Part shown: in pieces, positions 1 through 64,000 of the stretch | Layout: the number at the start of each line of letters is the position of its first letter | How positions within the stretch are numbered: position 1 is the stretch's first letter | Assembly (NCBI RefSeq): GCF_012272835.1 | Contig: NZ_JAAWWK010000001.1 | Coordinates: forward strand, 248,001 to 312,000 | Reading direction: 5' to 3' | DNA: 64,000 nucleotides | From: Spongiibacter thalassae | Lineage (GTDB): Bacteria; Pseudomonadota; Gammaproteobacteria; Pseudomonadales; Spongiibacteraceae | Notes under the pieces: model-generated | Seen by the model: only the letters and a program-made list of their open reading frames with translations | What the model was told of the DNA's origin: nothing | The model's database searches: none | Program-made: the position numbers and the translations under genes

Positions 1-191
1 CAGTCACTCCATTTGGTGTAGGCGCAGAGATTGCCGCCTACTTGCAGGATGAGCTGTTTGGTAGTTTGCACGCACCGGTTAAGCGAGTGGGATCGGTATT
101 TTCTCCTGTGCCCTTTTCCAAGCCGCTGGAAACTGCCTTTTTACCGAGTCACGACGACGTTATCAGCGCCGTGAAATCGACATTTAAGTGA
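1..191 (+). CDS. 2-oxoacid dehydrogenase E1 beta subunit, C-terminal end (partial)
   Basis: The open frame enters from the left edge (first full codon at 3) and stops with TGA at 189-191, giving 62 residues. The visible part has the transketolase C-terminal fold signature of E1-beta subunits: a glycine-rich turn (VTPFGVGAEIAAYL) and the late segment VKRVGSVFSPVPFSKPLE, which matches the usual 'R-x-x-x-x-x-x-P-x-P-x-x-x-x-L-E' of PdhB/AcoB/BkdA2 proteins. It lies 9 bp before a lipoyl-domain gene and an E2 catalytic gene, so it very probably supplies the decarboxylase half of the same complex. Which 2-oxoacid (pyruvate, acetoin, branched-chain) is used cannot be told from this fragment. Confidence 0.85.
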   Translation, partial: VTPFGVGAEIAAYLQDELFGSLHAPVKRVGSVFSPVPFSKPLETAFLPSHDDVISAVKSTFK

Positions 192-200
192 GGATGGGAT

Positions 201-434
201 ATGGCCACAGAAGTGAAATTTCCGAAAATCGGGTTCTCTATGGACGAAGGCGTGCTGGCAGAGTGGTATGTCAGTGATGGCGCGACAGTCAGCGAGGGGC
301 AGTCGATTTATGGTCTTGAATCCGAGAAGTCGGTTCAGGAGGTCGAGTCGCCTGCCAGTGGCGTGATCAAGCTGATTGGCAAGGCGGGAGAAACCTACTC
401 AGTGGGCGATGTTATCGCCACCATAGAAAGTTAA
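201..434 (+). CDS. Free-standing lipoyl-carrier domain protein
   Basis: A 77-residue protein that is nothing but one biotinyl/lipoyl domain. The modification loop is ESEKS with Lys43 as the predicted lipoylated residue, at the place expected for an approximately 80-residue lipoyl domain, and the domain closes with the usual GDVIATIES end. In standard complexes this domain is the N-terminal part of E2; here it ends at a true stop and the catalytic domain follows as another gene 20 bp later. There is no Ala/Pro-rich linker and no peripheral-subunit-binding domain. It should carry the acyl group between the E1 encoded just upstream and the E2 catalytic protein just downstream. Confidence 0.85.
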   Translation: MATEVKFPKIGFSMDEGVLAEWYVSDGATVSEGQSIYGLESEKSVQEVESPASGVIKLIGKAGETYSVGDVIATIES

Positions 435-454
435 GGCGGGAATTGGAAAGGCAC

Positions 455-1207
455 ATGTCTGAAAAAAATACTGCAATAGGCGCCAACCTGCCGGCTTGGC
501 CGGACGTTGACCACCGGATTTTTGGCGAAGTCGAAGAACAGCTCGTCAGTAAGGTACAACAATTAGTAGGGGCGTTTTTACACCGCAACTGGTTGGGGAT
601 ACCCCACGTTACCCATAATGACGATGTGGATATCACCGATGTGGAGGGCTTTCGCAAGGGCTTGTCGCCGAAACCCAGTATTTTGCCTTTTTTAATGAAG
701 GCTATGGTCGAGGCCATGAGGGAATATCCTCAATTCAACGCGTCACTGAGTAAGGATCAAAGCCGCCTGATCTGTAAGCGTTATTTTAATATCGGTTTCG
801 CCGCAGACACACCGAATGGCCTGCTTGTACCGGTAGTCAAGAATGTCGATGGCAAATCCATCGCGGAGCTGTCTGCGGAGATTCTTGATAAATCGCAGCG
901 CGCTCGGGAAAAAGGCCTGCCCATGTCGGAAATGTCAGGTGGCGGAATTACGGTAAGCGCATTGGGCTCCATTGGTGGTACATCGTTTACACCGATCATC
1001 AATGCCCCTGAGGTCGCAATACTTGGAGCGACCAAGGCCGTTTGGAAGCCAACGCGGGGAGAAGGCGGCGAGATAGAGTGGCGCTATATGCTGCCCCTCT
1101 CCTTAAGCTACGACCACCGAGTCATTAATGGCGCTGACGCTGCCCGGTTCCTCAGTTATCTGGGAAAAATCATCGCCGATCCAAAATACTATAACAACTG
1201 GAGTTAA
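455..1207 (+). CDS. 2-oxoacid dehydrogenase E2, catalytic acyltransferase domain only (AceF-like)
   Basis: About 250 residues covering only the chloramphenicol-acetyltransferase-like catalytic domain of E2. The opening (LPAWPDVDHRIFGEVEE, then RNWLGIPHVTHNDD) closely follows the start of the catalytic domain of E. coli AceF, and the catalytic motif is DHRVINGAD with His221. ATG455 is preferred over an in-frame TTG at 443 because GGAAAGG lies just before it. No lipoyl domain and no E1/E3-binding domain are present. Known family members transfer the acyl group from lipoyl-lysine to CoA. With the preceding genes it forms a split E1-beta/lipoyl/E2 set; no E3 is visible in the window. Confidence 0.85.
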   Translation: MSEKNTAIGANLPAWPDVDHRIFGEVEEQLVSKVQQLVGAFLHRNWLGIPHVTHNDDVDITDVEGFRKGLSPKPSILPFLMKAMVEAMREYPQFNASLSKDQSRLICKRYFNIGFAADTPNGLLVPVVKNVDGKSIAELSAEILDKSQRAREKGLPMSEMSGGGITVSALGSIGGTSFTPIINAPEVAILGATKAVWKPTRGEGGEIEWRYMLPLSLSYDHRVINGADAARFLSYLGKIIADPKYYNNWS

Positions 1208-1209
1208 TC

Positions 1210-2151
1210 ATGACGTCTATAAGATTCGATCAGCAGGTAGCCGTAGTCACCGGAGCGGGTGGCGGCTTGGGAAGAACCTATGCACTTGAACTGGCTGCCC
1301 GTGGTGCTGCGGTAGTAGTGAACGATCTCGGTGGTAATATCTCAGGTGATGGGGCAGGAACCTCCATGGCTGACAGTGTTGTCGCGGAAATCCTTGCCGC
1401 CGGGGGCAAAGCCGTTGCAAATTACGATTCGGTTGCGGACAGCAAAGGCGCAGATGCCATTATCCAAACCGCTTTGGACAAGTTTGGTCGAGTCGATATT
1501 GTGATTAACAATGCCGGCAATTTACGTAATGCCTATATCGACAAGCTCAGCGATGACGATATTGATTCACTGCATTCGGTACACCTCAAGGGTTCACTGT
1601 ATGTGAGTCGAGCGGCCTTCCATCACATGAAACAGCAGGGATATGGTCGAATCCTGTTTACCTCGTCGGCAGCAGGTGTTTTCGGTAACCCGGAACAGGC
1701 CGCTTACGCCGCAGCTAAAGCCGGCATGGTTGGGCTAACAAATGTATTTGGTATTGAAGGCGAAGCTCACGGTATCAAGACCAATACGCTGCTGCCGATG
1801 GCAGCAAGTCGCATGGCCGAGAAAATGGACCCGGCCCAGTTGCAGCAATTCGCTGAGCTTAATGCCACCTTCGGCAATGCGCTTACGCCAGACTATATTA
1901 CGCCGTTAGTTGTATATTTGGTGAGCCGTGAGTGCGAAGCAAATAAAAGCATTTACTCTGCCGTTGCCGGTCGCTTCGCCAAGGTCGTCATCGGACTGAC
2001 CAAGGGTTGGCTTGGACCCCGGGATGCGCCGGCGTCGGTTGAAGATGTCGCTGCCCACTTTGCCGACATTGAAGACCAGACAGTGGTCGATGAACCCTGT
2101 AGTTTGGTCGACGAACTACAAATAATTGCCAAACACGTGCGCGCGGAATAA
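1210..2151 (+). CDS. SDR, (3R)-hydroxyacyl-CoA dehydrogenase-like (MFE-2 type)
   Basis: A 313-residue short-chain dehydrogenase. The NAD(P) motif TGAGGGLG near residue 16 is followed by VVVNDLGG, the pattern typical of the dehydrogenase part of peroxisomal multifunctional enzyme 2 and its bacterial relatives; NNAGNL and the catalytic YAAAK are also present. The protein is longer than a classical 250-residue SDR, with a C-terminal extension of about 60 residues, as in the MFE-2 group. It starts 2 bp after the E2 gene, so it is cotranscribed. The likely role is oxidation of a 3-hydroxyacyl-CoA in side-chain or ring-derived acid breakdown; the exact acyl chain is unknown. Confidence 0.75.
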   Translation: MTSIRFDQQVAVVTGAGGGLGRTYALELAARGAAVVVNDLGGNISGDGAGTSMADSVVAEILAAGGKAVANYDSVADSKGADAIIQTALDKFGRVDIVINNAGNLRNAYIDKLSDDDIDSLHSVHLKGSLYVSRAAFHHMKQQGYGRILFTSSAAGVFGNPEQAAYAAAKAGMVGLTNVFGIEGEAHGIKTNTLLPMAASRMAEKMDPAQLQQFAELNATFGNALTPDYITPLVVYLVSRECEANKSIYSAVAGRFAKVVIGLTKGWLGPRDAPASVEDVAAHFADIEDQTVVDEPCSLVDELQIIAKHVRAE

Positions 2152-2194
2152 ATGACGCGGTAATTTTTGCGACGTTCAGAATTGGAGAAAAATG

Positions 2195-3403
2195 ATGAGT
2201 GCTGAAGTAGCGAATATTCCAGACCACGTGCCCAGCGACAGGGTAGTGGATTTCGATTTTTACAAAATGGATTTCGGTTCAGGGGATGTACAGCAAGCCT
2301 GGAAGCGAATTCAGGATTCCAGCCCGGACATTTTCTGGACGCCCCATAACGGGGGACATTGGGTTGGTGTGCGCGGAGATATTATTAAGGAAGTTGAACT
2401 CGACCACGAGCACTTTTCCCACCGCCAGTTTACTATCCCGTGGATGAACTCCCCCGTGCCTGCTTTGCCGCTGTGCCTGGATCCGCCTGAGCATGCCCCT
2501 GTCCGTGCTTTGATTAATCCGGCGATGTCCCCAAGGGCATTGGTCGCGCTGAGCGCGCGCGCGCAGCAAGTCTGTGAGGAACTTATCAGCAAGATCGCCG
2601 AAAAAGGTGAATGCGAATTTGTTAGCGAGTTCGGTTCTGTGCTACCCATTGAGGTTTTCCTGAGCATTGTCGACTTGCCGGCCAGCGACCGCGAGATGCT
2701 GTTGCCTCTGGCTGATGTCATTGTTCGAGAGCAGGATCCCGATGTTCGACTGCAAGCACAGATAAAAGTCAGCGAGTACCTGATTGGCTGGATCGACCGT
2801 CGAAGCAAAGAGCCGGGCGAGGATCTTATCAGCAAGATCACTCAGGCAAAGGTGGGGGGGCAGCCTCTGTCGCAGATGGAAGTCCTGGGCTTGTGCTCGC
2901 TGGTTCTGATCGGGGGACTCGACACCGTCGCGTCGATGATGGGCTTTATTGCACGGTTTTTGGCGCTGCATCCAGAGCACCGCCAACAGCTGCTTGATAA
3001 CCCGGATCTTCTGGAGGAAGACCGAATTCTAGAGGAGCTGATGCGCCGGCACGCTCTGCCAAATACCAGCCGTTACATTGTCAGTGATTATGAATTTCGC
3101 GGAGTCTCTTTAAAGGCCGGCGAAAATATCCTCATTCCAACTTGCCTGTATGGTTTGGACGAACGAATCGTCGATAACCCTCTTGAGGTGGATTTTTCTC
3201 GTCCTGCACCGATTCCCCAGGCAGGCTTTGGCAATGGGCCGCACCGCTGTCCCGGCGCGATGCTCGCGAAGCGAGAAGTGCGGATATTTCTGAAAGAGTG
3301 GCTCAAGCACATCCCTCATTTCAGAGTGAAACAAGGTACTACGCCGAAGATGGCCAGTGGCTCGGTCAACGGTATTCTGAAACTCGAACTCGAGTGGGAT
3401 TGA
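2195..3403 (+). CDS. Cytochrome P450, P450cam (CYP101)-like
   Basis: About 400 residues. The N-terminal half tracks P450cam closely: VVDFDFYKMD, then NGGHWVGVRGDIIKE, then LDPPEHAPVRAL. The I-helix oxygen-activation segment is LIGGLDTVASM (Asp-Thr pair as in P450cam Asp251-Thr252), the K-helix motif is present (ELMRR), and the haem loop is FGNGPHRCPG with the cysteine ligand near residue 352. The position of camphor-binding Tyr96, counted back from the DPP motif, is Val here, so camphor is unlikely. ATG2195 is favoured over ATG2192 by its 7-bp distance from GGAG. No ferredoxin or ferredoxin reductase gene is nearby. The expected role is stereospecific hydroxylation of a terpenoid-like substrate. 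Confidence 0.88.
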   Translation: MSAEVANIPDHVPSDRVVDFDFYKMDFGSGDVQQAWKRIQDSSPDIFWTPHNGGHWVGVRGDIIKEVELDHEHFSHRQFTIPWMNSPVPALPLCLDPPEHAPVRALINPAMSPRALVALSARAQQVCEELISKIAEKGECEFVSEFGSVLPIEVFLSIVDLPASDREMLLPLADVIVREQDPDVRLQAQIKVSEYLIGWIDRRSKEPGEDLISKITQAKVGGQPLSQMEVLGLCSLVLIGGLDTVASMMGFIARFLALHPEHRQQLLDNPDLLEEDRILEELMRRHALPNTSRYIVSDYEFRGVSLKAGENILIPTCLYGLDERIVDNPLEVDFSRPAPIPQAGFGNGPHRCPGAMLAKREVRIFLKEWLKHIPHFRVKQGTTPKMASGSVNGILKLELEWD

Positions 3404-3405
3404 GA

Positions 3406-4551
3406 ATGCATTTCGCTATGGCGGAAAAGGTAGACCAGGCTATCGCCGCGGCGATTGGGCGCGGTGAAGTGGGCATACAGGTCGCGGCCTATCATAACGG
3501 CGAGCTGGTGCTGGATACCTGGGGTGGTCTGGCAGATCCGCAACGCAATATACCGGTGGATGGCGACACGTTATTTAATGTGTACTCGGTGACCAAGGCG
3601 GTGGCGGCAACAGCACTGCATATACAGGTTGACCGTGGGCTGGTGGATTACGATGCACGAGTTGCCGACTATTGGCCTGAGTATGCCGCGAATGGAAAAG
3701 GAGCGACCACGGTAAGGGACGTGCTCACCCACCGCGCCGGTGTTCCGCAGATGCCCGATGCAGTAACCCCGGAATTGATGTGTGATTGGGAGTGGATGAC
3801 AACGGCCATAGCCGATCTGGCCCCGCTAGCCGAGCCCGGTAGCAAGACACTTTACCTGTCGATGACATTTGGCTGGATTATTGGCGAGCTGGTGCGTCGC
3901 ACTGACCCACAGGCGCGTTCGCTGGGAACCTTCATCAAGGAGGAAATTGCCGAGCCATTGGGTATAACTGATTTATGGGTTGGTCTACCTGATGACGCAC
4001 TTCCCCGTGTTGCGGTTCAAAAAAACGAAATGCAAGAGCCGCCAGCCGACATGTTGCCGCCTTTGTTTCTGGCATCTATGCCCCCGCAGGTCGCCCTGAC
4101 CCCTGCGGTATTCGAGCTGCCGGAGGTTCGGCGGGCGGAGGTTGCCGGTGTTGGCGGCATTTTCAATGCGCGTAGCGAAGCGCGGTTCTGGGCCATGTTG
4201 GCCGGTGGCGGCGCATTGGGCGACGTGCGCTTGCTGTCACAAAAACTGGTGGATAGCTTGCGTACACCCAGAATCAACAGTGAGGAACCGGACCCAGTCA
4301 TGTTCGGTATTCCGCTACCGATTAGTTCGGGGGGATTCTGGTTGGGCGGGGATTACCCGCCTGTGTGTAGCGTCGGAAACCCCCGTGCAATTTGCCATCC
4401 TGGGCAGGGAAACTCGATCGGCTGGGCTGATATCGACAACAATCTTTCGGTGGCGATCTGCCATAACCGCTTGTACAACCCCCATTCTGTCGATGACGAC
4501 CCGCTCTTTCCTATTGCCAGGGCCATACGCGAGTGCCTCGGATTAGACTGA
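3406..4551 (+). CDS. Serine hydrolase of the beta-lactamase/EstB family
   Basis: About 381 residues from ATG3406, two bases after the P450 stop; the open frame extends further upstream but only inside the P450 gene. The class C beta-lactamase/DD-peptidase fold is shown by SVTK (Ser-x-x-Lys nucleophile motif), the later YLSMTFGWIIGE that matches the Tyr-x-x motif region of EstB-type esterases, and HPGQGNSIGWAD near the C-terminus in the KTG-like position. No signal peptide is visible, so it is probably a cytoplasmic esterase or lactonase rather than an antibiotic-resistance enzyme. Its place between two P450 genes suggests hydrolysis of an ester or lactone formed in the same pathway. Confidence 0.75.
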   Translation: MHFAMAEKVDQAIAAAIGRGEVGIQVAAYHNGELVLDTWGGLADPQRNIPVDGDTLFNVYSVTKAVAATALHIQVDRGLVDYDARVADYWPEYAANGKGATTVRDVLTHRAGVPQMPDAVTPELMCDWEWMTTAIADLAPLAEPGSKTLYLSMTFGWIIGELVRRTDPQARSLGTFIKEEIAEPLGITDLWVGLPDDALPRVAVQKNEMQEPPADMLPPLFLASMPPQVALTPAVFELPEVRRAEVAGVGGIFNARSEARFWAMLAGGGALGDVRLLSQKLVDSLRTPRINSEEPDPVMFGIPLPISSGGFWLGGDYPPVCSVGNPRAICHPGQGNSIGWADIDNNLSVAICHNRLYNPHSVDDDPLFPIARAIRECLGLD

Positions 4552-4588
4552 TGAAACGTCCGTTGAATTCAGCACCAGGAGTTTCATC
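4550..4588 (+). repeat. Inverted repeat GATGAAAC / GTTTCATC at the esterase stop
   Basis: Perfect 8-bp arms at 4550-4557 and 4581-4588 with a 23-nt loop, overlapping the stop codon of the esterase gene and lying 79 bp before the next P450. There is no T-tract after it, so it is not a classical terminator; it could stabilise or attenuate the mRNA between the two genes. Confidence 0.3.
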
Positions 4589-4666
4589 TGCGTGGCAGTG
4601 CTGCGCCAAAAGCAAATAAAAATGCAGGTGTATTTCTGCACATGAGTACCTATTTGGAGTGAAGCT

Positions 4667-5917
4667 ATGAGCCTGACGATTCGTATAGAGGACTTTGACG
4701 GTGACTACGACCCCTTTACCGGGCAATTGGTCATGGGTAAGGAAGAAATGGTCACTGATCTCTATGGTGAGTTACAGCGTCGCTTGGGAGAGGGGCCCGT
4801 ACACGATATTGATATACGGGATATGTTTGGAATACCCCGTGATGAGACCCTGACAACGGTTCGCGGAGTGACGGTGCTCGGTCATGACCTGGTCAAAACC
4901 GTATTGAACGATCCTGCAACCTACTCCAATACTATCTACCAGAACTTCCTGGGTGCGGCCTTTGGTCCGTCGATTACGACGATAGACCCACCGATACATG
5001 GGCGCTACAGGCGCATATTTCAGAAGGCCTTTTTGCCAGGGGTTATTCAGAAGTTCAAGGATGAGCGGGTTCCCAATGTTATCAACGATTTGGTAGATCA
5101 GTTCGCTGATAAAGGCAAAGCGGAACTGGTCACCGCGTTTACTCGGCATTTTGCGTTCAATTTTATCAACGAATTATTGGAACTGCCGCTGGAGGATCGA
5201 GGAGTATTTCATCGACTGGCGGTCGGTCAATTGGCGGTATCATATGACCCGCCACGCGGGGCAGAGGCGACCCGAAAACTGCGTAGTTATCTGGAGCAGC
5301 TTGTAGACCAGCGCCGGGAAAATCCTATCAGTGACAATGATTTTATCCACACAATCGCCACTGCCGAGGTCGACGGTGAGCGGCTGCCAAACGATGTGGT
5401 GGTAGCCTTTTTTCGCCAATTAATGAACGCAGGCGGAGATACCAGTTACCACGGGCTGGGCAATATCCTGGCAGGTTTGCTCACCAACCCCACGCAACTG
5501 GAAGCCATACGCAATAACAGAGAACTTGTACCCAAGGCGATAGAGGAAGGCCTGCGTTGGGAATGCCCGGTCACAACCCTGTTCCGAAATCCGACGGTTC
5601 CGGTCACATTGGGAGATGTCGAGGTCTCTACCAGCGACTACCTCAACGTGATGATCGCGTCAGCCAATCGCGACCCCGATGTATGGGACCGCCCGCACGA
5701 ATTCGATGTTCATCGCGACCGTCGCCATCTGGCCTTTGGCTCAGGCGCACATATTTGCATTGGACAGCATCTGGCGAGAATGGAAATGGTTGTTGCCATC
5801 AATATATTGTTGGATCGCCTGCCCAACCTGAAGCTGGACCCGAATTGTGCGCCGCCGACCATACATGGCCTTATTCTGCGTGGCCCCGATGCGCTGAATG
5901 TTGAGTTCGATCAGTGA
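4667..5917 (+). CDS. Cytochrome P450 (second, distinct family)
   Basis: A 416-residue soluble P450. The I-helix motif is NAGGDTSYHG (acid-alcohol pair Asp-Thr), the ExxR region is EEGLRWECP, and the haem loop is FGSGAHICIG with ligand Cys364. The sequence is clearly different from the P450cam-like neighbour: it has a longer N-terminus and HGRYRRIFQKAF in the C-helix region. The start ATG4667 has GGAGTG 8 bp upstream. It follows the esterase gene by 115 bp and precedes an aldehyde dehydrogenase, which fits a sequence of hydroxylation, alcohol oxidation and aldehyde oxidation. The CYP family cannot be assigned by eye, and no redox partner is encoded nearby. Confidence 0.87.
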   Translation: MSLTIRIEDFDGDYDPFTGQLVMGKEEMVTDLYGELQRRLGEGPVHDIDIRDMFGIPRDETLTTVRGVTVLGHDLVKTVLNDPATYSNTIYQNFLGAAFGPSITTIDPPIHGRYRRIFQKAFLPGVIQKFKDERVPNVINDLVDQFADKGKAELVTAFTRHFAFNFINELLELPLEDRGVFHRLAVGQLAVSYDPPRGAEATRKLRSYLEQLVDQRRENPISDNDFIHTIATAEVDGERLPNDVVVAFFRQLMNAGGDTSYHGLGNILAGLLTNPTQLEAIRNNRELVPKAIEEGLRWECPVTTLFRNPTVPVTLGDVEVSTSDYLNVMIASANRDPDVWDRPHEFDVHRDRRHLAFGSGAHICIGQHLARMEMVVAINILLDRLPNLKLDPNCAPPTIHGLILRGPDALNVEFDQ

Positions 5918-6016
5918 TCGCCAGCGCCCAGTGAAGATCAGTTCGTCATTGACTTTGATAGTGCAGGTTCGACAACGGGGATATTCGCCCGTCGTGAACA
6001 TCGAAGAGACAGGATT

Positions 6017-7408
6017 ATGTTGAAACAACGTTTAACCACCATTAGAAATGCCGCAATCCAGGAGGGGTATACCTCGTATGAGGTGCGCATTGGCCGCCTG
6101 AAGAAACTGGACGCTATTCTGGTTGACCATCAATCCGCACTGATAGAGGCCGCCGACAAGGATTTTAATGGCCGTCCGGCTATTCAAACCAGAATGGAAA
6201 TATTTGGTGCGCTGGAATCCATACGCTATACCACCAAAAATCTGAAGCGTTGGATGAAGCCCGATAAGCGTGATGTGCCATTTATCAATCGTCTTACCGG
6301 TGCGAGTGCGGAGATACTGCACCAGCCTCTGGGTGTGGTCGGTGTGGTCGCACCGTGGAACTTTCCCTACGTACTTTCTCTCGGCGCATTGGCGGGGGTC
6401 TTTGCAGGCGGCAATCGAGCAATGCTGAAGCCCTCCGAGCTATGCCCTAACGTGTCAGCCTTACTGGCGGAGTTAATCGGCGAAAAGTTCGATAAAACCG
6501 AACTTGATGTGGTGCTTGGTGGCCCCGAGGTCGGGCAGGAGTTTTGTAGCCTTGCCTTTGACCATTTGCTTTTTACCGGAGCGCCCTCTATCGCGAGTCA
6601 TGTCATGCGGGCAGCGGCGGAAAATCTCGTGCCAATGACCCTGGAACTGGGAGGTAAGTGCCCGGTAGTGGTCAGTGATAGTGGAGACCTCGACCTGGCA
6701 GTGGACAGAATAATGTGGGGCAAGGTGCAAAACGCCGGGCAGATATGTCTCGCGCCAGACTACGTTTTTGTACCACAGCGATATGTAGAGGAGTTTTTGA
6801 GCAGGGCCCGTGAAAAAATTGCAGCGTGGCACAATAAGCCCGAACACGACGCGCATTTCTGTTCGATAATCAATGATCGCCATTTGCAGCGGCTTCAGGG
6901 CTATATCGACGAGGCACAAGAAAAGGGTGCGAGGGTGGAAAGCCTGAAAACCTCTTCAATGTCGCTGCCAGGCAGGCAGATTGCGCCGCATATATTTGTT
7001 GAGCCCGCTGATGATCTTGGCGTTATGCGCGATGAGGTGTTCGGACCACTGCTTTCCCTCAAGGGCTATACCGATATTCAGCAAGTTATTGACTATATCA
7101 ACCTTCGCGAACGCCCATTGGCACTCTATTATTTCGGTAGTAACAGCAGTGAATTGGACCGCTTGAAAAAGTACACCGTATCGGGTGGGATGTCGGTCAA
7201 TGATATTGCGACCCATGCGAGCTGCGAGACCTTACCGTTGGGAGGGGTTGGGCACAGCGGCATGGGCGCTTACCATGGCTATCACGGTTTTCTGGAATTT
7301 ACCCATCCGAAAGCGATCCTGAAACAAAAGAAAATCAGTATGGCTAAATTATTCAATCCCCCTTACACAAAACGCCAGTCCAAAATTCTGGACAAGCTGA
7401 TTGGGTGA
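6017..7408 (+). CDS. Aldehyde dehydrogenase, coniferyl-aldehyde type
   Basis: A 463-residue NAD(P)-dependent aldehyde dehydrogenase of the short, membrane-associated coniferyl-aldehyde/fatty-aldehyde (CalB/ALDH3) group. It has PWNFPYVLSLG, the catalytic Glu motif LELGGKCP and the nucleophile in GQICLAP (Cys244). The C-terminal stretch with KAILKQKK and a basic, hydrophobic tail is typical of the ALDH3-like branch. A second paralogue of the same type lies at 27676-29142. It probably oxidises an aldehyde derived from P450 hydroxylation to an acid ready for CoA activation. It is the last gene of the run that starts at the left edge. Confidence 0.88.
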   Translation: MLKQRLTTIRNAAIQEGYTSYEVRIGRLKKLDAILVDHQSALIEAADKDFNGRPAIQTRMEIFGALESIRYTTKNLKRWMKPDKRDVPFINRLTGASAEILHQPLGVVGVVAPWNFPYVLSLGALAGVFAGGNRAMLKPSELCPNVSALLAELIGEKFDKTELDVVLGGPEVGQEFCSLAFDHLLFTGAPSIASHVMRAAAENLVPMTLELGGKCPVVVSDSGDLDLAVDRIMWGKVQNAGQICLAPDYVFVPQRYVEEFLSRAREKIAAWHNKPEHDAHFCSIINDRHLQRLQGYIDEAQEKGARVESLKTSSMSLPGRQIAPHIFVEPADDLGVMRDEVFGPLLSLKGYTDIQQVIDYINLRERPLALYYFGSNSSELDRLKKYTVSGGMSVNDIATHASCETLPLGGVGHSGMGAYHGYHGFLEFTHPKAILKQKKISMAKLFNPPYTKRQSKILDKLIG

Positions 7409-7439
7409 GGTACAAGAGGGTTGAGCGCTGCTTGCCAGT

Positions 7440-8438
7440 CTATAGAGAAGCAGGCTTGGCGACGTTGGCGGTAGCGGCATATTTTTCTTGCTTTCGATAA
7501 GCCATGGCAGTGCTACCCGTTTGCTCGCGGAATGCTTTGCGAAAGGATTGAACATCGCTGTAACCCACCAGTGCGGCGACCTGGTCTACAGAGCGGTCTG
7601 TTCGTGTGAGTATCGTGCAGGCCGCGTCTACTCGAAGCTTCTTTAGATAATCCCGTGGAGTCATACCAAGAAACTTGCGGAAATGCCGCAGTAATGTCTG
7701 TTGACTTACCGACATTGCCTCTGCGAGTTCGGCTATTGTTATGCCCTGAGTGAACCGAAATTCCATCCACAATTGCGCCCGGGCGGTCAGCGCATCCTCC
7801 GACACAGAGTGTTCAGGAGTTTGGTAATGTCCGGTGACTTCGCCATACCATCGAGAAACTTCCGGCGAAATAGTCTGCTCCAGAATGCGAACCATTAGAG
7901 CGTTATCGGCACCCAGCCCACATGCTGTCAGAATCCCGCGGTGCTCCACTACCATTTCCAGAGGGCAGCAGGTAATGTCGGGATAATGGCTGCGAAATTC
8001 GGAGGTGAGCTGACGCAGTATGGCGGCCTTGCCGCCATTCAACAAGCCCGATTCGGCAACCAGAAAAACACCTGTGCCCGAGGCTGAAATGATCGCGCCG
8101 CGTTCATAGTGATGGTGTAGCCACTCGTATACACGCGTGGAATTTTTAAGAATTTCCCAAAGTCTATCAGTGTTGTGAATAATAAAACTCGGTATGTGAA
8201 CGATGTCGTAGTGTCTCTCGCCTTCTATTTGCGCATCGGCGGCAACGCTGCGCCCGCAGGCCGTGTGGATTGTTCGTCCTGCGGGAGCGACCACCTGCAC
8301 TTGACTGTCCATCTCGATGGGAGCATTTCGCTGGAAAACACTATGAACCCTGTGCCTCGCCATGACGAAGGCGTCAGCAAAGGCTCCCAGGCTTGACAGA
8401 TAAACGCCGTCCATTCCCAGCAATGCGAAATTTGCCAT
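7440..8438 (-). CDS. GlxA-like AraC family regulator (DJ-1/PfpI + HTH)
   Basis: A 332-residue regulator with an N-terminal DJ-1/PfpI-like domain (about 1-190) and a C-terminal AraC/XylS HTH domain (about 220-320). The HTH shows both helices: ITIAELAEAMSVSQQTLLRHF and the signature VAALVGYSDVQSFRKAFR. The nucleophile elbow is SASGTGVF, with no cysteine where DJ-1 peptidase-like enzymes have one, so the first domain is expected to sense a ligand rather than catalyse. It is convergent with the aldehyde dehydrogenase (31 bp apart) and divergent from the PhyH dioxygenase, sharing a promoter region of about 110 bp with it; control of that gene is the natural guess. Confidence 0.85.
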   Translation of the reverse strand: MANFALLGMDGVYLSSLGAFADAFVMARHRVHSVFQRNAPIEMDSQVQVVAPAGRTIHTACGRSVAADAQIEGERHYDIVHIPSFIIHNTDRLWEILKNSTRVYEWLHHHYERGAIISASGTGVFLVAESGLLNGGKAAILRQLTSEFRSHYPDITCCPLEMVVEHRGILTACGLGADNALMVRILEQTISPEVSRWYGEVTGHYQTPEHSVSEDALTARAQLWMEFRFTQGITIAELAEAMSVSQQTLLRHFRKFLGMTPRDYLKKLRVDAACTILTRTDRSVDQVAALVGYSDVQSFRKAFREQTGSTAMAYRKQEKYAATANVAKPASL

Positions 8439-8551
8439 GTAAAAGCCCTTGAGTGTTGAAAATGCCTTTGTATTATGTCGAATTCACCCCTATTGCGCTA
8501 TGGGTTTAGGGTTCAAAATCGTTACCACTTCTTCAAGCACGGTGATGATTT

Positions 8552-9568
8552 ATGCCTGATATAAACAAAATTGAAAATGGCGTAAGGGACGTGAATCCCC
8601 CCCTTAAAATGGGTGAGCTGAAAGTATCCAACCATTTGCTCGGCGACCGAGCGGCGCTTGAGTCGGCGTGGCAACGAGACGGTTACTGGTATTTTAAAGA
8701 AATACTCGATCTGGATGTGATAGCACAACTTCGACGTGAGTGGATCGATTACCTTCAGCGGCAGGGCTTCATTGATAAGAATGTCGAGGAAAATCGATAC
8801 AATGGAGCGAGTTTCGAGGGTAAGCCGATCTCTCGTGCTGATTTGGAGAGGGTCGCAGAGTTTAACGAGCGCAAGTTGCATCGGGTACTGACAGAGAATC
8901 CGAAAATCTGCGCTACGCTCAAGGAAATTCTTGGAGACGACCCCTTCTGGTTACCAATCGCCGAATATCGAGCGAATGCTCCTGTCGTTGAGTACAACGG
9001 CTCCCGATTGATTGCCCCACACCAGGACGGCTTCTATAGCCGGGGTATGGACATGAAGATTTGCTGGATTCCTGTCGATCATATTAGTGGGGACATGGGG
9101 GGGTGCGCCTGGGTTGAGGGCGCGAACAATGGTCCAATTCTGCACGACTTGAGCAATCCTCCATTGTTTCCGATTCCACCGGAAAAGATCCCCGACGATG
9201 GTTGGAAGACAGCTGAATTTTCCCCAGGCGATATCGTTATATTTGATCTGAATACCCCCCATAGCGGCTTGGTGAATATCTCCAAAGACCGTTTCAGAAT
9301 GAGTTTTGATATTCGTGTTACGGAGGCCTCCGGGCGAGTGCCGACTATTGGTCCAGTAAAGGAGATCAATGAAGAGCAGGTCACTCTGATTGATAGTCAA
9401 AACAGTCAGGAAAGGGTTTATCGTATCAATACAGAAACCTATGTGCGCGGCACGGATGGTAAAAAGCGCGAAGGTGAGGAAATCAAAAAAACCTTCAAAC
9501 CGGGAGAGACAATTCTGGTGAATTCCGACGATGGAGATACCGCTACGCTGGTGCGCTCCATTCACTAG
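8552..9568 (+). CDS. Phytanoyl-CoA dioxygenase (PhyH) family oxygenase
   Basis: A 338-residue Fe(II)/2-oxoglutarate-dependent oxygenase of the PhyH family. The metal triad is visible as His157-x-Asp159 in PHQDGFYS and distal His237 in TPHSGLVN, with FRMSFDIR about 17 residues later supplying the 2-oxoglutarate-binding arginine. The C-terminal 90 residues are Lys/Glu-rich (GTDGKKREGEEIKKTF) and look like an added domain. Family members hydroxylate isoprenoid acyl-CoA chains or small natural products. Divergent from the AraC regulator and upstream of an SDR, it may carry out an alpha- or methyl-group hydroxylation in this pathway. The substrate is unknown. Confidence 0.82.
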   Translation: MPDINKIENGVRDVNPPLKMGELKVSNHLLGDRAALESAWQRDGYWYFKEILDLDVIAQLRREWIDYLQRQGFIDKNVEENRYNGASFEGKPISRADLERVAEFNERKLHRVLTENPKICATLKEILGDDPFWLPIAEYRANAPVVEYNGSRLIAPHQDGFYSRGMDMKICWIPVDHISGDMGGCAWVEGANNGPILHDLSNPPLFPIPPEKIPDDGWKTAEFSPGDIVIFDLNTPHSGLVNISKDRFRMSFDIRVTEASGRVPTIGPVKEINEEQVTLIDSQNSQERVYRINTETYVRGTDGKKREGEEIKKTFKPGETILVNSDDGDTATLVRSIH

Positions 9569-9672
9569 CGTAACGCTTTTGAGTAAGTCGGCGAGTCCGG
9601 GTAGGGCTTAATGCCGACTGAAAATGTGTAACTCGAAATTAAATAATAACCATTATTGCAGGGGCTCCGATC

Positions 9673-10503
9673 ATGGGTTTACCCACCAAATTTAACTCTA
9701 CTATGGATGGCAAGGTCGCTATCGTTACCGGCGCGGGTGCAGCGGGCGAAGGGATGGGCATTGGCCGCGCGATTGCGATACTGCTGGCGATGGAGGGCGC
9801 AAGTGTCTGCGCGGTTGACCTGGACGCGGAGCGAGCTGAGACGACGGTTGGCTATATCAAGGATCGCGGTGGTCGAGCCATAGCGATCGCCGGTGATGTA
9901 ACCGATCGAGACGTTTGTCGTCGCATTGTAGAAACCTGTACGGCGGAATTTGGCCCCGTCAGTGTGCTGGTCAATAACGTCGGTATTGCATCGCCGGTGG
10001 AATTGGATGGCGATGACGAAGAGGCTTGGTCCAGAGTTTTGAATACAAATCTAACCTCGGCCATGCTGATGTGTCGCTATGTGATGCCCTCCATGAGGGA
10101 GCGCGGTGGTGCCATCGTAAATATCTCGTCTATTGCCGGCATTCGCGCATTTGGCAATCTCGCATATGGCCCGTCAAAGTCAGCTTTGGCTGGACTAACC
10201 CGCGAGCTGGCGGTGATGTATGGGCGAGAGGGAGTCCGTGTCAATGCTGTGGCGCCAGGTCACATTTTGACGCCACTGGTAGAAGCCTTTGTGACGCCGG
10301 AGTTACGCGCGGCCAGACGTGATATTGCACCCTTGGGGGTTGAGGGGGACTCCTGGGATATCGCTCAGGCGGTCAGATTTCTGGCCAGCGATGAAGCTCG
10401 TTTCATTACGGGAGTCGAGCTCCCTGTAGACGGCGGCGTCTCCGAAATTGGTGCCCTGAGTGCGGTGGGCCTGCTGAAAAATAGTTCATCTGCTGAAGAA
10501 TAG
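9673..10503 (+). CDS. SDR family oxidoreductase
   Basis: A 276-residue classical short-chain dehydrogenase. The cofactor loop is enlarged (TGAGAAGEGMGIGRA) compared with the usual TGxxxGxG; NNVGIA, the catalytic Ser in NISSIAG and YGPSK are all present, as is the C-terminal ITGVELPVDGG. It follows the PhyH gene by about 100 bp. The gap has AATAAT/ATTATT arms (9642-9657) just before the weak Shine-Dalgarno, which may be an operator or chance AT-rich sequence. It is probably an alcohol dehydrogenase for a hydroxylated pathway intermediate. Confidence 0.82.
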   Translation: MGLPTKFNSTMDGKVAIVTGAGAAGEGMGIGRAIAILLAMEGASVCAVDLDAERAETTVGYIKDRGGRAIAIAGDVTDRDVCRRIVETCTAEFGPVSVLVNNVGIASPVELDGDDEEAWSRVLNTNLTSAMLMCRYVMPSMRERGGAIVNISSIAGIRAFGNLAYGPSKSALAGLTRELAVMYGREGVRVNAVAPGHILTPLVEAFVTPELRAARRDIAPLGVEGDSWDIAQAVRFLASDEARFITGVELPVDGGVSEIGALSAVGLLKNSSSAEE

Positions 10504-10679
10504 CTGCTGAGTCTCATCGGTGGGTTATTGTCGTCGTAGCAGGGGGCCACTATCGTGCGAGGCCGTAGGACCGCCCGTGGTGTAAGGCTGGATTGTATTG
10601 GCGCAAGTTATGACGATGGAAATGGGTGCGAATATCGTAGCTTGTAGTTGAGGGTAGTCACATTAACCGATGGTGGTGA

Positions 10680-10708
10680 TTGATATAATCAACTAAGTAT
10701 ACTATATT
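10680..10708 (+). promoter_or_regulatory. Promoter with candidate GntR operator before TonB receptor
   Basis: TTGATA (10680-10685), a 17-bp spacer, then TATATT (10703-10708), about 55 bp before the receptor start. The palindrome AGTATACT (10696-10703) inside a longer AGTATACTATA overlaps the spacer and -10. The same 11-mer occurs at 16255-16265 in front of the GntR gene, and ACTAAGTAT (10692-10700) recurs at 17003-17011. This strongly suggests repression by the local GntR/FCD protein. Confidence 0.6.
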
Positions 10709-10762
10709 TTAAATAGATGCACTGGAAGTCCGTATACCAAAACTGATAATTAAGGGTGTTCT

Positions 10763-13231
10763 GTGAAAGCAACCAAACCTTCATCGCTAGTAATTTGTGC
10801 AATGCTGCTCGTGAGTTTGCCGTCCTATGCTCAGACGGAAAGTGAGCGTTCTTCCGCACTTTCATCATCGGCACCAGACGTTTCTGCTAAAAACTCCAGG
10901 CGAAAGCCTGTGGTTCTAGAAGAGGTCATGGTAACGGCCAGGAAGCGGGACGAGTCGCTTGCAGATACAACCTATTCCGTTTTCGCAATTTCGGGTGAAC
11001 AGTTTGAGAAATTCGATTCATCAAACTTCGATAATGTAGCGGAATCAACGCCGGGATTAATCATTACGGATACGCCAGTGGGGGCGCCGTCGATTGTCAT
11101 CAGGGGCGTGGGCAGTGTCGCGACCCTTAATCCTTTCGATTTAACCGTGGGTCTTGCCATCGATGGGGTTTATTTCGGGAACTCTCACTGGTTTCAGGCC
11201 GGCTTGTTCGATGTGGCTCAGATAGAGGTGTTACGGGGACCGCAGGGCGTTGACTTCGGTAAGAATACCACCGCTGGTTTGATTAACGTGCGCAGCAAGG
11301 GGCCCGGCTCCGAACTCGAGGCGGGAGTAAAGTTAAATTATGAAGCTGAAACCAAAGAAGAAGTTCTTCAGGTTGGTGTCGGCGGTCCCGTGAGCGACGC
11401 TCTGGGCTTTCGTCTTGCTGTTCAGAGTCGGCAAAACACCGGTTACCAAACCACGATCTTTGGGGAAGATGCGCCTAAGTTAGAGCGGTTGTTAGCCCGT
11501 GGTACCTTGCTTTGGGATGTTACAGATTACCTCACCGTAAAGTACACGATATTCGGCAGCGACTTCGAAAAGCGCATGCTTGGCAGCGAACTGATTGAAT
11601 GCAATAGCGAATACCAGGGCTTTATCGCAACCTTGGGCTCAACCGATGATTGCGCCGCAGACGACTTGCTGTACGGCGGAGAGCTTGGCGATGGCCTTGC
11701 CAAAAAGCGTAGTGCGCACGGTATCAGTGGTCAAAAGGGGGAGATGAGAAGTCACGCGTTAAACGTCGACTGGGATATCGGGGATCTTTCCATCGTCGCC
11801 ACGACAGGGTATCAGACGCTGGATATTTACACGGCCCAGGACTCCGACTTTACCAATATTCAGTTTATTGATTCAGGTTTCGTGGAAGATCTCGTGGCCC
11901 TGGCACAGGAAGTGCGAATGAGTTACCCGATAACCGACAGTATTTATTCTGTTTTTGGTGTGTTCTATGAAACCGCTGATCGCGATAACGGCATAGATGT
12001 CGATATCCGTGTCGGCCCGAATAATCCGACGATTTACGCGGTGTTGGCCGCTGATGTCGGTGGTCTTCTTGACCCGAATGCGTTGACATCAGTGGCGGGA
12101 ACCTCGTCTGCCTTGCTGGCTACTCAGACAGAGACAGTGGCCATTTTCGGCGATCTTACTCTTGATCTTACCGATTCCTTAAGTGTCAATTTCGGTATGC
12201 GTTATACCGAGGAGCGCAAAGAAGGGACGATGAATCAAGAGGTAGGTCAGTATGGCGACCCCGGTTCAGATGCAGATGGTGGTGAAGGGACGTTATTGTT
12301 TAATGGGGCGTTGAACAGGACCGATATCGATAATCTAAACCAAAGCCGTATTTCTCGCCACCTGGATCCTTCCGTGGTGGTTAAGTGGGATTTCTACACT
12401 GACTTCCCCTTGTCGTTTCTCGATTCAGGGCAGACATACTTCTCATATAAAGAAGGTTATAAGTCGGGGGGCTTTGATCTCGTAGCCGGTGTTGACGAAA
12501 ATGGCCAGCCCAACAGTCCTTATGAATTCTTCGACGAAACCGTAATCGGCTATGAAGCGGGGCTGAAAGTCGAGGCTTTGGACAATACGGTCCGCGCTAG
12601 CCTCGCCGCGTTCTACACGGCCTACGATGATCTGCAAATCCAGTTTACTCCGCCGAACGCGACTATTATTAATACCTTGAATGCCGGTTCATCGTTGACT
12701 AAGGGGATAGAGGGCGACCTCAAGTGGGTCATAAACCATGCTTTCTCCTTTGACATGTCAGCATCCTACGTCATTGCAGAATACGACGAATTCAGAGAGG
12801 CCCCTTGTTACCCGGGCCAGTCTGAAGAAGCGGGTTGTGTAAACGGTACTCAGGATCTTTCCGGTGAATCGCTGGCGGCGGCGCCCAAATATTCCGGTAG
12901 CTTTGGTTTGAATTACGAACAACCCATCGGCAGTGATTTGCTGTTTAGTGCGACCTTGCAGTCCTCCTATACAGATGAAATCAACTTTAATGTATTTGGT
13001 GACCCCACCGGTGGACGTGATGAGTTTTGGGTGTCGAATATGCGCCTTGGACTGTCTGATATTGAGGGTAGCTGGGATGTCGCGCTAATGGGCCGAAACA
13101 TACTGAATGAACGCTCCCTGTCATTACGCGGGGAGGCGCCGCTCTCTTCCATTGTTGCGAGTACGCCATCTTATTACGGCAATCTTATGCCGCCGAGAAC
13201 CCTGGCGATTCTGCTCTCGTTTCAGTTTTAG
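10763..13231 (+). CDS. TonB-dependent outer-membrane receptor
   Basis: An 822-residue receptor starting at GTG10763 (AGGGTG just upstream). An N-terminal signal peptide with hydrophobic core SLVICAMLLVSLPSYAQ is followed by a TonB-box-like LEEVMVTARKRDE, the plug domain (QIEVLRGPQGVDFGKNTTAG) and a beta-barrel ending in the aromatic C-terminal residue LSFQF. It is the first gene of a short operon with the first LDI-like gene 51 bp downstream, so it probably imports the substrate or precursor of that enzyme. It is more distant from the three receptors at 21.7-36.5 kb than they are from one another: it has VDFGKNTTAG where they have the LYGRNTTGG type. Confidence 0.92.
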   Translation: MKATKPSSLVICAMLLVSLPSYAQTESERSSALSSSAPDVSAKNSRRKPVVLEEVMVTARKRDESLADTTYSVFAISGEQFEKFDSSNFDNVAESTPGLIITDTPVGAPSIVIRGVGSVATLNPFDLTVGLAIDGVYFGNSHWFQAGLFDVAQIEVLRGPQGVDFGKNTTAGLINVRSKGPGSELEAGVKLNYEAETKEEVLQVGVGGPVSDALGFRLAVQSRQNTGYQTTIFGEDAPKLERLLARGTLLWDVTDYLTVKYTIFGSDFEKRMLGSELIECNSEYQGFIATLGSTDDCAADDLLYGGELGDGLAKKRSAHGISGQKGEMRSHALNVDWDIGDLSIVATTGYQTLDIYTAQDSDFTNIQFIDSGFVEDLVALAQEVRMSYPITDSIYSVFGVFYETADRDNGIDVDIRVGPNNPTIYAVLAADVGGLLDPNALTSVAGTSSALLATQTETVAIFGDLTLDLTDSLSVNFGMRYTEERKEGTMNQEVGQYGDPGSDADGGEGTLLFNGALNRTDIDNLNQSRISRHLDPSVVVKWDFYTDFPLSFLDSGQTYFSYKEGYKSGGFDLVAGVDENGQPNSPYEFFDETVIGYEAGLKVEALDNTVRASLAAFYTAYDDLQIQFTPPNATIINTLNAGSSLTKGIEGDLKWVINHAFSFDMSASYVIAEYDEFREAPCYPGQSEEAGCVNGTQDLSGESLAAAPKYSGSFGLNYEQPIGSDLLFSATLQSSYTDEINFNVFGDPTGGRDEFWVSNMRLGLSDIEGSWDVALMGRNILNERSLSLRGEAPLSSIVASTPSYYGNLMPPRTLAILLSFQF

Positions 13232-13291
13232 AATTGTTGAAATAACCGTACGTAAGATAAAGCATATACATTCTATAAAGAGGTGATAAGT

Positions 13292-15196
13292 ATGAACTCA
13301 AGTGCTCAGCCGGTTGTGCCACCTATTCCCTTGCGGGAGGCCACATTTGGTCCGTTGATTGGGAAGCGCGTAACCCGATTCTTTATCGTTCTGACACTTG
13401 TGTTTCTGGTGGGGTTTGGCTTGACCTTTTCTGAGTCGCCAAATGTTATCGCTTTAGGGGTAGGTATGCAGTTCCCCGGGGCTGGCTTTCTCTACACGGG
13501 TGGCATCCTTGGTGTATTTCTTTTCTTGCTGACATTGGTGTTTTTTGGTCTGGCGGCATTTGCGTGGTTTGGCGCGGGCATGATTGTGGCACCGCCAATT
13601 GTGTGGGGGCTGGCCGCCCTCGGCGCCTACGGTTTGGCTGATAATAATAGCTGGAACGTATTTGTGTATGCGGTGCCCACGATAGTAGTGCTTGGTGCGG
13701 TAGTTGGTGCTTACAAACGTCGCCGGCAGCACCTCGCTGAGCTGGAAGTTGCAAAAGAGCGCAACAGATATCTGGCGAAAGCGACCTCACGAGAGAGAGA
13801 TGGCGCAATCACTGTCAGTGAGGAAATGTCGCCGGAAGAGCTGGCCAGCTTGAGATTTGTGCTGGATCTGGGCTTGCAGCCCCTGGAAAGCTTTGAGGGA
13901 TTTGACTTCCTGGATCAGTTTCAGTCCGCTGCTACCCGCTATCAGGTCGATTACGCGCAGTACGGTCTGGCGATTGCACAGTTTACCCGAACGCCCGCCT
14001 TCACCGGGTACATGCAGAAGGCCCAGGAAAACCTGATCAAGAAAAAGCTGGATAAGCGCATGTGGTCGTATTGGTTTCTGGAAAATCTCTGGGGAAATTT
14101 CCGCTTCGATGCTGACCCGATCCGCAAGGATAACGTGATGTACTCCGGTAATACCGGCCTGATGATTGGTCTGTACGAAACGGTTAACCAGGACTATCAA
14201 TTTTCGGCACCGGGAAGCATGCCGTTCAAATGGAATGACAAGAAATCCTTCGTGTATGACTTTGGGACGATTTCCGAAGCGGTAGCAAGAAACTATCGTG
14301 AATCAGAAATGGGCCTGATGGTCTGTGAGCCTAACTGGCTCTACAACATGTGTAATTGTATCGGTATGAGCAGCCTGGTATTGCATGACAGATTGCACGG
14401 CACCAGGCACGTTGATGCGATCTATGAGCGCTGGCAGCAGTCGCTGAATGAAGAGTTCCTGACCGGCGACGGGCGCTGCGTCGCCATACGCTCCAGTCGC
14501 TTGGGTATTACCTTGCCAGGCCTCACATCGATGACGAGTGACGCCAACTTTATCTGGTACTTAAATGCTCTTGATCCTGGTCATGCCGACCGCTTGTGGG
14601 CGATTTTGCGGAAGGAGTTCGCCAAAATTACGCCGGAAGGCGAACTGGATCTAACTCTGGTAGGGCCCGATAAGATGGACGTGGGAACCTACAAGGGCGG
14701 CTGTGATATGGGCGGCTGTACTGTATTGATGGAAACTGCGGCGGAGATGGGTGATCTAGAGCTGTGGAATAAGTTGAAAGCCTATATAGAAAAGGAAAAT
14801 CCCCCGGTTACGAAGGACGGTGTTCGCCGCTTCGAGGTGTCCACTATATTGAACACCATCTACATTATGGGCCTCTTTGCTCGGCCAAATGTTTGGCGGG
14901 ATCTTATCAATAATGGGATGCCGGAGGAGTGGAAGAATGGCCCGCTGCTTTCTGATGCACCCTATCCCGATGTCCTTGTTGCCAAAGCGGTTTCCGACGG
15001 TACTCGCCTGGATCTGGTGCTGCGCCCGGGTAGTGACAAGCACGACGCGGTGCTTAAATTCCAGCGCTTGAAGCCTGATACGCGTTATAAGGTCGAGGGT
15101 ATGCCAGGAGCGGAAGTCGTAGCAGACGGTGAAGGCTGTTCACAGTTGGCGATCGAATTGGGAGATCGGCTGGAGTTGTCCTTGATCCCGGCATAA
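13292..15196 (+). CDS. Membrane-anchored linalool dehydratase-isomerase-like protein (LDI-like 1)
   Basis: About 634 residues from ATG13292 (AGAGGTGA upstream; GTG13283 is an alternative). There are three parts. Residues 27-141 contain four hydrophobic helices with the motif QFPGAGF. Residues about 185-530 resemble Castellaniella linalool dehydratase-isomerase: DADPIRKDNVMY, then GLMIGLYE, then VCEPNWLYNMCN followed by LVLHDRLHGT. The Cys345-x8-Cys354 pair matches the LDI active-site pair recalled as Cys171/Cys180, and Asp192 in VLDLGLQP may match its Asp39. From 552 to the end a beta-rich domain (PYPDVLVAKA) is added that LDI lacks. It probably hydrates, dehydrates or isomerises a tertiary or allylic isoprenoid alcohol. 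A strong terminator follows. Confidence 0.75.
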   Translation: MNSSAQPVVPPIPLREATFGPLIGKRVTRFFIVLTLVFLVGFGLTFSESPNVIALGVGMQFPGAGFLYTGGILGVFLFLLTLVFFGLAAFAWFGAGMIVAPPIVWGLAALGAYGLADNNSWNVFVYAVPTIVVLGAVVGAYKRRRQHLAELEVAKERNRYLAKATSRERDGAITVSEEMSPEELASLRFVLDLGLQPLESFEGFDFLDQFQSAATRYQVDYAQYGLAIAQFTRTPAFTGYMQKAQENLIKKKLDKRMWSYWFLENLWGNFRFDADPIRKDNVMYSGNTGLMIGLYETVNQDYQFSAPGSMPFKWNDKKSFVYDFGTISEAVARNYRESEMGLMVCEPNWLYNMCNCIGMSSLVLHDRLHGTRHVDAIYERWQQSLNEEFLTGDGRCVAIRSSRLGITLPGLTSMTSDANFIWYLNALDPGHADRLWAILRKEFAKITPEGELDLTLVGPDKMDVGTYKGGCDMGGCTVLMETAAEMGDLELWNKLKAYIEKENPPVTKDGVRRFEVSTILNTIYIMGLFARPNVWRDLINNGMPEEWKNGPLLSDAPYPDVLVAKAVSDGTRLDLVLRPGSDKHDAVLKFQRLKPDTRYKVEGMPGAEVVADGEGCSQLAIELGDRLELSLIPA

Positions 15197-15207
15197 AAGC
15201 GTAAGGT

Positions 15208-15245
15208 GAATGCGACCTTTCCAGGGAGAGGTCGCATTCTTTTTT
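15208..15245 (+). terminator. Rho-independent terminator after LDI-like 1
   Basis: Perfect 11-bp stem GAATGCGACCT (15208-15218) / AGGTCGCATTC (15229-15239), a 10-nt loop, then TTTTTT (15240-15245), 12 bp after the LDI-like stop. It ends the TonB receptor/LDI-like operon. Confidence 0.93.
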
Positions 15246-15423
15246 ACAATTGTTAGTTTAATTGGCCGGCCTTCTTTTTGATGATGTCAGAGGTTGTTTG
15301 GCCTGAATGTGTTGCCAATTAAGCTTTGGCGGTGACAGTAAAGTAATGGGCTGGATAAGAAGTAGGTAAAAGGGTCGAGCTGCTCCCCGTTAAAGGGCAG
15401 CCCGGTTGCAGTTCTACGCTGGC

Positions 15424-16203
15424 TTATTCAAGGGTATCGACGACATTTTCAGACCAGCTTTGGCTGGCCAAGATGGCCTCGACTTCGTTTAGATGCTGCC
15501 GCCAGAATTTGACTGCTTCATCAGCGCGTTCTTTTTTAATCAGCTGTATTAGTCGTCGCTGGGCACTCAAGGTATGGTCGGCAGCCGATTTTCTGTCGAA
15601 GCCACCGTCGGGCGCCTTATAAATCTGGTTTTCATAGATGCTTTCCAGCATTCTCATCATGAGTATGAGGGTCTGGTTTTTAGTGAGGTCGATAAGTGTT
15701 GAGTGAAAGCGTGAAACACTTTGGGCCAGGGCGCCAATATCCTGCCCTAACAAGGCTTTTTCTTCTTCCTTGTGAAGCTCGGTAAGTACGGCTTCCGCTT
15801 CCTCGGAAGAGTTCTCTATAACAAGGCGTACTGCCGGAGGCTGAATTAATTGATAAACCCTGAAAAGATCAATGGTGGTGACCTTGCGGCTTTGGAGCAA
15901 GAGCCCGAAATGTCGTGCGGCGATCTCGGGGTCGGGAAGGTGAACAGTCGGTCCTCCACGGGCGCCGCGGCGGACGCTGATCAGTGACTCCGATTCGAGT
16001 ATCCGCAATGCTTCGCGCAAAGTGGGGCGAGCGATGTCGAACTTTTCCATTAGCTCAGATTCGGGGGGCAGGTTCGCACCCGGTTCTATCTCGCCCCGAA
16101 TAATTTGGCGACGAAGCTCCTTGGCGACGAGTTCGCTGATCTTTGGAGTTCGAAACTTGTCGTTTGCTGTTGATTTTGCGGTCGCTATCGTTTTGTTGTT
16201 CAA
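15424..16203 (-). CDS. GntR family regulator with FCD ligand domain
   Basis: A 259-residue regulator. The N-terminal winged HTH (about 20-90) has the GntR signature: LRRQIIRGEIEPGANLPPES, then RPTLREALRILESESLI. The C-terminal all-helical FCD domain (about 100-250) carries the metal-binding histidine pattern RFHSTLIDL. FCD proteins usually repress catabolic operons and release DNA when an organic acid or related ligand binds. The gene is divergent from the CMD-like gene at 16505, and its promoter overlaps AGTATACTATA, a motif repeated in three other promoters or intergenic sites of this block, so autoregulation and control of both LDI-like operons is inferred. Confidence 0.9.
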   Translation of the reverse strand: MNNKTIATAKSTANDKFRTPKISELVAKELRRQIIRGEIEPGANLPPESELMEKFDIARPTLREALRILESESLISVRRGARGGPTVHLPDPEIAARHFGLLLQSRKVTTIDLFRVYQLIQPPAVRLVIENSSEEAEAVLTELHKEEEKALLGQDIGALAQSVSRFHSTLIDLTKNQTLILMMRMLESIYENQIYKAPDGGFDRKSAADHTLSAQRRLIQLIKKERADEAVKFWRQHLNEVEAILASQSWSENVVDTLE

Positions 16204-16504
16204 AAGCTGTGTCTCGCGATTCTGTTGCGTTATAGGAGTGCAATTGCGGCACTGAGTATACTATAAAAAGCTTGCAAATCATTTGGCAACTATTTAAGTG
16301 ACAATTTTCGGTGTGCAGGCTGTGCTTGCTTTCCCCCCTTTGTTTAGCTGTGGGGGAGTTTTTCGCAGAATTCGTCAACATGTATTGTGTTCGCGAATTT
16401 ATATATAGTGTACTAGGTTATATATAGGTGTGTGGGAATTTCTGGAGCGTGCGGTCGTGCCGCCCGCAGAGTTGTAGTGAGTTAGGTGAGCTTAAGGAGG
16501 TTTT
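16204..16504. promoter_or_regulatory. Divergent control region, GntR / CMD-like genes
   Basis: A 301-bp AT-rich spacer. On the minus strand TTGCCA (16289-16284), an 18-bp spacer and TATAGT (16265-16260) form a GntR promoter. Its -10 lies inside AGTATACTATA (16255-16265). Toward the CMD-like gene the reverse of nearly the same motif, TATAGTGTACT (16404-16414), sits in a run of TATATA. GGAGG just before ATG16505 is an ideal ribosome-binding site. The two sites fit autorepression plus control of the divergent gene. Confidence 0.6.
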
Positions 16505-16906
16505 ATGCAAAACGAAGAAAGAGTAGCTAAGGGCAGGCAGCTGGTAGAGCGGATGTTTGGTGACGGAATACTGAATTATCTTGAAGGGAAGGCAGGTTCC
16601 GAGGGGTTTGGGTCTCAAGGGGCGAGATTGGCTTTAAGGGATATTTTTGGCGGGGTGTGGGTTGACGACACCCTGTCGCCTCGAGAGCGAAGTATCGCAA
16701 CTTTATCTATGCTGATCGCCTTGAGAGCTGAAGGCGAGATCCAAAATCACGTGCGGGGAGCGGTCAATAACGGCTTGTCTGCGAAAGAAATCGAGGCTCT
16801 TATTTTGCACTCTGCTTACTATTGCGGCTTTCCAGCATCGGGAGTGGCCCTCCAAGCTGCTGAAACGGTTCTGACAGAGATGGGAAAACTGAATAACGCT
16901 GAGTAA
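16505..16906 (+). CDS. Carboxymuconolactone decarboxylase (CMD/AhpD-like) family protein
   Basis: A 133-residue single CMD domain. It shows LSPRERSIATLSMLIAL, then EIQNHVRGAVNNGLSAKEIEALILHSAYYCGFP, the standard gamma-carboxymuconolactone decarboxylase pattern. Unlike AhpD it has one cysteine (in YYCGFP) and no Cys-x-x-Cys, so peroxidase-type disulfide chemistry is unlikely. Family members decarboxylate or isomerise cyclic acids, and many act in unknown steps. The strong AAGGAGG ribosome-binding site suggests high expression. Position, next to the GntR gene and between the two LDI-like genes, implies a role in the same pathway. Confidence 0.82.
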   Translation: MQNEERVAKGRQLVERMFGDGILNYLEGKAGSEGFGSQGARLALRDIFGGVWVDDTLSPRERSIATLSMLIALRAEGEIQNHVRGAVNNGLSAKEIEALILHSAYYCGFPASGVALQAAETVLTEMGKLNNAE

Positions 16907-17462
16907 TAAATAGCTAAAGGCGCCGTTACTGCGCAACCGGGTGCGGCGCCGAATGTAATGCGGTTGATATTCGCGGTAAACGCCAACATTATTGACATAG
17001 CATACTAAGTATGCTTTTATAATGTCAGTGATACCTTTATCAACTGCAGGCTCCGTGAAGTGTTGATGCGTTTTCATCGCGCTTACGGCGAATGTGAAAG
17101 GGTTGGTGGGCAGGGTCGGAATGCAGATCGTTAACCACTGACAATGATTGCAGTGGCAATAAAATTTTACGGAGTCCAGTGGTTAAGGGCTGCAGTTTAG
17201 GTAACGCTTGTTCGCTGAAATTTAGCTTGCATTATTACTATAACGAGGACGATGTCTGCGGCCCGCTACAATTAGCTAAGCAAGGCTCCTGTGATAGTTC
17301 GAGTGCGCGAATAGCATGTGTTCACTAGCTGCCAAAATTCGTCTCGGCTTTCAGTGTTAAAGCAAATTTTGTTTGCCAGAAAATATGGCCTTACCGGACA
17401 CGTATAGCACAACATAAATTGGCATTTTTTGAATTAACAACCTTTATGCGAAGAGTAATTCT
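16907..17462 (+). promoter_or_regulatory. Long intergenic region with operator-bearing promoter and ~430-nt leader
   Basis: A 556-bp gap. A GGCGCCG/CGGCGCC hairpin (16919-16950) without T-tract follows the CMD-like gene. TTGACA (16992-16997), a 17-bp spacer and TTTTAT (17015-17020) form a promoter whose spacer carries the perfect palindrome GCATACT-A-AGTATGC (17000-17014), sharing ACTAAGTAT with the receptor promoter at 10692. From there to the SDR start at 17463 about 430 nt hold no convincing gene; a long leader, a second promoter or a small RNA are all possible. Confidence 0.5.
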
Positions 17463-18230
17463 ATGACAAAAAAAGTTGCATTAATCACGGGTGGCGGCAG
17501 CGGGATGGGCCAGCTTATGGCAAAACAGCTGGCCGAAAAAGGCCACCGTGTGGTCATTCTCGACGTTAACGAGCCCGGCATGGTGGAGACCTGTAAGTCG
17601 AATGACAATATCAGCTACTTTGTCTGCGACGTTACCAATCGAGAGCAGGTTGAAAACATTGTTGCGGAAGTTGAGAAGGATGTCGGGCCGATATGGAGAA
17701 TGGCCCATGCAGCAGGAATTATGCCCGGTGGTACATTGGTTGATATGCCATCAGAAAAAATTGTTCAGTTAATGATGATTAATTATGGCGGAACCGTTCA
17801 TTTAACTAAGGCTGTTATGCCATATATGCTGAAACGCAATGCTGGTGAAATCATCATCTTCGGCTCCTCAGCAGGTATAGTGCCAAGCTCAAATCTCGGT
17901 GCTTATTGTGCAACGAAGTCCGCAGTTAACACCTTTACTGAAGTGCTTCACTATGAAAACCGTGGTAATAACATCAAGATCCTCCTGGTTTGTCCTCCTG
18001 CGGTCGATACCCCGCTGATTAAGCAAGCACTTGATACCGGTCCAAAGGGCCTCGAGTCAGCGGCCAAATCCGGGAAAATGGCCGATGCGGGCTCTATTAT
18101 TTCGGCTATCGAAAAAGGATTGGAAAAAGGAAAATGGAAAGTGTTGCCGGGAGAGGCTGCGGCAGGGGAATTTCTGCGTAGATTATCACCGTCGCTCCTC
18201 TGGAAAATTGTCGACGCAAGTAATAAATAA
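17463..18230 (+). CDS. SDR family dehydrogenase, paired with LDI-like 2
   Basis: A 255-residue classical short-chain dehydrogenase. It has TGGGSGMG (cofactor loop), HAAGIMPGG in place of the usual NNAG, a catalytic Ser in GSSAG, and YCATK. The C-terminal part after the active site is SDR-typical but lacks the usual 'DGG' ending. Base composition is AT-richer than the genes of the 40-59 kb region. The second LDI-like gene follows 34 bp later, so the two are cotranscribed. By analogy with geraniol dehydrogenase working after LDI in Castellaniella, it may oxidise the alcohol formed or used by the LDI-like enzyme; this is inference. Confidence 0.8.
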   Translation: MTKKVALITGGGSGMGQLMAKQLAEKGHRVVILDVNEPGMVETCKSNDNISYFVCDVTNREQVENIVAEVEKDVGPIWRMAHAAGIMPGGTLVDMPSEKIVQLMMINYGGTVHLTKAVMPYMLKRNAGEIIIFGSSAGIVPSSNLGAYCATKSAVNTFTEVLHYENRGNNIKILLVCPPAVDTPLIKQALDTGPKGLESAAKSGKMADAGSIISAIEKGLEKGKWKVLPGEAAAGEFLRRLSPSLLWKIVDASNK

Positions 18231-18264
18231 TTTCAAGCAATCTATTGAGAAGAGATGTAGGTAT

Positions 18265-20211
18265 ATGCAAACAGACGCCGCCAGAAGTGTAATTTGGGAT
18301 AATTTGCCGAAAATTACAAAGAAGAAGCTCCACGGGAATATCACGTCGCGCCTGCGTCGCCGAACTCTTGTTCTCTACCTGCTGTTGCTGGTCGTTGGGG
18401 CGGCGCTGGTCGTCGGGGGCAGTACAACGTACCTGCAGGTCTTTGGTCTGGGTTTGGCCTTTCCCGGGGCAGGCTTTTTTGCCGCGTCGTGGTGGGCCTT
18501 CTTATTCGTTCCATTGACGATGGTTTTATTTCTTGTGGCAATGGCTGCATGGTTGTTTACCGGTAACCTTATGGCGCCAATAGCCATTTGGTTGTTGTCA
18601 GCCGTGCTCGCTCCGCTATCCAGTCATCACGTCGCTGACTGGGTGCTGCCCACCGTCATTGCGTTACCTCTTGCTATTCTGGTTATGGCTTTTTTTGGAT
18701 CAAAATCCAAGTTGAAAAAGCAGATGGCAATCCAAAGTAAAAGAAATGCATTGCTCGATAATATTCCCGCGTTAATGTCGAATATGTGTGAGGACAAGCC
18801 AAATCCTGGTGAGAGCGAGCTGAGCCACACCGATTTGAAGGTGATGCGCTATTTGTTCGACCTATCCTTACAGCCTTTCGGGAAGTTTGATGGATTTGTA
18901 AGAAAGGACAACTTTCAACCGGCAGCATTGCGCTATCAGCTTAATCATATTCAGTACACTTTAGGTGTTATGCAGTGCCACTACACGCCGAATTTTCACG
19001 GCTATTTGAATGAGGCTCAACGCTATACCATAGAGAGCCTGACTCTGCCTGAGGTGTGTGGCTATTGGAAGCTCGAGAGTGTTTGGGGGAATTTTACCTG
19101 GAACCCTGATCCTGTCGATACCAAAGATAATATTATGCTCACCGGTTGGTCGGGCCATTGCTTGGGAACCTACGCACTCAATACCGGAGATACACGGTAT
19201 TTCGAAGAAGGTTCGCTGGCGTTTAAACCGTTCAAAAAGGAAAATTCAAAACGCTATAAACATAGCAACCACACCTTTGTGGACTCTCTGCTCAAAAACT
19301 GGAATCAGTGTAATTACTTCCTGTTTCCGTGTGAGCCGAATTTTGTATATGCGCAGTGTAATCTTTATGGATACGGAGCGCTCGCGACCTATGATCTAGT
19401 CACCGGATCAAATCATACCAACGATATCGACTCCAGATTCAGAGACAACTTGAAAGAAGAATTTGAGCTGGCAACAGGGGACATCCAGCCTATTTTGTCT
19501 AACTTAACCGGATTACCCTTTCTCTTTAAGCCATCGGTCGTTGCAAATTTGTCTAATGTGCATCTGCTTAATGTTGTAGATCCCAAGCTGGCTCGTCGTA
19601 CATACGGCCTATTTCGTACTGAGGATATGAAAATAGTAGATTCAGATACCCTCGATCTTAACCTGACCAATATGGATTCCGTAGATCCAGGGAACTATAC
19701 CAAAAGCTTCGCTTTTACTTACAGTTGGGTAGCTGCCGCGGCCGGAGAGATGGGAGATAGAGAGGTTGCTCGATTAGCGCTGGAGAAGGTTGAGAAGGAA
19801 TATTCTCTGCAAGAGAAAAATGGCGCGCTCATGTTGGAAGGTGTTTCGGTTATTACGGCGGCAGACTACGCTCTGGCGAGGATTATCAAAACCGATTTTT
19901 GGCGAGACAGTGTGCTAGTCGGACCATCAAGTACGACAAAATCCGGGCCGATATTATCAGACTGCCGCTACCCCGATGTGTTGGTGGCGAAAGCATATAG
20001 TCACGACGGCGTATCTCTTGACTTGGTGCTTTATAACGGTAATGAAAAAGGCGATCAAGAGATTGTAGTTAGTCGGCTGGAGGAAAACAGGCAGTATAAA
20101 TTGCAGGTTTCCGGGCGCGAGGATGTACTGGCGGTAGCAAGTGATACCGGTGAAATTCGCACGAATGTTTATATTGATGGACGTACGGCTATTACCTTGT
20201 CGCCGGTTTAA
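18265..20211 (+). CDS. Membrane-anchored linalool dehydratase-isomerase-like protein (LDI-like 2)
   Basis: 648 residues from ATG18265; the frame is open further upstream but there it overlaps the SDR gene. The three-part layout matches LDI-like 1: four hydrophobic helices within 32-145 (with AFPGAGF at 66-71), an LDI-like alpha/alpha-barrel (NPDPVDTKDNIML, then FPCEPNFVYAQCNLYGYGAL) and a C-terminal beta-rich domain (CRYPDVLVAKAYS). The Cys356-x8-Cys365 pair is kept, and Asp199 in LFDLSLQP matches Asp192 of the paralogue. Overall similarity to LDI-like 1 is clear but moderate, so the two probably act on different substrates or form a heteromer. It is followed by a tiny membrane-protein gene. 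Confidence 0.75.
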   Translation: MQTDAARSVIWDNLPKITKKKLHGNITSRLRRRTLVLYLLLLVVGAALVVGGSTTYLQVFGLGLAFPGAGFFAASWWAFLFVPLTMVLFLVAMAAWLFTGNLMAPIAIWLLSAVLAPLSSHHVADWVLPTVIALPLAILVMAFFGSKSKLKKQMAIQSKRNALLDNIPALMSNMCEDKPNPGESELSHTDLKVMRYLFDLSLQPFGKFDGFVRKDNFQPAALRYQLNHIQYTLGVMQCHYTPNFHGYLNEAQRYTIESLTLPEVCGYWKLESVWGNFTWNPDPVDTKDNIMLTGWSGHCLGTYALNTGDTRYFEEGSLAFKPFKKENSKRYKHSNHTFVDSLLKNWNQCNYFLFPCEPNFVYAQCNLYGYGALATYDLVTGSNHTNDIDSRFRDNLKEEFELATGDIQPILSNLTGLPFLFKPSVVANLSNVHLLNVVDPKLARRTYGLFRTEDMKIVDSDTLDLNLTNMDSVDPGNYTKSFAFTYSWVAAAAGEMGDREVARLALEKVEKEYSLQEKNGALMLEGVSVITAADYALARIIKTDFWRDSVLVGPSSTTKSGPILSDCRYPDVLVAKAYSHDGVSLDLVLYNGNEKGDQEIVVSRLEENRQYKLQVSGREDVLAVASDTGEIRTNVYIDGRTAITLSPV

Positions 20212-20234
20212 TCTGGAATAATTTGGAGAATGCG

Positions 20235-20435
20235 ATGGCGTGCTGTGTGCTGGCTGGCCTATTCATCTACTACCTAACGTGCATCAGGAAAAAGGCCGTG
20301 TCTTTGGTTAGTCGAAACGCGGTGTTGGCTGTTGCGGTGGTATTTCTGGGATACGTTGTCGTGTTTCACGGCGAACATATCGCGTATGAGTTGGGTATGG
20401 GCGGTTCAACTGCGGATCACTCACATCATCATTAA
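20235..20435 (+). CDS. Small two-helix membrane protein with His-rich tail
   Basis: 66 residues from ATG20235 (GGAG six bases upstream), 23 bp after the LDI-like 2 stop and 27 bp before the kinase gene. Two hydrophobic segments, CVLAGLFIYYLTCI and NAVLAVAVVFLGYVVVF, are joined by a basic loop (RKK), and the protein ends in HSHHH. The family was not recognised. Its size, tight placement and metal-binding tail suggest an accessory subunit or metal-handling partner of the upstream membrane LDI-like protein, but no function can be assigned. Confidence 0.65.
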   Translation: MACCVLAGLFIYYLTCIRKKAVSLVSRNAVLAVAVVFLGYVVVFHGEHIAYELGMGGSTADHSHHH

Positions 20436-20462
20436 TATTAATAAATTGGCAGGAGATTATGT

Positions 20463-21530
20463 ATGAGTTCCAAGGTAACCCTGGATTTACCACTGGCCCC
20501 GGAGGGATTAACAACAGAGTGGCTGGAGTCGGCGCTGTCGATACGCTACCCGAGTGTAAAGCTGGCATCCAGCGAAGTCTGTAATGTCGTCGCAGGCACT
20601 GCGAGCAAGATCAATGTTGCGTTGAAATATGATAATGGCAACCCGCACGGCCTTCCTGAATCCATGTATATCAAAGGTGGTTTTCATGGTGCGGAGCAAC
20701 TGGAGTTAGCGGGCGCTGGCTATCATCAAGAGGTGGGGTTCTATCAAAATTTTGAAAATCAGCTGGACGGCCTTGAAATACCGAAGAGCTTTTTCGCGGG
20801 AGCCAATGACGCAAACGGGCAAGCGATTGTTATTCTTGAAGATTTAACACAGCGACAAGCTACCTTTGGCAATGCGACCGCGCCCATGAGTGTTGATATG
20901 ATGGCCAAAACCATGGAATGGTTGGCTCATCTTCATGCGACATTCTGGAGCAAGCCTCCTGTCGACGCTAACATTCCCTGGCCCGGGGTTGTAGGTAGCT
21001 TGATCGACGTTATGTTGGCCGATGATTATTGGGGGCCGATGACCTCCCGTCCACTTGCCAAGCCATTGCCGGAAGTGGCCCGTGATCCGAAAGTTGTGCG
21101 TAAGGCACTAATGAGTATGTGGGAGACATTTGGCTCTCAGTCGAAAACCTTTATTCATGGTGATGCTCACCTGGGGAATATGTATTTCGTAGATAATGCG
21201 CCCGGATTTTTGGACTGGCAGAGTCCGATGCTGGGGCCATGGTCAGACGATGTGACCTATGCATTGATCGGCGGCCTTACGGTCGCCGACCGACGATCCA
21301 ACGAAAGAGACTTGCTGAGGCATTATCTTGACGCGCTGCAGCGGCTCGGGGTTGAGAGTGCGCCAATGTTTGACGAGGCATGGCTGGCCTATCGGCAGCA
21401 AGTTATGCACGGGTATATGTGGGTGGCGACACCGCCGTCTATGCAGCCTGATGATATAGTCGGTGCAAATGTTGAGAGATTTTCCGCTGCGCTGGAAGAC
21501 CTTGAAACCCTAAGCGCGTTAGGGGTTTAG
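20463..21530 (+). CDS. APH/choline-kinase-like phosphotransferase
   Basis: A 355-residue kinase-fold protein. The catalytic loop is HGDAHLGN (Asp234) and the metal-binding motif is LDWQ (Asp251), both diagnostic of the aminoglycoside-phosphotransferase/CHK superfamily; LEDL in the hinge region is also typical. The start ATG20463 has AGGAG 8 bp upstream. Such proteins in catabolic clusters are known to phosphorylate a hydroxyl to make it a leaving group (for example LvaA for 4-hydroxyacyl-CoA). A similar role on a hydroxylated isoprenoid or acyl-CoA is plausible here but not shown. A second, longer family member is at 24291. Confidence 0.82.
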   Translation: MSSKVTLDLPLAPEGLTTEWLESALSIRYPSVKLASSEVCNVVAGTASKINVALKYDNGNPHGLPESMYIKGGFHGAEQLELAGAGYHQEVGFYQNFENQLDGLEIPKSFFAGANDANGQAIVILEDLTQRQATFGNATAPMSVDMMAKTMEWLAHLHATFWSKPPVDANIPWPGVVGSLIDVMLADDYWGPMTSRPLAKPLPEVARDPKVVRKALMSMWETFGSQSKTFIHGDAHLGNMYFVDNAPGFLDWQSPMLGPWSDDVTYALIGGLTVADRRSNERDLLRHYLDALQRLGVESAPMFDEAWLAYRQQVMHGYMWVATPPSMQPDDIVGANVERFSAALEDLETLSALGV

Positions 21531-21616
21531 AGCCTACTTCGTGCTATGATTTATTCACCCCTCTGGCTCTGCCCGAGGGGATTCACCCCGCACTAACGCC
21601 CCCCCTCGGTACATTC

Positions 21617-21630
21617 TGAACAGCTGTTCA
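21617..21630. promoter_or_regulatory. Palindrome TGAACAGCTGTTCA, candidate operator
   Basis: A perfect 14-bp palindrome 95 bp before the TonB receptor at 21725. Palindromes of this size and composition are typical operators of TetR-family repressors; the TetR at 26946, at the end of the same run, is a candidate. A CCCCTC/GAGGGG hairpin without T-tract (21558-21580) lies between the kinase stop and this site. Confidence 0.45.
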
Positions 21631-21724
21631 AACGGCGAATTCGCACTACGTTAGCATCTCTCCTATCGTTGGCCTGATGGGCCTTCGCAGTGAACTAATT
21701 ATAATTACACTGAGAGTTGTTGAG

Positions 21725-24175
21725 ATGAAGAATATAGGCTTCTACCGCTTTCCCTGGGCCGTGTCCGTCTGCGGTGCCCTTGCATCATTTACCAGTTCGA
21801 CCCTTTCGGCTCAAGACGAAGCAGGTGAGCCAGCGCGACGCAGTCGAGGCGTGGTAATAGAAGAGGTTATCGTAAAAGCGCAAAAGCGGTCCGAATCGAT
21901 TTACGAAGTACCGATATCCATCAGCGCCTACTCTGGAGAAACGATTCGCGAGCTGGGACTCACCGATACTCGGGATCTGGGCAATCTGGTGCCGGGCTTC
22001 AGTTTCTCCGATAGCGGCTATTCGGTGCCCATTTATACCCTGCGGGGTGTTGGATTTAACGAGGCGAGTCAAACCGCGAGTGCGACGGTTGGGGTGTATA
22101 TCGACGAGCAGAATCTCGCCTTTCCAGTATTTTCCAAGGGCGCCAACCTGGATCTTGAGCGCATTGAGGTACTGAAAGGCCCCCAGGGCACACTCTACGG
22201 TCGCAATACCACCGGCGGCGTTATCAACTATATCACCGCGAAGCCAGGTGAGAATCTGGAGGCCGGTCTGGCTGCAACATTAAGCCGGTTCAAAACCTAC
22301 GATGTGGAAGGGTTTGTGAGCGGCCCAATTGGCGAAAGGCTTGGGGCGCGCCTGGCATTGCGGAGCATAACCTCTGAGGACGGGTGGCAAACCAGCCTTA
22401 CCCGCCCCGAGGCTAATCTCGGTCAGGTCGATAAGTTATCCGGTCGCGGCACATTGGTCTGGGATAGTTCGGACACGGCGACCACCGAACTCGCCTTGTC
22501 GGGCTGGTCCGATCAGGGGGAGCCACAGGCGCCTCAGGCCATAGCGATTCGCCTGCAGAACGCGGTGGCATCCAGCGCCTTGCGTAGTGCGGGCTTGCCG
22601 GAGGAGATGGGACTGCCACAACGTGTGCGGGATCATCCCACGGTAGATCGTGATACCGATGACAACCGCGAGGCAGATTGGGCTGACCTCCCGTGGCAGT
22701 TGAACGAAACCTTTATGATGGCATCACTGCGTCATGAGCGAAGTATCACCGACAACAACACACTGACGGTGTTGGCGAGCCTCGCGGACTTTGAGAACGA
22801 CCATTCCTTCCTGCCCCAGAGCGGCTTGTCGGTGCGCAATGCGGAACGAGAAGTGATAGTCGACACCCGTGCATGGACCGTTGAGGCCCGTGTCGATGGC
22901 ATCTGGGGGGAGGGCATGGACTGGCTTGTGGGTACCTTTGTCAGCCACGACGATGTCTACGAATACCAGTCGGTGTATATCGATGAGGCAAGTTCCTCCT
23001 TCACCATTGATCCCGCGAATTTAGGGCAGCCGGGGCCGCTAATTGGCAACCGGGTAGATACCTATGGCGAGCAGGTCGCCGACGCGTATGCACTGTTCGG
23101 CAATGCCAACTGGCAGCTCAATGATGCGGTGAAACTGACGACTGGCCTGCGTTACACCCGCGAAAGGCGCGACTTTGCGGGGTGTACCATCGACAGCCCC
23201 AATAACTCAGCAGGAATCGGCTTTGGCAATGTGCTCAATGGCCTCAGTCTGAGCACGGGTGGCTCCGGCGGTATCGAGCCGGGAGACTGTCTGATACTTG
23301 GCGACGAACCCTCACAGGCTCCAGGTGGTCCAGCGCGCCGGGAGCCGGGTGTCTACACCGGTGTTCTGGATGAAGACAATTTGTCCTGGCGCCTGGCAGC
23401 AGACTGGCAGGTGAGTGACGACGACCTGCTGTACGCCTCCTATAGCCGCGGCTTCAAATCCGGCAGTTTCCCGGTGCTGGCCTCCTCAGACCGCAAGCAG
23501 TACCGGCCAGCCACGCAGGAGAGGCTGGATGCGCTGGAAGCCGGGGCCAAGTTTGGTTTCTTTGATCGTGCTCTGAACCTGAATCTAGCTGCCTATTACT
23601 ACGACTACAAAGACAAGCAGTTGCTGGGGCGTACCTTTGACGAGGTGTTTGGGCCACTCCCTATTCTGGTTAACGTGCCCGAGTCCGAGGTCTACGGTCT
23701 TGAAGCCGAGGCGCAGAGCAATCCGCTGGAAGGCCTGTTTGTCTCAGTGGCGGCGAGCTATCTTCACACCGAAGTCAAAGAGGGGGCAACACTGGACCGC
23801 GACGGCGAGGAAGTGGATCTCGCCGGGAACGCCTTTAATTTTGCACCTGAAATCGAGATAACCCTGATTGCCGATTACACCTGGGCCCTGTCAGACGAGC
23901 TGGATATGGGCGTGGGCGGAGATATCAGCTACAGCGACGACACCAATGCCGTGATTACCGGTGAAGAAATATTTGCGATAGATGCCTACGCGGTCGTCAA
24001 TGCCCGCATACACCTGTCGAGCGTGCACGATGGCTGGAAACTGACCGCCTGGGGCCGAAATATCGTCGATGAAGTGTATACCAGCGGCATGTTTGAAACC
24101 GGTGCCGATACCATCGCGCGTTACACCGGTATGACCCGCACCTGGGGGATTACGCTGGATTACCGCTACGAGTAG
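21725..24175 (+). CDS. TonB-dependent receptor, paralogue A
   Basis: About 816 residues from ATG21725 (an upstream ATG at 21677 would put a foreign stretch before the signal peptide). The signal peptide core is VSVCGALASFTSSTLSA. A TonB box-like VIEEVIVKAQKRSES is followed by a plug domain with DTRDLGNLVPGFSFSDSG and LKGPQGTLYGRNTTGG, then the barrel and a C-terminal YRYE. It shares long near-identical stretches with the receptors at 31765 and 34141, so the three arose by duplication. It heads a run with a kinase-like gene, a CrtC/AttH-like gene and a TetR gene, and probably imports a hydrophobic ligand. Confidence 0.92.
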   Translation: MKNIGFYRFPWAVSVCGALASFTSSTLSAQDEAGEPARRSRGVVIEEVIVKAQKRSESIYEVPISISAYSGETIRELGLTDTRDLGNLVPGFSFSDSGYSVPIYTLRGVGFNEASQTASATVGVYIDEQNLAFPVFSKGANLDLERIEVLKGPQGTLYGRNTTGGVINYITAKPGENLEAGLAATLSRFKTYDVEGFVSGPIGERLGARLALRSITSEDGWQTSLTRPEANLGQVDKLSGRGTLVWDSSDTATTELALSGWSDQGEPQAPQAIAIRLQNAVASSALRSAGLPEEMGLPQRVRDHPTVDRDTDDNREADWADLPWQLNETFMMASLRHERSITDNNTLTVLASLADFENDHSFLPQSGLSVRNAEREVIVDTRAWTVEARVDGIWGEGMDWLVGTFVSHDDVYEYQSVYIDEASSSFTIDPANLGQPGPLIGNRVDTYGEQVADAYALFGNANWQLNDAVKLTTGLRYTRERRDFAGCTIDSPNNSAGIGFGNVLNGLSLSTGGSGGIEPGDCLILGDEPSQAPGGPARREPGVYTGVLDEDNLSWRLAADWQVSDDDLLYASYSRGFKSGSFPVLASSDRKQYRPATQERLDALEAGAKFGFFDRALNLNLAAYYYDYKDKQLLGRTFDEVFGPLPILVNVPESEVYGLEAEAQSNPLEGLFVSVAASYLHTEVKEGATLDRDGEEVDLAGNAFNFAPEIEITLIADYTWALSDELDMGVGGDISYSDDTNAVITGEEIFAIDAYAVVNARIHLSSVHDGWKLTAWGRNIVDEVYTSGMFETGADTIARYTGMTRTWGITLDYRYE

Positions 24176-24290
24176 TGCGCTTTTCGATTGCCGCGGAGTT
24201 CAATCGGGGTGTCGCGGTATACAGCAAAGCTGGCGTTTCCGAAGGCAGATTCGGACGCGGCCAGCGGGAATAATTTAAGGGGGAGTCACC

Positions 24291-25760
24291 ATGAAAATAA
24301 ACAGCAGCGATAACTATCTTCGCCTCGCTTTGCGAGCCATTGACGAAGTGCTAATGCCTGAAGTCTCGTCGTCAGCGGCGAAATCGACCATTGAAATTTT
24401 AAAAACCACACTGAAGGAACTACGCAAACGGGAGGCGGGTGCTTCGGAGGTATTGCGCGAGGTGATTGGCAACGGCCAGGCGCTGTACACCGAGGTCAAG
24501 CACGCATTGGGTGAGCAGGCTGAGCCTGTCGTAGAAGATCTGTCGTCGCTGTCGTGGGCAGCGCTGACAGAAGTCTACGAAAATTTGGTGCGGCAGCTGA
24601 GTGGTGTGGCGGAAAAACTTGAGGTTGCTGAACCGGGTAATAAGGCGCCTTTGCTGCGAAAAATCGCCGAATGGGAATTGAGCTACTACGAGAAAATGGC
24701 TGGAGTCACTGTGGTCGACTCAGCGAACGCTGATCTCGCCACGGCGCAGGAAGGCCAGGTAAGCCTGGACAAAGCCTTGCTGGAATCGTTTTTAAACAGT
24801 GCCAACCTCGAGCCACAGTCGTCGGTACAACTTGACACCTTTCAGGCATTGCCAGGGGGATTTGGCAAACAGACCTATATGTGTGCCTACACTGGCGAGG
24901 GTGACCGTCGCCGCGAGCTGGTCGTGCGTAAAATGGACCCCCAGCCAATTATGCGTCACGGCGCCTGCAGTCTTGAAAGGGAATACGCCCTGTTGCGTGC
25001 GTTACCCGAAGACTATCCAGCACCAAAGCCCTTCGCCTACGCGGAAAACTGGCGCAATGTCGACGGTGACTTTTATGTGATGGAACGCAGTCTCGGTGAC
25101 GTGCCCGGTGCATTTCTTCACGGTATGAGTGGCGAGGTTCCCGAAGCAGTATTCCTCGATCTTGCCACTTATCTTGGCAGGCTGCACAGCCTGCCAGTGT
25201 CGGATTTTGCCACCTATGCGAGGGAGTGCGAGACATCGGGTGTTCTCGACGGCGATACCCGCCATGCCTACCTTCGAAATATGGCGGGCTGGGATGCCTA
25301 CATACAAAATGAAGAGCATCTGCCCTCGCCCTATCTGCACTGGTTGATCCACTGGTTGGCTAACAATATTCCTGCGGATGAGCGTCCACCGGTACTGGTA
25401 CACGGCGATTTCAATATTCATAACGTGCTGGTTCACGAGGGACGTATTTCCTGCATTCTCGACTGGGAGTGCGCGGGCTTTGGCGCCGCTGAGCAGGACC
25501 TTGCCTATATCCGCCCCCACATCAGTCAGCACATCGACTGGCAGCGCTTTCTCGACCACTACCTTGAGCATGGCGGTCGCGAGCCTCGTGAAGACATGAT
25601 GCGCTATGGCATGGCATATGCGGCCTTACGCACCAATCTGGCAGGCAATAAAGCTACGCTGAATTTGCAAACCGGGCGCAATCAGGATCTGCGCTACGCG
25701 ATGGTAGAGCTGGGCTTTACACCGTCGTTTATGCAGTTGGCGTTGGGCAATACCGATTGA
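24291..25760 (+). CDS. APH-like phosphotransferase with helical N-terminal domain
   Basis: 489 residues. Residues 1-150 form an acidic, probably helical domain of unknown function (STIEILKTTLKELRKREAG). The kinase-fold part starts near 175 and holds LEREYALLRALP, YVMERSLGD, the catalytic loop HGDFNIHN (Asp373) and LDWECAG (Asp391). The start has GGGGGAG upstream. This layout resembles the phosphotransferase genes found beside acyl-CoA dehydrogenases in catabolic clusters. It may phosphorylate a hydroxyl of a CoA or alcohol intermediate. It is distinct in length and sequence from the family member at 20463. Confidence 0.8.
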   Translation: MKINSSDNYLRLALRAIDEVLMPEVSSSAAKSTIEILKTTLKELRKREAGASEVLREVIGNGQALYTEVKHALGEQAEPVVEDLSSLSWAALTEVYENLVRQLSGVAEKLEVAEPGNKAPLLRKIAEWELSYYEKMAGVTVVDSANADLATAQEGQVSLDKALLESFLNSANLEPQSSVQLDTFQALPGGFGKQTYMCAYTGEGDRRRELVVRKMDPQPIMRHGACSLEREYALLRALPEDYPAPKPFAYAENWRNVDGDFYVMERSLGDVPGAFLHGMSGEVPEAVFLDLATYLGRLHSLPVSDFATYARECETSGVLDGDTRHAYLRNMAGWDAYIQNEEHLPSPYLHWLIHWLANNIPADERPPVLVHGDFNIHNVLVHEGRISCILDWECAGFGAAEQDLAYIRPHISQHIDWQRFLDHYLEHGGREPREDMMRYGMAYAALRTNLAGNKATLNLQTGRNQDLRYAMVELGFTPSFMQLALGNTD

Positions 25761-25840
25761 TTCGACAGTGTTATGCCTAAGCCTAAGTCCTTGCCGATAT
25801 TCAGCCAGACAATGACTACCCACAATTATGGAGAATAACG

Positions 25841-26821
25841 ATGAAAGTAAGCGGAGCAGCAGATTTGCCGGTATTACCAGACAACGTCAATTACTGGCAG
25901 GAGCCGGTAAAGGAGCATAACTGGCAGGACAGCGTCGTGCTGACCTGGTGGGATGCGCAAAACAAAATCGGCGGGTTCCACCGCATTGGGCACGAACCCA
26001 ATTACAAGGATGGACCGAAAATTGCGCTGTGGTCGCATATTACCGCCCCGGAGGGCGATTATAAAAACGTTGTGTATCTGGATTTACGTGAAGAAGACCG
26101 GCTTGCCAACGGCGGCTTCGGTGCCGGTGAGACCTGCAAATATGAGTTTATTGATGGCCAGCACGTCTGGACAATCAACGACGCACAGGTCAATGCGGTG
26201 ATTCGTCACGACGATTTTCACGCCAATGTTGAATGCTACCCGAAGGACAGTAATGTGTCCGAGGATTTCGCCAATGTTCACACGGATATTCCCGGTAAGG
26301 TTAGCGGCGAGCTCACTGTTGCGGGCAAGCAATATAACATTGCGGGCCTGAGCTTTCGCGACCGTGGCTGGGGAGTACGGGAGTGGGACTACCTGTTGGC
26401 TCACCGTTGGGTAGCGGGCACCCTTGGTCCGGATTTCAGTTTTCTGGCGCTATCGTTCTATGCCGCTGACGAAACCCTGGCCAGCTTTGGTTGGGTGGTG
26501 CGAGGTGACACGGTAACCTTTGCCAAAGCGGTCGATATTGTCACCTATACCGAAATTGACGGTATGGTGAATCGCGGCGGTCATGTGCGCTTTGAGTTGA
26601 CCACAGGGGAGGTCTTCGATATCGAGTGCCAGCGTGCGGCGGATATTGCCTTTACCTCATACCATCATGATATTTGCTGCGTCGATGTGCTGTGCGAAGC
26701 GCGGTGTGGCGACCAAGTGGGTTTCTGCGACTTTGAGTCCACCGCCAATATTCAGGCAGGCAAGCGCCAGCCTACGCGGCTGGTGAATTCGCCGGTGGAA
26801 AATGGTTTCCATCCGCGTTGA
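25841..26821 (+). CDS. AttH/CrtC-like lipocalin-fold protein (unknown function)
   Basis: 326 residues, without signal peptide. The tryptophan-rich, beta-rich sequence and the central motif FRDRGWGVREWD (172-183) resemble the 'RD-x-x-WG-x-R' motif of the AttH/CrtC (carotenoid 1,2-hydratase) superfamily and the DUF7064-type relatives often seen in steroid and terpenoid clusters. CrtC adds water across an isoprenoid double bond to give a tertiary alcohol, which is the reverse type of chemistry to an LDI dehydration. Whether this protein is catalytic cannot be said from sequence. It sits 80 bp after the kinase gene and 124 bp before a TetR gene. Confidence 0.55.
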   Translation: MKVSGAADLPVLPDNVNYWQEPVKEHNWQDSVVLTWWDAQNKIGGFHRIGHEPNYKDGPKIALWSHITAPEGDYKNVVYLDLREEDRLANGGFGAGETCKYEFIDGQHVWTINDAQVNAVIRHDDFHANVECYPKDSNVSEDFANVHTDIPGKVSGELTVAGKQYNIAGLSFRDRGWGVREWDYLLAHRWVAGTLGPDFSFLALSFYAADETLASFGWVVRGDTVTFAKAVDIVTYTEIDGMVNRGGHVRFELTTGEVFDIECQRAADIAFTSYHHDICCVDVLCEARCGDQVGFCDFESTANIQAGKRQPTRLVNSPVENGFHPR

Positions 26822-26945
26822 GCCCAGGTTCATTGGCGTCAGTGGGCTGCGGTCACGCGGCCCTCATCCCGTGGGTTTTACCTGGTTGCCGCGAGGGTTA
26901 TAGTGGCTGTACATCGACATCATAATAAACAGGCAGGCATTCTCA

Positions 26946-27593
26946 ATGGCCCGAGGAAAAGCTCCCGATGATAAACACACTGAGACGCTCGTTACAGCAA
27001 AGCGTCTCCCCAAGGCGCCAGCGATCGATATCGACCATGTACTTCAGGTGGCGGCAGATCTGTTCGCTGAACATGGCTTCGATGGCTTAAGTACGCGGGA
27101 AATCGCCAAAGCCTGCGGCTGTAGATTGCCGTCGATTTATTATCACTTCGGCAACAAGGAAACCCTCTACCGCGAAGCATTTTCCAATAAGCTGGAAGAC
27201 ACCATCGACGAGATTCAGCGGCAGGTGGATGATAGCGCCTCACCCGAGGAGAAAGTGCGGCAAATGGTGGCAGCTTTTTTCTCGCTGTTCACCCAGGATC
27301 GCACCTTGCTGCTGCTGGTTCAGCGGGACATCGCTGAAGTGTCGCTGCCCAATCGACAGTTTCTGTGTCGCCAGCAGCACGTGTTTTTTCTGCGTTATAT
27401 CCGCGATCTCGCCTCTGAGGCACTCGGCAGAACCGCTGACCCCAACACCGTGTTCATCATAAATGGCATGCTACTGGGCTACTGTGAGTTCTATAACCTG
27501 GTGCAGGAAGCCGGGGAAAAGCTCCCCGGCGAATCAAATGAAACCCGGTTGGCCTCCCTGCAGGAGGCAGTGCTGAAATTGCTGAGGGATTAA
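26946..27593 (+). CDS. TetR family regulator
   Basis: 215 residues with a basic N-terminal arm and a typical TetR HTH at about 36-82 (ADLFAEHGFDGLSTREIAK, then LPSIYYHFGNKETLYREAF), followed by a helical ligand domain. It is the last gene of the run from 21725 and converges on the aldehyde dehydrogenase at 27676. Candidate targets are the TGAACAGCTGTTCA site at 21617 or the TCGTCG-N4-CGACGA family; neither can be matched to it with certainty. Confidence 0.88.
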   Translation: MARGKAPDDKHTETLVTAKRLPKAPAIDIDHVLQVAADLFAEHGFDGLSTREIAKACGCRLPSIYYHFGNKETLYREAFSNKLEDTIDEIQRQVDDSASPEEKVRQMVAAFFSLFTQDRTLLLLVQRDIAEVSLPNRQFLCRQQHVFFLRYIRDLASEALGRTADPNTVFIINGMLLGYCEFYNLVQEAGEKLPGESNETRLASLQEAVLKLLRD

Positions 27594-27613
27594 CTCAGTT
27601 GGGGCGATCGATG

Positions 27614-27641
27614 GCCCGAAACAGCACCATCTTATTCGGGC
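27614..27641. terminator. Possible bidirectional hairpin between convergent genes
   Basis: GCCCGAA (27614-27620) / TTCGGGC (27635-27641) gives a 7-bp stem between the TetR stop and the aldehyde dehydrogenase stop. T-tracts are weak on both sides, so a terminator function is uncertain. Confidence 0.3.
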
Positions 27642-27675
27642 GTTCTCTCCTCGAAAACGTACTCCTTCCCTGGCG

Positions 27676-29142
27676 TTACAGTTTGCCCATCACCCACTGC
27701 AATGGCTTGCGCAGCTTTTCCGCATTGGGAGGGAAGAAGATTTTGGCGGTAAAGAACTGGGTTTTTAGTACGGCCCGTTCGTGGGAAAAGGCGCTAATAC
27801 CCCATTCGCCATGATAACTGCCAATGCCGGAGTTATTTACGCCGCCGAAAGGCAGGTTCTGGTTAAGAAAGTGGGCGGCGATATGGTTCACACAGGTGCC
27901 GCCGGCGCTGGTGTTTTGAATGATTTTTTCGGCGTTGCTGTCGTTGCGGCTCCAGATATACAGGGCGAGGGGTTTGGGTGCTCGGTTGATTTGGTCGATG
28001 ACCTCATCCAGCTGATTAAAACCGATAATCGGCAGCAGCGGGCCAAAAATTTCCTCGCTCATAATGTCGGCATTGTCGGGAATGTCGCTGAGCAATGTGG
28101 GGCTAACAAAGCGATCTTCGCGATCTACGGCGCCGCCATAGACTACCTTGGCACCCAGGGCCTTGGCGTTTTCCAGCAGACCCACGACCCGGTCGGTGTG
28201 ACGCTGATTAATGATCCTTGCAAGTTGGCTTTGCTGCGCCTGCAGGCCTTCGCCATACCATTCGCTAAGAGCGCGGCTGATGGCGCTGACAAACTGGTCC
28301 TTGATATCGTTTTGAACGTAGATGTGGTCGGGGGCGATACAGGTCTGCCCGTTGTTGATGTACTTGCCCCAGGCAATGGTTCTGGCGGCGAGTTCGAGGT
28401 CGGCACTGTTGTCGATAACGATGGGCGATTTGCCGCCCAGTTCCAGGGTCACGCTGCTCAGGTGGCGCGCGGCAGCGGCCATCACCAGTTTGCCAATGCC
28501 CGGTGCGCCAGTGAAAAACATGTGATCGAAGGGGAGGTCGAGCAGCGCCTTGGCGACACTGGCGTCGCCTTCAAAGATGGCGACCTCGTCTTCGTTGAAG
28601 CACTCGCGAATAATCGTGACCAGCACAGCGGAAAAGTGGGGAGCCATTTCCGAAGTTTTGATCATTACGGTATTGCCGCAGGCGATTGCCGGCACCAGGG
28701 GGCCAAGGGTCAGTGTTACCGGATAGTTCCACGGGGCGATGATCAGGCATCGACCGCGGGGTTCGTAGCGGGTCTCGGAGCGCGTGCCGAGCATCATCGC
28801 AGAGAGTGGCGCACGCTTGGGGCGCAGCCAGCGTTTGAGGTGTTTGCGATGGTCGGCGATTTCCATCAACACCGGCATCATCTCGGTAAATTCAGCCTCG
28901 GCACCGCTGCGACCGAAGTCCTGCTCGGCGGCGGCGACGATGTCCTCCCGGTGATTCAGTATCGATTGTTTCAATTTCTCCAGCTTACCCAGGCGCTCGT
29001 TCACGGTGGAGCGGCGCAGGCGCAGCGCGGTGCTTTGCTGAAGCTCAAAAATACGCTGGATATCACTGTGTAATTCCGGCGTTAGGGTTTCGGTTGCGGG
29101 TAGTGGGGCGAGTTGGTCAGGTGCGGATACCGTGCTTTCCAT
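27676..29142 (-). CDS. Aldehyde dehydrogenase, coniferyl-aldehyde type (paralogue 2)
   Basis: About 488 residues from ATG at 29142; an in-frame ATG at 29160 is equally possible and longer upstream starts look wrong. It has PWNYPVTLTLGPL, the motif LELGGKSP with the catalytic Glu, and the nucleophile in NGQTCIAPDH. It is the same short ALDH group as the protein at 6017, which it resembles along its whole length. An imperfect copy of the TCGTCG-N4-CGACGA palindrome lies at 29247-29262 upstream, linking it to the beta-oxidation regulon. It probably oxidises an isoprenoid or fatty aldehyde to its acid. Confidence 0.88.
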   Translation of the reverse strand: MESTVSAPDQLAPLPATETLTPELHSDIQRIFELQQSTALRLRRSTVNERLGKLEKLKQSILNHREDIVAAAEQDFGRSGAEAEFTEMMPVLMEIADHRKHLKRWLRPKRAPLSAMMLGTRSETRYEPRGRCLIIAPWNYPVTLTLGPLVPAIACGNTVMIKTSEMAPHFSAVLVTIIRECFNEDEVAIFEGDASVAKALLDLPFDHMFFTGAPGIGKLVMAAAARHLSSVTLELGGKSPIVIDNSADLELAARTIAWGKYINNGQTCIAPDHIYVQNDIKDQFVSAISRALSEWYGEGLQAQQSQLARIINQRHTDRVVGLLENAKALGAKVVYGGAVDREDRFVSPTLLSDIPDNADIMSEEIFGPLLPIIGFNQLDEVIDQINRAPKPLALYIWSRNDSNAEKIIQNTSAGGTCVNHIAAHFLNQNLPFGGVNNSGIGSYHGEWGISAFSHERAVLKTQFFTAKIFFPPNAEKLRKPLQWVMGKL

Positions 29143-29246
29143 AGGGCTATTCGTTCTCATGGCGGGTGGGGCATCAATTTCAGTGGATATAAGTGTCAGT
29201 GGATAAACATCAGTGACTATAGTCGGCCAGCTGTCCGGCGCTGGCA

Positions 29247-29262
29247 TCGTCGGTACAGACGA
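29247..29262. promoter_or_regulatory. Imperfect TCGTCG-N4-CGACGA operator copy
   Basis: TCGTCGGTACAGACGA: the left arm is intact and the right arm AGACGA has one mismatch to CGACGA. It lies about 105 bp before the aldehyde dehydrogenase start (minus strand). It is weaker than the other six copies and could be chance, but its placement in a promoter region fits. Confidence 0.4.
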
Positions 29263-29275
29263 AACGGAGGTGGAG

Positions 29276-29302
29276 AAAAAGGCGCCATGACGGGCATGGC
29301 GC
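29276..29302 (-). terminator. Rho-independent terminator after FadJ-like gene
   Basis: Read on the minus strand: GCGCCATG (29302-29295), loop of 5, CATGGCGC (29289-29282), then C and TTTTT (29280-29276). It lies about 48 bp after the stop of the gene at 29350, an 8-bp perfect stem with T-tract. Confidence 0.8.
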
Positions 29303-29349
29303 GAAGAAGGACTTGCCGCAGCGGAGCGCAGGGTGCACTCCGAGAGAGG

Positions 29350-31497
29350 TTACTGCTGGAGCCGTCCCTGATAGAAGGTCTTGCCCTGCTCGGCAAGCGC
29401 CTGTAAGCCGGCGTCGGCAGCATACAGGCCGCCGCAGTGCTGATATTTCTCGCAGAGAGCCAGCACCGTATCGAGTCCGAGGTGGTCGGCATACCACAGT
29501 GGCCCGCAGAAATGGGCGGGGAAACCGGTGCCGAGACGCATGCCCGTGTCAATATCCTGGGCAGAGGCGCAAATGCCTTCATTCAGGCAGCGGCTGGCTT
29601 CCAACACCATTGCCAGTAACATGCGTTGCTGGATGTCTTCATCGCTGAGCACGCTGGGGTTGGCAGCGCGAATCGAAGCGATGAGGGGCTCGACATCGGC
29701 GTCGTCACTGCGTCGTGGTTTGCCTTGGTCGTCGGCGTCATAGCGGTAAAAGCCCCGACCGTTTTTCTGGCCGAAGCGTTCGGCAGTTGCCAGTGTGGCG
29801 ATGGCGGTGGGGTAGTCTGCAGCCATCACCTCGGGGTAGGCCTCGCCGAGAATACGCATGGCCTTGTCGAGGGTGTCCAACCCCGCAACGTCGAGGAGGT
29901 AGGCGGGACCCATCGGCCAGCCCCATTGGGTCATCAGGCTGTCGATTCTGCGAAAATCTGCGCCGTCGCGAACCAGCAGGTTAAACGCGGCAAAGTAGGC
30001 GCCGAGAATACGGTTGATCAAAAAGCCTGAGCAATCCTTCACCAGCAACGGGGTTTTGCCCATTTGCAAGGCGTAGGCGATGGTTTTGGCCACCGCGGTA
30101 TCGCTGCTCTGGGGACCCTTGACCACTTCGACCAGGGGCATCATATGCACCGGATTGAAAAAGTGCATACCCACGAGGTTCTCCGGGCGCGACAGCCCTT
30201 TGGCGATATCGGCGATACACAGCGACGAGGTATTCGACGCCAGGACCGTGTCGGCCCGACAATGCTGCTCGGTTTCCGCCAGTACGGCCTGCTTGATGTC
30301 CAGCTTTTCGACCACAGCCTCGGCAACAATGTCGAGGCTGTCGAAGCCACTGAAATCCAGCTGGCCGTGAATCGACCCAAGAATGGCGTCGGCCTGCTCT
30401 TGGCTGATTCGTTGTTGTTTCACCTGTTTGCCGAGAAGCTTTTTGGCCTCTTTAACGCCGATGTCGATGGCCTGATCGGCGATGTCCTTCATCAACACCG
30501 GGGTGCCGCGCAGGGCGGTGGTGTAGGCAATGCCGCCGCCCATAATACCCGCTCCCAGTACTCCGGCTTGGGCAATCTTTTCCCGATTGGCGTGGGCCTT
30601 GTTCGCCTTTTTCAGGCTTTGCTGAGCCTGAAAGACGGCGACCAGCGCTTTGGCGGTGGAGGACTGTGCCAGCTGGGCAAAGCTTTTTGCTTCGGCTTTA
30701 AGGGCCTCATCGCGTCCGAGGGCTGCGCTGTCGGCCAGCAGCTCGGTAATCACCGCCGCGGCGGGATAGTGTTCCGCACGGGGCGCGTATCGGGCGCGGG
30801 TGGCATCCAGAGCATCGTTGTCGATGGTAACGGCCCCCCGGCGTCGTTCGCGGCGTTGTTGCCAGTCGAGGGTGCCGTCGATCAGTTGTTGCAGTAGTGC
30901 CAGCGCTTCGTCGCGCAGTGAGGCATCGTCGGCGGTGGCGTCGACCATGCCCGCGCTCAGTGCCTTGTCACCGCTGTAATTGCGTCCGCTGGTCAGCCAC
31001 TCCAGCGCGGTAGCAAAGCCCGCCAGCCGGGTTGACTTCACCGTGCCTCCAACACCGGGCAATACCCCTAGCTCCACTTCGGGGAAGCCCAGCAGTGCGT
31101 TGTGGGTGGCGACCCGGTAATCACTGCACAGGGCGACTTCCAATCCGCCGCCGAGGGCAAAGCCGTTGATAGCACATACGATCGGAAAGGGCAGGTCTTC
31201 CAGTTCACAAAGCACCCTGGCGGTGGTTTCACAGAAGGCGATCTGTCCGGACTCCGGTGTGTTCAGCAGAGATTCCAGCTCGCTGATATTGGCCCCCGCC
31301 AAAAAGCCGGCCTTGGCACTGGACAGCAGCAAACCGCTGAAATCACCTTGGCGCAGGGGTTCAAGGGCGCTGGACAGTTCCTCGCGAAAGGCGTCGCCAA
31401 GGGTGTTGACGGGTTCGCTCTGATTGTCCAGAACCAGGTTGGCAATGCCGTTCTCCAGGGCGTCTACCCGGAGAAAATGGCCAGAGAAAATCGTCAT
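29350..31497 (-). CDS. Multifunctional enoyl-CoA hydratase / 3-hydroxyacyl-CoA dehydrogenase (FadB/FadJ type)
   Basis: 715 residues. The N-terminal crotonase domain (about 1-190) has GFALGGGLEVALCSDY and FPEVELGVLPGVGGT, both catalytic glutamates being present. The linker precedes an NAD-binding 3-hydroxyacyl-CoA dehydrogenase domain from about 310 (GVLGAGIMGGGIAY) with the catalytic His in HFFNPVHMMPLVEV and a C-terminal dehydrogenase domain. It performs two successive steps of beta-oxidation. It is divergent from a TonB receptor, and two TCGTCG-type palindromes lie in the shared promoter region. No partner FadA-like thiolase is adjacent; thiolases are at 41237 and 50345. Confidence 0.92.
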   Translation of the reverse strand: MTIFSGHFLRVDALENGIANLVLDNQSEPVNTLGDAFREELSSALEPLRQGDFSGLLLSSAKAGFLAGANISELESLLNTPESGQIAFCETTARVLCELEDLPFPIVCAINGFALGGGLEVALCSDYRVATHNALLGFPEVELGVLPGVGGTVKSTRLAGFATALEWLTSGRNYSGDKALSAGMVDATADDASLRDEALALLQQLIDGTLDWQQRRERRRGAVTIDNDALDATRARYAPRAEHYPAAAVITELLADSAALGRDEALKAEAKSFAQLAQSSTAKALVAVFQAQQSLKKANKAHANREKIAQAGVLGAGIMGGGIAYTTALRGTPVLMKDIADQAIDIGVKEAKKLLGKQVKQQRISQEQADAILGSIHGQLDFSGFDSLDIVAEAVVEKLDIKQAVLAETEQHCRADTVLASNTSSLCIADIAKGLSRPENLVGMHFFNPVHMMPLVEVVKGPQSSDTAVAKTIAYALQMGKTPLLVKDCSGFLINRILGAYFAAFNLLVRDGADFRRIDSLMTQWGWPMGPAYLLDVAGLDTLDKAMRILGEAYPEVMAADYPTAIATLATAERFGQKNGRGFYRYDADDQGKPRRSDDADVEPLIASIRAANPSVLSDEDIQQRMLLAMVLEASRCLNEGICASAQDIDTGMRLGTGFPAHFCGPLWYADHLGLDTVLALCEKYQHCGGLYAADAGLQALAEQGKTFYQGRLQQ

Positions 31498-31595
31498 TGT
31501 GCTACCTCGTTTGGTGAATGGGGGGCGCGACGCCCCGGCGTGGTCGGGGTTGTCGGTCTATAGCGGCAGTGTAGTGAGGAGGCTGTGGATACCCC

Positions 31596-31611
31596 TCGTC
31601 GATTCCGACGA
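31596..31611. promoter_or_regulatory. Operator candidate TCGTCG-ATTC-CGACGA
   Basis: Perfect 6-bp inverted arms around ATTC, 99 bp from the FadJ-like start on the minus strand and 154 bp before the TonB receptor. It is one of six intact copies of the same palindrome in the window, all intergenic. Confidence 0.7.
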
Positions 31612-31692
31612 AAAGTGTATAAATGGCGAAAGCGTGGTCGAGTTTCTGTCGAGGTGGCTCTGCGCTGGCGTTCAGACGATTCCCTGGGAGGT

Positions 31693-31722
31693 TTTACAAA
31701 ATCGTCGGATCCGACGATATAT
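31693..31722 (+). promoter_or_regulatory. TonB receptor promoter with 18-bp palindromic operator
   Basis: TTTACA (31693-31698) and GATATA (31716-31721) are spaced by 17 bp. ATCGTCGGATCCGACGAT (31701-31718) is a perfect 18-bp palindrome lying in the spacer and reaching the -10. This arrangement is that of a repressor site. It is the best-conserved copy of the TCGTCG-N4-CGACGA family. Confidence 0.65.
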
Positions 31723-31764
31723 CAGTTTGTGATTGGCGAGAATATAGCGATCGTTATATATGCG

Positions 31765-34089
31765 ATGGAGGTCGCTTTGGGTAAATGGAATAAAATGCGG
31801 CCCTGCGCGATGTTACTGCTTGCTGGTGGTGCACCGGCGCTATCCGCCGCGCCAGTGCTCGAGGAGGTGCTGGTGACCGCGCAAAAACGTTCTGAATCGG
31901 TGAATGATGTGCCGATCACCATTACCGCCCTGGCAGGTGAAAAATTTGCCGAGTTGGGGCTTACCGATACCCGTGATCTGGGTAAGGTGACGCCGGGATT
32001 TACCTTCTCGAAAAGCGGTGTAGGTACGCCGGTGTACACCCTTCGCGGTGTGGGCTTCAACGATCAGAGCTTCTTCGCGTCGCCGACGGTCAGTGTCTAT
32101 GTAGACGAGGCGCCGCTGCCGTTTTCGTTTATGAGTAAGGGGCCAAATCTGGATGTGGAGCGGGTTGAGGTGCTTAAAGGCCCCCAAGGAACCCTGTTCG
32201 GTAGAAATACCACCGGTGGGGCAATTAACTATATCAGCAACAAACCCGGCGATGAGTTTTCGGCTCGCTTGCACGCGGACTACAGTCGCTATCAGCGTGT
32301 GGACGTCGAAGGCATGGTCACAGGCCCGATCACCGCGGAGCTGAACGGGCGTCTTGCCGTGCGTGCGATTCATGCGGCAGAGGGTTGGCAGCAGAGTGTC
32401 TCTCGCCCCCGGGATCGACTGGGGCAAGTCAATAAACTAGCTTTGCGCGGCATTGCTGACTGGCAGGCCAGTGAGCAATGGCAGTTTCGCGTGACCGCCT
32501 CGGGCTGGATCGATAAAAGCGATCCGCAATCGCCGCAGGCTATAGCGATCATTCCCCAGAATCCCTTCACCGGGGGCGCGGTGATGTCGCCCAGAGTCGA
32601 AAATGCCCAATTGATCGATCAGGATACCGACGACAATAGTGAAGCGGACTGGACAACGGAGCTGGATCTGAAATTGAACGACAGCTTCTTCAATCTGGTG
32701 CTTCATGCAAATTGGTACGTGTCTGAGGATGCGGAGCTGGTTGCGATTACGTCCCTTGCCCAGGCTGAGTCAGATCAGTCGGTGATTCCCGCCGGACTGG
32801 ACGCCCTGGTCAGTGACTACGAGATTGACGCGAACCTGCGCACGGTGTCCCAGGAGCTGCGATTTGCCGTGGCCGATGGCCAGGGTGTTGATTGGATGGT
32901 CGGGGGGAATATCTCCTTTGACGAGGGCGATCAGCACAACCACGCCTATGACCGCGATGTGAGTTCGGCATTCCCCGTGGGCGGGCAGGTTGCGGCCTTT
33001 ACCGATGTCGGAGTGGCCGGTGAGAGTGAGGCGCGGCAGATGTCCCTGTTCTCCAATATCGACTGGTTTATATCGCAGAGCTTCAAACTGACAGTCGGTG
33101 CCCGCTATAACGACGAGGTCACCGAGTTCCAGGGCTGTTCCTTTGATGAACCCGAAAGCGAAGGCTCTGGTCTTGGGCCATTGTTCAGCGTTGTCGCGTT
33201 GAGCAGAGGGAATGTGGTTGCCATTGAAAAGGGCGAGTGCTTCACCCTTGACGAGTCTGGGAGCACCGATATTTATCAAGGGAAGCTGGAGGAATCCAAT
33301 CTGTCCGGGCGTGTCACCCTGAACTGGACGCCGACCGACGATCTGCTGGCGTATGTGTCCTTCGCTCGGGGTACCAAATCCGGTGGCTTTCCGGTGCTGC
33401 CGGCTTCTGATCAATCGCAGTACGAGCCGGTCACGCAGGAAATACTGGTGGCCTGGGAATTGGGGATAAAGGCGACCTTGTTTGGCGGGTCTACCCAGCT
33501 TAATGGCGCTGCGTTTGACTATGACTATAAAGACAAACAATTGTTGACACGAGTGGACGATCCCTTCTTCGGCCCCTTGCCGATACTCCGTAACGCCCCC
33601 GCGTCGTATGTGCGTGGCGCGGAGCTAAGCCTGAATACCACACCGCTGGAGGGCCTGTTGTTCAGTCTGGCGGCCAGCTGGATAGAAACCGAAATCGAGG
33701 AGTTTGAAAGCCTTGATATTAATGGCGAGCCGCGAGACTTTGCGGGGCGGCCGTTTAACTATTCGCCTAAGCTGCAATACAACCTCGGGGTGGACTACGA
33801 GACACCGTTGAACGATTCGCTGTACATCGGTGCGGCGGCGAATTACAGCTATCGGGATGACAGCAACGCCACTCTTGAGGGGAACCCGCTTTACGCGATG
33901 GATGCCTACGGCCTGCTGGACATGCGGCTAAAACTTGGCAGCAATGACGGGGTGTGGAAGGCGGCCCTGTGGGGGCGAAATATCACCAATGAATTCCAGG
34001 CGATCAATGTTTACCAGATTGCTGATATCGTCGGGCGCTATACCGGAATGCCAGTGACTTATGGGTTAAGTGCGACCTACCAGTGGTAA
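31765..34089 (+). CDS. TonB-dependent receptor, paralogue B
   Basis: About 774 residues if started at ATG31765 (ATG31795 is an alternative that leaves a shorter signal peptide; the frame further upstream runs through the operator and is not coding). Signal peptide core CAMLLLAGGAPALSA is followed directly by a TonB box-like LEEVLVTAQKRSES and the plug (DTRDLGKVTPGFTFSKSG, then LKGPQGTLFGRNTTGG). The barrel ends in ATYQW. It is closely related to the receptors at 21725 and 34141. It is divergent from the FadJ-like gene and shares its operators, so uptake and beta-oxidation are probably co-controlled. Confidence 0.92.
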   Translation: MEVALGKWNKMRPCAMLLLAGGAPALSAAPVLEEVLVTAQKRSESVNDVPITITALAGEKFAELGLTDTRDLGKVTPGFTFSKSGVGTPVYTLRGVGFNDQSFFASPTVSVYVDEAPLPFSFMSKGPNLDVERVEVLKGPQGTLFGRNTTGGAINYISNKPGDEFSARLHADYSRYQRVDVEGMVTGPITAELNGRLAVRAIHAAEGWQQSVSRPRDRLGQVNKLALRGIADWQASEQWQFRVTASGWIDKSDPQSPQAIAIIPQNPFTGGAVMSPRVENAQLIDQDTDDNSEADWTTELDLKLNDSFFNLVLHANWYVSEDAELVAITSLAQAESDQSVIPAGLDALVSDYEIDANLRTVSQELRFAVADGQGVDWMVGGNISFDEGDQHNHAYDRDVSSAFPVGGQVAAFTDVGVAGESEARQMSLFSNIDWFISQSFKLTVGARYNDEVTEFQGCSFDEPESEGSGLGPLFSVVALSRGNVVAIEKGECFTLDESGSTDIYQGKLEESNLSGRVTLNWTPTDDLLAYVSFARGTKSGGFPVLPASDQSQYEPVTQEILVAWELGIKATLFGGSTQLNGAAFDYDYKDKQLLTRVDDPFFGPLPILRNAPASYVRGAELSLNTTPLEGLLFSLAASWIETEIEEFESLDINGEPRDFAGRPFNYSPKLQYNLGVDYETPLNDSLYIGAAANYSYRDDSNATLEGNPLYAMDAYGLLDMRLKLGSNDGVWKAALWGRNITNEFQAINVYQIADIVGRYTGMPVTYGLSATYQW

Positions 34090-34140
34090 CAGGGCCGTTG
34101 GCCGCGAAAAATAATCGAAAAATGACTTGAGGTGGTTTGA

Positions 34141-36459
34141 ATGAGGGGCGGATACAAGGGAGTTGGTGTGGTGGGCGTCACCGCGGGAATGGTGCTGGCC
34201 GGAGGGGTAATGGCGGCGCCGGTGATCGAGGAGGTGATGGTTACGGCCCAGAAGCGTTCCCAGTCGATAAATGATGTGCCTATTTCGATCAGTGCCTTTA
34301 GCGGCAGCAAACTGGATGACCTTGGCGTGGTCGATACTCGAGACCTCGGCAATTTTATTCCCGGCTTCACCTATTCCGACAGTGGCTACGCCACACCGAT
34401 TTACACCCTGCGCGGGGTCGGTTTTAACGACGCCACCTACAATGCCTCGTCAACGGTGGGCTTGTACGTCGATGAGGTTAATTTGCCTTATGCGGTAATG
34501 TCGAAGGGGGCCAGCCTGGATCTTGAGCGGGTTGAGGTATTGAAGGGGCCGCAGGGTATTTTGTACGGGCGCAACACCACCGGTGGCCTGATTAACTATA
34601 TTGCCAATAAACCCGGAGAAGCCTTCGAAGCGGAAATTTCCGGGGGCTATGGTCGTTTCGACACCAGAGAGCTGGAGGGCTTTGTCAGTGCCCCGCTAAG
34701 CGATACCGTGGGTGTTCGTGTGGCGATGCGAGGGATTTACACGGGGGAGGGCTACCAGTACAGCCTCACTCGTCCCGATGATCGCCTCGGCAAAAAAGAT
34801 AAGCTGTCCTATCGTTTGGGAATGGACTGGCTGCCTGAGGATACGTTTTCCCTGCGGGTGGTCTACGAGGGCTGGCGGGATAAGAGCGAACCCCAGGCCG
34901 CACAGCCGATCGGCGTGATTGCACAGAATGCCAGCGCCGGTGAAGCCGCGTTATCCCCGCGCATTCGTAATCACCCACTTGTGCCAGTCGATAGCGACGA
35001 CAACCGGGTCGCGGACTGGTCGCCGGAATACGACTGGCAGCTCAATCAGGGCTTCGATCAGATTTCCTTCCGCTCCCGCTGGGACTTCAGTGACAGTGTC
35101 GCGCTGGTGTCGATACTGTCCTACGGCGAGGTGTATGACGATGGTACCTTGCTGCCCCAGTCGGGTTATTCCGAGCTTAACGCCGAGCAGGAATTGAACG
35201 CGGAAATTACCACCATTGCCCTGGAGTCACGCCTGGACGGGTTTATCGACGACGCCCAGGACTGGATGCTGGGCATTAATATCAGCCAGGATACGGGCTT
35301 TGAATCCCACAAACTGTTTGTCGACACCAATAGCGCGATATACCCGATAACGGGGGAAACGGCGCTGGGGAACCGTATTGATACCTTTGGCGATTTCGTC
35401 GCTGACCAGTATGCACTGTTTGGCAACTACAACTGGCAATTTACGCCAGCCTGGCAGCTAAGTGTGGGTGCGCGCTACACCCAGGATATTCGTGACTTTG
35501 AGGGCTGTTCCAAAGAGCCGGACGATTCCGAGGGCGCGGGCCTTACACCGGTATTTTCTGTCTTGGCGGTATCCCGTGGCGGCGAACCCATCAGTCAAGG
35601 GGAGTGTGTTACTGTCGATGACAACGGCGACAACTCTCCCTATCGCGGGACTCTGGATGAATCAAATGTTTCGGCGAGGGTGGTGCTGAACTGGACTCCA
35701 GTAGACGACACCTTGGTCTACGCCTCGGTGAGTCGAGGGTTTAAATCCGGGGGTTTTCCGGTGCTGAGCTCATCGGCAAAAAAGCAGTATGAGCCAGTGC
35801 GTCAGGAAGAATTACTCGCCTATGAAATTGGCACCAAGAACTCACTGTGGGAAAAGCGCATCCAGCTTAACGGTGCCATCTACTACTATGACTACAGCGA
35901 CAAACAACTGCTGACTAGGCTGCTTGATCCGGTATTTGGACCACTGCCTGTGCTCAAAAATGCACCATCTTCGGAGGTGTACGGCGCTGAGATTGAGTTC
36001 AGTGTTGCGCCGACTGAGGGTTTGCTACTGGCTGTTAATGGCTCCTATATTCTCACCGAAATACTGGAATTCGAGAGCACCGGCTTTGACGGTGAACCGA
36101 CAGATTTTGCTGGTAACCCCTTCAATTTCTCGCCGGAAAAAGAAGTGACCGTGCTTGCCGACTACAGCTTTCCCATAACGGATGGTCTGACCATGGCCGT
36201 GTCGGTGGATTACAGCTATTCCAGCGAGACCAACTCGACGCTTGATCAGGATCCACTGTTCAAACATGACGACTATGGTTTGTGGAATGCTCGGCTGCGT
36301 CTGGAGGAATTCTCAGGCAAGTGGGACGTGAGCGTGTATGGGCGCAATGTGACCAATGAATTCTCGACGGTGAGCATTATTCAGGCTGGGGACGGTGCTG
36401 CGCGCTATGCCGGAGCACCGCGCCAGTATGGAGTGTCGGCGCGCTATGCCTTTGATTGA
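34141..36459 (+). CDS. TonB-dependent receptor, paralogue C
   Basis: 772 residues. Signal peptide core VVGVTAGMVLAGGVMAA, TonB box-like VIEEVMVTAQKRSQS, plug with DTRDLGNFIPGFTYSDSG and LKGPQGILYGRNTTGG, barrel ending in ARYAFD. It starts 51 bp after paralogue B with no promoter or terminator between them, so the two form a tandem operon. Together with the copy at 21725 the window has three versions of one receptor type, which suggests uptake of related ligands with different side groups or stereochemistry. Confidence 0.92.
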   Translation: MRGGYKGVGVVGVTAGMVLAGGVMAAPVIEEVMVTAQKRSQSINDVPISISAFSGSKLDDLGVVDTRDLGNFIPGFTYSDSGYATPIYTLRGVGFNDATYNASSTVGLYVDEVNLPYAVMSKGASLDLERVEVLKGPQGILYGRNTTGGLINYIANKPGEAFEAEISGGYGRFDTRELEGFVSAPLSDTVGVRVAMRGIYTGEGYQYSLTRPDDRLGKKDKLSYRLGMDWLPEDTFSLRVVYEGWRDKSEPQAAQPIGVIAQNASAGEAALSPRIRNHPLVPVDSDDNRVADWSPEYDWQLNQGFDQISFRSRWDFSDSVALVSILSYGEVYDDGTLLPQSGYSELNAEQELNAEITTIALESRLDGFIDDAQDWMLGINISQDTGFESHKLFVDTNSAIYPITGETALGNRIDTFGDFVADQYALFGNYNWQFTPAWQLSVGARYTQDIRDFEGCSKEPDDSEGAGLTPVFSVLAVSRGGEPISQGECVTVDDNGDNSPYRGTLDESNVSARVVLNWTPVDDTLVYASVSRGFKSGGFPVLSSSAKKQYEPVRQEELLAYEIGTKNSLWEKRIQLNGAIYYYDYSDKQLLTRLLDPVFGPLPVLKNAPSSEVYGAEIEFSVAPTEGLLLAVNGSYILTEILEFESTGFDGEPTDFAGNPFNFSPEKEVTVLADYSFPITDGLTMAVSVDYSYSSETNSTLDQDPLFKHDDYGLWNARLRLEEFSGKWDVSVYGRNVTNEFSTVSIIQAGDGAARYAGAPRQYGVSARYAFD

Positions 36460-36511
36460 TGTGGAGAGGCAGTAGCTACCGACTTTCCATGCCATTGTTT
36501 TATTCGATAGC

Positions 36512-37114
36512 TCAATCATGACACCTAAAATACAGGTAGGCTATTTTGGCAGTTTCGTTGACAAAAACACTGCGCTCTATATCTGTCCTATTTTCAAGGA
36601 TATATCGTCTGATGCTTTCTACAATTACATTTCGAATTAAAAAATAAACACAGCTCCTTAATGTCATTTCGTCCAGGTTCTTGTTTTGAGATCGAAGATA
36701 GATGTGGCTTGTTTCCTTTACTAAATTATCTACAGCGAGAGATCGAACGGAACTAACCACATCGGGAGCTTGTTCAACGAGGTCAATAAGAATCAATCTG
36801 TTTTCTTCATGTAGGCTGAGCATTAGTTCGACAAGCTGAGGTAATGAAATTTCAATCGGGATATCAACTCTGGATAGCAGTGCTCTTCGCATTTCGTTCG
36901 CGCAGCGGGAGGCTGTGGCCTCATAAGCTCGGAGGTAGACAGATTCCTTGTCAGCAAAGTATTTGTACACGGTGCCAGTGGAAACAAAGGCTGCTGAGGC
37001 AATCATTGTTGTTGAAATGTCGCAAAATTGATGCTCCCGAAGGAGGTCTGCAGAGGCGGAAAGAATCCTGTTTACCGTTTCGATCGACCTTTTCTGGACG
37101 GACGGAGATCTCAT
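36512..37114 (-). CDS. TetR family regulator (tandem paralogue 1)
   Basis: 200 residues. The TetR HTH is at about 12-60 (SADLLREHQFCDISTTMIA, then STGTVYKYFADKESVYLRAY). The C-terminal domain has the pattern ISLPQLVELMLSLHEENRLIL, which is mirrored in the next gene (FAMPELINTLITVYEKNSSVL), so the two regulators are paralogues. The gene is AT-rich compared with its right-hand neighbours. It converges on TonB receptor C and is separated from the second TetR by 52 bp. Confidence 0.85.
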   Translation of the reverse strand: MRSPSVQKRSIETVNRILSASADLLREHQFCDISTTMIASAAFVSTGTVYKYFADKESVYLRAYEATASRCANEMRRALLSRVDIPIEISLPQLVELMLSLHEENRLILIDLVEQAPDVVSSVRSLAVDNLVKETSHIYLRSQNKNLDEMTLRSCVYFLIRNVIVESIRRYILENRTDIERSVFVNETAKIAYLYFRCHD

Positions 37115-37166
37115 ATTTCGCCTTCGTTTTTATGATTCACACCTTGGCGAAGTATAGTCATTTTTA

Positions 37167-37817
37167 TCAGAAAGGTGCTGCGTGCTTGATATAGCTGGAT
37201 ATGCTTGTGGATAATTCATTGACAAACTTCTGCTTGGGAAGATAGAACGGAGAACCGACGAGATACTGCCGAATGTTTGCCAGCGTGCTGTTTGCCAAAA
37301 ACTGATAAACCGACTCTAATTGATCTTCAGAAAGATCAGGCCTTTGTTGTCCAATATAAACACGGCCGATACTAACGGCCAGCCTGTTTACTTCTCTTGT
37401 CGATATTAGCTCGTGCAGTTCCGGAAGCTCCTCCGGCATTCTGAGTAACACTGAAGAATTTTTTTCGTACACAGTGATAAGCGTGTTGATTAACTCTGGC
37501 ATCGCAAAGTCAATATTATCTTCAACTCTACTGAGAACGTGCTCTTTCATAGAACGAGAAACTTCGCTGGAGGTTTTCTGATACAACGCGAGGGCGATCT
37601 CTTCCTTTGAGGAAAAGTACTGGTAAATTGTGGATATATTTATCTCAGCCTGAGATGCGATATGGTTCGTCGAAATCTTGCTGTAGCTTCTTTTCTCGGC
37701 TAGCTGCTGAAGTGCGCTGTATATTTTCGTTACGGTCTCTCTGCTGTCCCTGCGTTTGGGACGGCGCCTGGATTTATCATTAGACTTTACATTTTCGCGG
37801 ATTGGTCTATTAATCAT
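37167..37817 (-). CDS. TetR family regulator (tandem paralogue 2)
   Basis: 216 residues with a long basic arm (SRRRPKRRDSRETV), a TetR HTH at about 30-78 (SYSKISTNHIASQ, then NISTIYQYFSSKEEIALALY) and a helical ligand domain related to that of the adjacent TetR. A GTAATTAC palindrome occurs 78 bp before its start (37895-37902) and again in the promoter region of the Rieske gene (39249-39256), which makes it a candidate regulator of that gene and of itself. Confidence 0.85.
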   Translation of the reverse strand: MINRPIRENVKSNDKSRRRPKRRDSRETVTKIYSALQQLAEKRSYSKISTNHIASQAEINISTIYQYFSSKEEIALALYQKTSSEVSRSMKEHVLSRVEDNIDFAMPELINTLITVYEKNSSVLLRMPEELPELHELISTREVNRLAVSIGRVYIGQQRPDLSEDQLESVYQFLANSTLANIRQYLVGSPFYLPKQKFVNELSTSISSYIKHAAPF

Positions 37818-37894
37818 ACGTTTTATCAGGGCAAGATGATTAGAGCCCTTCTGTCTATCCTGTTGTGTGTTCTCGATAAAACAGCGGATTTAGG

Positions 37895-37902
37895 GTAATT
37901 AC
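37895..37902. promoter_or_regulatory. GTAATTAC palindrome upstream of TetR
   Basis: An 8-bp perfect palindrome in the spacer between the Rieske gene stop and the TetR start. The same octamer is embedded in AAGTAATTACTT at 39247. Short and AT-rich, so chance is possible. Confidence 0.3.
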
Positions 37903-37970
37903 TATCATAGATAATTTGCCGCCACAGAGCGTTCAGCAGCGGCACGCCACATCAATACTAAAGTTAAGGG

Positions 37971-39197
37971 CTAATCATCGATATACGTGCTGACAACGGG
38001 TTTGATGCGAAGATTCTCGGGGACGGATTTTTCCCCGATCTGGCGATCGAGCTCTTCATGGAACTGGTAGATTCGACGTTCCTGGCAGCCAAGCTGAATA
38101 TCCGTCAAACTTCCGGTTTCTACCGACTTCTGCATATCGTTCATATTGGAAATATCCTCCAGCGTTATCACTCCTAATTGTTCAAGAACAATGTCAACTT
38201 CGGCTTTAACGCTGTCATCAATATCAAGCGGTGTCGTCATGATGACTTCAAATTTCGTAGAGTTAATGCTGGTAGGCCAAAAATTAAATATCGGAAAAGT
38301 GAATTCGCCCAAAGGAAGAATGCAGTTCGGGAATATTGTCGCACTAACTTGTTCTGTGCGTGACAGTTCATGTCGTGGATCTTTACTGCCGGTATCCATT
38401 ATCCACTCTGCGCGGTTTTCTCTTTGGCTTGCCGTGATCATAAGGGAATGACCGTTTGGCCACAATCGAAATACCTGGCCGTGTGATTGAAACATTGGCG
38501 CTACGGTATTCTTGTGAGTCCAGAATAAATGGTAAGACTCGGCAAATGCATCTATCGCCAGTTTCCAATTACAGTCCATATCGAACTCGGCACGCTTGAG
38601 AAATGAGCGCTTTTCGAAGTCAAAATGTGCTAGTTCTGACGCAACCTTTCCAAGGTGTTGCTCAAGTGAGGGCGCGCGCTCTGAAAAATTGATATAGATA
38701 AGGTTTCCCAGCATTTCGCAGCGGATAGGCAGTAAGTTGTGCTTGCTTTTGTCGAGGGTGGGAAACTCGTATTGATCCGGTACGGCTTTGAGCGTCCCGT
38801 CGAGGTCATAATTCCAGCAGTGAAAATTGCAGCGAAAGCTCCCTACTTTCCCTGTGTCTCCTGGTACCACAGAGCCGCCGCGATGACGGCAACTGTTTCG
38901 AAAGGCGCGGATGGTGTTGTCTTTGCCTCGTACGAGAATCACTGGAATGCCCAATCGGTTCCAAACTTTGTAGCTGCCAATTTCTGGCAGTTCGGAAGCT
39001 ATGCCCACGCACAGCCACTGTTTCATAAAGATATTATCCATTTCAAGCTCATAGAGCGTTGGATCTGTGTACCGTGCTGCGGGGATGGTGGGTAAGGCGG
39101 GGAAGTCCTCGGGAGGTGTATTGCTAGCCTTTCTAGCCAATTCAGCTTCAGCCTGTTTTCTCAGGCCATCAATATTATTAACTAGCTCATTCTGCAT
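37971..39197 (-). CDS. Rieske non-haem iron oxygenase, one-component-type alpha subunit
   Basis: 408 residues from ATG at 39197, chosen because CGGAGAAAACC precedes it (the frame is open further upstream). The Rieske centre is Cys103-x-His105 and Cys123-x2-His126. The mononuclear iron site is AESYHLFWTH with His223 and His228. The bridging acid that passes electrons between the two centres is Glu220, where nearly all ring-hydroxylating oxygenases have Asp; carnitine oxygenase CntA is the known case with Glu. No beta subunit, ferredoxin or reductase is adjacent. The substrate is unknown; an O- or N-demethylase or aliphatic hydroxylase are options. Confidence 0.87.
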   Translation of the reverse strand: MQNELVNNIDGLRKQAEAELARKASNTPPEDFPALPTIPAARYTDPTLYELEMDNIFMKQWLCVGIASELPEIGSYKVWNRLGIPVILVRGKDNTIRAFRNSCRHRGGSVVPGDTGKVGSFRCNFHCWNYDLDGTLKAVPDQYEFPTLDKSKHNLLPIRCEMLGNLIYINFSERAPSLEQHLGKVASELAHFDFEKRSFLKRAEFDMDCNWKLAIDAFAESYHLFWTHKNTVAPMFQSHGQVFRLWPNGHSLMITASQRENRAEWIMDTGSKDPRHELSRTEQVSATIFPNCILPLGEFTFPIFNFWPTSINSTKFEVIMTTPLDIDDSVKAEVDIVLEQLGVITLEDISNMNDMQKSVETGSLTDIQLGCQERRIYQFHEELDRQIGEKSVPENLRIKPVVSTYIDD

Positions 39198-39246
39198 GGT
39201 TTTCTCCGGTATATGGTGAAAGTGAATCCATGCAGAACGATATTGC

Positions 39247-39258
39247 AAGTAATTACTT
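39247..39258. promoter_or_regulatory. AAGTAATTACTT palindrome, candidate operator of Rieske gene
   Basis: A perfect 12-bp palindrome 50 bp before the Rieske gene start on the minus strand, where a promoter is expected. It contains the GTAATTAC found before the adjacent TetR gene. Confidence 0.4.
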
Positions 39259-39351
39259 ATAGTAAATTCACTTATTTCATCCAACAAATTTGTAATGGAA
39301 TGTTTACGTACCGGTAAGACGCTACTTGCGCGTGGTAATCGATATATCGGT

Positions 39352-39615
39352 CTAGATATGCTGAAACAACAAGGCAGCAAACATCACCCCCGCCCAGACA
39401 TCCGTGCCGCGACGCAGCCACAGGGGGGCTGATTTCACCTCCATGAAGTAGCGCATAACCATCCGTGCCTTGATTACGGCAATTCCGATAATAGCCGCGG
39501 TCGCAATATTTCCTGTCGCGACATCGGGGCCGGCACTGAGGAGCCAGCTGCACAGGGTCAAGGCCATAAGCAACAGCCAGATGTGGGTTGAAGATAGCGT
39601 TGGCAGTTTTGTCAT
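39352..39615 (-). CDS. Cytochrome c oxidase subunit IV-like / NorF-like small membrane protein
   Basis: 87 residues with three hydrophobic helices (IWLLLMALTLCSWLLSAG, then ATAAIIGIAVIKARMVMRYFMEV, then TDVWAGVMFAALLF). The motif KARMVMRYFMEVK is that of prokaryotic cytochrome oxidase subunit IV and NorF proteins. It is the last gene of a three-gene membrane-protein operon, 3 bp after the subunit III-like gene. No subunit I or II gene is present in the window, so it is not part of a complete oxidase operon here. Confidence 0.78.
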   Translation of the reverse strand: MTKLPTLSSTHIWLLLMALTLCSWLLSAGPDVATGNIATAAIIGIAVIKARMVMRYFMEVKSAPLWLRRGTDVWAGVMFAALLFQHI

Positions 39616-39618
39616 GGC

Positions 39619-40230
39619 TTATACCAGGTAAATTATCGGAAAGAGGAGAATCCACAGCATATCGACCAGGTGCCAGAAGTTGGCGCCGGATTCCAGCATG
39701 GAGCGACTAACGGTTGTTGAGTTACGCACGTGGCAGCGCATATACCACAGTACGACCATGCCAATCAGAACATGTACCAGGTGAAAGCCCGTCAGCGCAA
39801 AGTAGTAGGTGAAAAAGATATTATCGGTAATTTCAATACCGCTCTGGGCCTTCAGGGTGTACTCCACGGTTTTTGACACCGCAAAGACGACACCGGCAAA
39901 CAGGGCGAGACCAAAAAAACGGCCCGATGATGCCCTGATTTGCGCTGTAGGTGCGTCGCCATCCTTGCCCAGTACCTGCAAGCCGCGCACAACCAGCCAA
40001 GAGCCGGTAAGCAGCACGAGAGTGTTAAAGAAGCCGAAACCGGCGTTGAGTTGCGCCTGGGTCTGCTGAAACAATTCCGGTTGGCGGTTGCTGTCGAAGC
40101 CAAGGAAAATCAGAAATACCGAGTAAATAACGATGTCACCCAGCAGTAATACCCACAGTGTGGGTTCACCGCTGTAGTGCGCGGTGGCGGTGGAATCACG
40201 AGTGTCCATAAGGGGTTCCCTGATATTCAT
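39619..40230 (-). CDS. Cytochrome c oxidase subunit III-like (NorE-like) protein
   Basis: 203 residues with five hydrophobic helices. It has LWVLLLGDIVIYSVFL near the start and YYFALTGFHLVHVLIGMVVL near residue 150, the latter being the signature of haem-copper oxidase subunit III (Phe-His-x-x-His-V-x-x-G). The start ATG overlaps the stop of the upstream gene (TAATG). Such NorE-like proteins without subunit I are known near nitric oxide reductases, but no NorBC gene is seen here. Expression with the divergent thiolase operon suggests a link to the oxidative pathway. Confidence 0.82.
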   Translation of the reverse strand: MNIREPLMDTRDSTATAHYSGEPTLWVLLLGDIVIYSVFLIFLGFDSNRQPELFQQTQAQLNAGFGFFNTLVLLTGSWLVVRGLQVLGKDGDAPTAQIRASSGRFFGLALFAGVVFAVSKTVEYTLKAQSGIEITDNIFFTYYFALTGFHLVHVLIGMVVLWYMRCHVRNSTTVSRSMLESGANFWHLVDMLWILLFPIIYLV

Positions 40231-40955
40231 TACAGCGCGCCTCCTGAGTTTTCGGGTAACGATTCAGCCTGCTGAATAATGCACTGTCGAACGACATACC
40301 AGGTGATAAGAATCCAGCCAAAGAAGAAGGTTGCCGCTAACCAGAAGGAGATTAAACCGTCCCAGGCGAAGGGGCCGTCGGTGACAAAGGGCACCAGCGT
40401 GCCGGCGAGGAAGCCAGTGGCAAACCACAGGTTGAAAAAGCCGAACCAGGGCGGGAATACCGGTGCGTCCTTTGACTGGTTTAATGCGCAGAAGCCAATG
40501 GCAAGGAGTTGAATCAAAGCCGGGGAGACGGTGCCAATAAAGATGATCCAGCCCATATCATTCAGCACTTGAGTGATTTCCGGTGCGCGATCCGGTCGAT
40601 AGGCCGCCACCATCCATATTATGCCGGGGAACAGAATTGCCCACACGGTGCCGGTTACTGAGGCGAGTTGTAACGAGGACATGGGGTGATGACGATATCC
40701 TTCGACCCGCTTCATTTGCTCGCTGATAGCTACCCCAAAGGGCCAGAAAAATGCCGCCGAGAAGGCCACCAATAAACCACCGAAGCGGTAGCGGTTGGTG
40801 TTCTCCTGATACAGCTGGGCGATGGCCTGGGCATCCAGTGCCGGGTCAATAGGCGGGAACCAGTTGGCGACGAATACCAGCGCCACCAGCATTAGCGCTA
40901 CCGCTACCAGTGCGCCGTCAACGGCGAGAAGTTGTGCTCGAGTGGTGTAGGGCAT
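40230..40955 (-). CDS. Six-helix membrane protein, oxidase-accessory-like
   Basis: 241 residues with about six hydrophobic segments (ALVAVALMLVALVFVANWF near 15, WAILFPGIIWMVAAY near 130, LISFWLAATFFFGWILITWYVV near 210). No family was recognised and no haem- or metal-binding histidine pattern is obvious. It is the first gene of the operon with subunit III-like and IV-like genes, overlapping the next one by one base. It may take the place of a partner subunit in a membrane electron-transfer or oxygenase-support complex. Confidence 0.7.
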   Translation of the reverse strand: MPYTTRAQLLAVDGALVAVALMLVALVFVANWFPPIDPALDAQAIAQLYQENTNRYRFGGLLVAFSAAFFWPFGVAISEQMKRVEGYRHHPMSSLQLASVTGTVWAILFPGIIWMVAAYRPDRAPEITQVLNDMGWIIFIGTVSPALIQLLAIGFCALNQSKDAPVFPPWFGFFNLWFATGFLAGTLVPFVTDGPFAWDGLISFWLAATFFFGWILITWYVVRQCIIQQAESLPENSGGAL

Positions 40956-41064
40956 GGGCCTTGATCCTGTTTTTCTGATAGTTGTAAAAGCCGGTGGAGT
41001 CGGTAGGGCCGGTATTGGTGAAACCTGTGGCCTGTAAATCTATCGTAATATGGTTTTGGGGCGC

Positions 41065-41080
41065 TCGTCGAATCCGACGA
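41065..41080. promoter_or_regulatory. Operator candidate TCGTCG-AATC-CGACGA (copy 1 of the divergent region)
   Basis: Perfect 6-bp inverted arms, 110 bp before the start of the membrane operon on the minus strand. It is one of two copies 70 bp apart in the 281-bp region between that operon and the thiolase gene; the spacing is close to seven helical turns. Confidence 0.7.
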
Positions 41081-41134
41081 TAGTCATAGCCGAGGAGGGA
41101 AGGGCTACGGTGTGGCGCTCTGGGTGGGCAAAAA

Positions 41135-41150
41135 TCGTCGAATCCGACGA
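41135..41150. promoter_or_regulatory. Operator candidate TCGTCG-AATC-CGACGA (copy 2 of the divergent region)
   Basis: Identical 16-mer to the copy at 41065, 87 bp before the thiolase start on the plus strand. Each divergent gene thus has its own nearby copy. Confidence 0.7.
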
Positions 41151-41236
41151 CCATTCCGCAGAGCGGTAACGGCATAGTGTAAGTCAGTCTGGCGGGGTGC
41201 TGACCCGCTTACTCGAATTCAACTGGAAGTTACGAC

Positions 41237-42415
41237 ATGACCCGAAAAGCCCTCGTTGCCGGTGTTGGTATGGTGAAGTTCGCCAAACCTGGCGAAAACG
41301 AAAACTACGATGTAATGGCAGAAAAAGCCGTGCGCGAAGCCCTGCAGGACGCGGGCATTGACTATGCTGAGGTGCAGCAGGCCTACGCCAGTTACATCTA
41401 TGGGGACAGCACCTGTGGTCAAAAGGCGCTGTATCGGGTGGGTGAAACCGCCATCCCGATCATCAACGTTAACAACAATTGCTCGAGTGGTTCCACTGCA
41501 CTGTTTTTGGCCCGCCAGGCGGTGATGGGCGGCTCGGTGGAGTGCGCGCTGGTGGTCGGCTTTGAGCAGATGCGCCCCGGTGCACTGGGCACGGTGTGGG
41601 ATGACCGCCCCAGCCCCTTCGACGATTTTACCGGTCACCTGAATCGCTTGGGCTATGCGGTAACCAAGGCGGGGCCAGCGCCCTGTGTGTTTGGTGCCGG
41701 TGGCATGGACTACCTTGAGCGTTATGACGCTGACCCGGCGATCTTTGGCAAGGTGGCGGTGAAGACCCGTAACCATGCGGTTAAAAATCCCTATGCCCTG
41801 TTCACCAAGCCGATGACACTGGAGGAGGTGATGACATCCCCGGTGATATACGAGCCCCATCTGACCCGCTTTATGGCCTGTCCACCCACCTGCGGTGCCG
41901 CCGCAGCGATTGTCTGTAGCGAGGAGTTCGCTGCTCGTCACGGTATTGGGCACGGCGTTGAAATGGCCGGGCAGGGTATGGCCACCGACCACAGTGATAG
42001 CTGGGACTCGGCGATGAATCTGGTCGGCGCGCAAATGACCCGTCGCGCCGCCGCTGTGGCCTATGAGCAGGCGGGAATTGGTGCGGAAGACGCCGATGTT
42101 GTTGAGCTGCACGACTGTTTTACCCCGAATGAGGTGATTACCTACGAGGGGCTCGGTCTGTGTGGCGAGGGTGAAGCCAGCCGCTTTATCAATGACGGCG
42201 ACAACACCTACGGTGGCAAGGTGGTGGTGAATCCCTCCGGTGGTCTGATGTCCAAGGGGCATCCAATTGGCGCAACCGGTGTGGCCCAGTGTGTTGAGCT
42301 GTGCTGGCATTTGCGTGGCTTGGCCGGTGCACGGCAGGTCGAGGGTGCGCGAGTAGCCTTGCAGCACAATCTCGGTTTGGGTGGCGCGGCGGTGGTGACG
42401 GTTTATCGCGTCTGA
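41237..42415 (+). CDS. SCPx/lipid-transfer-type thiolase
   Basis: 392 residues. The nucleophile Cys82 lies in NVNNNCSSGS, then come HDCFTPNEVITYEGLG, the catalytic His in GHPIGATG and the C-terminal HNLGLGGAAVV. This pattern is that of the SCPx/lipid-transfer thiolase branch, which handles bulky, branched acyl-CoAs such as sterol side chains or pristanic acid rather than straight fatty acids. It is monocistronic, ending in a good terminator, with a TCGTCG-type operator upstream. It is expected to cleave a 3-ketoacyl-CoA to acetyl- or propionyl-CoA. Confidence 0.88.
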   Translation: MTRKALVAGVGMVKFAKPGENENYDVMAEKAVREALQDAGIDYAEVQQAYASYIYGDSTCGQKALYRVGETAIPIINVNNNCSSGSTALFLARQAVMGGSVECALVVGFEQMRPGALGTVWDDRPSPFDDFTGHLNRLGYAVTKAGPAPCVFGAGGMDYLERYDADPAIFGKVAVKTRNHAVKNPYALFTKPMTLEEVMTSPVIYEPHLTRFMACPPTCGAAAAIVCSEEFAARHGIGHGVEMAGQGMATDHSDSWDSAMNLVGAQMTRRAAAVAYEQAGIGAEDADVVELHDCFTPNEVITYEGLGLCGEGEASRFINDGDNTYGGKVVVNPSGGLMSKGHPIGATGVAQCVELCWHLRGLAGARQVEGARVALQHNLGLGGAAVVTVYRV

Positions 42416-42420
42416 AAAAC

Positions 42421-42459
42421 AAGGCCTGTGTTGATCAAATGTTGCACAGGTCTTTTTTT
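42421..42459 (+). terminator. Rho-independent terminator after thiolase
   Basis: AAGGCCTGTG (42421-42430) pairs with CACAGGTCTT (42445-42454), ten pairs including one G-U, around a 14-nt loop, with the run of seven Ts at 42453-42459. It starts 5 bp after the thiolase stop. Confidence 0.85.
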
Positions 42460-42468
42460 GGGTGTATA

Positions 42469-42499
42469 AATTAACAATGTTAAATAAACATTGTTAATT
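42469..42499. promoter_or_regulatory. 13-bp inverted repeat, operator candidate of TetR
   Basis: Perfect arms AATTAACAATGTT (42469-42481) and AACATTGTTAATT (42487-42499) around a 5-nt spacer, 62 bp before the TetR gene at 42561. Size, symmetry and position are those of an autoregulatory TetR operator. It shares nothing with the TCGTCG family. Confidence 0.75.
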
Positions 42500-42560
42500 A
42501 AACGGCATAAGATCATCAGAGCCGCTGAAGGGTCGGTGTCGTGGGTAAGCAGAGGACGAT

Positions 42561-43166
42561 ATGCCAAGACTGCAACAAAGCCAGGAAGAAGTCGAAGTGA
42601 TGCGCTCGCGTCTGTCGCTGACGGCGCTTGAAGTCTATCGCCGGGAAGGTCTGTCGGCGTTGAGTTTTCGCCGTATCGCCGAGGCAGCGGGCATCAGTCA
42701 CACCTTGCCTTACCGCTATTTCGATAACAAGGAAGCGCTGCTGGCACGGATGCGTGCCGATGCGCTGAGCCGCTTCGAAAGCTACGTGCGTGAGTACGAG
42801 GAGCGGGTGGAGGGTGCGCTTGAAAAGGTGCAGTCGATAGCGGAGGGCTATCTGGCCTTTGCCCGGGAATTGCCCGAGGACTACATGCTGATTTTCGCCA
42901 CCGAGCAGCCCTCGCCGGAGCAGTACCCCGATGTGTTGGCGGCCCGTTGCCGGGTTTTTGATCACGTGGTGGACGCGGTGCAGCGCTGTGTTGAGTGCGG
43001 CGATCTACAGGGTAATGCCAGGGAAATTTCCCACCATGTCTGGGTGGCTCTGCACGGCTTGCTGAGTCTGCATACCGCCGACCAGCTGGTGCATGGCATG
43101 GCGTTGGAAGAAATTGTAGGCCCCCTGTTGCAACGGCTGCTGGCCGCGCACAGGGCGGTGGGGTGA
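42561..43166 (+). CDS. TetR family regulator
   Basis: 201 residues. The HTH at about 12-58 shows YRREGLSALSFRRIAEAAG, then SHTLPYRYFDNKEALLARM. The C-terminal domain is like that of TetR regulators of fatty-acid or aromatic operons. The long 13-bp-arm repeat just upstream points to autoregulation. It lies between the thiolase and the desaturase genes. Because its own probable operator differs from TCGTCG-N4-CGACGA, the regulator of that larger site set may be another protein, possibly outside the window. Confidence 0.88.
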   Translation: MPRLQQSQEEVEVMRSRLSLTALEVYRREGLSALSFRRIAEAAGISHTLPYRYFDNKEALLARMRADALSRFESYVREYEERVEGALEKVQSIAEGYLAFARELPEDYMLIFATEQPSPEQYPDVLAARCRVFDHVVDAVQRCVECGDLQGNAREISHHVWVALHGLLSLHTADQLVHGMALEEIVGPLLQRLLAAHRAVG

Positions 43167-43170
43167 TATC

Positions 43171-43186
43171 TCGTCGCTTGCGACGA
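43171..43186. promoter_or_regulatory. Operator candidate TCGTCG-CTTG-CGACGA before desaturase
   Basis: Perfect 6-bp arms, starting 5 bp after the TetR stop and 75 bp before the desaturase start. The core differs from the AATC/GATC type of other copies, but the arms are intact. Confidence 0.6.
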
Positions 43187-43245
43187 CGCGCAGATTTTAC
43201 AGGAACTTCATATTAATCCGCAGCAATACTGCAAGTGAGGACATT

Positions 43246-44139
43246 ATGAGCAGGGCACTTATTTCACTGGATGGTCTCAGTGATGTGGAAAAACAGCAAT
43301 TTAAACAGCTGACCAGCGCGCCGACACTGTCGAAGCCAACAATTGCGATGACGGTGGCGCTGGTGCTGACCTACGGCTTTAGCTATGTGGCCTGTGGTAT
43401 GGGTTACCTGCCATTGTGGGTCGGTACGATCCTTAACGCGATTATTGGCTATGTGTCATTCAGTGTGATTCACGATTCTATTCACCGTGCGGTATCTACC
43501 AATACCAAGGTTAATGACCGGGTCGGACAAACCGGGCTGGATCTGGTGCTGCCCTATGTTGATCTGCGGATGTTCCGCTGGGCGCATATTCTGCACCATC
43601 GGTTTGCCAGTGGTGAGCGTGATCCCGACAAGGCCTTTAATGGTGCCTGGTGGACCCTGCCATTTCGCTGGATGGCCATTGATGCCTGCTACTTTGTGTA
43701 CGCTCTTAAGCATGGCGACAAGGTGGCGCGGCCCTTCCTCAATGCCTGCCTGCGCCGTTTGGCTGTGGTGGTTGCGGTGATCGGGGTATTGACCTACTTC
43801 GGCTACGGCCTTGAAGTGTTCATGCTGTGGTTCCTGCCGTCGCGACTGATCCTGTTGTTCCTCGGTTTCAGTTTTTTCTGGCTTCCCCACGTACCCCACG
43901 ATGTGTCCCAGGAAGAAAATTACACTCGGGCGACAACCGTGCGCAAGGGCATGGAGTGGTTTATGAATCCGGTGCTGCAATACCAGAACTACCACCTGAT
44001 TCATCACCTGTACCCGATGACCCCGTTTTACAACAACGAAAAGGTCTTCCGGCTGCTGGAAAGTGAGCTGAATAACCATGACCTGGCCGTTCAGCACGGT
44101 ATGGCCATTCGTCCCACAATCTATCCCGCCAACCGCTGA
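43246..44139 (+). CDS. Membrane fatty acid desaturase/hydroxylase family diiron enzyme
   Basis: 297 residues with several hydrophobic helices and the three histidine boxes of the family: HDSIH (76-80), HILHH (114-118) and HLIHH (250-254). The context of the boxes (HHRFASGERDPD, then NYHLIHHLYP) recalls carotenoid ketolase/hydroxylase and acyl desaturase relatives. The rubredoxin gene 45 bp downstream would supply electrons, as AlkG does for AlkB. It probably hydroxylates or desaturates a lipid-like or isoprenoid substrate in the inner membrane. Which of these reactions occurs is not clear from sequence. Confidence 0.82.
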   Translation: MSRALISLDGLSDVEKQQFKQLTSAPTLSKPTIAMTVALVLTYGFSYVACGMGYLPLWVGTILNAIIGYVSFSVIHDSIHRAVSTNTKVNDRVGQTGLDLVLPYVDLRMFRWAHILHHRFASGERDPDKAFNGAWWTLPFRWMAIDACYFVYALKHGDKVARPFLNACLRRLAVVVAVIGVLTYFGYGLEVFMLWFLPSRLILLFLGFSFFWLPHVPHDVSQEENYTRATTVRKGMEWFMNPVLQYQNYHLIHHLYPMTPFYNNEKVFRLLESELNNHDLAVQHGMAIRPTIYPANR

Positions 44140-44184
44140 GGTGGTTGGCGGCGTCAATGCCGAAATTGAGAAAGGAGAGAAAAG

Positions 44185-44349
44185 ATGCGTCGTTATCAGT
44201 GCCGTTTTTGTTCCCATGTCTACGACGAGCGCCTGGGTGATCCCGACAGCGGTATCGCGCCTGGCACCCGCTTTGAAGATATTCCCGATGACTGGATGTG
44301 CCCCGAGTGCGGCGCGGCCAAGGAAGATTACGACCTGATCGAAGAATAA
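44185..44349 (+). CDS. Rubredoxin
   Basis: 54 residues with the two iron-binding knuckles YQCRFCSHVYDE and WMCPECGAAKEDY, and GIAPGTRFEDIPDDW between them, an AlkG-type rubredoxin of normal length. The start ATG44185 has AAAGGAG upstream. It is placed directly after the diiron membrane enzyme and is its likely electron donor; no rubredoxin reductase is seen in the window. Confidence 0.93.
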   Translation: MRRYQCRFCSHVYDERLGDPDSGIAPGTRFEDIPDDWMCPECGAAKEDYDLIEE

Positions 44350-44364
44350 GCCCCCTTCGGCGAT

Positions 44365-44380
44365 TCGTCGGATTCGACGA
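44365..44380. promoter_or_regulatory. Operator candidate TCGTCG-GATT-CGACGA before Rieske dioxygenase
   Basis: Perfect 6-bp arms, 16 bp after the rubredoxin stop and 142 bp before the dioxygenase alpha gene. One of the six intact copies. Confidence 0.68.
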
Positions 44381-44521
44381 TCTGGGAAGACCGCCGGGTA
44401 GATAAGCTGGCGGATAGGTATTAGTAGCCCCATGCACGCCTGATTGCAGGTCTGTGGCGGGGCGCGCGTCTGGCGCACTGGTCGTCAGGCCGCATCAACC
44501 CAATTAACTGAGAGCACGGTG

Positions 44522-45781
44522 ATGGACAGTCAATCCTCTACACCCAATTTCAGCGAACTGGTGAAGGAAGATCGCATTCACGGTTCGCTCTATACCGACG
44601 AACAGATTTTCCAGCTGGAGCTGGAGAAAATCTGGTACAAGACCTGGGTCTATGTTGGCCACAGCAGTGAAGTGCCCAATGCCAACGACTTCGTACGCAA
44701 GTCGATAGGACCTCAGGATGTCATTATGACCCGGGGGCGCGACGGCAATGTTCACTTGTTGCTGAACCGCTGCCCACACCGGGCCAACCAGGTCTGTGTG
44801 CAGGCCAAGGGCAACCGGGGCACGTTCACCTGCCCGTATCACGGCTGGACATTCTCCAACAGCGGCGAACTGCGCGGTTTCCCCTTTCCCGATGGCTACG
44901 ATACGGCTGATCGCAGCGAACTGGGCCTGGCCAAGGTCAATCGTGTGGCCGAGTACAAGGGCTTTATCTTTGGCAGTTTCGCCGACGAAGGCCCTTCGCT
45001 GGAGGAGCACCTGGGTCGTGGTGGTCGCGATGCCATTGACCGTTTGGTTCAGACCTCGCCGGAAGGTGAAGTGGAAATTACCGCGGGCTTTCTGCAACAC
45101 AAGGCCAAGGCGAACTGGAAGTTTCTGGTGGAAAACGAAACCGACGGCTACCACCCCCAGTTTGTGCACGCGTCGATCTTCAGTGTGGCGAAAAGCGGTA
45201 TAGGCGATCTCTACAGCAATGACTCTACCGCTGTCGCCCGCGACCTCGGCGATGGCCACACTGAGAATGATCTGCGTCCGGAATTCCGTCGCATCGACAA
45301 GCCGATGAACTGGTTTGGCACCAACGAGCAGCGACTGCCGGAATACGTCGAAAAAATGAAGGCGGCCTACGGCGAAGAACAGGCTCGCAAAATCATGATC
45401 GACGGCACTCCCCACGTGATGATTTTCCCCAACCTGTTTATTGCCGAAATCCAGATCTTTGTGATTCAGGCGGTGGCGGTGGATGAAACCATTCAGCACG
45501 TAACGGCCCTGCAATTCAAGGGTGCCCCCGACCTCAACCGCCGCCTGCGTCAGCAAACCATGGGCTCTGTGGGGCCAGCGGGTTTTTTGCTGGCCGACGA
45601 CTCTGAAATGTACGAACGCACGCAGCGTGGTGTGGCCGCAAAGCAGCCGGAGTGGAACTACCTTGGCCGGGGCAAGCACCGCGAACGCCGCGATGAAGAG
45701 GGTTATCTCGTGGCCGATGCCACCGACGAAGTGACCTCGCGGGGAATTTGGCGTCATTACCGGGAGCTGATGGAGTCGTAA
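44522..45781 (+). CDS. Ring-hydroxylating dioxygenase alpha subunit
   Basis: 419 residues from ATG44522 (GAGAGCACGGTG upstream). The Rieske centre is Cys84-x-His86 and Cys104-x2-His107. The catalytic iron site is NETDGYHPQFVHAS, the canonical Asn-x2-Asp-x-Tyr-His-x4-His with the bridging Asp. The beta subunit gene follows with overlapping stop and start (TAATG), so the enzyme is of the alpha-n beta-n type used for benzoate- or cumate-like acids. Ferredoxin and reductase components are not encoded nearby. Its position in a CoA-pathway operon suggests attack on a ring or unsaturated acid late in the pathway. Confidence 0.9.
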   Translation: MDSQSSTPNFSELVKEDRIHGSLYTDEQIFQLELEKIWYKTWVYVGHSSEVPNANDFVRKSIGPQDVIMTRGRDGNVHLLLNRCPHRANQVCVQAKGNRGTFTCPYHGWTFSNSGELRGFPFPDGYDTADRSELGLAKVNRVAEYKGFIFGSFADEGPSLEEHLGRGGRDAIDRLVQTSPEGEVEITAGFLQHKAKANWKFLVENETDGYHPQFVHASIFSVAKSGIGDLYSNDSTAVARDLGDGHTENDLRPEFRRIDKPMNWFGTNEQRLPEYVEKMKAAYGEEQARKIMIDGTPHVMIFPNLFIAEIQIFVIQAVAVDETIQHVTALQFKGAPDLNRRLRQQTMGSVGPAGFLLADDSEMYERTQRGVAAKQPEWNYLGRGKHRERRDEEGYLVADATDEVTSRGIWRHYRELMES

Positions 45782-46269
45782 TGAATAACACAATTGATCT
45801 GGCCCTGATGGCCGAAGTACAGCAGTTCCTCTATCGCGAAGCGCGCTTGCAGGACAGCCATGCCTACGATGACTGGGAAGCCCTGTGGACTGACGATGCC
45901 ATTTACTGGGTACCGGCCAATGGCGCTGATATCGACCCGGAAGAGCAGATGTCGATTATCTACGACAACCGCTCTCGCATCGGTCTGCGCATCAAGCAGT
46001 TCCACACGGGCAAGCGCCACACCCAGTTGCCGCAATCGTCGCTGGGTCGAGTGGTATCCAATATCGAAATCCTTGACGCCAACGACAGCGAAATCCAGGT
46101 GGCCAGCAATGCGCTGATTTATGAAGTCAGCCAGCGCGGTGAAACCGTGTGGGCCACCCGCAATGAGTTTCTGCTGCGTCGCACAGATGACGGTCTGCGT
46201 ATGGCGCGCAAAAAAGTAGTGTTGGTGAACAACGACCAGCCCATGTACACCCTGTCCTTCCTGGTGTGA
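45781..46269 (+). CDS. Ring-hydroxylating dioxygenase beta subunit
   Basis: 162 residues with the SnoaL/NTF2-like fold of dioxygenase small subunits: VQQFLYREARLQDSHAYDDWEALWTDDAIYWVP near the start and GETVWATRNEFLLRRTDDGLRMARKKVVLVN near the end. It has a structural role for the alpha subunit. It overlaps the alpha gene by one base and precedes an enoyl-CoA hydratase gene by 53 bp. Confidence 0.88.
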   Translation: MNNTIDLALMAEVQQFLYREARLQDSHAYDDWEALWTDDAIYWVPANGADIDPEEQMSIIYDNRSRIGLRIKQFHTGKRHTQLPQSSLGRVVSNIEILDANDSEIQVASNALIYEVSQRGETVWATRNEFLLRRTDDGLRMARKKVVLVNNDQPMYTLSFLV

Positions 46270-46322
46270 TGTCACGCCGGGCAAGCGGGTTTAACGACGC
46301 TAATTGATAATGGAGTGAACAG

Positions 46323-47147
46323 ATGAGTGACGCGAGTCGTGATGCCGAAGTACTGGTGGGAGAGGGGGCGGCACTGTTGTCCCTTCAGGACGGAGTGGCT
46401 CATCTCCAGTTGAACCGCCCGGAGTCGGCCAATGGCCTCGACATTCCAACGCTCAAGGACCTCTATAACGCCCTGATGGTGTGCCACGGTGACCGCCGGG
46501 TGCGGGTCGTGCTGCTGACTGGCAAGGGTGCCAACTTCTGCGCCGGTGGCGACGTTAAAACCTTCAAAAACAAGGGCGACGGGCTGTCGGAATATATCCG
46601 TCAGGCCACCCTGCACCTGCAGGTGGTCATTAACGCCATGGTCCATCTGGATGCCCCGGTGATTGCCGCGGTGCAGGGCTTTGCCGCCGGTGGTGGTGGT
46701 ATGGGACTGGTCTGTGCGGCAGATATTGTGATTGCTGCCGATACCAGCCAGTACATGGTTGGGGCCACCCGGGTAGCAATGGCACCGGATGCGGGGCTAT
46801 CGGTTACCCTGCCGCGGCTGATCGGTGCCCGTCGCGCCTCGGAACTGCTGCTGATGAATCCGACCTTGAGTGCGGCGGAGGCCAAGGATCTGGGCCTGGT
46901 TAATCAGCTGGTGCCGGAAAATGAATTGCTCGAACAGGCCAGGGCCTATGCCGGGAAAATGGCCAAGGGCGCGCCCCTGGCCCTGGCTGCCACCAAGCGC
47001 CTGTTGTGGACCGGCACCGGTTTGGGCATCGACGCGGCCATGCCCGAGGAGGCGCGTACCGTTGCTGAATTGTGCAAAACCGCCGATGTTCAGGAAGGCC
47101 TCTCGGCGGTGATCGAACGTCGCAAACCCGAGTTCAAGGGGGAGTGA
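46323..47147 (+). CDS. Enoyl-CoA hydratase/isomerase family protein (isomerase-like)
   Basis: 274 residues. The oxyanion-hole elements are NFCAGGDV and GFAAGGGGMGLVCAADI. At the position of the second hydratase glutamate the sequence is MAPDAGLSVTLPR, the 'PD-x-G' form of PaaG/Eci-type isomerases, so double-bond isomerisation or another crotonase reaction is more likely than simple hydration. It is followed 1 bp later by an SDR gene. One of three crotonase-fold proteins in this operon. Confidence 0.85.
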   Translation: MSDASRDAEVLVGEGAALLSLQDGVAHLQLNRPESANGLDIPTLKDLYNALMVCHGDRRVRVVLLTGKGANFCAGGDVKTFKNKGDGLSEYIRQATLHLQVVINAMVHLDAPVIAAVQGFAAGGGGMGLVCAADIVIAADTSQYMVGATRVAMAPDAGLSVTLPRLIGARRASELLLMNPTLSAAEAKDLGLVNQLVPENELLEQARAYAGKMAKGAPLALAATKRLLWTGTGLGIDAAMPEEARTVAELCKTADVQEGLSAVIERRKPEFKGE

Positions 47148-47148
47148 T

Positions 47149-47886
47149 ATGAGCGCAGGACAATCTCTGCAAGGGCGTCGAGCCTTTGTCACTGGCGGCG
47201 CCTCGGGTATCGGGCTGGCGATCGTGGAGCGGCTTGCAGCCGAGGGCTGCGACGTGGTGTTTTCCGCGCGGGATATGGCATCGGCGGCGGAGGTGGCGAG
47301 TCGTACTGGCAGCCACGCCGTTGAGCTTGATGTGTCGAACCTGCAAGACTGTACCGATGCCGTGGCCGCCAATGGCCCCTTCGATATTCTGGTTAACAAT
47401 GCGGGAATGGATCAGCACGCCTTCTTCACCAAAACCACCCCGGAGGAATGGCATTACCTGCTCAGCGTGAACCTTCACGCGGTATTGGCCACCTGTCACG
47501 CGGCCCTGCCTGCCATGCAGCAAAAGGGCTTTGGTCGCATCATTAATATCGGTTCCGAGGCCGGTCGCCAGGGCTCCAAGGGTGGCTCGGTCTACGCCGC
47601 TGCCAAGGGTGGGGTAATTGCCTTTACCAAATCGCTTGCACGGGAAAATGGCCGTTTTGGCATTACCGCCAATGTGGTCGCACCGGGCCCGGTCGATACG
47701 CCCTTGCTACGATCGGCGGTGGACCAGGGGGGCGAAAAACTATTACAGGCCATGCAGGCATCTACCCTGATGGGTCGCCTCGGTCGCCCTGAAGAAGTGG
47801 CCTCCACTGTGGCCTATCTGGCCAGTGACGATGCTGGCTTTATTACCGGTGAAACACTGGGTGTGTCCGGCGGGATGGGCTGTTGA
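47149..47886 (+). CDS. SDR, hydroxyacyl-CoA dehydrogenase-like
   Basis: 245 residues: TGGASGIG, NNAGMD, the catalytic Ser in NIGSEAGRQ and YAAAK, ending in TLGVSGGMGC. The sequence resembles BadH-type 2-hydroxycyclohexanecarboxyl-CoA dehydrogenases and other 3-hydroxyacyl-CoA dehydrogenases. It overlaps the next gene (TGATG), so translation is coupled. It probably oxidises a hydroxyacyl-CoA formed by one of the neighbouring hydratases. Confidence 0.83.
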   Translation: MSAGQSLQGRRAFVTGGASGIGLAIVERLAAEGCDVVFSARDMASAAEVASRTGSHAVELDVSNLQDCTDAVAANGPFDILVNNAGMDQHAFFTKTTPEEWHYLLSVNLHAVLATCHAALPAMQQKGFGRIINIGSEAGRQGSKGGSVYAAAKGGVIAFTKSLARENGRFGITANVVAPGPVDTPLLRSAVDQGGEKLLQAMQASTLMGRLGRPEEVASTVAYLASDDAGFITGETLGVSGGMGC

Positions 47887-48833
47887 TGAGTGCTGAAAGC
47901 CGCGCCTCCGATGCACAGATAGAACAGGTGATCGCCCGTGTTCAGCAGGTGTATTCCACCTGGCGTCGGGATACCTCCGCGCAACAAATGCGCGAGGACT
48001 GGGACCGCCTGTTCTGGCGGGATACCCAGCCGTCCCAATACCGCGACGACACCCTTGCCGGTGTTGCGGTGCGCTGGATTGATACCCCCGACTGCGACCC
48101 GAGCCGGCTGCTGATGTATTTTCACGGCGGCGGTTTCAAAATGGGTTCAGTGGTATCCCACCACGATTTGATGGTGCGCCTGTCGGCGGCAGCGGGCTGC
48201 CGTGTAGTGGGTGTCAACTACCGTCTTTTTCCCGAACACGGGTTTCCGGCGCCGGTCGATGATGCCCTGGCGGTGTACCACCAATTGCTTGCCGAGGGCT
48301 ATCACGCTGGCCAGATTGCCGTGGCGGGAGACTCCGCCGGTGGCGGTGTGGCGGCCTCGCTGTTAGTGGCGCTGGGTCAGGCCGAAGCGCCCCAGCCTGC
48401 GGCTGCTGTACTGTTGTCGCCCTGGCTGGACATGACCCTCAGTGGCGACAGCTATGAATCCCGTGCCAGTGCCGACCCCATTCACCAGCGATTTATGCTC
48501 GACGCCCTCGCCAATCAATACCTGGGTAAGGAGGGTGATCGGCGCAATCCCCTGGCATCACCGCTGTTTGCCGAGCTGGCGGGATTACCGCCGCTGCTGC
48601 TGCAGGTGGGCGATCGCGAGGTCGGCCTCGATGATTCGGTGGCCTTCGCGGATAGGGCGCAGCAGGCCGGTGTTGAGGTCGCATTGAGCGTGTGGGACCG
48701 CATGATTCACGTGTTTCAGCAATTCGCCGAAGACCTGCCGGAAGCCCGGCAGGCAATCAATGATATCGGACACTTTCTGCAAGACCACTGGCAGTCCCCA
48801 GCCAGGGCTCGCGCAGATCTTGATGTGGAGTAA
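47886..48833 (+). CDS. Alpha/beta hydrolase, hormone-sensitive lipase family
   Basis: 315 residues from ATG47886, which overlaps the SDR stop. The oxyanion motif is MYFHGGGF and the nucleophile elbow GDSAGG; the later Asp (DREVGLDDS) and His (RMIHVFQQF) complete the triad. HSL-family esterases hydrolyse short-chain or bulky esters and lactones; in catabolic operons some act as lactone or CoA-thioester hydrolases. A cytoplasmic role is expected, since no signal peptide is visible. Confidence 0.87.
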   Translation: MSAESRASDAQIEQVIARVQQVYSTWRRDTSAQQMREDWDRLFWRDTQPSQYRDDTLAGVAVRWIDTPDCDPSRLLMYFHGGGFKMGSVVSHHDLMVRLSAAAGCRVVGVNYRLFPEHGFPAPVDDALAVYHQLLAEGYHAGQIAVAGDSAGGGVAASLLVALGQAEAPQPAAAVLLSPWLDMTLSGDSYESRASADPIHQRFMLDALANQYLGKEGDRRNPLASPLFAELAGLPPLLLQVGDREVGLDDSVAFADRAQQAGVEVALSVWDRMIHVFQQFAEDLPEARQAINDIGHFLQDHWQSPARARADLDVE

Positions 48834-48837
48834 TACT

Positions 48838-50325
48838 GTGACGATTGGAATCACCGGATACGGTGCCTACCTGCCCCATCTTCGTCTTGCCCGCCGCGTC
48901 GTCGCGGAGGCCAATGCCTGGTTTGCACCGGGTTTGGTCAGCAAGGGTCGTGGCCATCGCTGTATGGCAAATTGGGATGAAGATGCCATCACGCTGGCGG
49001 TGGCCGCCGCGCGACATGCGACCCCGCCCAGTGACACTCGGGACAATATCGCCCGCTTGTTGCTGGTGTCGGAAACCCTGCCCTTTGCCGAGCGCTTGAA
49101 TGCGGCGGTGGTTGCCGGTGCGCTGTGCTTGCCGGACGCGGTGAATGCCGCCGACGTGAGTGGCGCGCAAAGTGTTGCTGTGGCGTCAATCAGCCAGCTG
49201 GTGAACGCTGCGAAAGCGGCGGGCGAAACCAGTTTGCTGGTGGCTGCGAGTAATCGCCGTACCCGCGCTGCCAGCGCCCCGGAGCTGGACTATGGCGACG
49301 CGGCAGCCGCCGTGCGCATCGGCTGTCACAGTGAGGCCCAGCCGGTGCTTGCCGAGGTGTTGGGCACCAGCAGCCGCACGGTGGATTTTGTCGATCATTT
49401 CCGTATGGCCGGTGAAGACGTTGATTATCACTGGGAGGAGCGCTGGGTACGCGACGAAGGTATCGGCAAGATTGCCCCCGCCGCCGTCAGCGAAGCCCTG
49501 GATCGGGCGGGGGTGGCCGCCGCTGAGGTCGATCACTTTATTTTCCCCACCGTCTTTAAAAAAGCCGATGCGCAACTGGCCAAACGCTGTGGCATTCCCG
49601 ATGCCGCCGTAGCGGACAATCTGTCGGCCACCGTTGGCGATAGTGGCTCAGCCCATGCGCTGTTGATGCTCAATGGAGTACTGGAAAAAGCCACGCCCGG
49701 TCAGACCATTGTATTAACCCAGTTCGGCAGCGGCATGGCCTGCGCGGTATTGAAGGTCACCGAACATATTACCCGGTTCCGCCCGGCGACCAGCCTGGCG
49801 GCGCAATTGGAGGGCGGCTGTGAAGAAACCAGTTACACCCGCTACCTCGCCTACAAGGGCCAACTGAAGCTGGAGCGGGGTATGCGCGGCGAGCAGGACA
49901 AGAAAACCGCCCTGAGTACCAGCTGGCGTCACCGCGAGGCCCTGCTGGGCTTTGTTGCAGGGCGCTGTTCAGTCAGTGGCGATGTGCATTTTCCGCCGAC
50001 GCGGATCAGCTATACCCCCGGAAAACCCGAGCAGGATACCCAGCAGCCCTATCCCCTGGCAGACGTACACGGCCGTATTTTGAGTTGGTCGGCGGAATAC
50101 CTGTCGTCCTATATGGCACCGCCCCACCACTACGGGCAGGTGGACTTCGATGGCGGCGGCCGCCTGCTGATGGAATTCACTGATGTTCGCCCCGGCGATA
50201 TCGACAACGGCAGCGAAGTAAAAATGGTATTCCGCATTAAAGACATCGATGAACTGCGTGGCTTTAAACGCTACTTCTGGAAAGCCAAGCCGGTGACCTA
50301 TCCCGAGAATGACGCGCAGTCCTGA
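48838..50325 (+). CDS. HMG-CoA-synthase-like protein fused to OB-fold (DUF35-like) domain
   Basis: 495 residues from GTG48838 (GGAG seven bases upstream). The N-terminal 320 residues have the thiolase fold of archaeal-type HMG-CoA synthase (MTIGITGYGAYLPHLRLARR at the start, GDSGSAHALLMLNG near 265). The segment 101-140, where the catalytic cysteine of that family should be, has no cysteine (ADVSGAQSVAVAS). From about 345 follows an OB-fold domain of the DUF35/ChsH2 kind (LLGFVAGRCSVSGDVHFPP), then a short C-terminal tail. In archaea HMG-CoA synthase, thiolase and DUF35 proteins form one complex; here two are fused and the thiolase is the next gene. Retro-aldol or Claisen cleavage of a branched acyl-CoA is inferred. 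Confidence 0.75.
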   Translation: MTIGITGYGAYLPHLRLARRVVAEANAWFAPGLVSKGRGHRCMANWDEDAITLAVAAARHATPPSDTRDNIARLLLVSETLPFAERLNAAVVAGALCLPDAVNAADVSGAQSVAVASISQLVNAAKAAGETSLLVAASNRRTRAASAPELDYGDAAAAVRIGCHSEAQPVLAEVLGTSSRTVDFVDHFRMAGEDVDYHWEERWVRDEGIGKIAPAAVSEALDRAGVAAAEVDHFIFPTVFKKADAQLAKRCGIPDAAVADNLSATVGDSGSAHALLMLNGVLEKATPGQTIVLTQFGSGMACAVLKVTEHITRFRPATSLAAQLEGGCEETSYTRYLAYKGQLKLERGMRGEQDKKTALSTSWRHREALLGFVAGRCSVSGDVHFPPTRISYTPGKPEQDTQQPYPLADVHGRILSWSAEYLSSYMAPPHHYGQVDFDGGGRLLMEFTDVRPGDIDNGSEVKMVFRIKDIDELRGFKRYFWKAKPVTYPENDAQS

Positions 50326-50344
50326 GACGCTGGAGTAAAACACT

Positions 50345-51547
50345 ATGCCACAAGGTATTAAAGATAAAGTCGCCATTCTGGGGATGGGGTGTTCACGCTT
50401 TGGCGAGCGCTGGGACGCCAGTCCCGAAGACCTGATGGTCGAGGCGTATAACGAAGCCATGACCGATGCGGGAATCACCCCCGAGCAACTCGACGCTGCC
50501 TGGTTCTCTACCCATATGGAAGATGTGGGCACCGGGCGCGGCGGCATTCCCATGGGCATCGCCTTGCGCCTACCTAACATCGGTGTCACGCGGGTGGAGA
50601 ATTTTTGCGCGGGGGGCTCCGAGGCCGTGCGAGCAGCGGTATACGGTGTGGCTTCCGGGGCCTGCGATATTGCCATTGCACTCGGGGTCGAAAAACTCAA
50701 GGACACCGGCTACGGCGGTTTGCCCGTGGCAACGGTGGGCACCTACATTCCCCAGTGGTATCCCGCAGCAGTAGCCCCGGCCAACTTCGCCCAGCTTGCT
50801 GCGGCCTATCGCGCCAAACACGATGTTGATAAGGCGACTCTTAAACAAGCCATTTCCCATGTTTCAGTAAAAAGCCACGCCAATGGCGCGAAAAATCCCA
50901 AGGCGCATCTGCGCAAGGAAATCACCATCGAGCAGTGCCTGAAAGCGCCGAAAATTGCCGAACCGCTGGGGTTGTTCGACTGTTGCGGTGTGTCCGACGG
51001 CGCGGCTGCGGTGATCGTCACCCGCCCGGAAATTGCCCGTGAACTGGGCAAAACCGATCTGGTGAGCTTCAAGGCCCTGCAATTGTCGGTGTCTAACGGC
51101 TGGGAAATGTCGGGCAGCGAGTGGGATGGCAGCTATGTTCACACCGCGCGCATCGCCTCGAAGAAAGCCTACGAGGAGGCGGGAATCCGCAATCCCCGTG
51201 AAGAAATCAGCATGACCGAGGTTCACGATTGTTTCTCCATTACCGAACTGGTGACGATGGAAGACCTCGGTTTGTCCGATGAGGGACAGGCCTACCGCGA
51301 CGTGCTGGATGGCAAGTTCGACGCCAACGGCGACATCCCCTGTCAGATCGACGGCGGGCTCAAGTGCTTCGGTCATCCGGTGGGGGCCAGTGGCATTCGT
51401 ATGCTCTATGAAATGTACCTGCAACTACAGGGGCGGGCTGACGAGCGCCAGCTGAGTAATGTGCGCACCGGATTAATCCACAACCTGGGTGGCCAGCCCA
51501 ACCAGAATGTTTGCTCGATTTCCATTGTCGGACGACTGGGCGAATAG
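50345..51547 (+). CDS. SCPx-type thiolase, partner of the OB-fold fusion protein
   Basis: 400 residues. The cysteine is present (ENFCAGGSEA, Cys88), followed by TEVHDCFSITELVTMEDLGL, then GHPVGASG and HNLGGQPNQNVCS. It belongs to the lipid-transfer/SCPx thiolase group and is distinct from the thiolase at 41237. The gene lies 19 bp after the HMG-CoA-synthase-like/OB-fold gene. Thiolase-type proteins with a DUF35 partner are known to cleave steroid side chains (Ltp2-ChsH2) or to condense acetyl-CoA in archaea, so a complex of the two neighbours is likely. Confidence 0.85.
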   Translation: MPQGIKDKVAILGMGCSRFGERWDASPEDLMVEAYNEAMTDAGITPEQLDAAWFSTHMEDVGTGRGGIPMGIALRLPNIGVTRVENFCAGGSEAVRAAVYGVASGACDIAIALGVEKLKDTGYGGLPVATVGTYIPQWYPAAVAPANFAQLAAAYRAKHDVDKATLKQAISHVSVKSHANGAKNPKAHLRKEITIEQCLKAPKIAEPLGLFDCCGVSDGAAAVIVTRPEIARELGKTDLVSFKALQLSVSNGWEMSGSEWDGSYVHTARIASKKAYEEAGIRNPREEISMTEVHDCFSITELVTMEDLGLSDEGQAYRDVLDGKFDANGDIPCQIDGGLKCFGHPVGASGIRMLYEMYLQLQGRADERQLSNVRTGLIHNLGGQPNQNVCSISIVGRLGE

Positions 51548-51556
51548 GGGGCGGCA

Positions 51557-52360
51557 ATGTCGATGATTCGTGTAGATACCCCGGCACCGCATGTGCGCCG
51601 TTTACTGATAAACCGCCCCGCCAAGCGCAATGCCATCGACTACGATGTGCGCCAGTCGATGATCGATGCCCTGCGGGAGGTGGCGGAGGATAGTGATTGC
51701 AGAGCCATCGTACTAGGCGGCGTGGAGGGGGTGTTTTCCGCTGGCGGCGATGTGCCCAGCATGGCCGGGCTGGACGAGGCCGGAGCACGGGCGCGGATGC
51801 AGCATATTCATCAACTCTGCCGATTGGTGTCGGGCAGCAAGGTGCCTGTGGTGTCGGCGGTTGAGGGGTTCTGCGCCGGTGCCGCTGTGGGCCTCGCCCT
51901 GCTCGGCGATCATATTGTGGTGGGCAAGGGCAGCAAGATTCTGTTTCCGTTTATGCGTCTTGGTCTGGTGCCCGACTGGGGCACCCTGCGTACCTTGCCC
52001 GAGCGGGTCGGGGTGGCGACGGCCAAACGCATTATGACCAGCGGCAAGATCATCGGCGATGCCGAGGCACTGGCTATCGGTCTGGCCGACAGTGACGGCG
52101 GCGAGGATATTATGGCGGCGGCGGTGGCTCAGGCGGCGACTATGGCCGAGCTGCCGGGGGAGGCATTTTATCGTCTCAAGCAGCGGTTGATGCACCCCTC
52201 GGCAAGCTTTGATGAGGAGTGGCAGAGGGAAGAAGACGACCAGGCCTGTCTGCTGTTGGGCGATGATTTCCGCGAGGGCTTCGCCGCCTTCAACGACAAA
52301 CGCGACCCGGATTTTACCCAGCCATTACCTGCGGAAAGGGCCGACGGCGGTGGCCGCTGA
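51557..52360 (+). CDS. Enoyl-CoA hydratase/isomerase family protein
   Basis: 267 residues of crotonase fold: GVFSAGGDVPSM and GFCAGAAVGLALLGDH form the oxyanion hole. The second catalytic position reads LGLVPDWGTLRTLPE, again the isomerase-like 'PD-x-G' form without the hydratase glutamate. The C-terminal 60 residues are acidic (DEEWQREEDDQ). It probably catalyses isomerisation or C-C bond hydrolysis rather than hydration. A small open frame follows after 1 bp. Confidence 0.83.
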   Translation: MSMIRVDTPAPHVRRLLINRPAKRNAIDYDVRQSMIDALREVAEDSDCRAIVLGGVEGVFSAGGDVPSMAGLDEAGARARMQHIHQLCRLVSGSKVPVVSAVEGFCAGAAVGLALLGDHIVVGKGSKILFPFMRLGLVPDWGTLRTLPERVGVATAKRIMTSGKIIGDAEALAIGLADSDGGEDIMAAAVAQAATMAELPGEAFYRLKQRLMHPSASFDEEWQREEDDQACLLLGDDFREGFAAFNDKRDPDFTQPLPAERADGGGR

Positions 52361-52361
52361 A

Positions 52362-52565
52362 ATGGTGAGTATCGCCTTGCGTGGCGACACCGCTTGCCTG
52401 GCGCGACATAGCCGCAGGTTTGGCGAAAGCCGCCCGGTGGATCAAGCAGCCCCCTGTGCACTGGCCGCAGCGGTAGACCATCTGGTCAGTCAGCCGGGAA
52501 TACGCCGAATCGTGATACGCCAGTCCGTGAGAGACCCAGGCGCCAAAGGAACCAACAAAGAGTAA
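52362..52565 (+). CDS. Small hypothetical protein between two crotonase genes
   Basis: 67 codons from ATG52362, one base after the stop of the preceding gene, to TAA52563-52565, three bases before the next ATG. It fills the gap exactly, which supports translation by coupling. The product is basic (RHSRRFGES, VIRQSVRD) and not recognised. It might be a real small protein or a remnant; codon use looks like that of its neighbours. Confidence 0.4.
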   Translation: MVSIALRGDTACLARHSRRFGESRPVDQAAPCALAAAVDHLVSQPGIRRIVIRQSVRDPGAKGTNKE

Positions 52566-52568
52566 ATC

Positions 52569-53339
52569 ATGAATGATGCAGTAGTAATCAGCCGCGACGG
52601 CGCGGTGGCCACACTGACCCTGAATCGTCCTGAAAAACGCAACGCGCTGGATTTATCCCTGCGCGCGGCCATCGCCGAAGGTATGCGTGAGCTCAGTGCA
52701 GACGACAGCGTTGCGGCCATTGTTATTACCGGTGGCGATCAGGTCTTCGCCGCAGGGGCCGACCTGAATTTGCTGGTCGATAAGGGCTCGCAACAGGTGG
52801 CGGATATTGATCTTGGTCAGTATTGGGCACCGCTGGCCCAGTGCCGTAAACCGGTGATCGCGGCGGTTAGCGGGTTTGCTCTGGGTGCCGGCTGCGAGCT
52901 GGTAATGATGTGCGACATGATTGTGGCAGACCCGAGTGCTCGCTTCGGTCAGCCCGAAGCCCGGGTGGGCATTATGCCCGGTGCCGGTGGCACCCAGCGA
53001 TTGATTCGTGCGGTGGGTAAGGCCACCGCGTCGATGATGTTGATGAGCGGCGAGCCGATTACCGCGGAACGCGCCTATCAGCTGGGTTTGATCAGCGACC
53101 TGGTTGCCGAGGGCGAAGCATTGGGCCGGGCGCAGCAATTGGCGAAGTCGGCCAGCAAAATGCCGCCCAAGGCGATAGCGGCAATCAAGCGGGTGTTGGC
53201 CCAGGGCGCAGACCTGCCGCTGGATGCCGCACTGATGCTGGAAAATCGCGAATTTTTATTGCTGTTTGATACCGACGACAAGCGCGAAGGCATGAGCGCA
53301 TTTCTGGAAAAGCGCAAAGCGGAATTCAAGGGGCGTTGA
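52569..53339 (+). CDS. Enoyl-CoA hydratase (PaaF/FadB-like)
   Basis: 256 residues with a complete hydratase active site: GFALGAGCELVMMCD with the first catalytic Glu and FGQPEARVGIMPGAGGTQR with the second. The start PEKRNALD is typical. Of the three crotonases in this operon it is the only one with both glutamates, so it is the likely true 2-enoyl-CoA hydratase and partner of the following 3-hydroxyacyl-CoA dehydrogenase gene, which starts 1 bp later. Confidence 0.9.
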   Translation: MNDAVVISRDGAVATLTLNRPEKRNALDLSLRAAIAEGMRELSADDSVAAIVITGGDQVFAAGADLNLLVDKGSQQVADIDLGQYWAPLAQCRKPVIAAVSGFALGAGCELVMMCDMIVADPSARFGQPEARVGIMPGAGGTQRLIRAVGKATASMMLMSGEPITAERAYQLGLISDLVAEGEALGRAQQLAKSASKMPPKAIAAIKRVLAQGADLPLDAALMLENREFLLLFDTDDKREGMSAFLEKRKAEFKGR

Positions 53340-53340
53340 T

Positions 53341-54861
53341 ATGAAGGACATTCGTCGAATCGGCGTGTTGGGCGCCGGCACTATGGGGCGCGGCATTATT
53401 CAATTGTTTGCCCAGTCCGGCTACGAGGTATACAGCTACGATGCGGTCGATGGAGCCGTTGCCAAGGCGGTCGATTTTGTCAGCGGCTTGATTGAACGGG
53501 CGGTGGACAAGGGACGGCTGAAGCGGGAGGAGGCCGATGTGACCCTGGCGCGAATCATTCCCTGTAGCGATGTTGCGGAATTTGCCGGCTGCGATCTGGT
53601 GGTGGAAGCCATCATCGAAAATATTGATGCCAAACGCGCTGTTTTCGAAATGCTGGAGGGGGTGGTCGCCAGCGACTGTATTCTTGCCAGCAATACCTCG
53701 TCGCTGACTGTGGCGGAAATCGCCTCGGCCTGCAAACACCCGGAGCGTGTCGCGGGGCTGCATTTTTTTAACCCCGTGCCGTTGATGAAAGTGGCGGAAA
53801 TTATTGCAGCGGTGCGCAGTGCACCGGAACATATCGCTGCACTGAAAACCTTGATCGAATCCTGCGGTCATCGCGGCGTTGTGGCGGAGGATCAGCCGGG
53901 CTTTCTGGTCAATCACGCGGGGCGGGGGCTGTATACCGAGGGCCTGCGTATTGTTGAAGATCAGTGCGCGAGCCCAGAGGATGTCGACCGCCTGATGCGA
54001 GAGGCGGCCGGTTTTAAAATGGGTCCCTTTGAGCTGATGGACCTCACCGGCCTCGACGTGTCGGGCAAGGTGATGAGCTCTATCTACGAGCAATTCCAGC
54101 AGGAACCACGTTTCAGGCCATCGCCATTGGTCGCGCCGCGTATCGCAGCGGGGCTGTTTGGTCGCAAGACCGGCGAGGGCTGGTATCGCTATGACAATGG
54201 TCAGCGGGTGGATTCGCCGACAGCGGAAACCCCGGCATTGGCCGGTACTATCGCAGTGTGGGTAGATCCTGATGCCGACCAGTGCGCAGCGCTGGGCGAG
54301 CTGGTCAGCGCCGGGGGTGCCCGTCTTGTGGAGCAGCCCGCCGACGCCGAGCTGATATTGATTCAACCCTGGGGCTGGGATGTCAGTATCTATTGTGCCG
54401 AACGGGATCTCGACGCCCGCCGCTGTGTTGCAGTTGACCCGCTGCCTGGGCTCGATAAGCACCGCACACTGATGATCAGCCCGGTCACTGAGGCCCGTTG
54501 CCGCGATGCTGCTCATGCTTTGCTGGGGCAGAATGCGGCGGTGACGGTAATCAATGACAGTCCGGGTTTTGTCTGCCAGCGAATCCTTGCCACCATTGTG
54601 AACATCGCCTGCAATATTGTTCAGCGGGGCATCGCCTCAGTGGCGGACCTGGAGGATGCGGTGCGTTTGGGGCTGGGGTATCCCGCCGGGCCATTGACCC
54701 TCGGTGAACAGGTCGGCGGCGAGCGTATTCTGGCGATTCTCGAAGCGATGGAATTGCAGACCGGAGATATGCGTTACCGTCCCGCGCTGTGGCTGAGCCG
54801 TCGTGTCCGCCTGGGCCAGACCCTGCTCACGGCAGAAGCCCCGCGCAGTGGAAGGGGGTGA
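53341..54861 (+). CDS. 3-hydroxyacyl-CoA dehydrogenase, PaaH-like
   Basis: 506 residues. The Rossmann motif is GVLGAGTMGRG, the catalytic His is in HFFNPVPLMKVAEI, and two C-terminal dehydrogenase domains follow (first around 185-285, second around 395-490 with SPGFVCQRILATIVN). This two-domain layout and length match PaaH of phenylacetate degradation. NAD-dependent oxidation of an L-3-hydroxyacyl-CoA is expected. The next gene starts two bases after its stop. Confidence 0.9.
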   Translation: MKDIRRIGVLGAGTMGRGIIQLFAQSGYEVYSYDAVDGAVAKAVDFVSGLIERAVDKGRLKREEADVTLARIIPCSDVAEFAGCDLVVEAIIENIDAKRAVFEMLEGVVASDCILASNTSSLTVAEIASACKHPERVAGLHFFNPVPLMKVAEIIAAVRSAPEHIAALKTLIESCGHRGVVAEDQPGFLVNHAGRGLYTEGLRIVEDQCASPEDVDRLMREAAGFKMGPFELMDLTGLDVSGKVMSSIYEQFQQEPRFRPSPLVAPRIAAGLFGRKTGEGWYRYDNGQRVDSPTAETPALAGTIAVWVDPDADQCAALGELVSAGGARLVEQPADAELILIQPWGWDVSIYCAERDLDARRCVAVDPLPGLDKHRTLMISPVTEARCRDAAHALLGQNAAVTVINDSPGFVCQRILATIVNIACNIVQRGIASVADLEDAVRLGLGYPAGPLTLGEQVGGERILAILEAMELQTGDMRYRPALWLSRRVRLGQTLLTAEAPRSGRG

Positions 54862-54863
54862 TT

Positions 54864-55778
54864 ATGACGAGTAATACCGAAACCCCAATTGATATCGAAT
54901 ACCTCAAAGGTTGGGAAGGCAAAACGATTCAGCTGGAGGATGGGCTCAGTCCCTTCCCGGCTCAGGCACTGGCCGGGGTGTTCAACCGCGACGAGCGCCC
55001 GCACCCGGGCGGAGCGTTACCACCGTGTTGGCAGTGGCTGTACTTTCTCGATACCCCAAGTGGTGCCGGTACCGGTGCCGATGGTCACCCGGCGACCGGT
55101 GGCTTTTTGCCGCCGTCACCGCTGCCTCGGCGGATGTGGGCGGCGGGTAAATTTTCTATCCTTCGCCCTCTGGAACTGGGTCAGACGGCACAGAAAACCT
55201 CCCGCATCGCCTCGGTGGATTTGAAAGCGGGTAAGAGTGGCGTGCTGCTGTTCGTCAATGTGGAGCATGACATCGCGCAAGCCGGACAGCTCTGCGTGCG
55301 GGAAACCCAGAATATCGTCTACCGGGAAATGCCCCAGTCTGCCGCGCCTTTACCACCCGGTGAATCCGCCCCCGAAGATAAAACGGACATTGGCGCCCAA
55401 TGGCGCGAAACCATTACCCCGGACCCGGTGATGTTGTTTCGGTATTCCGCGCTGACCTACAACAGCCATCGCATTCACTACGACCGCGATTACGCCGTGA
55501 ATACCGAGTTCTATCCCGCGTTGGTGGTGCATGGCCCATTGCTGGCCAGCCTGCTGGCGGAATCCGCCAGCAGGCAATTTCCCGGCGAGCGTATCGACAC
55601 CTTTTCCTTCCGCGCCCAGCGCCCGACCTTTGACGATCAGCCATTTCAGGTGTGCGGCCGACGGGATGGCGACAAGCTCACCTTGTGGACAGTGGACCAC
55701 GAGGGTTTTGTCGGCATGAAGGCCAGCGCGACGCTGACCTCTGCGGCCTCGTCAAATAGTGAGGGAGAGCCATCATGA
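54864..55778 (+). CDS. MaoC-type hydratase (itaconyl/mesaconyl-CoA hydratase-like)
   Basis: 304 residues from ATG54864. The second half has the hydratase signature FRYSALTYNSHRIHYDRDYA and HGPLLASLLAE of the FAS1-like/MaoC branch that includes mesaconyl-C4-CoA hydratase and itaconyl-CoA hydratase; the N-terminal half is the matching degenerate hot-dog domain. With the CitE-like lyase (overlapping ATGA), the acyl-CoA dehydrogenase and the CaiB-type transferase behind it, the group mirrors the itaconate-utilisation genes of Pseudomonas. A near-perfect 27-bp palindrome (55549-55575) lies inside this coding region. Confidence 0.83.
   Translation: MTSNTETPIDIEYLKGWEGKTIQLEDGLSPFPAQALAGVFNRDERPHPGGALPPCWQWLYFLDTPSGAGTGADGHPATGGFLPPSPLPRRMWAAGKFSILRPLELGQTAQKTSRIASVDLKAGKSGVLLFVNVEHDIAQAGQLCVRETQNIVYREMPQSAAPLPPGESAPEDKTDIGAQWRETITPDPVMLFRYSALTYNSHRIHYDRDYAVNTEFYPALVVHGPLLASLLAESASRQFPGERIDTFSFRAQRPTFDDQPFQVCGRRDGDKLTLWTVDHEGFVGMKASATLTSAASSNSEGEPS
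55549..55575. repeat. Intragenic 27-bp near-perfect palindrome
   Basis: Arms GCCTGCTGGCGGA (55549-55561) and TCCGCCAGCAGGC (55563-55575) around one base. In mRNA it would have to form a stem with a small loop. It encodes LLAESASR in a normal part of the MaoC-like protein, so it may be no more than a coincidence of GC-rich codons, but 13-bp arms are long. Confidence 0.5.
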
Positions 55779-56665
55779 GCCACAAGCCAAAAGCCGTATG
55801 GCGGTCGATGCTGTTTCTTCCTGCCCATGTCGAAAAGTTCGTTGCCAAGGCCCATACCCGCGGTGCCGACGCCTGCATTCTCGACCTTGAAGACAGCGTG
55901 CCACTGGAATTAAAAGCCCAGGCACGGGAAAGCATCGCCGCAGGGGCCCAGCAAATTGCTGCCCACAAGGTGGGTGTGCTGGTAAGGGTGAATAACGACA
56001 GCGACCACAACGGGCGCTCGCCATTGCTGGACGCTGATCTCGAATACTCAGCGCGCCCCGGCGTTGCCGCCCTGGTGATTCCCAAGGTAAACGACGGGTC
56101 CTTGCTGAAACGTACCGCCGACAAACTGGATGCCATAGAGGCTCGGCTGGGACTACCGGTGGGCGGAATTGCATTGATTGCCCAAATTGAAGATGTGCAG
56201 GCGCTGCCAAACCTCGATGCCATTGCCACATCGACACCACGGCTAATAGGCATGAGCCTTGGCTCAGAGGACTTCTCTGCATCGGCGGGGATGGTGCCAA
56301 CCCCCGAGGCCCTGTATCTACCCAATCAAATGGTGGTGTTTGCCTGTCGCCGGGCGGGGATTTTGCCCTTTGGCTTTCCCTCGAGTATTGCCGAATACAG
56401 TGACGAACAGGCCTTTGCTGCCAGTGTTAAGCGGGCGAGTGAAATGGGTTTTGTTGGCGCATTTTGCATTCACCCCAAGCAGGCGGCACTGCTCAACGCG
56501 GGGTTTAGCCCCAGTGAGGAGCAGCTCGCCGAGGCACGTGCCCTGCTGGCGGCAGTGGCCGAGGCGGAGGCCGAAGGCCGTGGTGCCTTTGCCTTTAACG
56601 GCAAAATGGTCGATCGCCCGGTGATTTTACGCGCACAGGAATTATTGCGCCGGGCGCCCGCCTGA
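55775..56665 (+). CDS. HpcH/HpaI (CitE-like) acyl-CoA lyase
   Basis: 296 residues. It has LFLPAH near the start, the metal-binding LDLEDSVP (Glu), and later GMSLGSEDFSASAG with Glu/Asp, followed by IHPKQAALLNAGF, all typical of citramalyl-/malyl-CoA lyases. It overlaps the MaoC gene by four bases. The reaction expected is retro-Claisen or aldol cleavage of a citramalyl-CoA-like compound to acetyl-CoA and a 2-oxoacid such as pyruvate. The 2-oxoacid formed could feed a dehydrogenase complex. Confidence 0.87.
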   Translation: MSHKPKAVWRSMLFLPAHVEKFVAKAHTRGADACILDLEDSVPLELKAQARESIAAGAQQIAAHKVGVLVRVNNDSDHNGRSPLLDADLEYSARPGVAALVIPKVNDGSLLKRTADKLDAIEARLGLPVGGIALIAQIEDVQALPNLDAIATSTPRLIGMSLGSEDFSASAGMVPTPEALYLPNQMVVFACRRAGILPFGFPSSIAEYSDEQAFAASVKRASEMGFVGAFCIHPKQAALLNAGFSPSEEQLAEARALLAAVAEAEAEGRGAFAFNGKMVDRPVILRAQELLRRAPA

Positions 56666-56732
56666 CCCCGAACAAACCGATGACTATTGACCTCCGTGAG
56701 CGACACCGCCCGGTGGCAAGTGATAGGACACA

Positions 56733-58412
56733 ATGATGACCGACACCATTAATGTAAAAGCGATAGCCGATCTGCTGGGCAGATTGCGGGAACAAACCGA
56801 AACCGCAACCCGTGAACTGGCGTCCCAGTGTGCCACTGGCGGAAAGCTTGACGGCGAAATACTCGATCGCCGTCAGGTGTCCTGTTATGAATTGGCCTGG
56901 GCCAATGCCGAACTGCTCGCCGCCGAGCAGGCGGTGCGGGTTTTACAGGAAAGTAACGGCGAACTTGAGTCGCGGCTGGCGATGATTTTTGTTGCCGAGG
57001 CTCTTACTTTACTGCGGGACCGTCTTGAAGCGATTGATCTGGACATCAACGGCAACGCTGCGACCGCACTGGCGGCGATACACAGTGATCCTGCAAGCCG
57101 AGCACTGCGCAAAGAGGCCCTGAGTGACGGCTATCTGTTGGCCACCGCGCGGTTGATGGCCGATAACCCGGAGCAGATCGCACGGATTACCCTTAACGAA
57201 GACCTGTCGATGGTACAGGATATGTTCCAGCGCTTTGCCGCTGAGCAAGTGGCTCCGCTGGCCGAGGACATTCACCGTCAGGACCTGACGGTGCCCGAGG
57301 ACACCCTGCTGCAACCCCTGCGTGAAATGGGAGTGTTCGGCCTGTCTATTCCAGAACAATACGGCGGCAGTGCACCGGACGACCGCGATGATAACCTCGG
57401 CATGGTTGTGGTCACCGAGGCGCTGTCGGAAGCCTCCCTGGCGGCTGCGGGGAGCTTGATTACCCGTCCCGAAATTCTGTCCAGAGCGCTGATGAGTGGC
57501 GGTACCGAAGAACAGAAGCAGCAGTGGCTGCCCCGCCTCGCCCAGGGTGATCCATTGTGTGCCATCGCCATTACCGAGCCGGACTTTGGCAGCGATGTTG
57601 CCAGCCTTAAATTGCGCGGCACCAAAACCGACGGCGGCTGGTTGCTTAACGGCGCAAAAACCTGGTGCACCTTCGCGGGCAAGGCCGGGGTGATGATGGT
57701 GGTCACCCGTACTGACCCCGATGTCAGCAAGGGCTATCGCGGACTGAGCTTGCTGTTGGCGGAAAAACCCTCCTTTGACGGCCACGAATTCGATTATCGC
57801 CAGGAGGGCGGTGGCCGCATTATTGGCCGCGCCATTCCAACCATTGGTTATCGCGGTATGCACTCCTTCGATGTGTCCTTTGAAGATTACTTTGTGCCGG
57901 ACGCCAATGTGATTGGCGAGAAGGACGGATTGGGCAAGGGCTTCTATTACACCATGAGCGGCATGATGGGCGGGCGGATGCAGACCGCCGCTCGCGCCAG
58001 CGGTGTGATGCGTGCCTCTTTACTGGCGGGGTTGCGTTATGCCGAGGAACGCAAGGTGTTTTCCCGGCCTCTGCTGGAATACTCGCTGACCTCAGCGAAG
58101 CTGGCCAAAATGGCCGCCCGCTATGCCGCCAGTCGTTACCTCGCTTATGCCGTGGCGCGTATCCTCGACGAGGGTGGTGGCCGTATGGAAGCAAGTCTGG
58201 TGAAACTGTTCGCCTGTCGCAGTGCCGAAATCGTCAGTCGGGAGGCCCTGCAAATTCACGGCGGTATGGGCTACGCCGAGGAAATGCCGGTAAGCCGCTA
58301 TTTCGTCGATGCCCGGGTGCTGTCAATTTTTGAGGGAGCGGAAGAAACCTTGGCACTGAAAGTGATTGCGCGCAGTTTGATGGAATCCGCGCTGACCGAG
58401 TCCGCAGCATGA
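56733..58412 (+). CDS. Acyl-CoA dehydrogenase with N-terminal helical extension
   Basis: 559 residues (ATG56733 or 56736). The acyl-CoA dehydrogenase core runs from about 160 to the end: FCAIAITEPDFGSDVASLK-type flavin region (here LCAIAITEPDFGSDVAS), then WCTFAGKAGVMM, EERKVFSRPL, IHGGMGYAEEMPV and the catalytic Glu segment FEGAEETLALKV. The first approximately 155 residues are an extra helical domain (LRDRLEAIDLDINGNAATAL), not found in standard 380-residue family members. Electrons go to ETF. The stop overlaps the CoA-transferase start (ATGA). Confidence 0.87.
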   Translation: MMTDTINVKAIADLLGRLREQTETATRELASQCATGGKLDGEILDRRQVSCYELAWANAELLAAEQAVRVLQESNGELESRLAMIFVAEALTLLRDRLEAIDLDINGNAATALAAIHSDPASRALRKEALSDGYLLATARLMADNPEQIARITLNEDLSMVQDMFQRFAAEQVAPLAEDIHRQDLTVPEDTLLQPLREMGVFGLSIPEQYGGSAPDDRDDNLGMVVVTEALSEASLAAAGSLITRPEILSRALMSGGTEEQKQQWLPRLAQGDPLCAIAITEPDFGSDVASLKLRGTKTDGGWLLNGAKTWCTFAGKAGVMMVVTRTDPDVSKGYRGLSLLLAEKPSFDGHEFDYRQEGGGRIIGRAIPTIGYRGMHSFDVSFEDYFVPDANVIGEKDGLGKGFYYTMSGMMGGRMQTAARASGVMRASLLAGLRYAEERKVFSRPLLEYSLTSAKLAKMAARYAASRYLAYAVARILDEGGGRMEASLVKLFACRSAEIVSREALQIHGGMGYAEEMPVSRYFVDARVLSIFEGAEETLALKVIARSLMESALTESAA

Positions 58413-59659
58413 GCAGCGAACATCACCGCGAAACGACGCAACAGAAACCGGCGATTCTCGAGGGCATGCGTGTCGTCGAGCTGTCTGCCTTTGTTGCTGC
58501 ACCACTCGGTGGTATGACCTTGGCCCAGATGGGCGCAGATGTCATCCGCATTGACCGTCCCCAGGGTGGGCTGGATTACCGACGTTGGCCGGTAACCGAG
58601 AACAACGACTCCCTGTTCTGGGCGGGACTGAACAAACACAAACGCTCAGTGGCGATTGACATCGCCAAACCCGAAGGTCGGGAGCTCGCTCAGCAACTGA
58701 TCTGTGCACCGGGGCAGGATGCTGGAATGCTGCTCACCAACTTTCCTGCGCGGGGGTGGCTGGACTATCATGCCCTTGCGGAACAGCGCAACGACCTGAT
58801 TCAGCTGACCATTCAGGGCGACCGTCACGGCGGTTCCGCGTTGGACTACACCCTTAACCCCCGTCTTGGCTTACCCTATTTAACCGGGCCTGCCCGCGAG
58901 GGCAAGGAACTAGTGGTTAATCACGTGCTCCCAGCCTGGGATTTAGTGACCGGACAGATGGCTGCGGTGGGCCTCTTGGCGGCGGAGCGGCACCGTTTGC
59001 GTAGCGGTCAAGGCCAGCACGTACAACTGCCGCTGGAAGACGTGGCGCTATCGGTGATGGCCCACCTGGGCTTTATCGCTGAAGCGGAGCTGGGTGTTGA
59101 GCGGAAGGGCTGTGGCAACGACTTGTTCGGCGCCTTTGGACGGGATTTCGCCACCGCCGACGGCGCGCGGGTGATGGTTGTGGGGCTGTCATTAAAGCAG
59201 TGGCAATCCTTGGTGAAAGCCACTGACTCCGCAGCCGCTGTTGCTGCACTGGCCGAGCGACTAAAGGTAGACCTGAACCTTGAGGGTGAACGATTCAAGG
59301 CGCGGGTAGAACTTGCTGAAATCATTGGGCCGTGGATCGCCACCCATTCCTTCGCAGAGGTGCAGGCGCGCTTCGATGACTGCGGTGTATGCTGGGGCAA
59401 GTATCAAACGGTGGCTGAACTGGTGAGGGAAGACCCTTCCTGCTCGACCGACAACCCGATGTTCAGTCGTGTGCAGCAAGTGGGCATTGGTGAGCTATTG
59501 TCGCCCAGTGTGCCGCTGAACTTTGCCACCGGTCGAGTCGATGCAAAGCCTGCGCCTTCTTTAGGCGCCGATACCGAGGAGGTACTGTTGGATGTGCTGG
59601 GCATGAGTAGCGGACAGCTTGGGTCGTTGCTGGCTAAGGGAATTGTTTCAAAAAAATAG
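58409..59659 (+). CDS. CaiB/BaiF (class III) CoA-transferase
   Basis: 416 residues with the family start LEGMRVVELSAFVAAPLGGMTLAQMGADVIRID and NKHKRSVAIDIAKPEGR, then the DYTLNPRLGLPYLTGP segment where the catalytic Asp lies (aspartyl-CoA intermediate), and a C-terminal region as in formyl-CoA transferase. It transfers CoA from a donor such as succinyl-CoA to a pathway acid. It is the last gene of the operon. Together with the MaoC-, CitE- and acyl-CoA dehydrogenase genes it makes up an itaconate-type module. Confidence 0.9.
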   Translation: MSSEHHRETTQQKPAILEGMRVVELSAFVAAPLGGMTLAQMGADVIRIDRPQGGLDYRRWPVTENNDSLFWAGLNKHKRSVAIDIAKPEGRELAQQLICAPGQDAGMLLTNFPARGWLDYHALAEQRNDLIQLTIQGDRHGGSALDYTLNPRLGLPYLTGPAREGKELVVNHVLPAWDLVTGQMAAVGLLAAERHRLRSGQGQHVQLPLEDVALSVMAHLGFIAEAELGVERKGCGNDLFGAFGRDFATADGARVMVVGLSLKQWQSLVKATDSAAAVAALAERLKVDLNLEGERFKARVELAEIIGPWIATHSFAEVQARFDDCGVCWGKYQTVAELVREDPSCSTDNPMFSRVQQVGIGELLSPSVPLNFATGRVDAKPAPSLGADTEEVLLDVLGMSSGQLGSLLAKGIVSKK

Positions 59660-59756
59660 TGATGCTATAGATTAGCGCAAGGCATAGTTCAGAAAATGGC
59701 GTGAAGTAGCCGATTGGCATGACGTGGGAAGGGGGAAATAGCAAAAAGCAACCGGG

Positions 59757-60368
59757 TTAGGCCACCCCGTCAAGTAACAAGCCGGTGATTCTATCTGAAG
59801 CCTTATCGATGTCCAGCGGGAGGTTCATGTAATGGTGATGCATCACTATAGAAAAACTTAATCCGAAAGTGGACAACGCGACAAATTCGGCGTAATCGCT
59901 ATCTGGAATATCAAACCCGACACTGGCAGCTTTGCCTATTTCCTTTAGGATTGGATAAATATTGTGATTGTATATCGCTGTGCCTGACTCCTGGTCAGAA
60001 AATTGTGCGGTAATAAGCAAGGGATAGACGTCAGCCATAGACGTTACTATTTCCTTGATTGCAGTGCGGCAAATTTCCCGCTTTTCTTTCGCAGAGGGGG
60101 CTTCCGCGTAATCAACCCCTTTCATTTTGGGCAGTTTGATTAACTTTTGTAGCGGTTCTACAATCGCCGCGTCGAACAGATCCTGCTTGGTGTTGAAATA
60201 GATGTAAAGGGTGGGTTCAGTAACGGACGCTTCTTCGGCTATATCTTTTGTTCGCGCGCCGTTCAATCCCATGCGGATAAAAACCCTTCGCGCCGCTTCC
60301 ACAATTTGCTGTTTTCGTTCAGCGGGAGGCAGCCTTCGAGTAATATTCTTGGTTTTCTTGGTTACCAT
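59757..60368 (-). CDS. TetR family regulator
   Basis: 203 residues: basic arm, HTH at about 22-68 (RRVFIRMGLNGARTKDIAEE, then TEPTLYIYFNTKQDLFDAAI) and a helical ligand domain. It converges on the CoA-transferase gene. Its promoter may be TTGACA (60426-60421), 16 bp, TATAGC (60404-60399), flanked by inverted TTGACA/TGTCAA (60391-60396 and 60421-60426). The targets are unknown. Confidence 0.85.
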   Translation of the reverse strand: MVTKKTKNITRRLPPAERKQQIVEAARRVFIRMGLNGARTKDIAEEASVTEPTLYIYFNTKQDLFDAAIVEPLQKLIKLPKMKGVDYAEAPSAKEKREICRTAIKEIVTSMADVYPLLITAQFSDQESGTAIYNHNIYPILKEIGKAASVGFDIPDSDYAEFVALSTFGLSFSIVMHHHYMNLPLDIDKASDRITGLLLDGVA

Positions 60369-60758
60369 GGATTTATCCAGCGAAGGAAAATTGACAATGC
60401 TATATTAGTGTATGTTAACTTGTCAAAGTTGCAGCACCCCGCGAGCGCCAATGGCGTTGCGCATGGTCATATACGAAGCGGGGTAATACAAAGAGGGACC
60501 CCCGAGCGCACGAGGTAAAGGTTCGGTCATTTCCTGGTAGGCTGAGGTTGTTAATTTTTCTGCGAGTGCCATTGACAGAGTTAGTCGCCGCCGATACTTC
60601 AGACTAGCGTACGCTGGAAAATGGCTTGGTCAATTTTCAGTCCATTGATCGTATGCGAGAGTTCGCCATTAGGAATCAACAATGGCTAACGATACTGTTT
60701 GTTATTACCGCTGAGATAATAGGGCTTTCAAGAAAAATCGCGAACGGATTGTTATTTA
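60369..60758. promoter_or_regulatory. Intergenic region between TetR and MarR genes
   Basis: A 390-bp divergent region. Near the TetR gene an inverted TTGACA (60391-60396) / TGTCAA (60421-60426) lies around GTTAAC, with a plausible minus-strand promoter. A perfect 10-bp palindrome AGCGTACGCT is at 60606-60615. No open frame, RNA gene or clear promoter for the MarR gene could be supported. Confidence 0.4.
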
Positions 60759-61223
60759 ATGGAAACCATAAAACCTAGAGAAAAACTACTGGATCTATCT
60801 GCGTATTTGATAATTGATCTGGGACGGCTAATAAGAAAGCACTTTGATACTAAAATGTCGGGAATGGATCTTACTCGCGCTGAGTGGTATCTCATCTCAT
60901 ATTTGTGTTTTATCGAGGGGAGTACTCAGCAGGAAATCGCCGACGCACTCGATATGGCCAAAGGTGGCATCACCAAGTTGATAAGAACGCTTGAAGAAAA
61001 AGACCTGGTGATGAGGGAGGCTCATAATACAAACGGTCGCGCAACGAAGCGTGTTTTTCTTACCGCTAAAGGTCGAAAGGTCGCGAAAAAAATTGATAAA
61101 GAGTCCGATGTTGAAGTGGAATTGATCGTTTCTTGCCTTAATGAAAAAGAAAAGGTGCAGTTAAATGAAATGTTGCACCGAATTCGAAATGATCTTATCG
61201 ACAGGATAGAACGTGGCGACTAG
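60759..61223 (+). CDS. MarR family regulator
   Basis: 154 residues. The winged HTH is at about 45-110: LTRAEWYLISYLCFIEGSTQQEIADALDMAKGGITKLIRTLEEK is represented by the motif STQQEIADAL, then GGITKLIRTLEE and the wing NGRATKRVFLT. The first and last helices would form the dimer. It is followed 78 bp later by a transporter gene that it may control in response to the transported compound. Confidence 0.87.
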   Translation: METIKPREKLLDLSAYLIIDLGRLIRKHFDTKMSGMDLTRAEWYLISYLCFIEGSTQQEIADALDMAKGGITKLIRTLEEKDLVMREAHNTNGRATKRVFLTAKGRKVAKKIDKESDVEVELIVSCLNEKEKVQLNEMLHRIRNDLIDRIERGD

Positions 61224-61301
61224 GGCATTGCTGCGTTGTTGTACTACTTGAATAATTCGAAGACACAATAACGTCTTTGATATAAAAAGAGTGTATTTTG
61301 T

Positions 61302-62177
61302 ATGGGTGCCCTGGAACTTATTCTTAATTATGTAGCTCCCGTAGCGTTGGCGGCAATTATGTGTGGCATGGGGCTTAGCATACGACTGGAGTCCTTCAAA
61401 CAGCTAATAAAATACCCCAAAGCCGTTCTGTTGGGGCTTGGTGCGCAAATTTTACTCCTTCCTGTAATCGGAGTAACAATCGCGGTTGTACAGGACCTGC
61501 CTCCAGAGCTGGCCTTGGGCTTGGTCATTCTTTCAACCTGTCCGGGCGGTGCAACATCCAATGTTATCTCCTATATTTTGCGCGCAGATATAGCGTTGTC
61601 GATTCTTCTAACGACCCTGAGCAGCTTTCTTATCATTATTACCATGCCCGTTGCGTTGTATCTCTCGACCGAGTACTTTCTCGGCGTTGAAGTAGGTGAA
61701 GTGGAAATTCCCAAATTCAAGCTCATGATTCAGCTGTTCGTAATGACATTGGCGCCGGTATCCATAGGAATGTTGATTGGTAATTTGTATCAGGATTTTG
61801 CTGACAAAATGGAAAAGCCAACACGCATCCTTTCTGGAATTGTGCTGATGCTGATGGTCGTTGCGTTGATGGTTAAAGAAAGTGACTACATGATCGATAA
61901 TATGCGCTTTGCGGGCAGTGTAGTTATTGAGCTTTTGATTGTGACCATGCTGTTAAGTTACGCCCTGGCGAAAGTATTTCGCTTATCTATTCCTCAGCGG
62001 CTTTCGGTGATAGTAGAAGTGGGTATGCAGAATGGATTGCTGGCAATAGTCGTTGCAACGACGGTAATAGGTGATCCTCGGTTAGCGCTGTTCCCCTCGG
62101 CGTACGGGATGATAAGCCTGCTTGTGGTTGGGCTCTTGTCGCTGCTATACACATACTTACAGCCGCGTACGCGTTAA
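61302..62177 (+). CDS. Bile acid:sodium symporter (BASS) family transporter
   Basis: 291 residues, nine or ten hydrophobic helices. The family signature LVILSTCPGGATSNVISYI at about 80-98 and the second repeat segment VEVGMQNGLLAIVVAT near 235-250 match the sodium-site regions of BASS proteins. Members carry bile acids, other organic anions, pantoate or 2-ketoacids. Beside TonB receptors and an acid-degrading cluster, uptake of a carboxylated terpenoid- or steroid-like acid across the inner membrane is plausible. Confidence 0.88.
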   Translation: MGALELILNYVAPVALAAIMCGMGLSIRLESFKQLIKYPKAVLLGLGAQILLLPVIGVTIAVVQDLPPELALGLVILSTCPGGATSNVISYILRADIALSILLTTLSSFLIIITMPVALYLSTEYFLGVEVGEVEIPKFKLMIQLFVMTLAPVSIGMLIGNLYQDFADKMEKPTRILSGIVLMLMVVALMVKESDYMIDNMRFAGSVVIELLIVTMLLSYALAKVFRLSIPQRLSVIVEVGMQNGLLAIVVATTVIGDPRLALFPSAYGMISLLVVGLLSLLYTYLQPRTR

Positions 62178-62435
62178 CTTCCAGTTCAAGGTAACTATTT
62201 ATTGGGACTCCATCGCCACAGCTTTAAGCTGAGGTTGACGGTGCGTGATTTAAGAAGTAATAAAAGAACATCGATTTTCGTCTGTGGATGGCCCCGCTCG
62301 AATTCAATCAGGTATTAGCTGATTTCCGCCGTCGCGCGCTCGGTCGACCCAGTGTGCATACTAAGCTTTGGTGCCAGACACCTGTGTCACGACGTGCAGG
62401 TGGCTGGTTGTTGCTCAAGCAGCACTACTTAAGGG

Positions 62436-64000
62436 TCAATAAGCCCATTCTAACTTCGCGCCTGCTGACATGGGTGGCGCAACTGTTCCCAGCGTTCCGA
62501 AGTCTGTTTGGTAGCGATTGTAGTAATATAATTCGTCGTTGAGATTTTTGCCGAACACAGTAAAGCGTATTCCGGTATCCTCGTGGAAATAGCTAAAACG
62601 CGCGTTTATCAGGTAATACTCTGGCTGCTCGGCAACGTTTTGTGTGTCGTAGAAGTATCCTGAATTGTAGTAGCCGTCAACGACGCTCTCCAGCGTGCCT
62701 CCCGGTACGGCGAAGGTATAGCTTAAACTGGCGTTAGCAGACCACTCTGGCGTTCTTACCGTACTATTTCCGGTTAAATCCAGTGTGTTGGTGTAAGTGC
62801 CGGTCCCTGGTTCATATCCACTCGCATTTTTAAAATCCGTATATACACCGTCCAAATACGCCGCGCCTGCGTTAAACGCCAGTTGGTCTGTGATATGCCA
62901 TGTCAGGTCAAACTCGGCGCCTTCGATCTCAAGGCCCCCGGCGTTTTCGAGCTGAGTGATGCCCCCTGAAAACAAGGAAATGAACTGTTGCTGGGAGTTT
63001 TGAACTTCATTGTGAAATATCGCCGCATTAAGTCGAACGGCGGAGTCAAACAACTCGGATTTCACGCCAAATTCGTAGGAGGTAACAACTTCGGGATGTA
63101 CGTAATTTGACGGTACAAGTATGTTGACAAGATTGAATGTACCGCTTTTGTAACCCTTTGCCCATGTCGTATAAATCAATAAGCTGTCGTTGGGCGCATA
63201 ATCCAATGTTGCTTTTGGAGAGAAATTTGTTTCCTCCTCGGAGAATGAAGAGGGATTGCAGCAAATAGTCTGCGACTGTGGGTCGTCGTCAAACTCCATT
63301 ACTGAAGACGTTTCTGAAATCGCTCGTTCTTCTTCCTGATAGCGACCACCAAGAGTCAGGCTCAGGGTGTCAGTCATCGCCCAGGTAGCTTGCCCAAAGA
63401 CTGAGGTTGATTTGGTCTTCATAAGACCAAACATCTGTAAAGTGGATTGTGGAATTAAATCCAGATCACTGAGGGCATCACCTAACGGGGGTATGGAAAC
63501 ATAGATTGAATCCGTAGAAAAAGGCGCCAACTGAGGGTTAAAACTCGCTTCACTCACATCCATATAGTAAGCACCTACTATCCACTCCAGCCATTCTGGC
63601 GCATCAGTTGACAGTAGTTGGATTTCCTGAGAAAAAGATTTTAGTATCGCAGTTCCATCAAATGCCGCGATAGGCATATTTGATCCATCAAAATCCGTCA
63701 GCGTGAAGTATTGGGTATCTTGCCAGCCACTGATTGACTTAAATGTCGCCCAGCCCAGATCGTATTCAATATTTAGAATACCGACGCTCACGTCGGTAGT
63801 GCTGTATTGTGGAGCATCAGTATGATCGTGGTAGGGGCTTGATGCGGGCGCTACGCCGGCAGTCGCTCCTGCCGGTTTCGCCTCGGCCACGGTCATATTA
63901 AACTTGCTGGTCTCGGATGATAATGCGTAATAGGTTAGCAATATTTCAAGTTCGTCAGTTGGCATCCACAGGAGTTTTGCTCGAAGCCCATCTTCTTTCG
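62436..64000 (-). CDS. TonB-dependent receptor, C-terminal part (runs off the right edge)
   Basis: At least 521 residues; the frame remains open to the window edge, so the N-terminal signal peptide, TonB box and plug lie outside. The visible part is beta-barrel: FGQATWAMTDTLSLTLGGRYQ, then YTTWAKGYKSGTFN, VTSYEFGVKSELFD and FTVFGKNLNDELYY, ending AGAKLEWAY with the last aromatic residue. The sequence is not of the paralogue A/B/C group. It faces the BASS transporter gene, with a 258-bp gap in which nothing convincing was found. Confidence 0.9.
   Translation of the reverse strand, partial: KEDGLRAKLLWMPTDELEILLTYYALSSETSKFNMTVAEAKPAGATAGVAPASSPYHDHTDAPQYSTTDVSVGILNIEYDLGWATFKSISGWQDTQYFTLTDFDGSNMPIAAFDGTAILKSFSQEIQLLSTDAPEWLEWIVGAYYMDVSEASFNPQLAPFSTDSIYVSIPPLGDALSDLDLIPQSTLQMFGLMKTKSTSVFGQATWAMTDTLSLTLGGRYQEEERAISETSSVMEFDDDPQSQTICCNPSSFSEEETNFSPKATLDYAPNDSLLIYTTWAKGYKSGTFNLVNILVPSNYVHPEVVTSYEFGVKSELFDSAVRLNAAIFHNEVQNSQQQFISLFSGGITQLENAGGLEIEGAEFDLTWHITDQLAFNAGAAYLDGVYTDFKNASGYEPGTGTYTNTLDLTGNSTVRTPEWSANASLSYTFAVPGGTLESVVDGYYNSGYFYDTQNVAEQPEYYLINARFSYFHEDTGIRFTVFGKNLNDELYYYNRYQTDFGTLGTVAPPMSAGAKLEWAY

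Follow-up and report, generated by a model that had tools for sequence, protein, structure and literature searches.

Two Ldi-type genes and their products

The window analysed here, the whole 64,000-nucleotide stretch from Spongiibacter thalassae, encodes two proteins of the linalool dehydratase-isomerase (LDI) family. P0001 (634 aa; 13292..15196, + strand) and P0002 (648 aa; 18265..20211, + strand) match the Pfam family PF18566 with E-values of 8.6e-85 and 2.5e-76 and scores of 285.5 and 257.6 bits, against a curated cut-off of 26.1. These values are far above chance and substantiate the kinship to LDI proposed in the first-pass annotation. A total of four Ldi copies are present in the genome, two of them within the window.

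Motifs, Pfam and the P0001 model agree on a three-part layout shared by both proteins, as the annotation had described it: a helical anchor, an LDI-like centre and a C-terminal beta domain. The anchor of P0001 (residues 21-161, 13352..13774, + strand) comprises hydrophobic segments and model helices at residues 21-44, 50-60, 64-69, 71-95, 100-115 and 123-161, with the motif FPGAGF at 61-66 (66-71 in P0002). The Ldi domain matched by the profile spans residues 216-515 of P0001 (13937..14836, +) and 223-528 of P0002 (18931..19848, +). It is followed in the predicted P0001 model by the strands of the beta domain (residues 552-634, 14945..15193, +), where YPDVLVAKA lies at 558-566 (569-577 in P0002). 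Membrane helices at the N-terminus joined to an LDI-like domain, the Lis-type layout, are thus seen in the model of P0001 and in both sequences.

The putative active site is strongly conserved. CEPNWLYNMC at residues 345-354 of P0001 (14324..14353, +) and CEPNFVYAQC at 356-365 of P0002 (19330..19359, +) carry a Cys-x8-Cys pair at exactly the positions first noted, with the spacing of the LDI pair; it aligns with LDI C170/C179 (5hlr numbering), and both cysteines are unchanged in 79 of 79 aligned relatives. The upstream Asp was likewise said to be kept, and D192 of P0001 (13865..13867, +) is occupied by D or E in 75 of the 79 rows; the profile alignment to LDI starts downstream of D192, which is the probable equivalent of LDI D38. 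At the position of LDI H128, 77 of 79 rows have an aromatic residue, Trp in the case of P0002, whereas P0001 differs from its relatives in having Asn. The spacing given earlier for one motif, DP-x5-DN-x-M, needs correction to x3 in P0001 (DPIRKDNVM) and x4 in P0002 (DPVDTKDNIM). The AlphaFold2 model of P0001 has a pLDDT of 95.4, and in a Foldseek search against the PDB its first 27 ranks are all LDI chains, with E-values from 5.6e-14.

A short-chain dehydrogenase gene (PF00106; 17463..18230, + strand) ends 34 bases upstream of P0002 and, judged from this spacing, likely belongs to the same operon. Downstream lie a small M-x-C-C gene and, 27 bases after it, a gene for an EcKL/APH-type kinase (PF02958, PF01636; 20463..21530, + strand). 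No match to biotin carboxylase, a sign of atu genes, was found among the window ORFs scanned, a subset of all ORFs. Across 80 Ldi loci, neighbouring ORFs were assembled into single-linkage groups of overlapping ORFs, each named from one representative; these include aldehyde dehydrogenase (12), acyl-CoA ligase (9), biotin carboxylase (6) and Zn-alcohol dehydrogenase (5). When 25 window genes were compared with the 82 loci (E 1e-10, coverage of half the length), nine had no counterpart; these include PhyH, DUF7065, the EcKL kinase and a carboxymuconolactone-decarboxylase-like gene.

The M-x-C-C companion and its linkage to Ldi-type genes

The small His-tailed ORF reported after P0002 is present at 20235..20435 (+ strand), where it begins 24 bases after the enzyme gene. 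It was recovered in the ORF list and by motif scan, and encodes 66 aa with an M-x-C-C start, a hydrophobic stretch, two predicted helices and a His-rich tail. It has no match in Pfam or NCBIfam, and its relatives have no family name in either database, where matches are scattered and involve one or two members each, with E-values between 0.001 and 0.1. No related solved structure was found (best E 0.91). The companion profile, which includes the window member itself, matches it in the genome at E 3.5e-4. At least 90% of the companion set (A2) possess a C-terminal Cys; the window member has the His-rich tail without Cys instead. The companion belongs to a family of small membrane proteins that carries no name, and it is this family that looks new. 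The tiny size of its members, and their lack of a name, may be why it was overlooked. A leader peptide or a chance ORF was rejected as an explanation, since members range from 39 to 237 aa and are also found downstream, on the opposite strand or at a distance.

One scan confirmed 93 Ldi stretches in genomes. Of 83 loci, 63 (62 of them clean) have an M-x-C-C gene no more than 600 bases away from the Ldi-type gene, where the motif scan would yield about 0.56 by chance; these loci belong to Pseudomonadota, Actinomycetota, Myxococcota and Bacillota. The counts come from a second motif scan, the first having missed long, opposite-strand and odd-start members. Two companion variants seen by eye (L062 and L091) were left out of the count. 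At L083 the scan lists a spurious ORF in a place where a homologue of the L086 companion lies that lacks a usual start; L081 has one spurious extra ORF, and L057 contains the same gene (cluster 6), probably cut by the contig end.

Co-occurrence extends beyond the loci themselves. In six further genomes (seven loci) the companion is absent from the locus and present elsewhere in the genome; in that genome-wide profile search, six of the 16 matching genomes belong to A2 members and so match by construction. In a separate search with A2, genome G368 is apparently that of locus L093 (same coordinates as G155) and is also an A2 member. Three of four companion carriers among 145 relatives also have an Ldi gene, and among 18 genomes of the same genus the companion accompanies Ldi in each of the three that have it, with one weak orphan besides. 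Ten of 13 further Nocardia regions contain it; by profile it was detected in six of 18 Ldi-bearing Nocardia genomes, a partial co-occurrence. P0001 and the L010 copy each lack a companion of their own, and none was seen at loci L046, L067, L073 and L076, where the locus alone was covered. For G489, which has a soluble-type Ldi, no companion was found within 5.5 kb or by the A2 profile. Absences in the genome-wide profile searches are weak evidence, because scoring covered just a portion of the first-look candidates.

The first-pass annotation had suggested a complex between the Ldi-type enzymes and the protein at 20235. A functional link between them has strong genomic support, and physical contact may be part of it. 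A fairly unlikely alternative is that the M-x-C-C protein has another role in the pathway and is not an enzyme partner, for example as a small protein of uptake, efflux or stress response that acts against terpene alcohols, whose toxicity is reported (PMC4847356). This would suit the orphan companions of G007 and G188, genomes with no Ldi match, the companion of G149 that sits between unrelated-looking genes, and the 7.7 kb that separate the companion from lis in Thauera. However, 50 of the 62 clean companions are same-strand neighbours of the enzyme gene at 100 bases or less, and the position varies among upstream, downstream and opposite-strand (8) arrangements. The companion also goes with anchored and soluble Ldi enzymes alike, in several phyla. 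These points count against the alternative.

Proposed reaction and role of the partner

We consider it probable that P0001 and P0002 are Lis-type isomerases with a conserved M-x-C-C membrane partner. The enzymes would be anchored in the inner membrane with the LDI-fold domain in the cytosol, and most likely draw a lipophilic tertiary allylic alcohol out of the membrane. The Cys pair and the Asp may remove the hydroxyl by acid-base catalysis, with water returned at the primary carbon, and the resulting allylic primary alcohol would be oxidised by dehydrogenases and then degraded via CoA esters. The protein at 20235, a short membrane protein, would represent at this locus a conserved family that partners cytosolic-type Ldi enzymes, and probably contacts the enzyme through its basic inner loop. 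Its CC end is predicted outside, away from the cytosolic active site, which speaks against the model; the vicinal Cys pair at this outer face may form a redox, metal or cross-linking site, to which the proteobacterial form adds its His/Cys tail.

It is unlikely that both enzymes act chiefly as dehydratases or hydratases giving dienes, as LDI can. LDI has both activities and its Cys pair is retained here, but its H128 is replaced at a position that is mostly aromatic in the relatives and Asn in P0001, and the dehydratase activity of Lis reportedly differs from that of Ldi (PMC4791888). Larger isoprenoids, named as substrates in the first-pass annotation, are a guess. Another reading, that the tertiary 25-hydroxyl of steroid or triterpenoid side chains is shifted to C26 without oxygen, finds some encouragement in the P450s, Rieske oxygenase, FadB and lipid-transfer-type thiolase also encoded in the window, and in an LDI-like step formerly proposed for cholesterol (PMC3691188). 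It is nevertheless improbable, as the Sterolibacterium step was later reported to be a kinase route (PMC8449060) and the Thauera Lis-type loci accompany atu genes. Glycosidase-like alpha/alpha-barrel proteins functionally unrelated to LDI are hardly credible and were ruled out, since GH127 and GH76 (E about 1e-5 to 1e-4), like a phage tail protein, fall far behind the 27 LDI chains (all below 1e-12), no better-scoring unrelated barrel was found and Pfam returns Ldi alone.

Returning to the Lis-type isomerases, no activity was obtained from Lis expressed alone in E. coli, which makes the companion worth testing. We tentatively propose, at a level that stops just short of favouring it, that cytosolic-type Ldi/Lis enzymes are two-component systems in which the M-x-C-C subunit is needed for activity, whether by aiding assembly, by admitting the substrate or by providing a redox or metal site. 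Such a requirement would explain the inactivity of Lis made alone, and a missing partner as its cause is testable. A literature search, with thin coverage of subscription journals, found no partner protein for Ldi or Lis. LDI-type enzymes attract attention in connection with isoprene and butadiene (PMC6013536). Should activity prove to depend on the companion, a class of enzymes that showed no activity when first tested in recombinant form would become usable, and a small-protein family across several phyla would gain its first functional assignment.

Comparison with LDI and Lis

LDI is a pentamer with the active site between subunits. The Castellaniella defragrans enzyme (PDB 5g1u, 5hlr) shares with P0001 and P0002 the fold of the central domain, C170/C179 and probably D38. 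It differs in being soluble and periplasmic, without anchor or C-terminal domain, and in possessing H128. Its C48-C101 disulfide (PMC6600392) has no counterpart in the alignment, where C101 falls on a non-Cys profile position and C48 lies upstream of the aligned part. Recombinant LDI is active, apparently without any M-x-C-C-type partner in the published text available. Exported Ldi relatives (L100 of G123, L124 of G532 and L127 of G099) resemble the window proteins in the Ldi profile match and the Cys-x8-Cys pair but have signal-like N-termini, judged by eye; L100 and L124 retain His at the H128 motif, and no M-x-C-C gene was found within 5 to 19 kb around each.

The closest known system is Lis of Thauera linaloolentis (ENO87364), a 644-aa protein with four N-terminal helices and a cytosolic LDI-like domain, published in 2016 with isomerase activity (PMC4791888) and named the sole known LDI relative in two papers from 2018 and 2019 (PMC6013536, PMC6600392). 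The activity expected of a Lis-type isomerase is geraniol-linalool isomerisation (EC 5.4.4.4). Lis matches both P0001 and P0002 over nearly the entire length at 36% identity each, and the separate, membrane-bound branch once suggested for them is therefore not new; by sequence they are Lis-type members of a family already in Pfam. In Thauera (locus L032) lis stands with atu genes, whereas the window genes stand among P450, SDR, kinase and TonB-receptor genes, and the Thauera companion (L032:1887-2270) lies 7.7 kb upstream of lis, rather than directly downstream as at P0002. Both systems nevertheless combine N-terminal membrane helices, an LDI-like domain and a C-terminal part, and each has an M-x-C-C gene in its cluster.

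The two Ldi-family proteins of the window

The proteins encoded at 13292-15196 (P0001) and 18265-20211 (P0002) are both assigned by Pfam to the Ldi family (PF18566). Kinship to the linalool dehydratase-isomerase (LDI) of Castellaniella defragrans, proposed in the first-pass annotation, is borne out by these matches and by the predicted structure of P0001 (mean pLDDT 95.4, pTM 0.94, built on a 60-row alignment), for which Foldseek ranks LDI chains in the first 27 places. By sequence, all eight PDB matches of P0001 are LDI and P0002 reaches LDI weakly (E 0.0015); searching with a profile built from 79 family members brings up LDI at E 3.1e-32. The shared layout and motifs described earlier for both genes were found as noted, except that the spacing in DP...DN-x-M is x3 / x4 and not x5.

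Four Ldi copies are present in the genome. In a tree of 79 proteins, made by a quick, short search and containing long branches, P0001 pairs with the L014 protein (support 92), P0002 falls in a five-member set with proteins from Alcanivorax, Sphingobium and Clostridiaceae (support 97), the copy in region L009 pairs with L041 (support 100), and the copy in region L010 has no placement. The separate positions of P0001 and P0002 indicate that their genes are deep paralogs and not a recent tandem copy.

Among 79 aligned relatives, both residues of the Cys pair are invariant and the Asp position holds D or E in 75. Where LDI has His128, 77 of them have an aromatic residue, P0001 has Asn, and the G123 protein alone, which has a signal-like N-terminus, has His. 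Outside this alignment, His also occupies the motif in the G532 protein, whose N-terminus is hydrophobic. From these few cases, exported proteins seem to carry His here, and those of the cytosolic type an aromatic residue. In the fourth copy of the genome (L010:6864-8762), which may be inactive or altered, Asn replaces the conserved Asp. The secreted-looking G123 relative (L100:8829-11257) lies 5' of a gene for a DsbA-like thiol protein, whose start is lipoprotein-like by eye. In the distant relatives of L125 and L127 the Cys pair lies within CENTKIWPYC / CENTKIWPFC, and the N-terminus of the L127 protein resembles a twin-arginine signal.

A small M-x-C-C protein beside Ldi-type genes

The ORF at 20235-20435, located 24 bases after the P0002 gene, encodes a protein of 66 residues beginning with MACC. 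A total of 83 loci (1,548,011 bases), comprising 80 of the 93 confirmed relatives from the genome scan, the L009 and L010 regions and the window, were scanned for hydrophobic ORFs of 35-260 residues beginning with M-x-C-C. In 63 loci, of which 62 are clean, such an ORF lies at most 600 bases from the Ldi-type gene. Fourteen were found elsewhere in the same loci; six look like true members, and the remaining eight give a chance expectation of 0.56 in the adjacent space. The clean companions, 39 to 237 residues long (median 108), are situated upstream (48), downstream (6) or on the opposite strand (8), and 50 of the 62 are on the same strand within 100 bases of the Ldi-type gene. In five more loci (L021, L068, L029 and both from Thauera) the companion is farther off; in the Thauera pair it precedes the linalool isomerase gene lis by 7.7 kb. 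Judged from coordinates, the T. linaloolentis companion would lie between atuH and atuC, within the 3488-base stretch drawn as a gap in the Thauera paper (PMC4847356). No companion was seen in the L010, L046, L067, L073 and L076 loci, and the genome of L010 has two elsewhere.

The family was not found in Pfam or NCBIfam. In a set of 25 members (A2), M1, C3 and C4 are invariant and at least 90% have a C-terminal Cys, unlike the window companion. The actinobacterial type (A3, 27 members including one from Fluviicoccus) keeps C3 and C4 without exception, and its helix is often followed by a FAPPARR-like stretch. A second hydrophobic segment is above threshold in 23 A2 members, with a mean loop charge of +5 and a tail near 0; the tails contain His in all 23 and Cys in 21. 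The positive-inside rule would put the loop on the inner side of the membrane and the CC end and the tail on the outer side. Modelling of the window companion gives helices at 2-24 and 27-52 (pLDDT 69.5).

Co-occurrence of companion and Ldi across genomes

The A2 profile matched 16 of 17 genomes (representing 18 loci), once each; six are source genomes of A2 members and ten are not. The exception is a Nocardia, where a companion of the actinobacterial type adjoins. Six of the ten genomes (seven loci: L037, L040, L044, L045, L064, L066 and L070) have the companion elsewhere and none in the fetched locus. Newly found companions adjoin a further Lis-type gene (L101, L104) or a biotin-carboxylase-type gene (L103, L106), or stand alone (L102).

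Among 18 same-genus genomes, Ldi and the companion were both found in G000, G003 and G015, with a weak companion match in G007. Across 145 relatives, Ldi is present in five, the companion in four and both in three (Fisher p 8e-5); the Ldi genomes without a companion, G123 and G099, encode Ldi proteins with signal-like N-termini. In 369 genomes of the class, Ldi was found in six and the companion in three, G000 and G368 carrying both; one companion match, a stretch within a 573-aa frame, is taken as spurious. None was seen in the 3.5-5.5 kb fetched around each Ldi match of G489 (soluble type), G532, G323 and G450.

The profile search of 118 Nocardia genomes gave Ldi in 18, the companion in seven and both in six (p 3.6e-5), and it undercounts companions, since the gene is present in 10 of 13 Nocardia regions, which cover 14 of the 23 Nocardia Ldi matches. 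In five of the ten, namely L110, L111, L112, L120 and L121, the enzyme belongs to a longer class that lacks the plain Cys-x8-Cys spacing; for three of them, the alignments place additional residues between the paired Cys. This class comprises open frames of 750-828 residues, with an M-x-C-C gene in each region. Orphan companion-like matches were observed in two genomes without an Ldi match, beside a TonB-receptor-like ORF in G007 (L099:7450-7593) and beside a Zn-alcohol dehydrogenase in G188 (L107:5222-5386).

Pathway context and comparison with linalool isomerase

Counted by representative over 80 loci, the neighbour clusters include aldehyde dehydrogenase (12), acyl-CoA ligase (9), biotin carboxylase (6) and Zn-alcohol dehydrogenase (5). 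These frequent neighbours would suit an atu-like route, in which a tertiary alcohol would be converted to a primary allylic alcohol, aldehyde, acid and CoA ester before carboxylation. The window encodes SDRs, P450s, aldehyde dehydrogenases, a Rieske oxygenase, FadB, thiolase-like proteins, TonB receptors and kinases, and from these contents a larger terpenoid or steroid substrate is our guess. Two APH-type small-molecule kinases are encoded near the Ldi genes (20463-21530 and 24291-25760); anaerobic cholesterol degradation is known to involve a kinase acting on 25-hydroxysteroids (PMC8449060).

The companion accompanies both anchored and soluble enzymes, the latter of about 470 residues, and thus is not merely a substitute anchor. 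It is most likely a subunit, which would hold, feed or mature the enzyme at the membrane.

The separate membrane-bound branch claimed at first is not new, as Lis of Thauera linaloolentis is already membrane-anchored. According to PMC4791888, Lis is a protein of 644 residues whose first 139 hold four predicted helices and whose cytosolic domain resembles LDI; it is located in the inner membrane, depends on a reductant and catalyses the isomerisation of geraniol to linalool. The lis locus was recovered in our genome scan (L032); identity of the encoded protein is 36% both to P0001, over 639 alignment positions, and to P0002, over 636. The window enzymes are new members of a kind already known, and the companion is the part that could surprise a specialist. 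Lis produced in E. coli reached the membrane yet was inactive, and incorrect folding was proposed by the authors (PMC4791888); this inactivity becomes directly testable through the companion.
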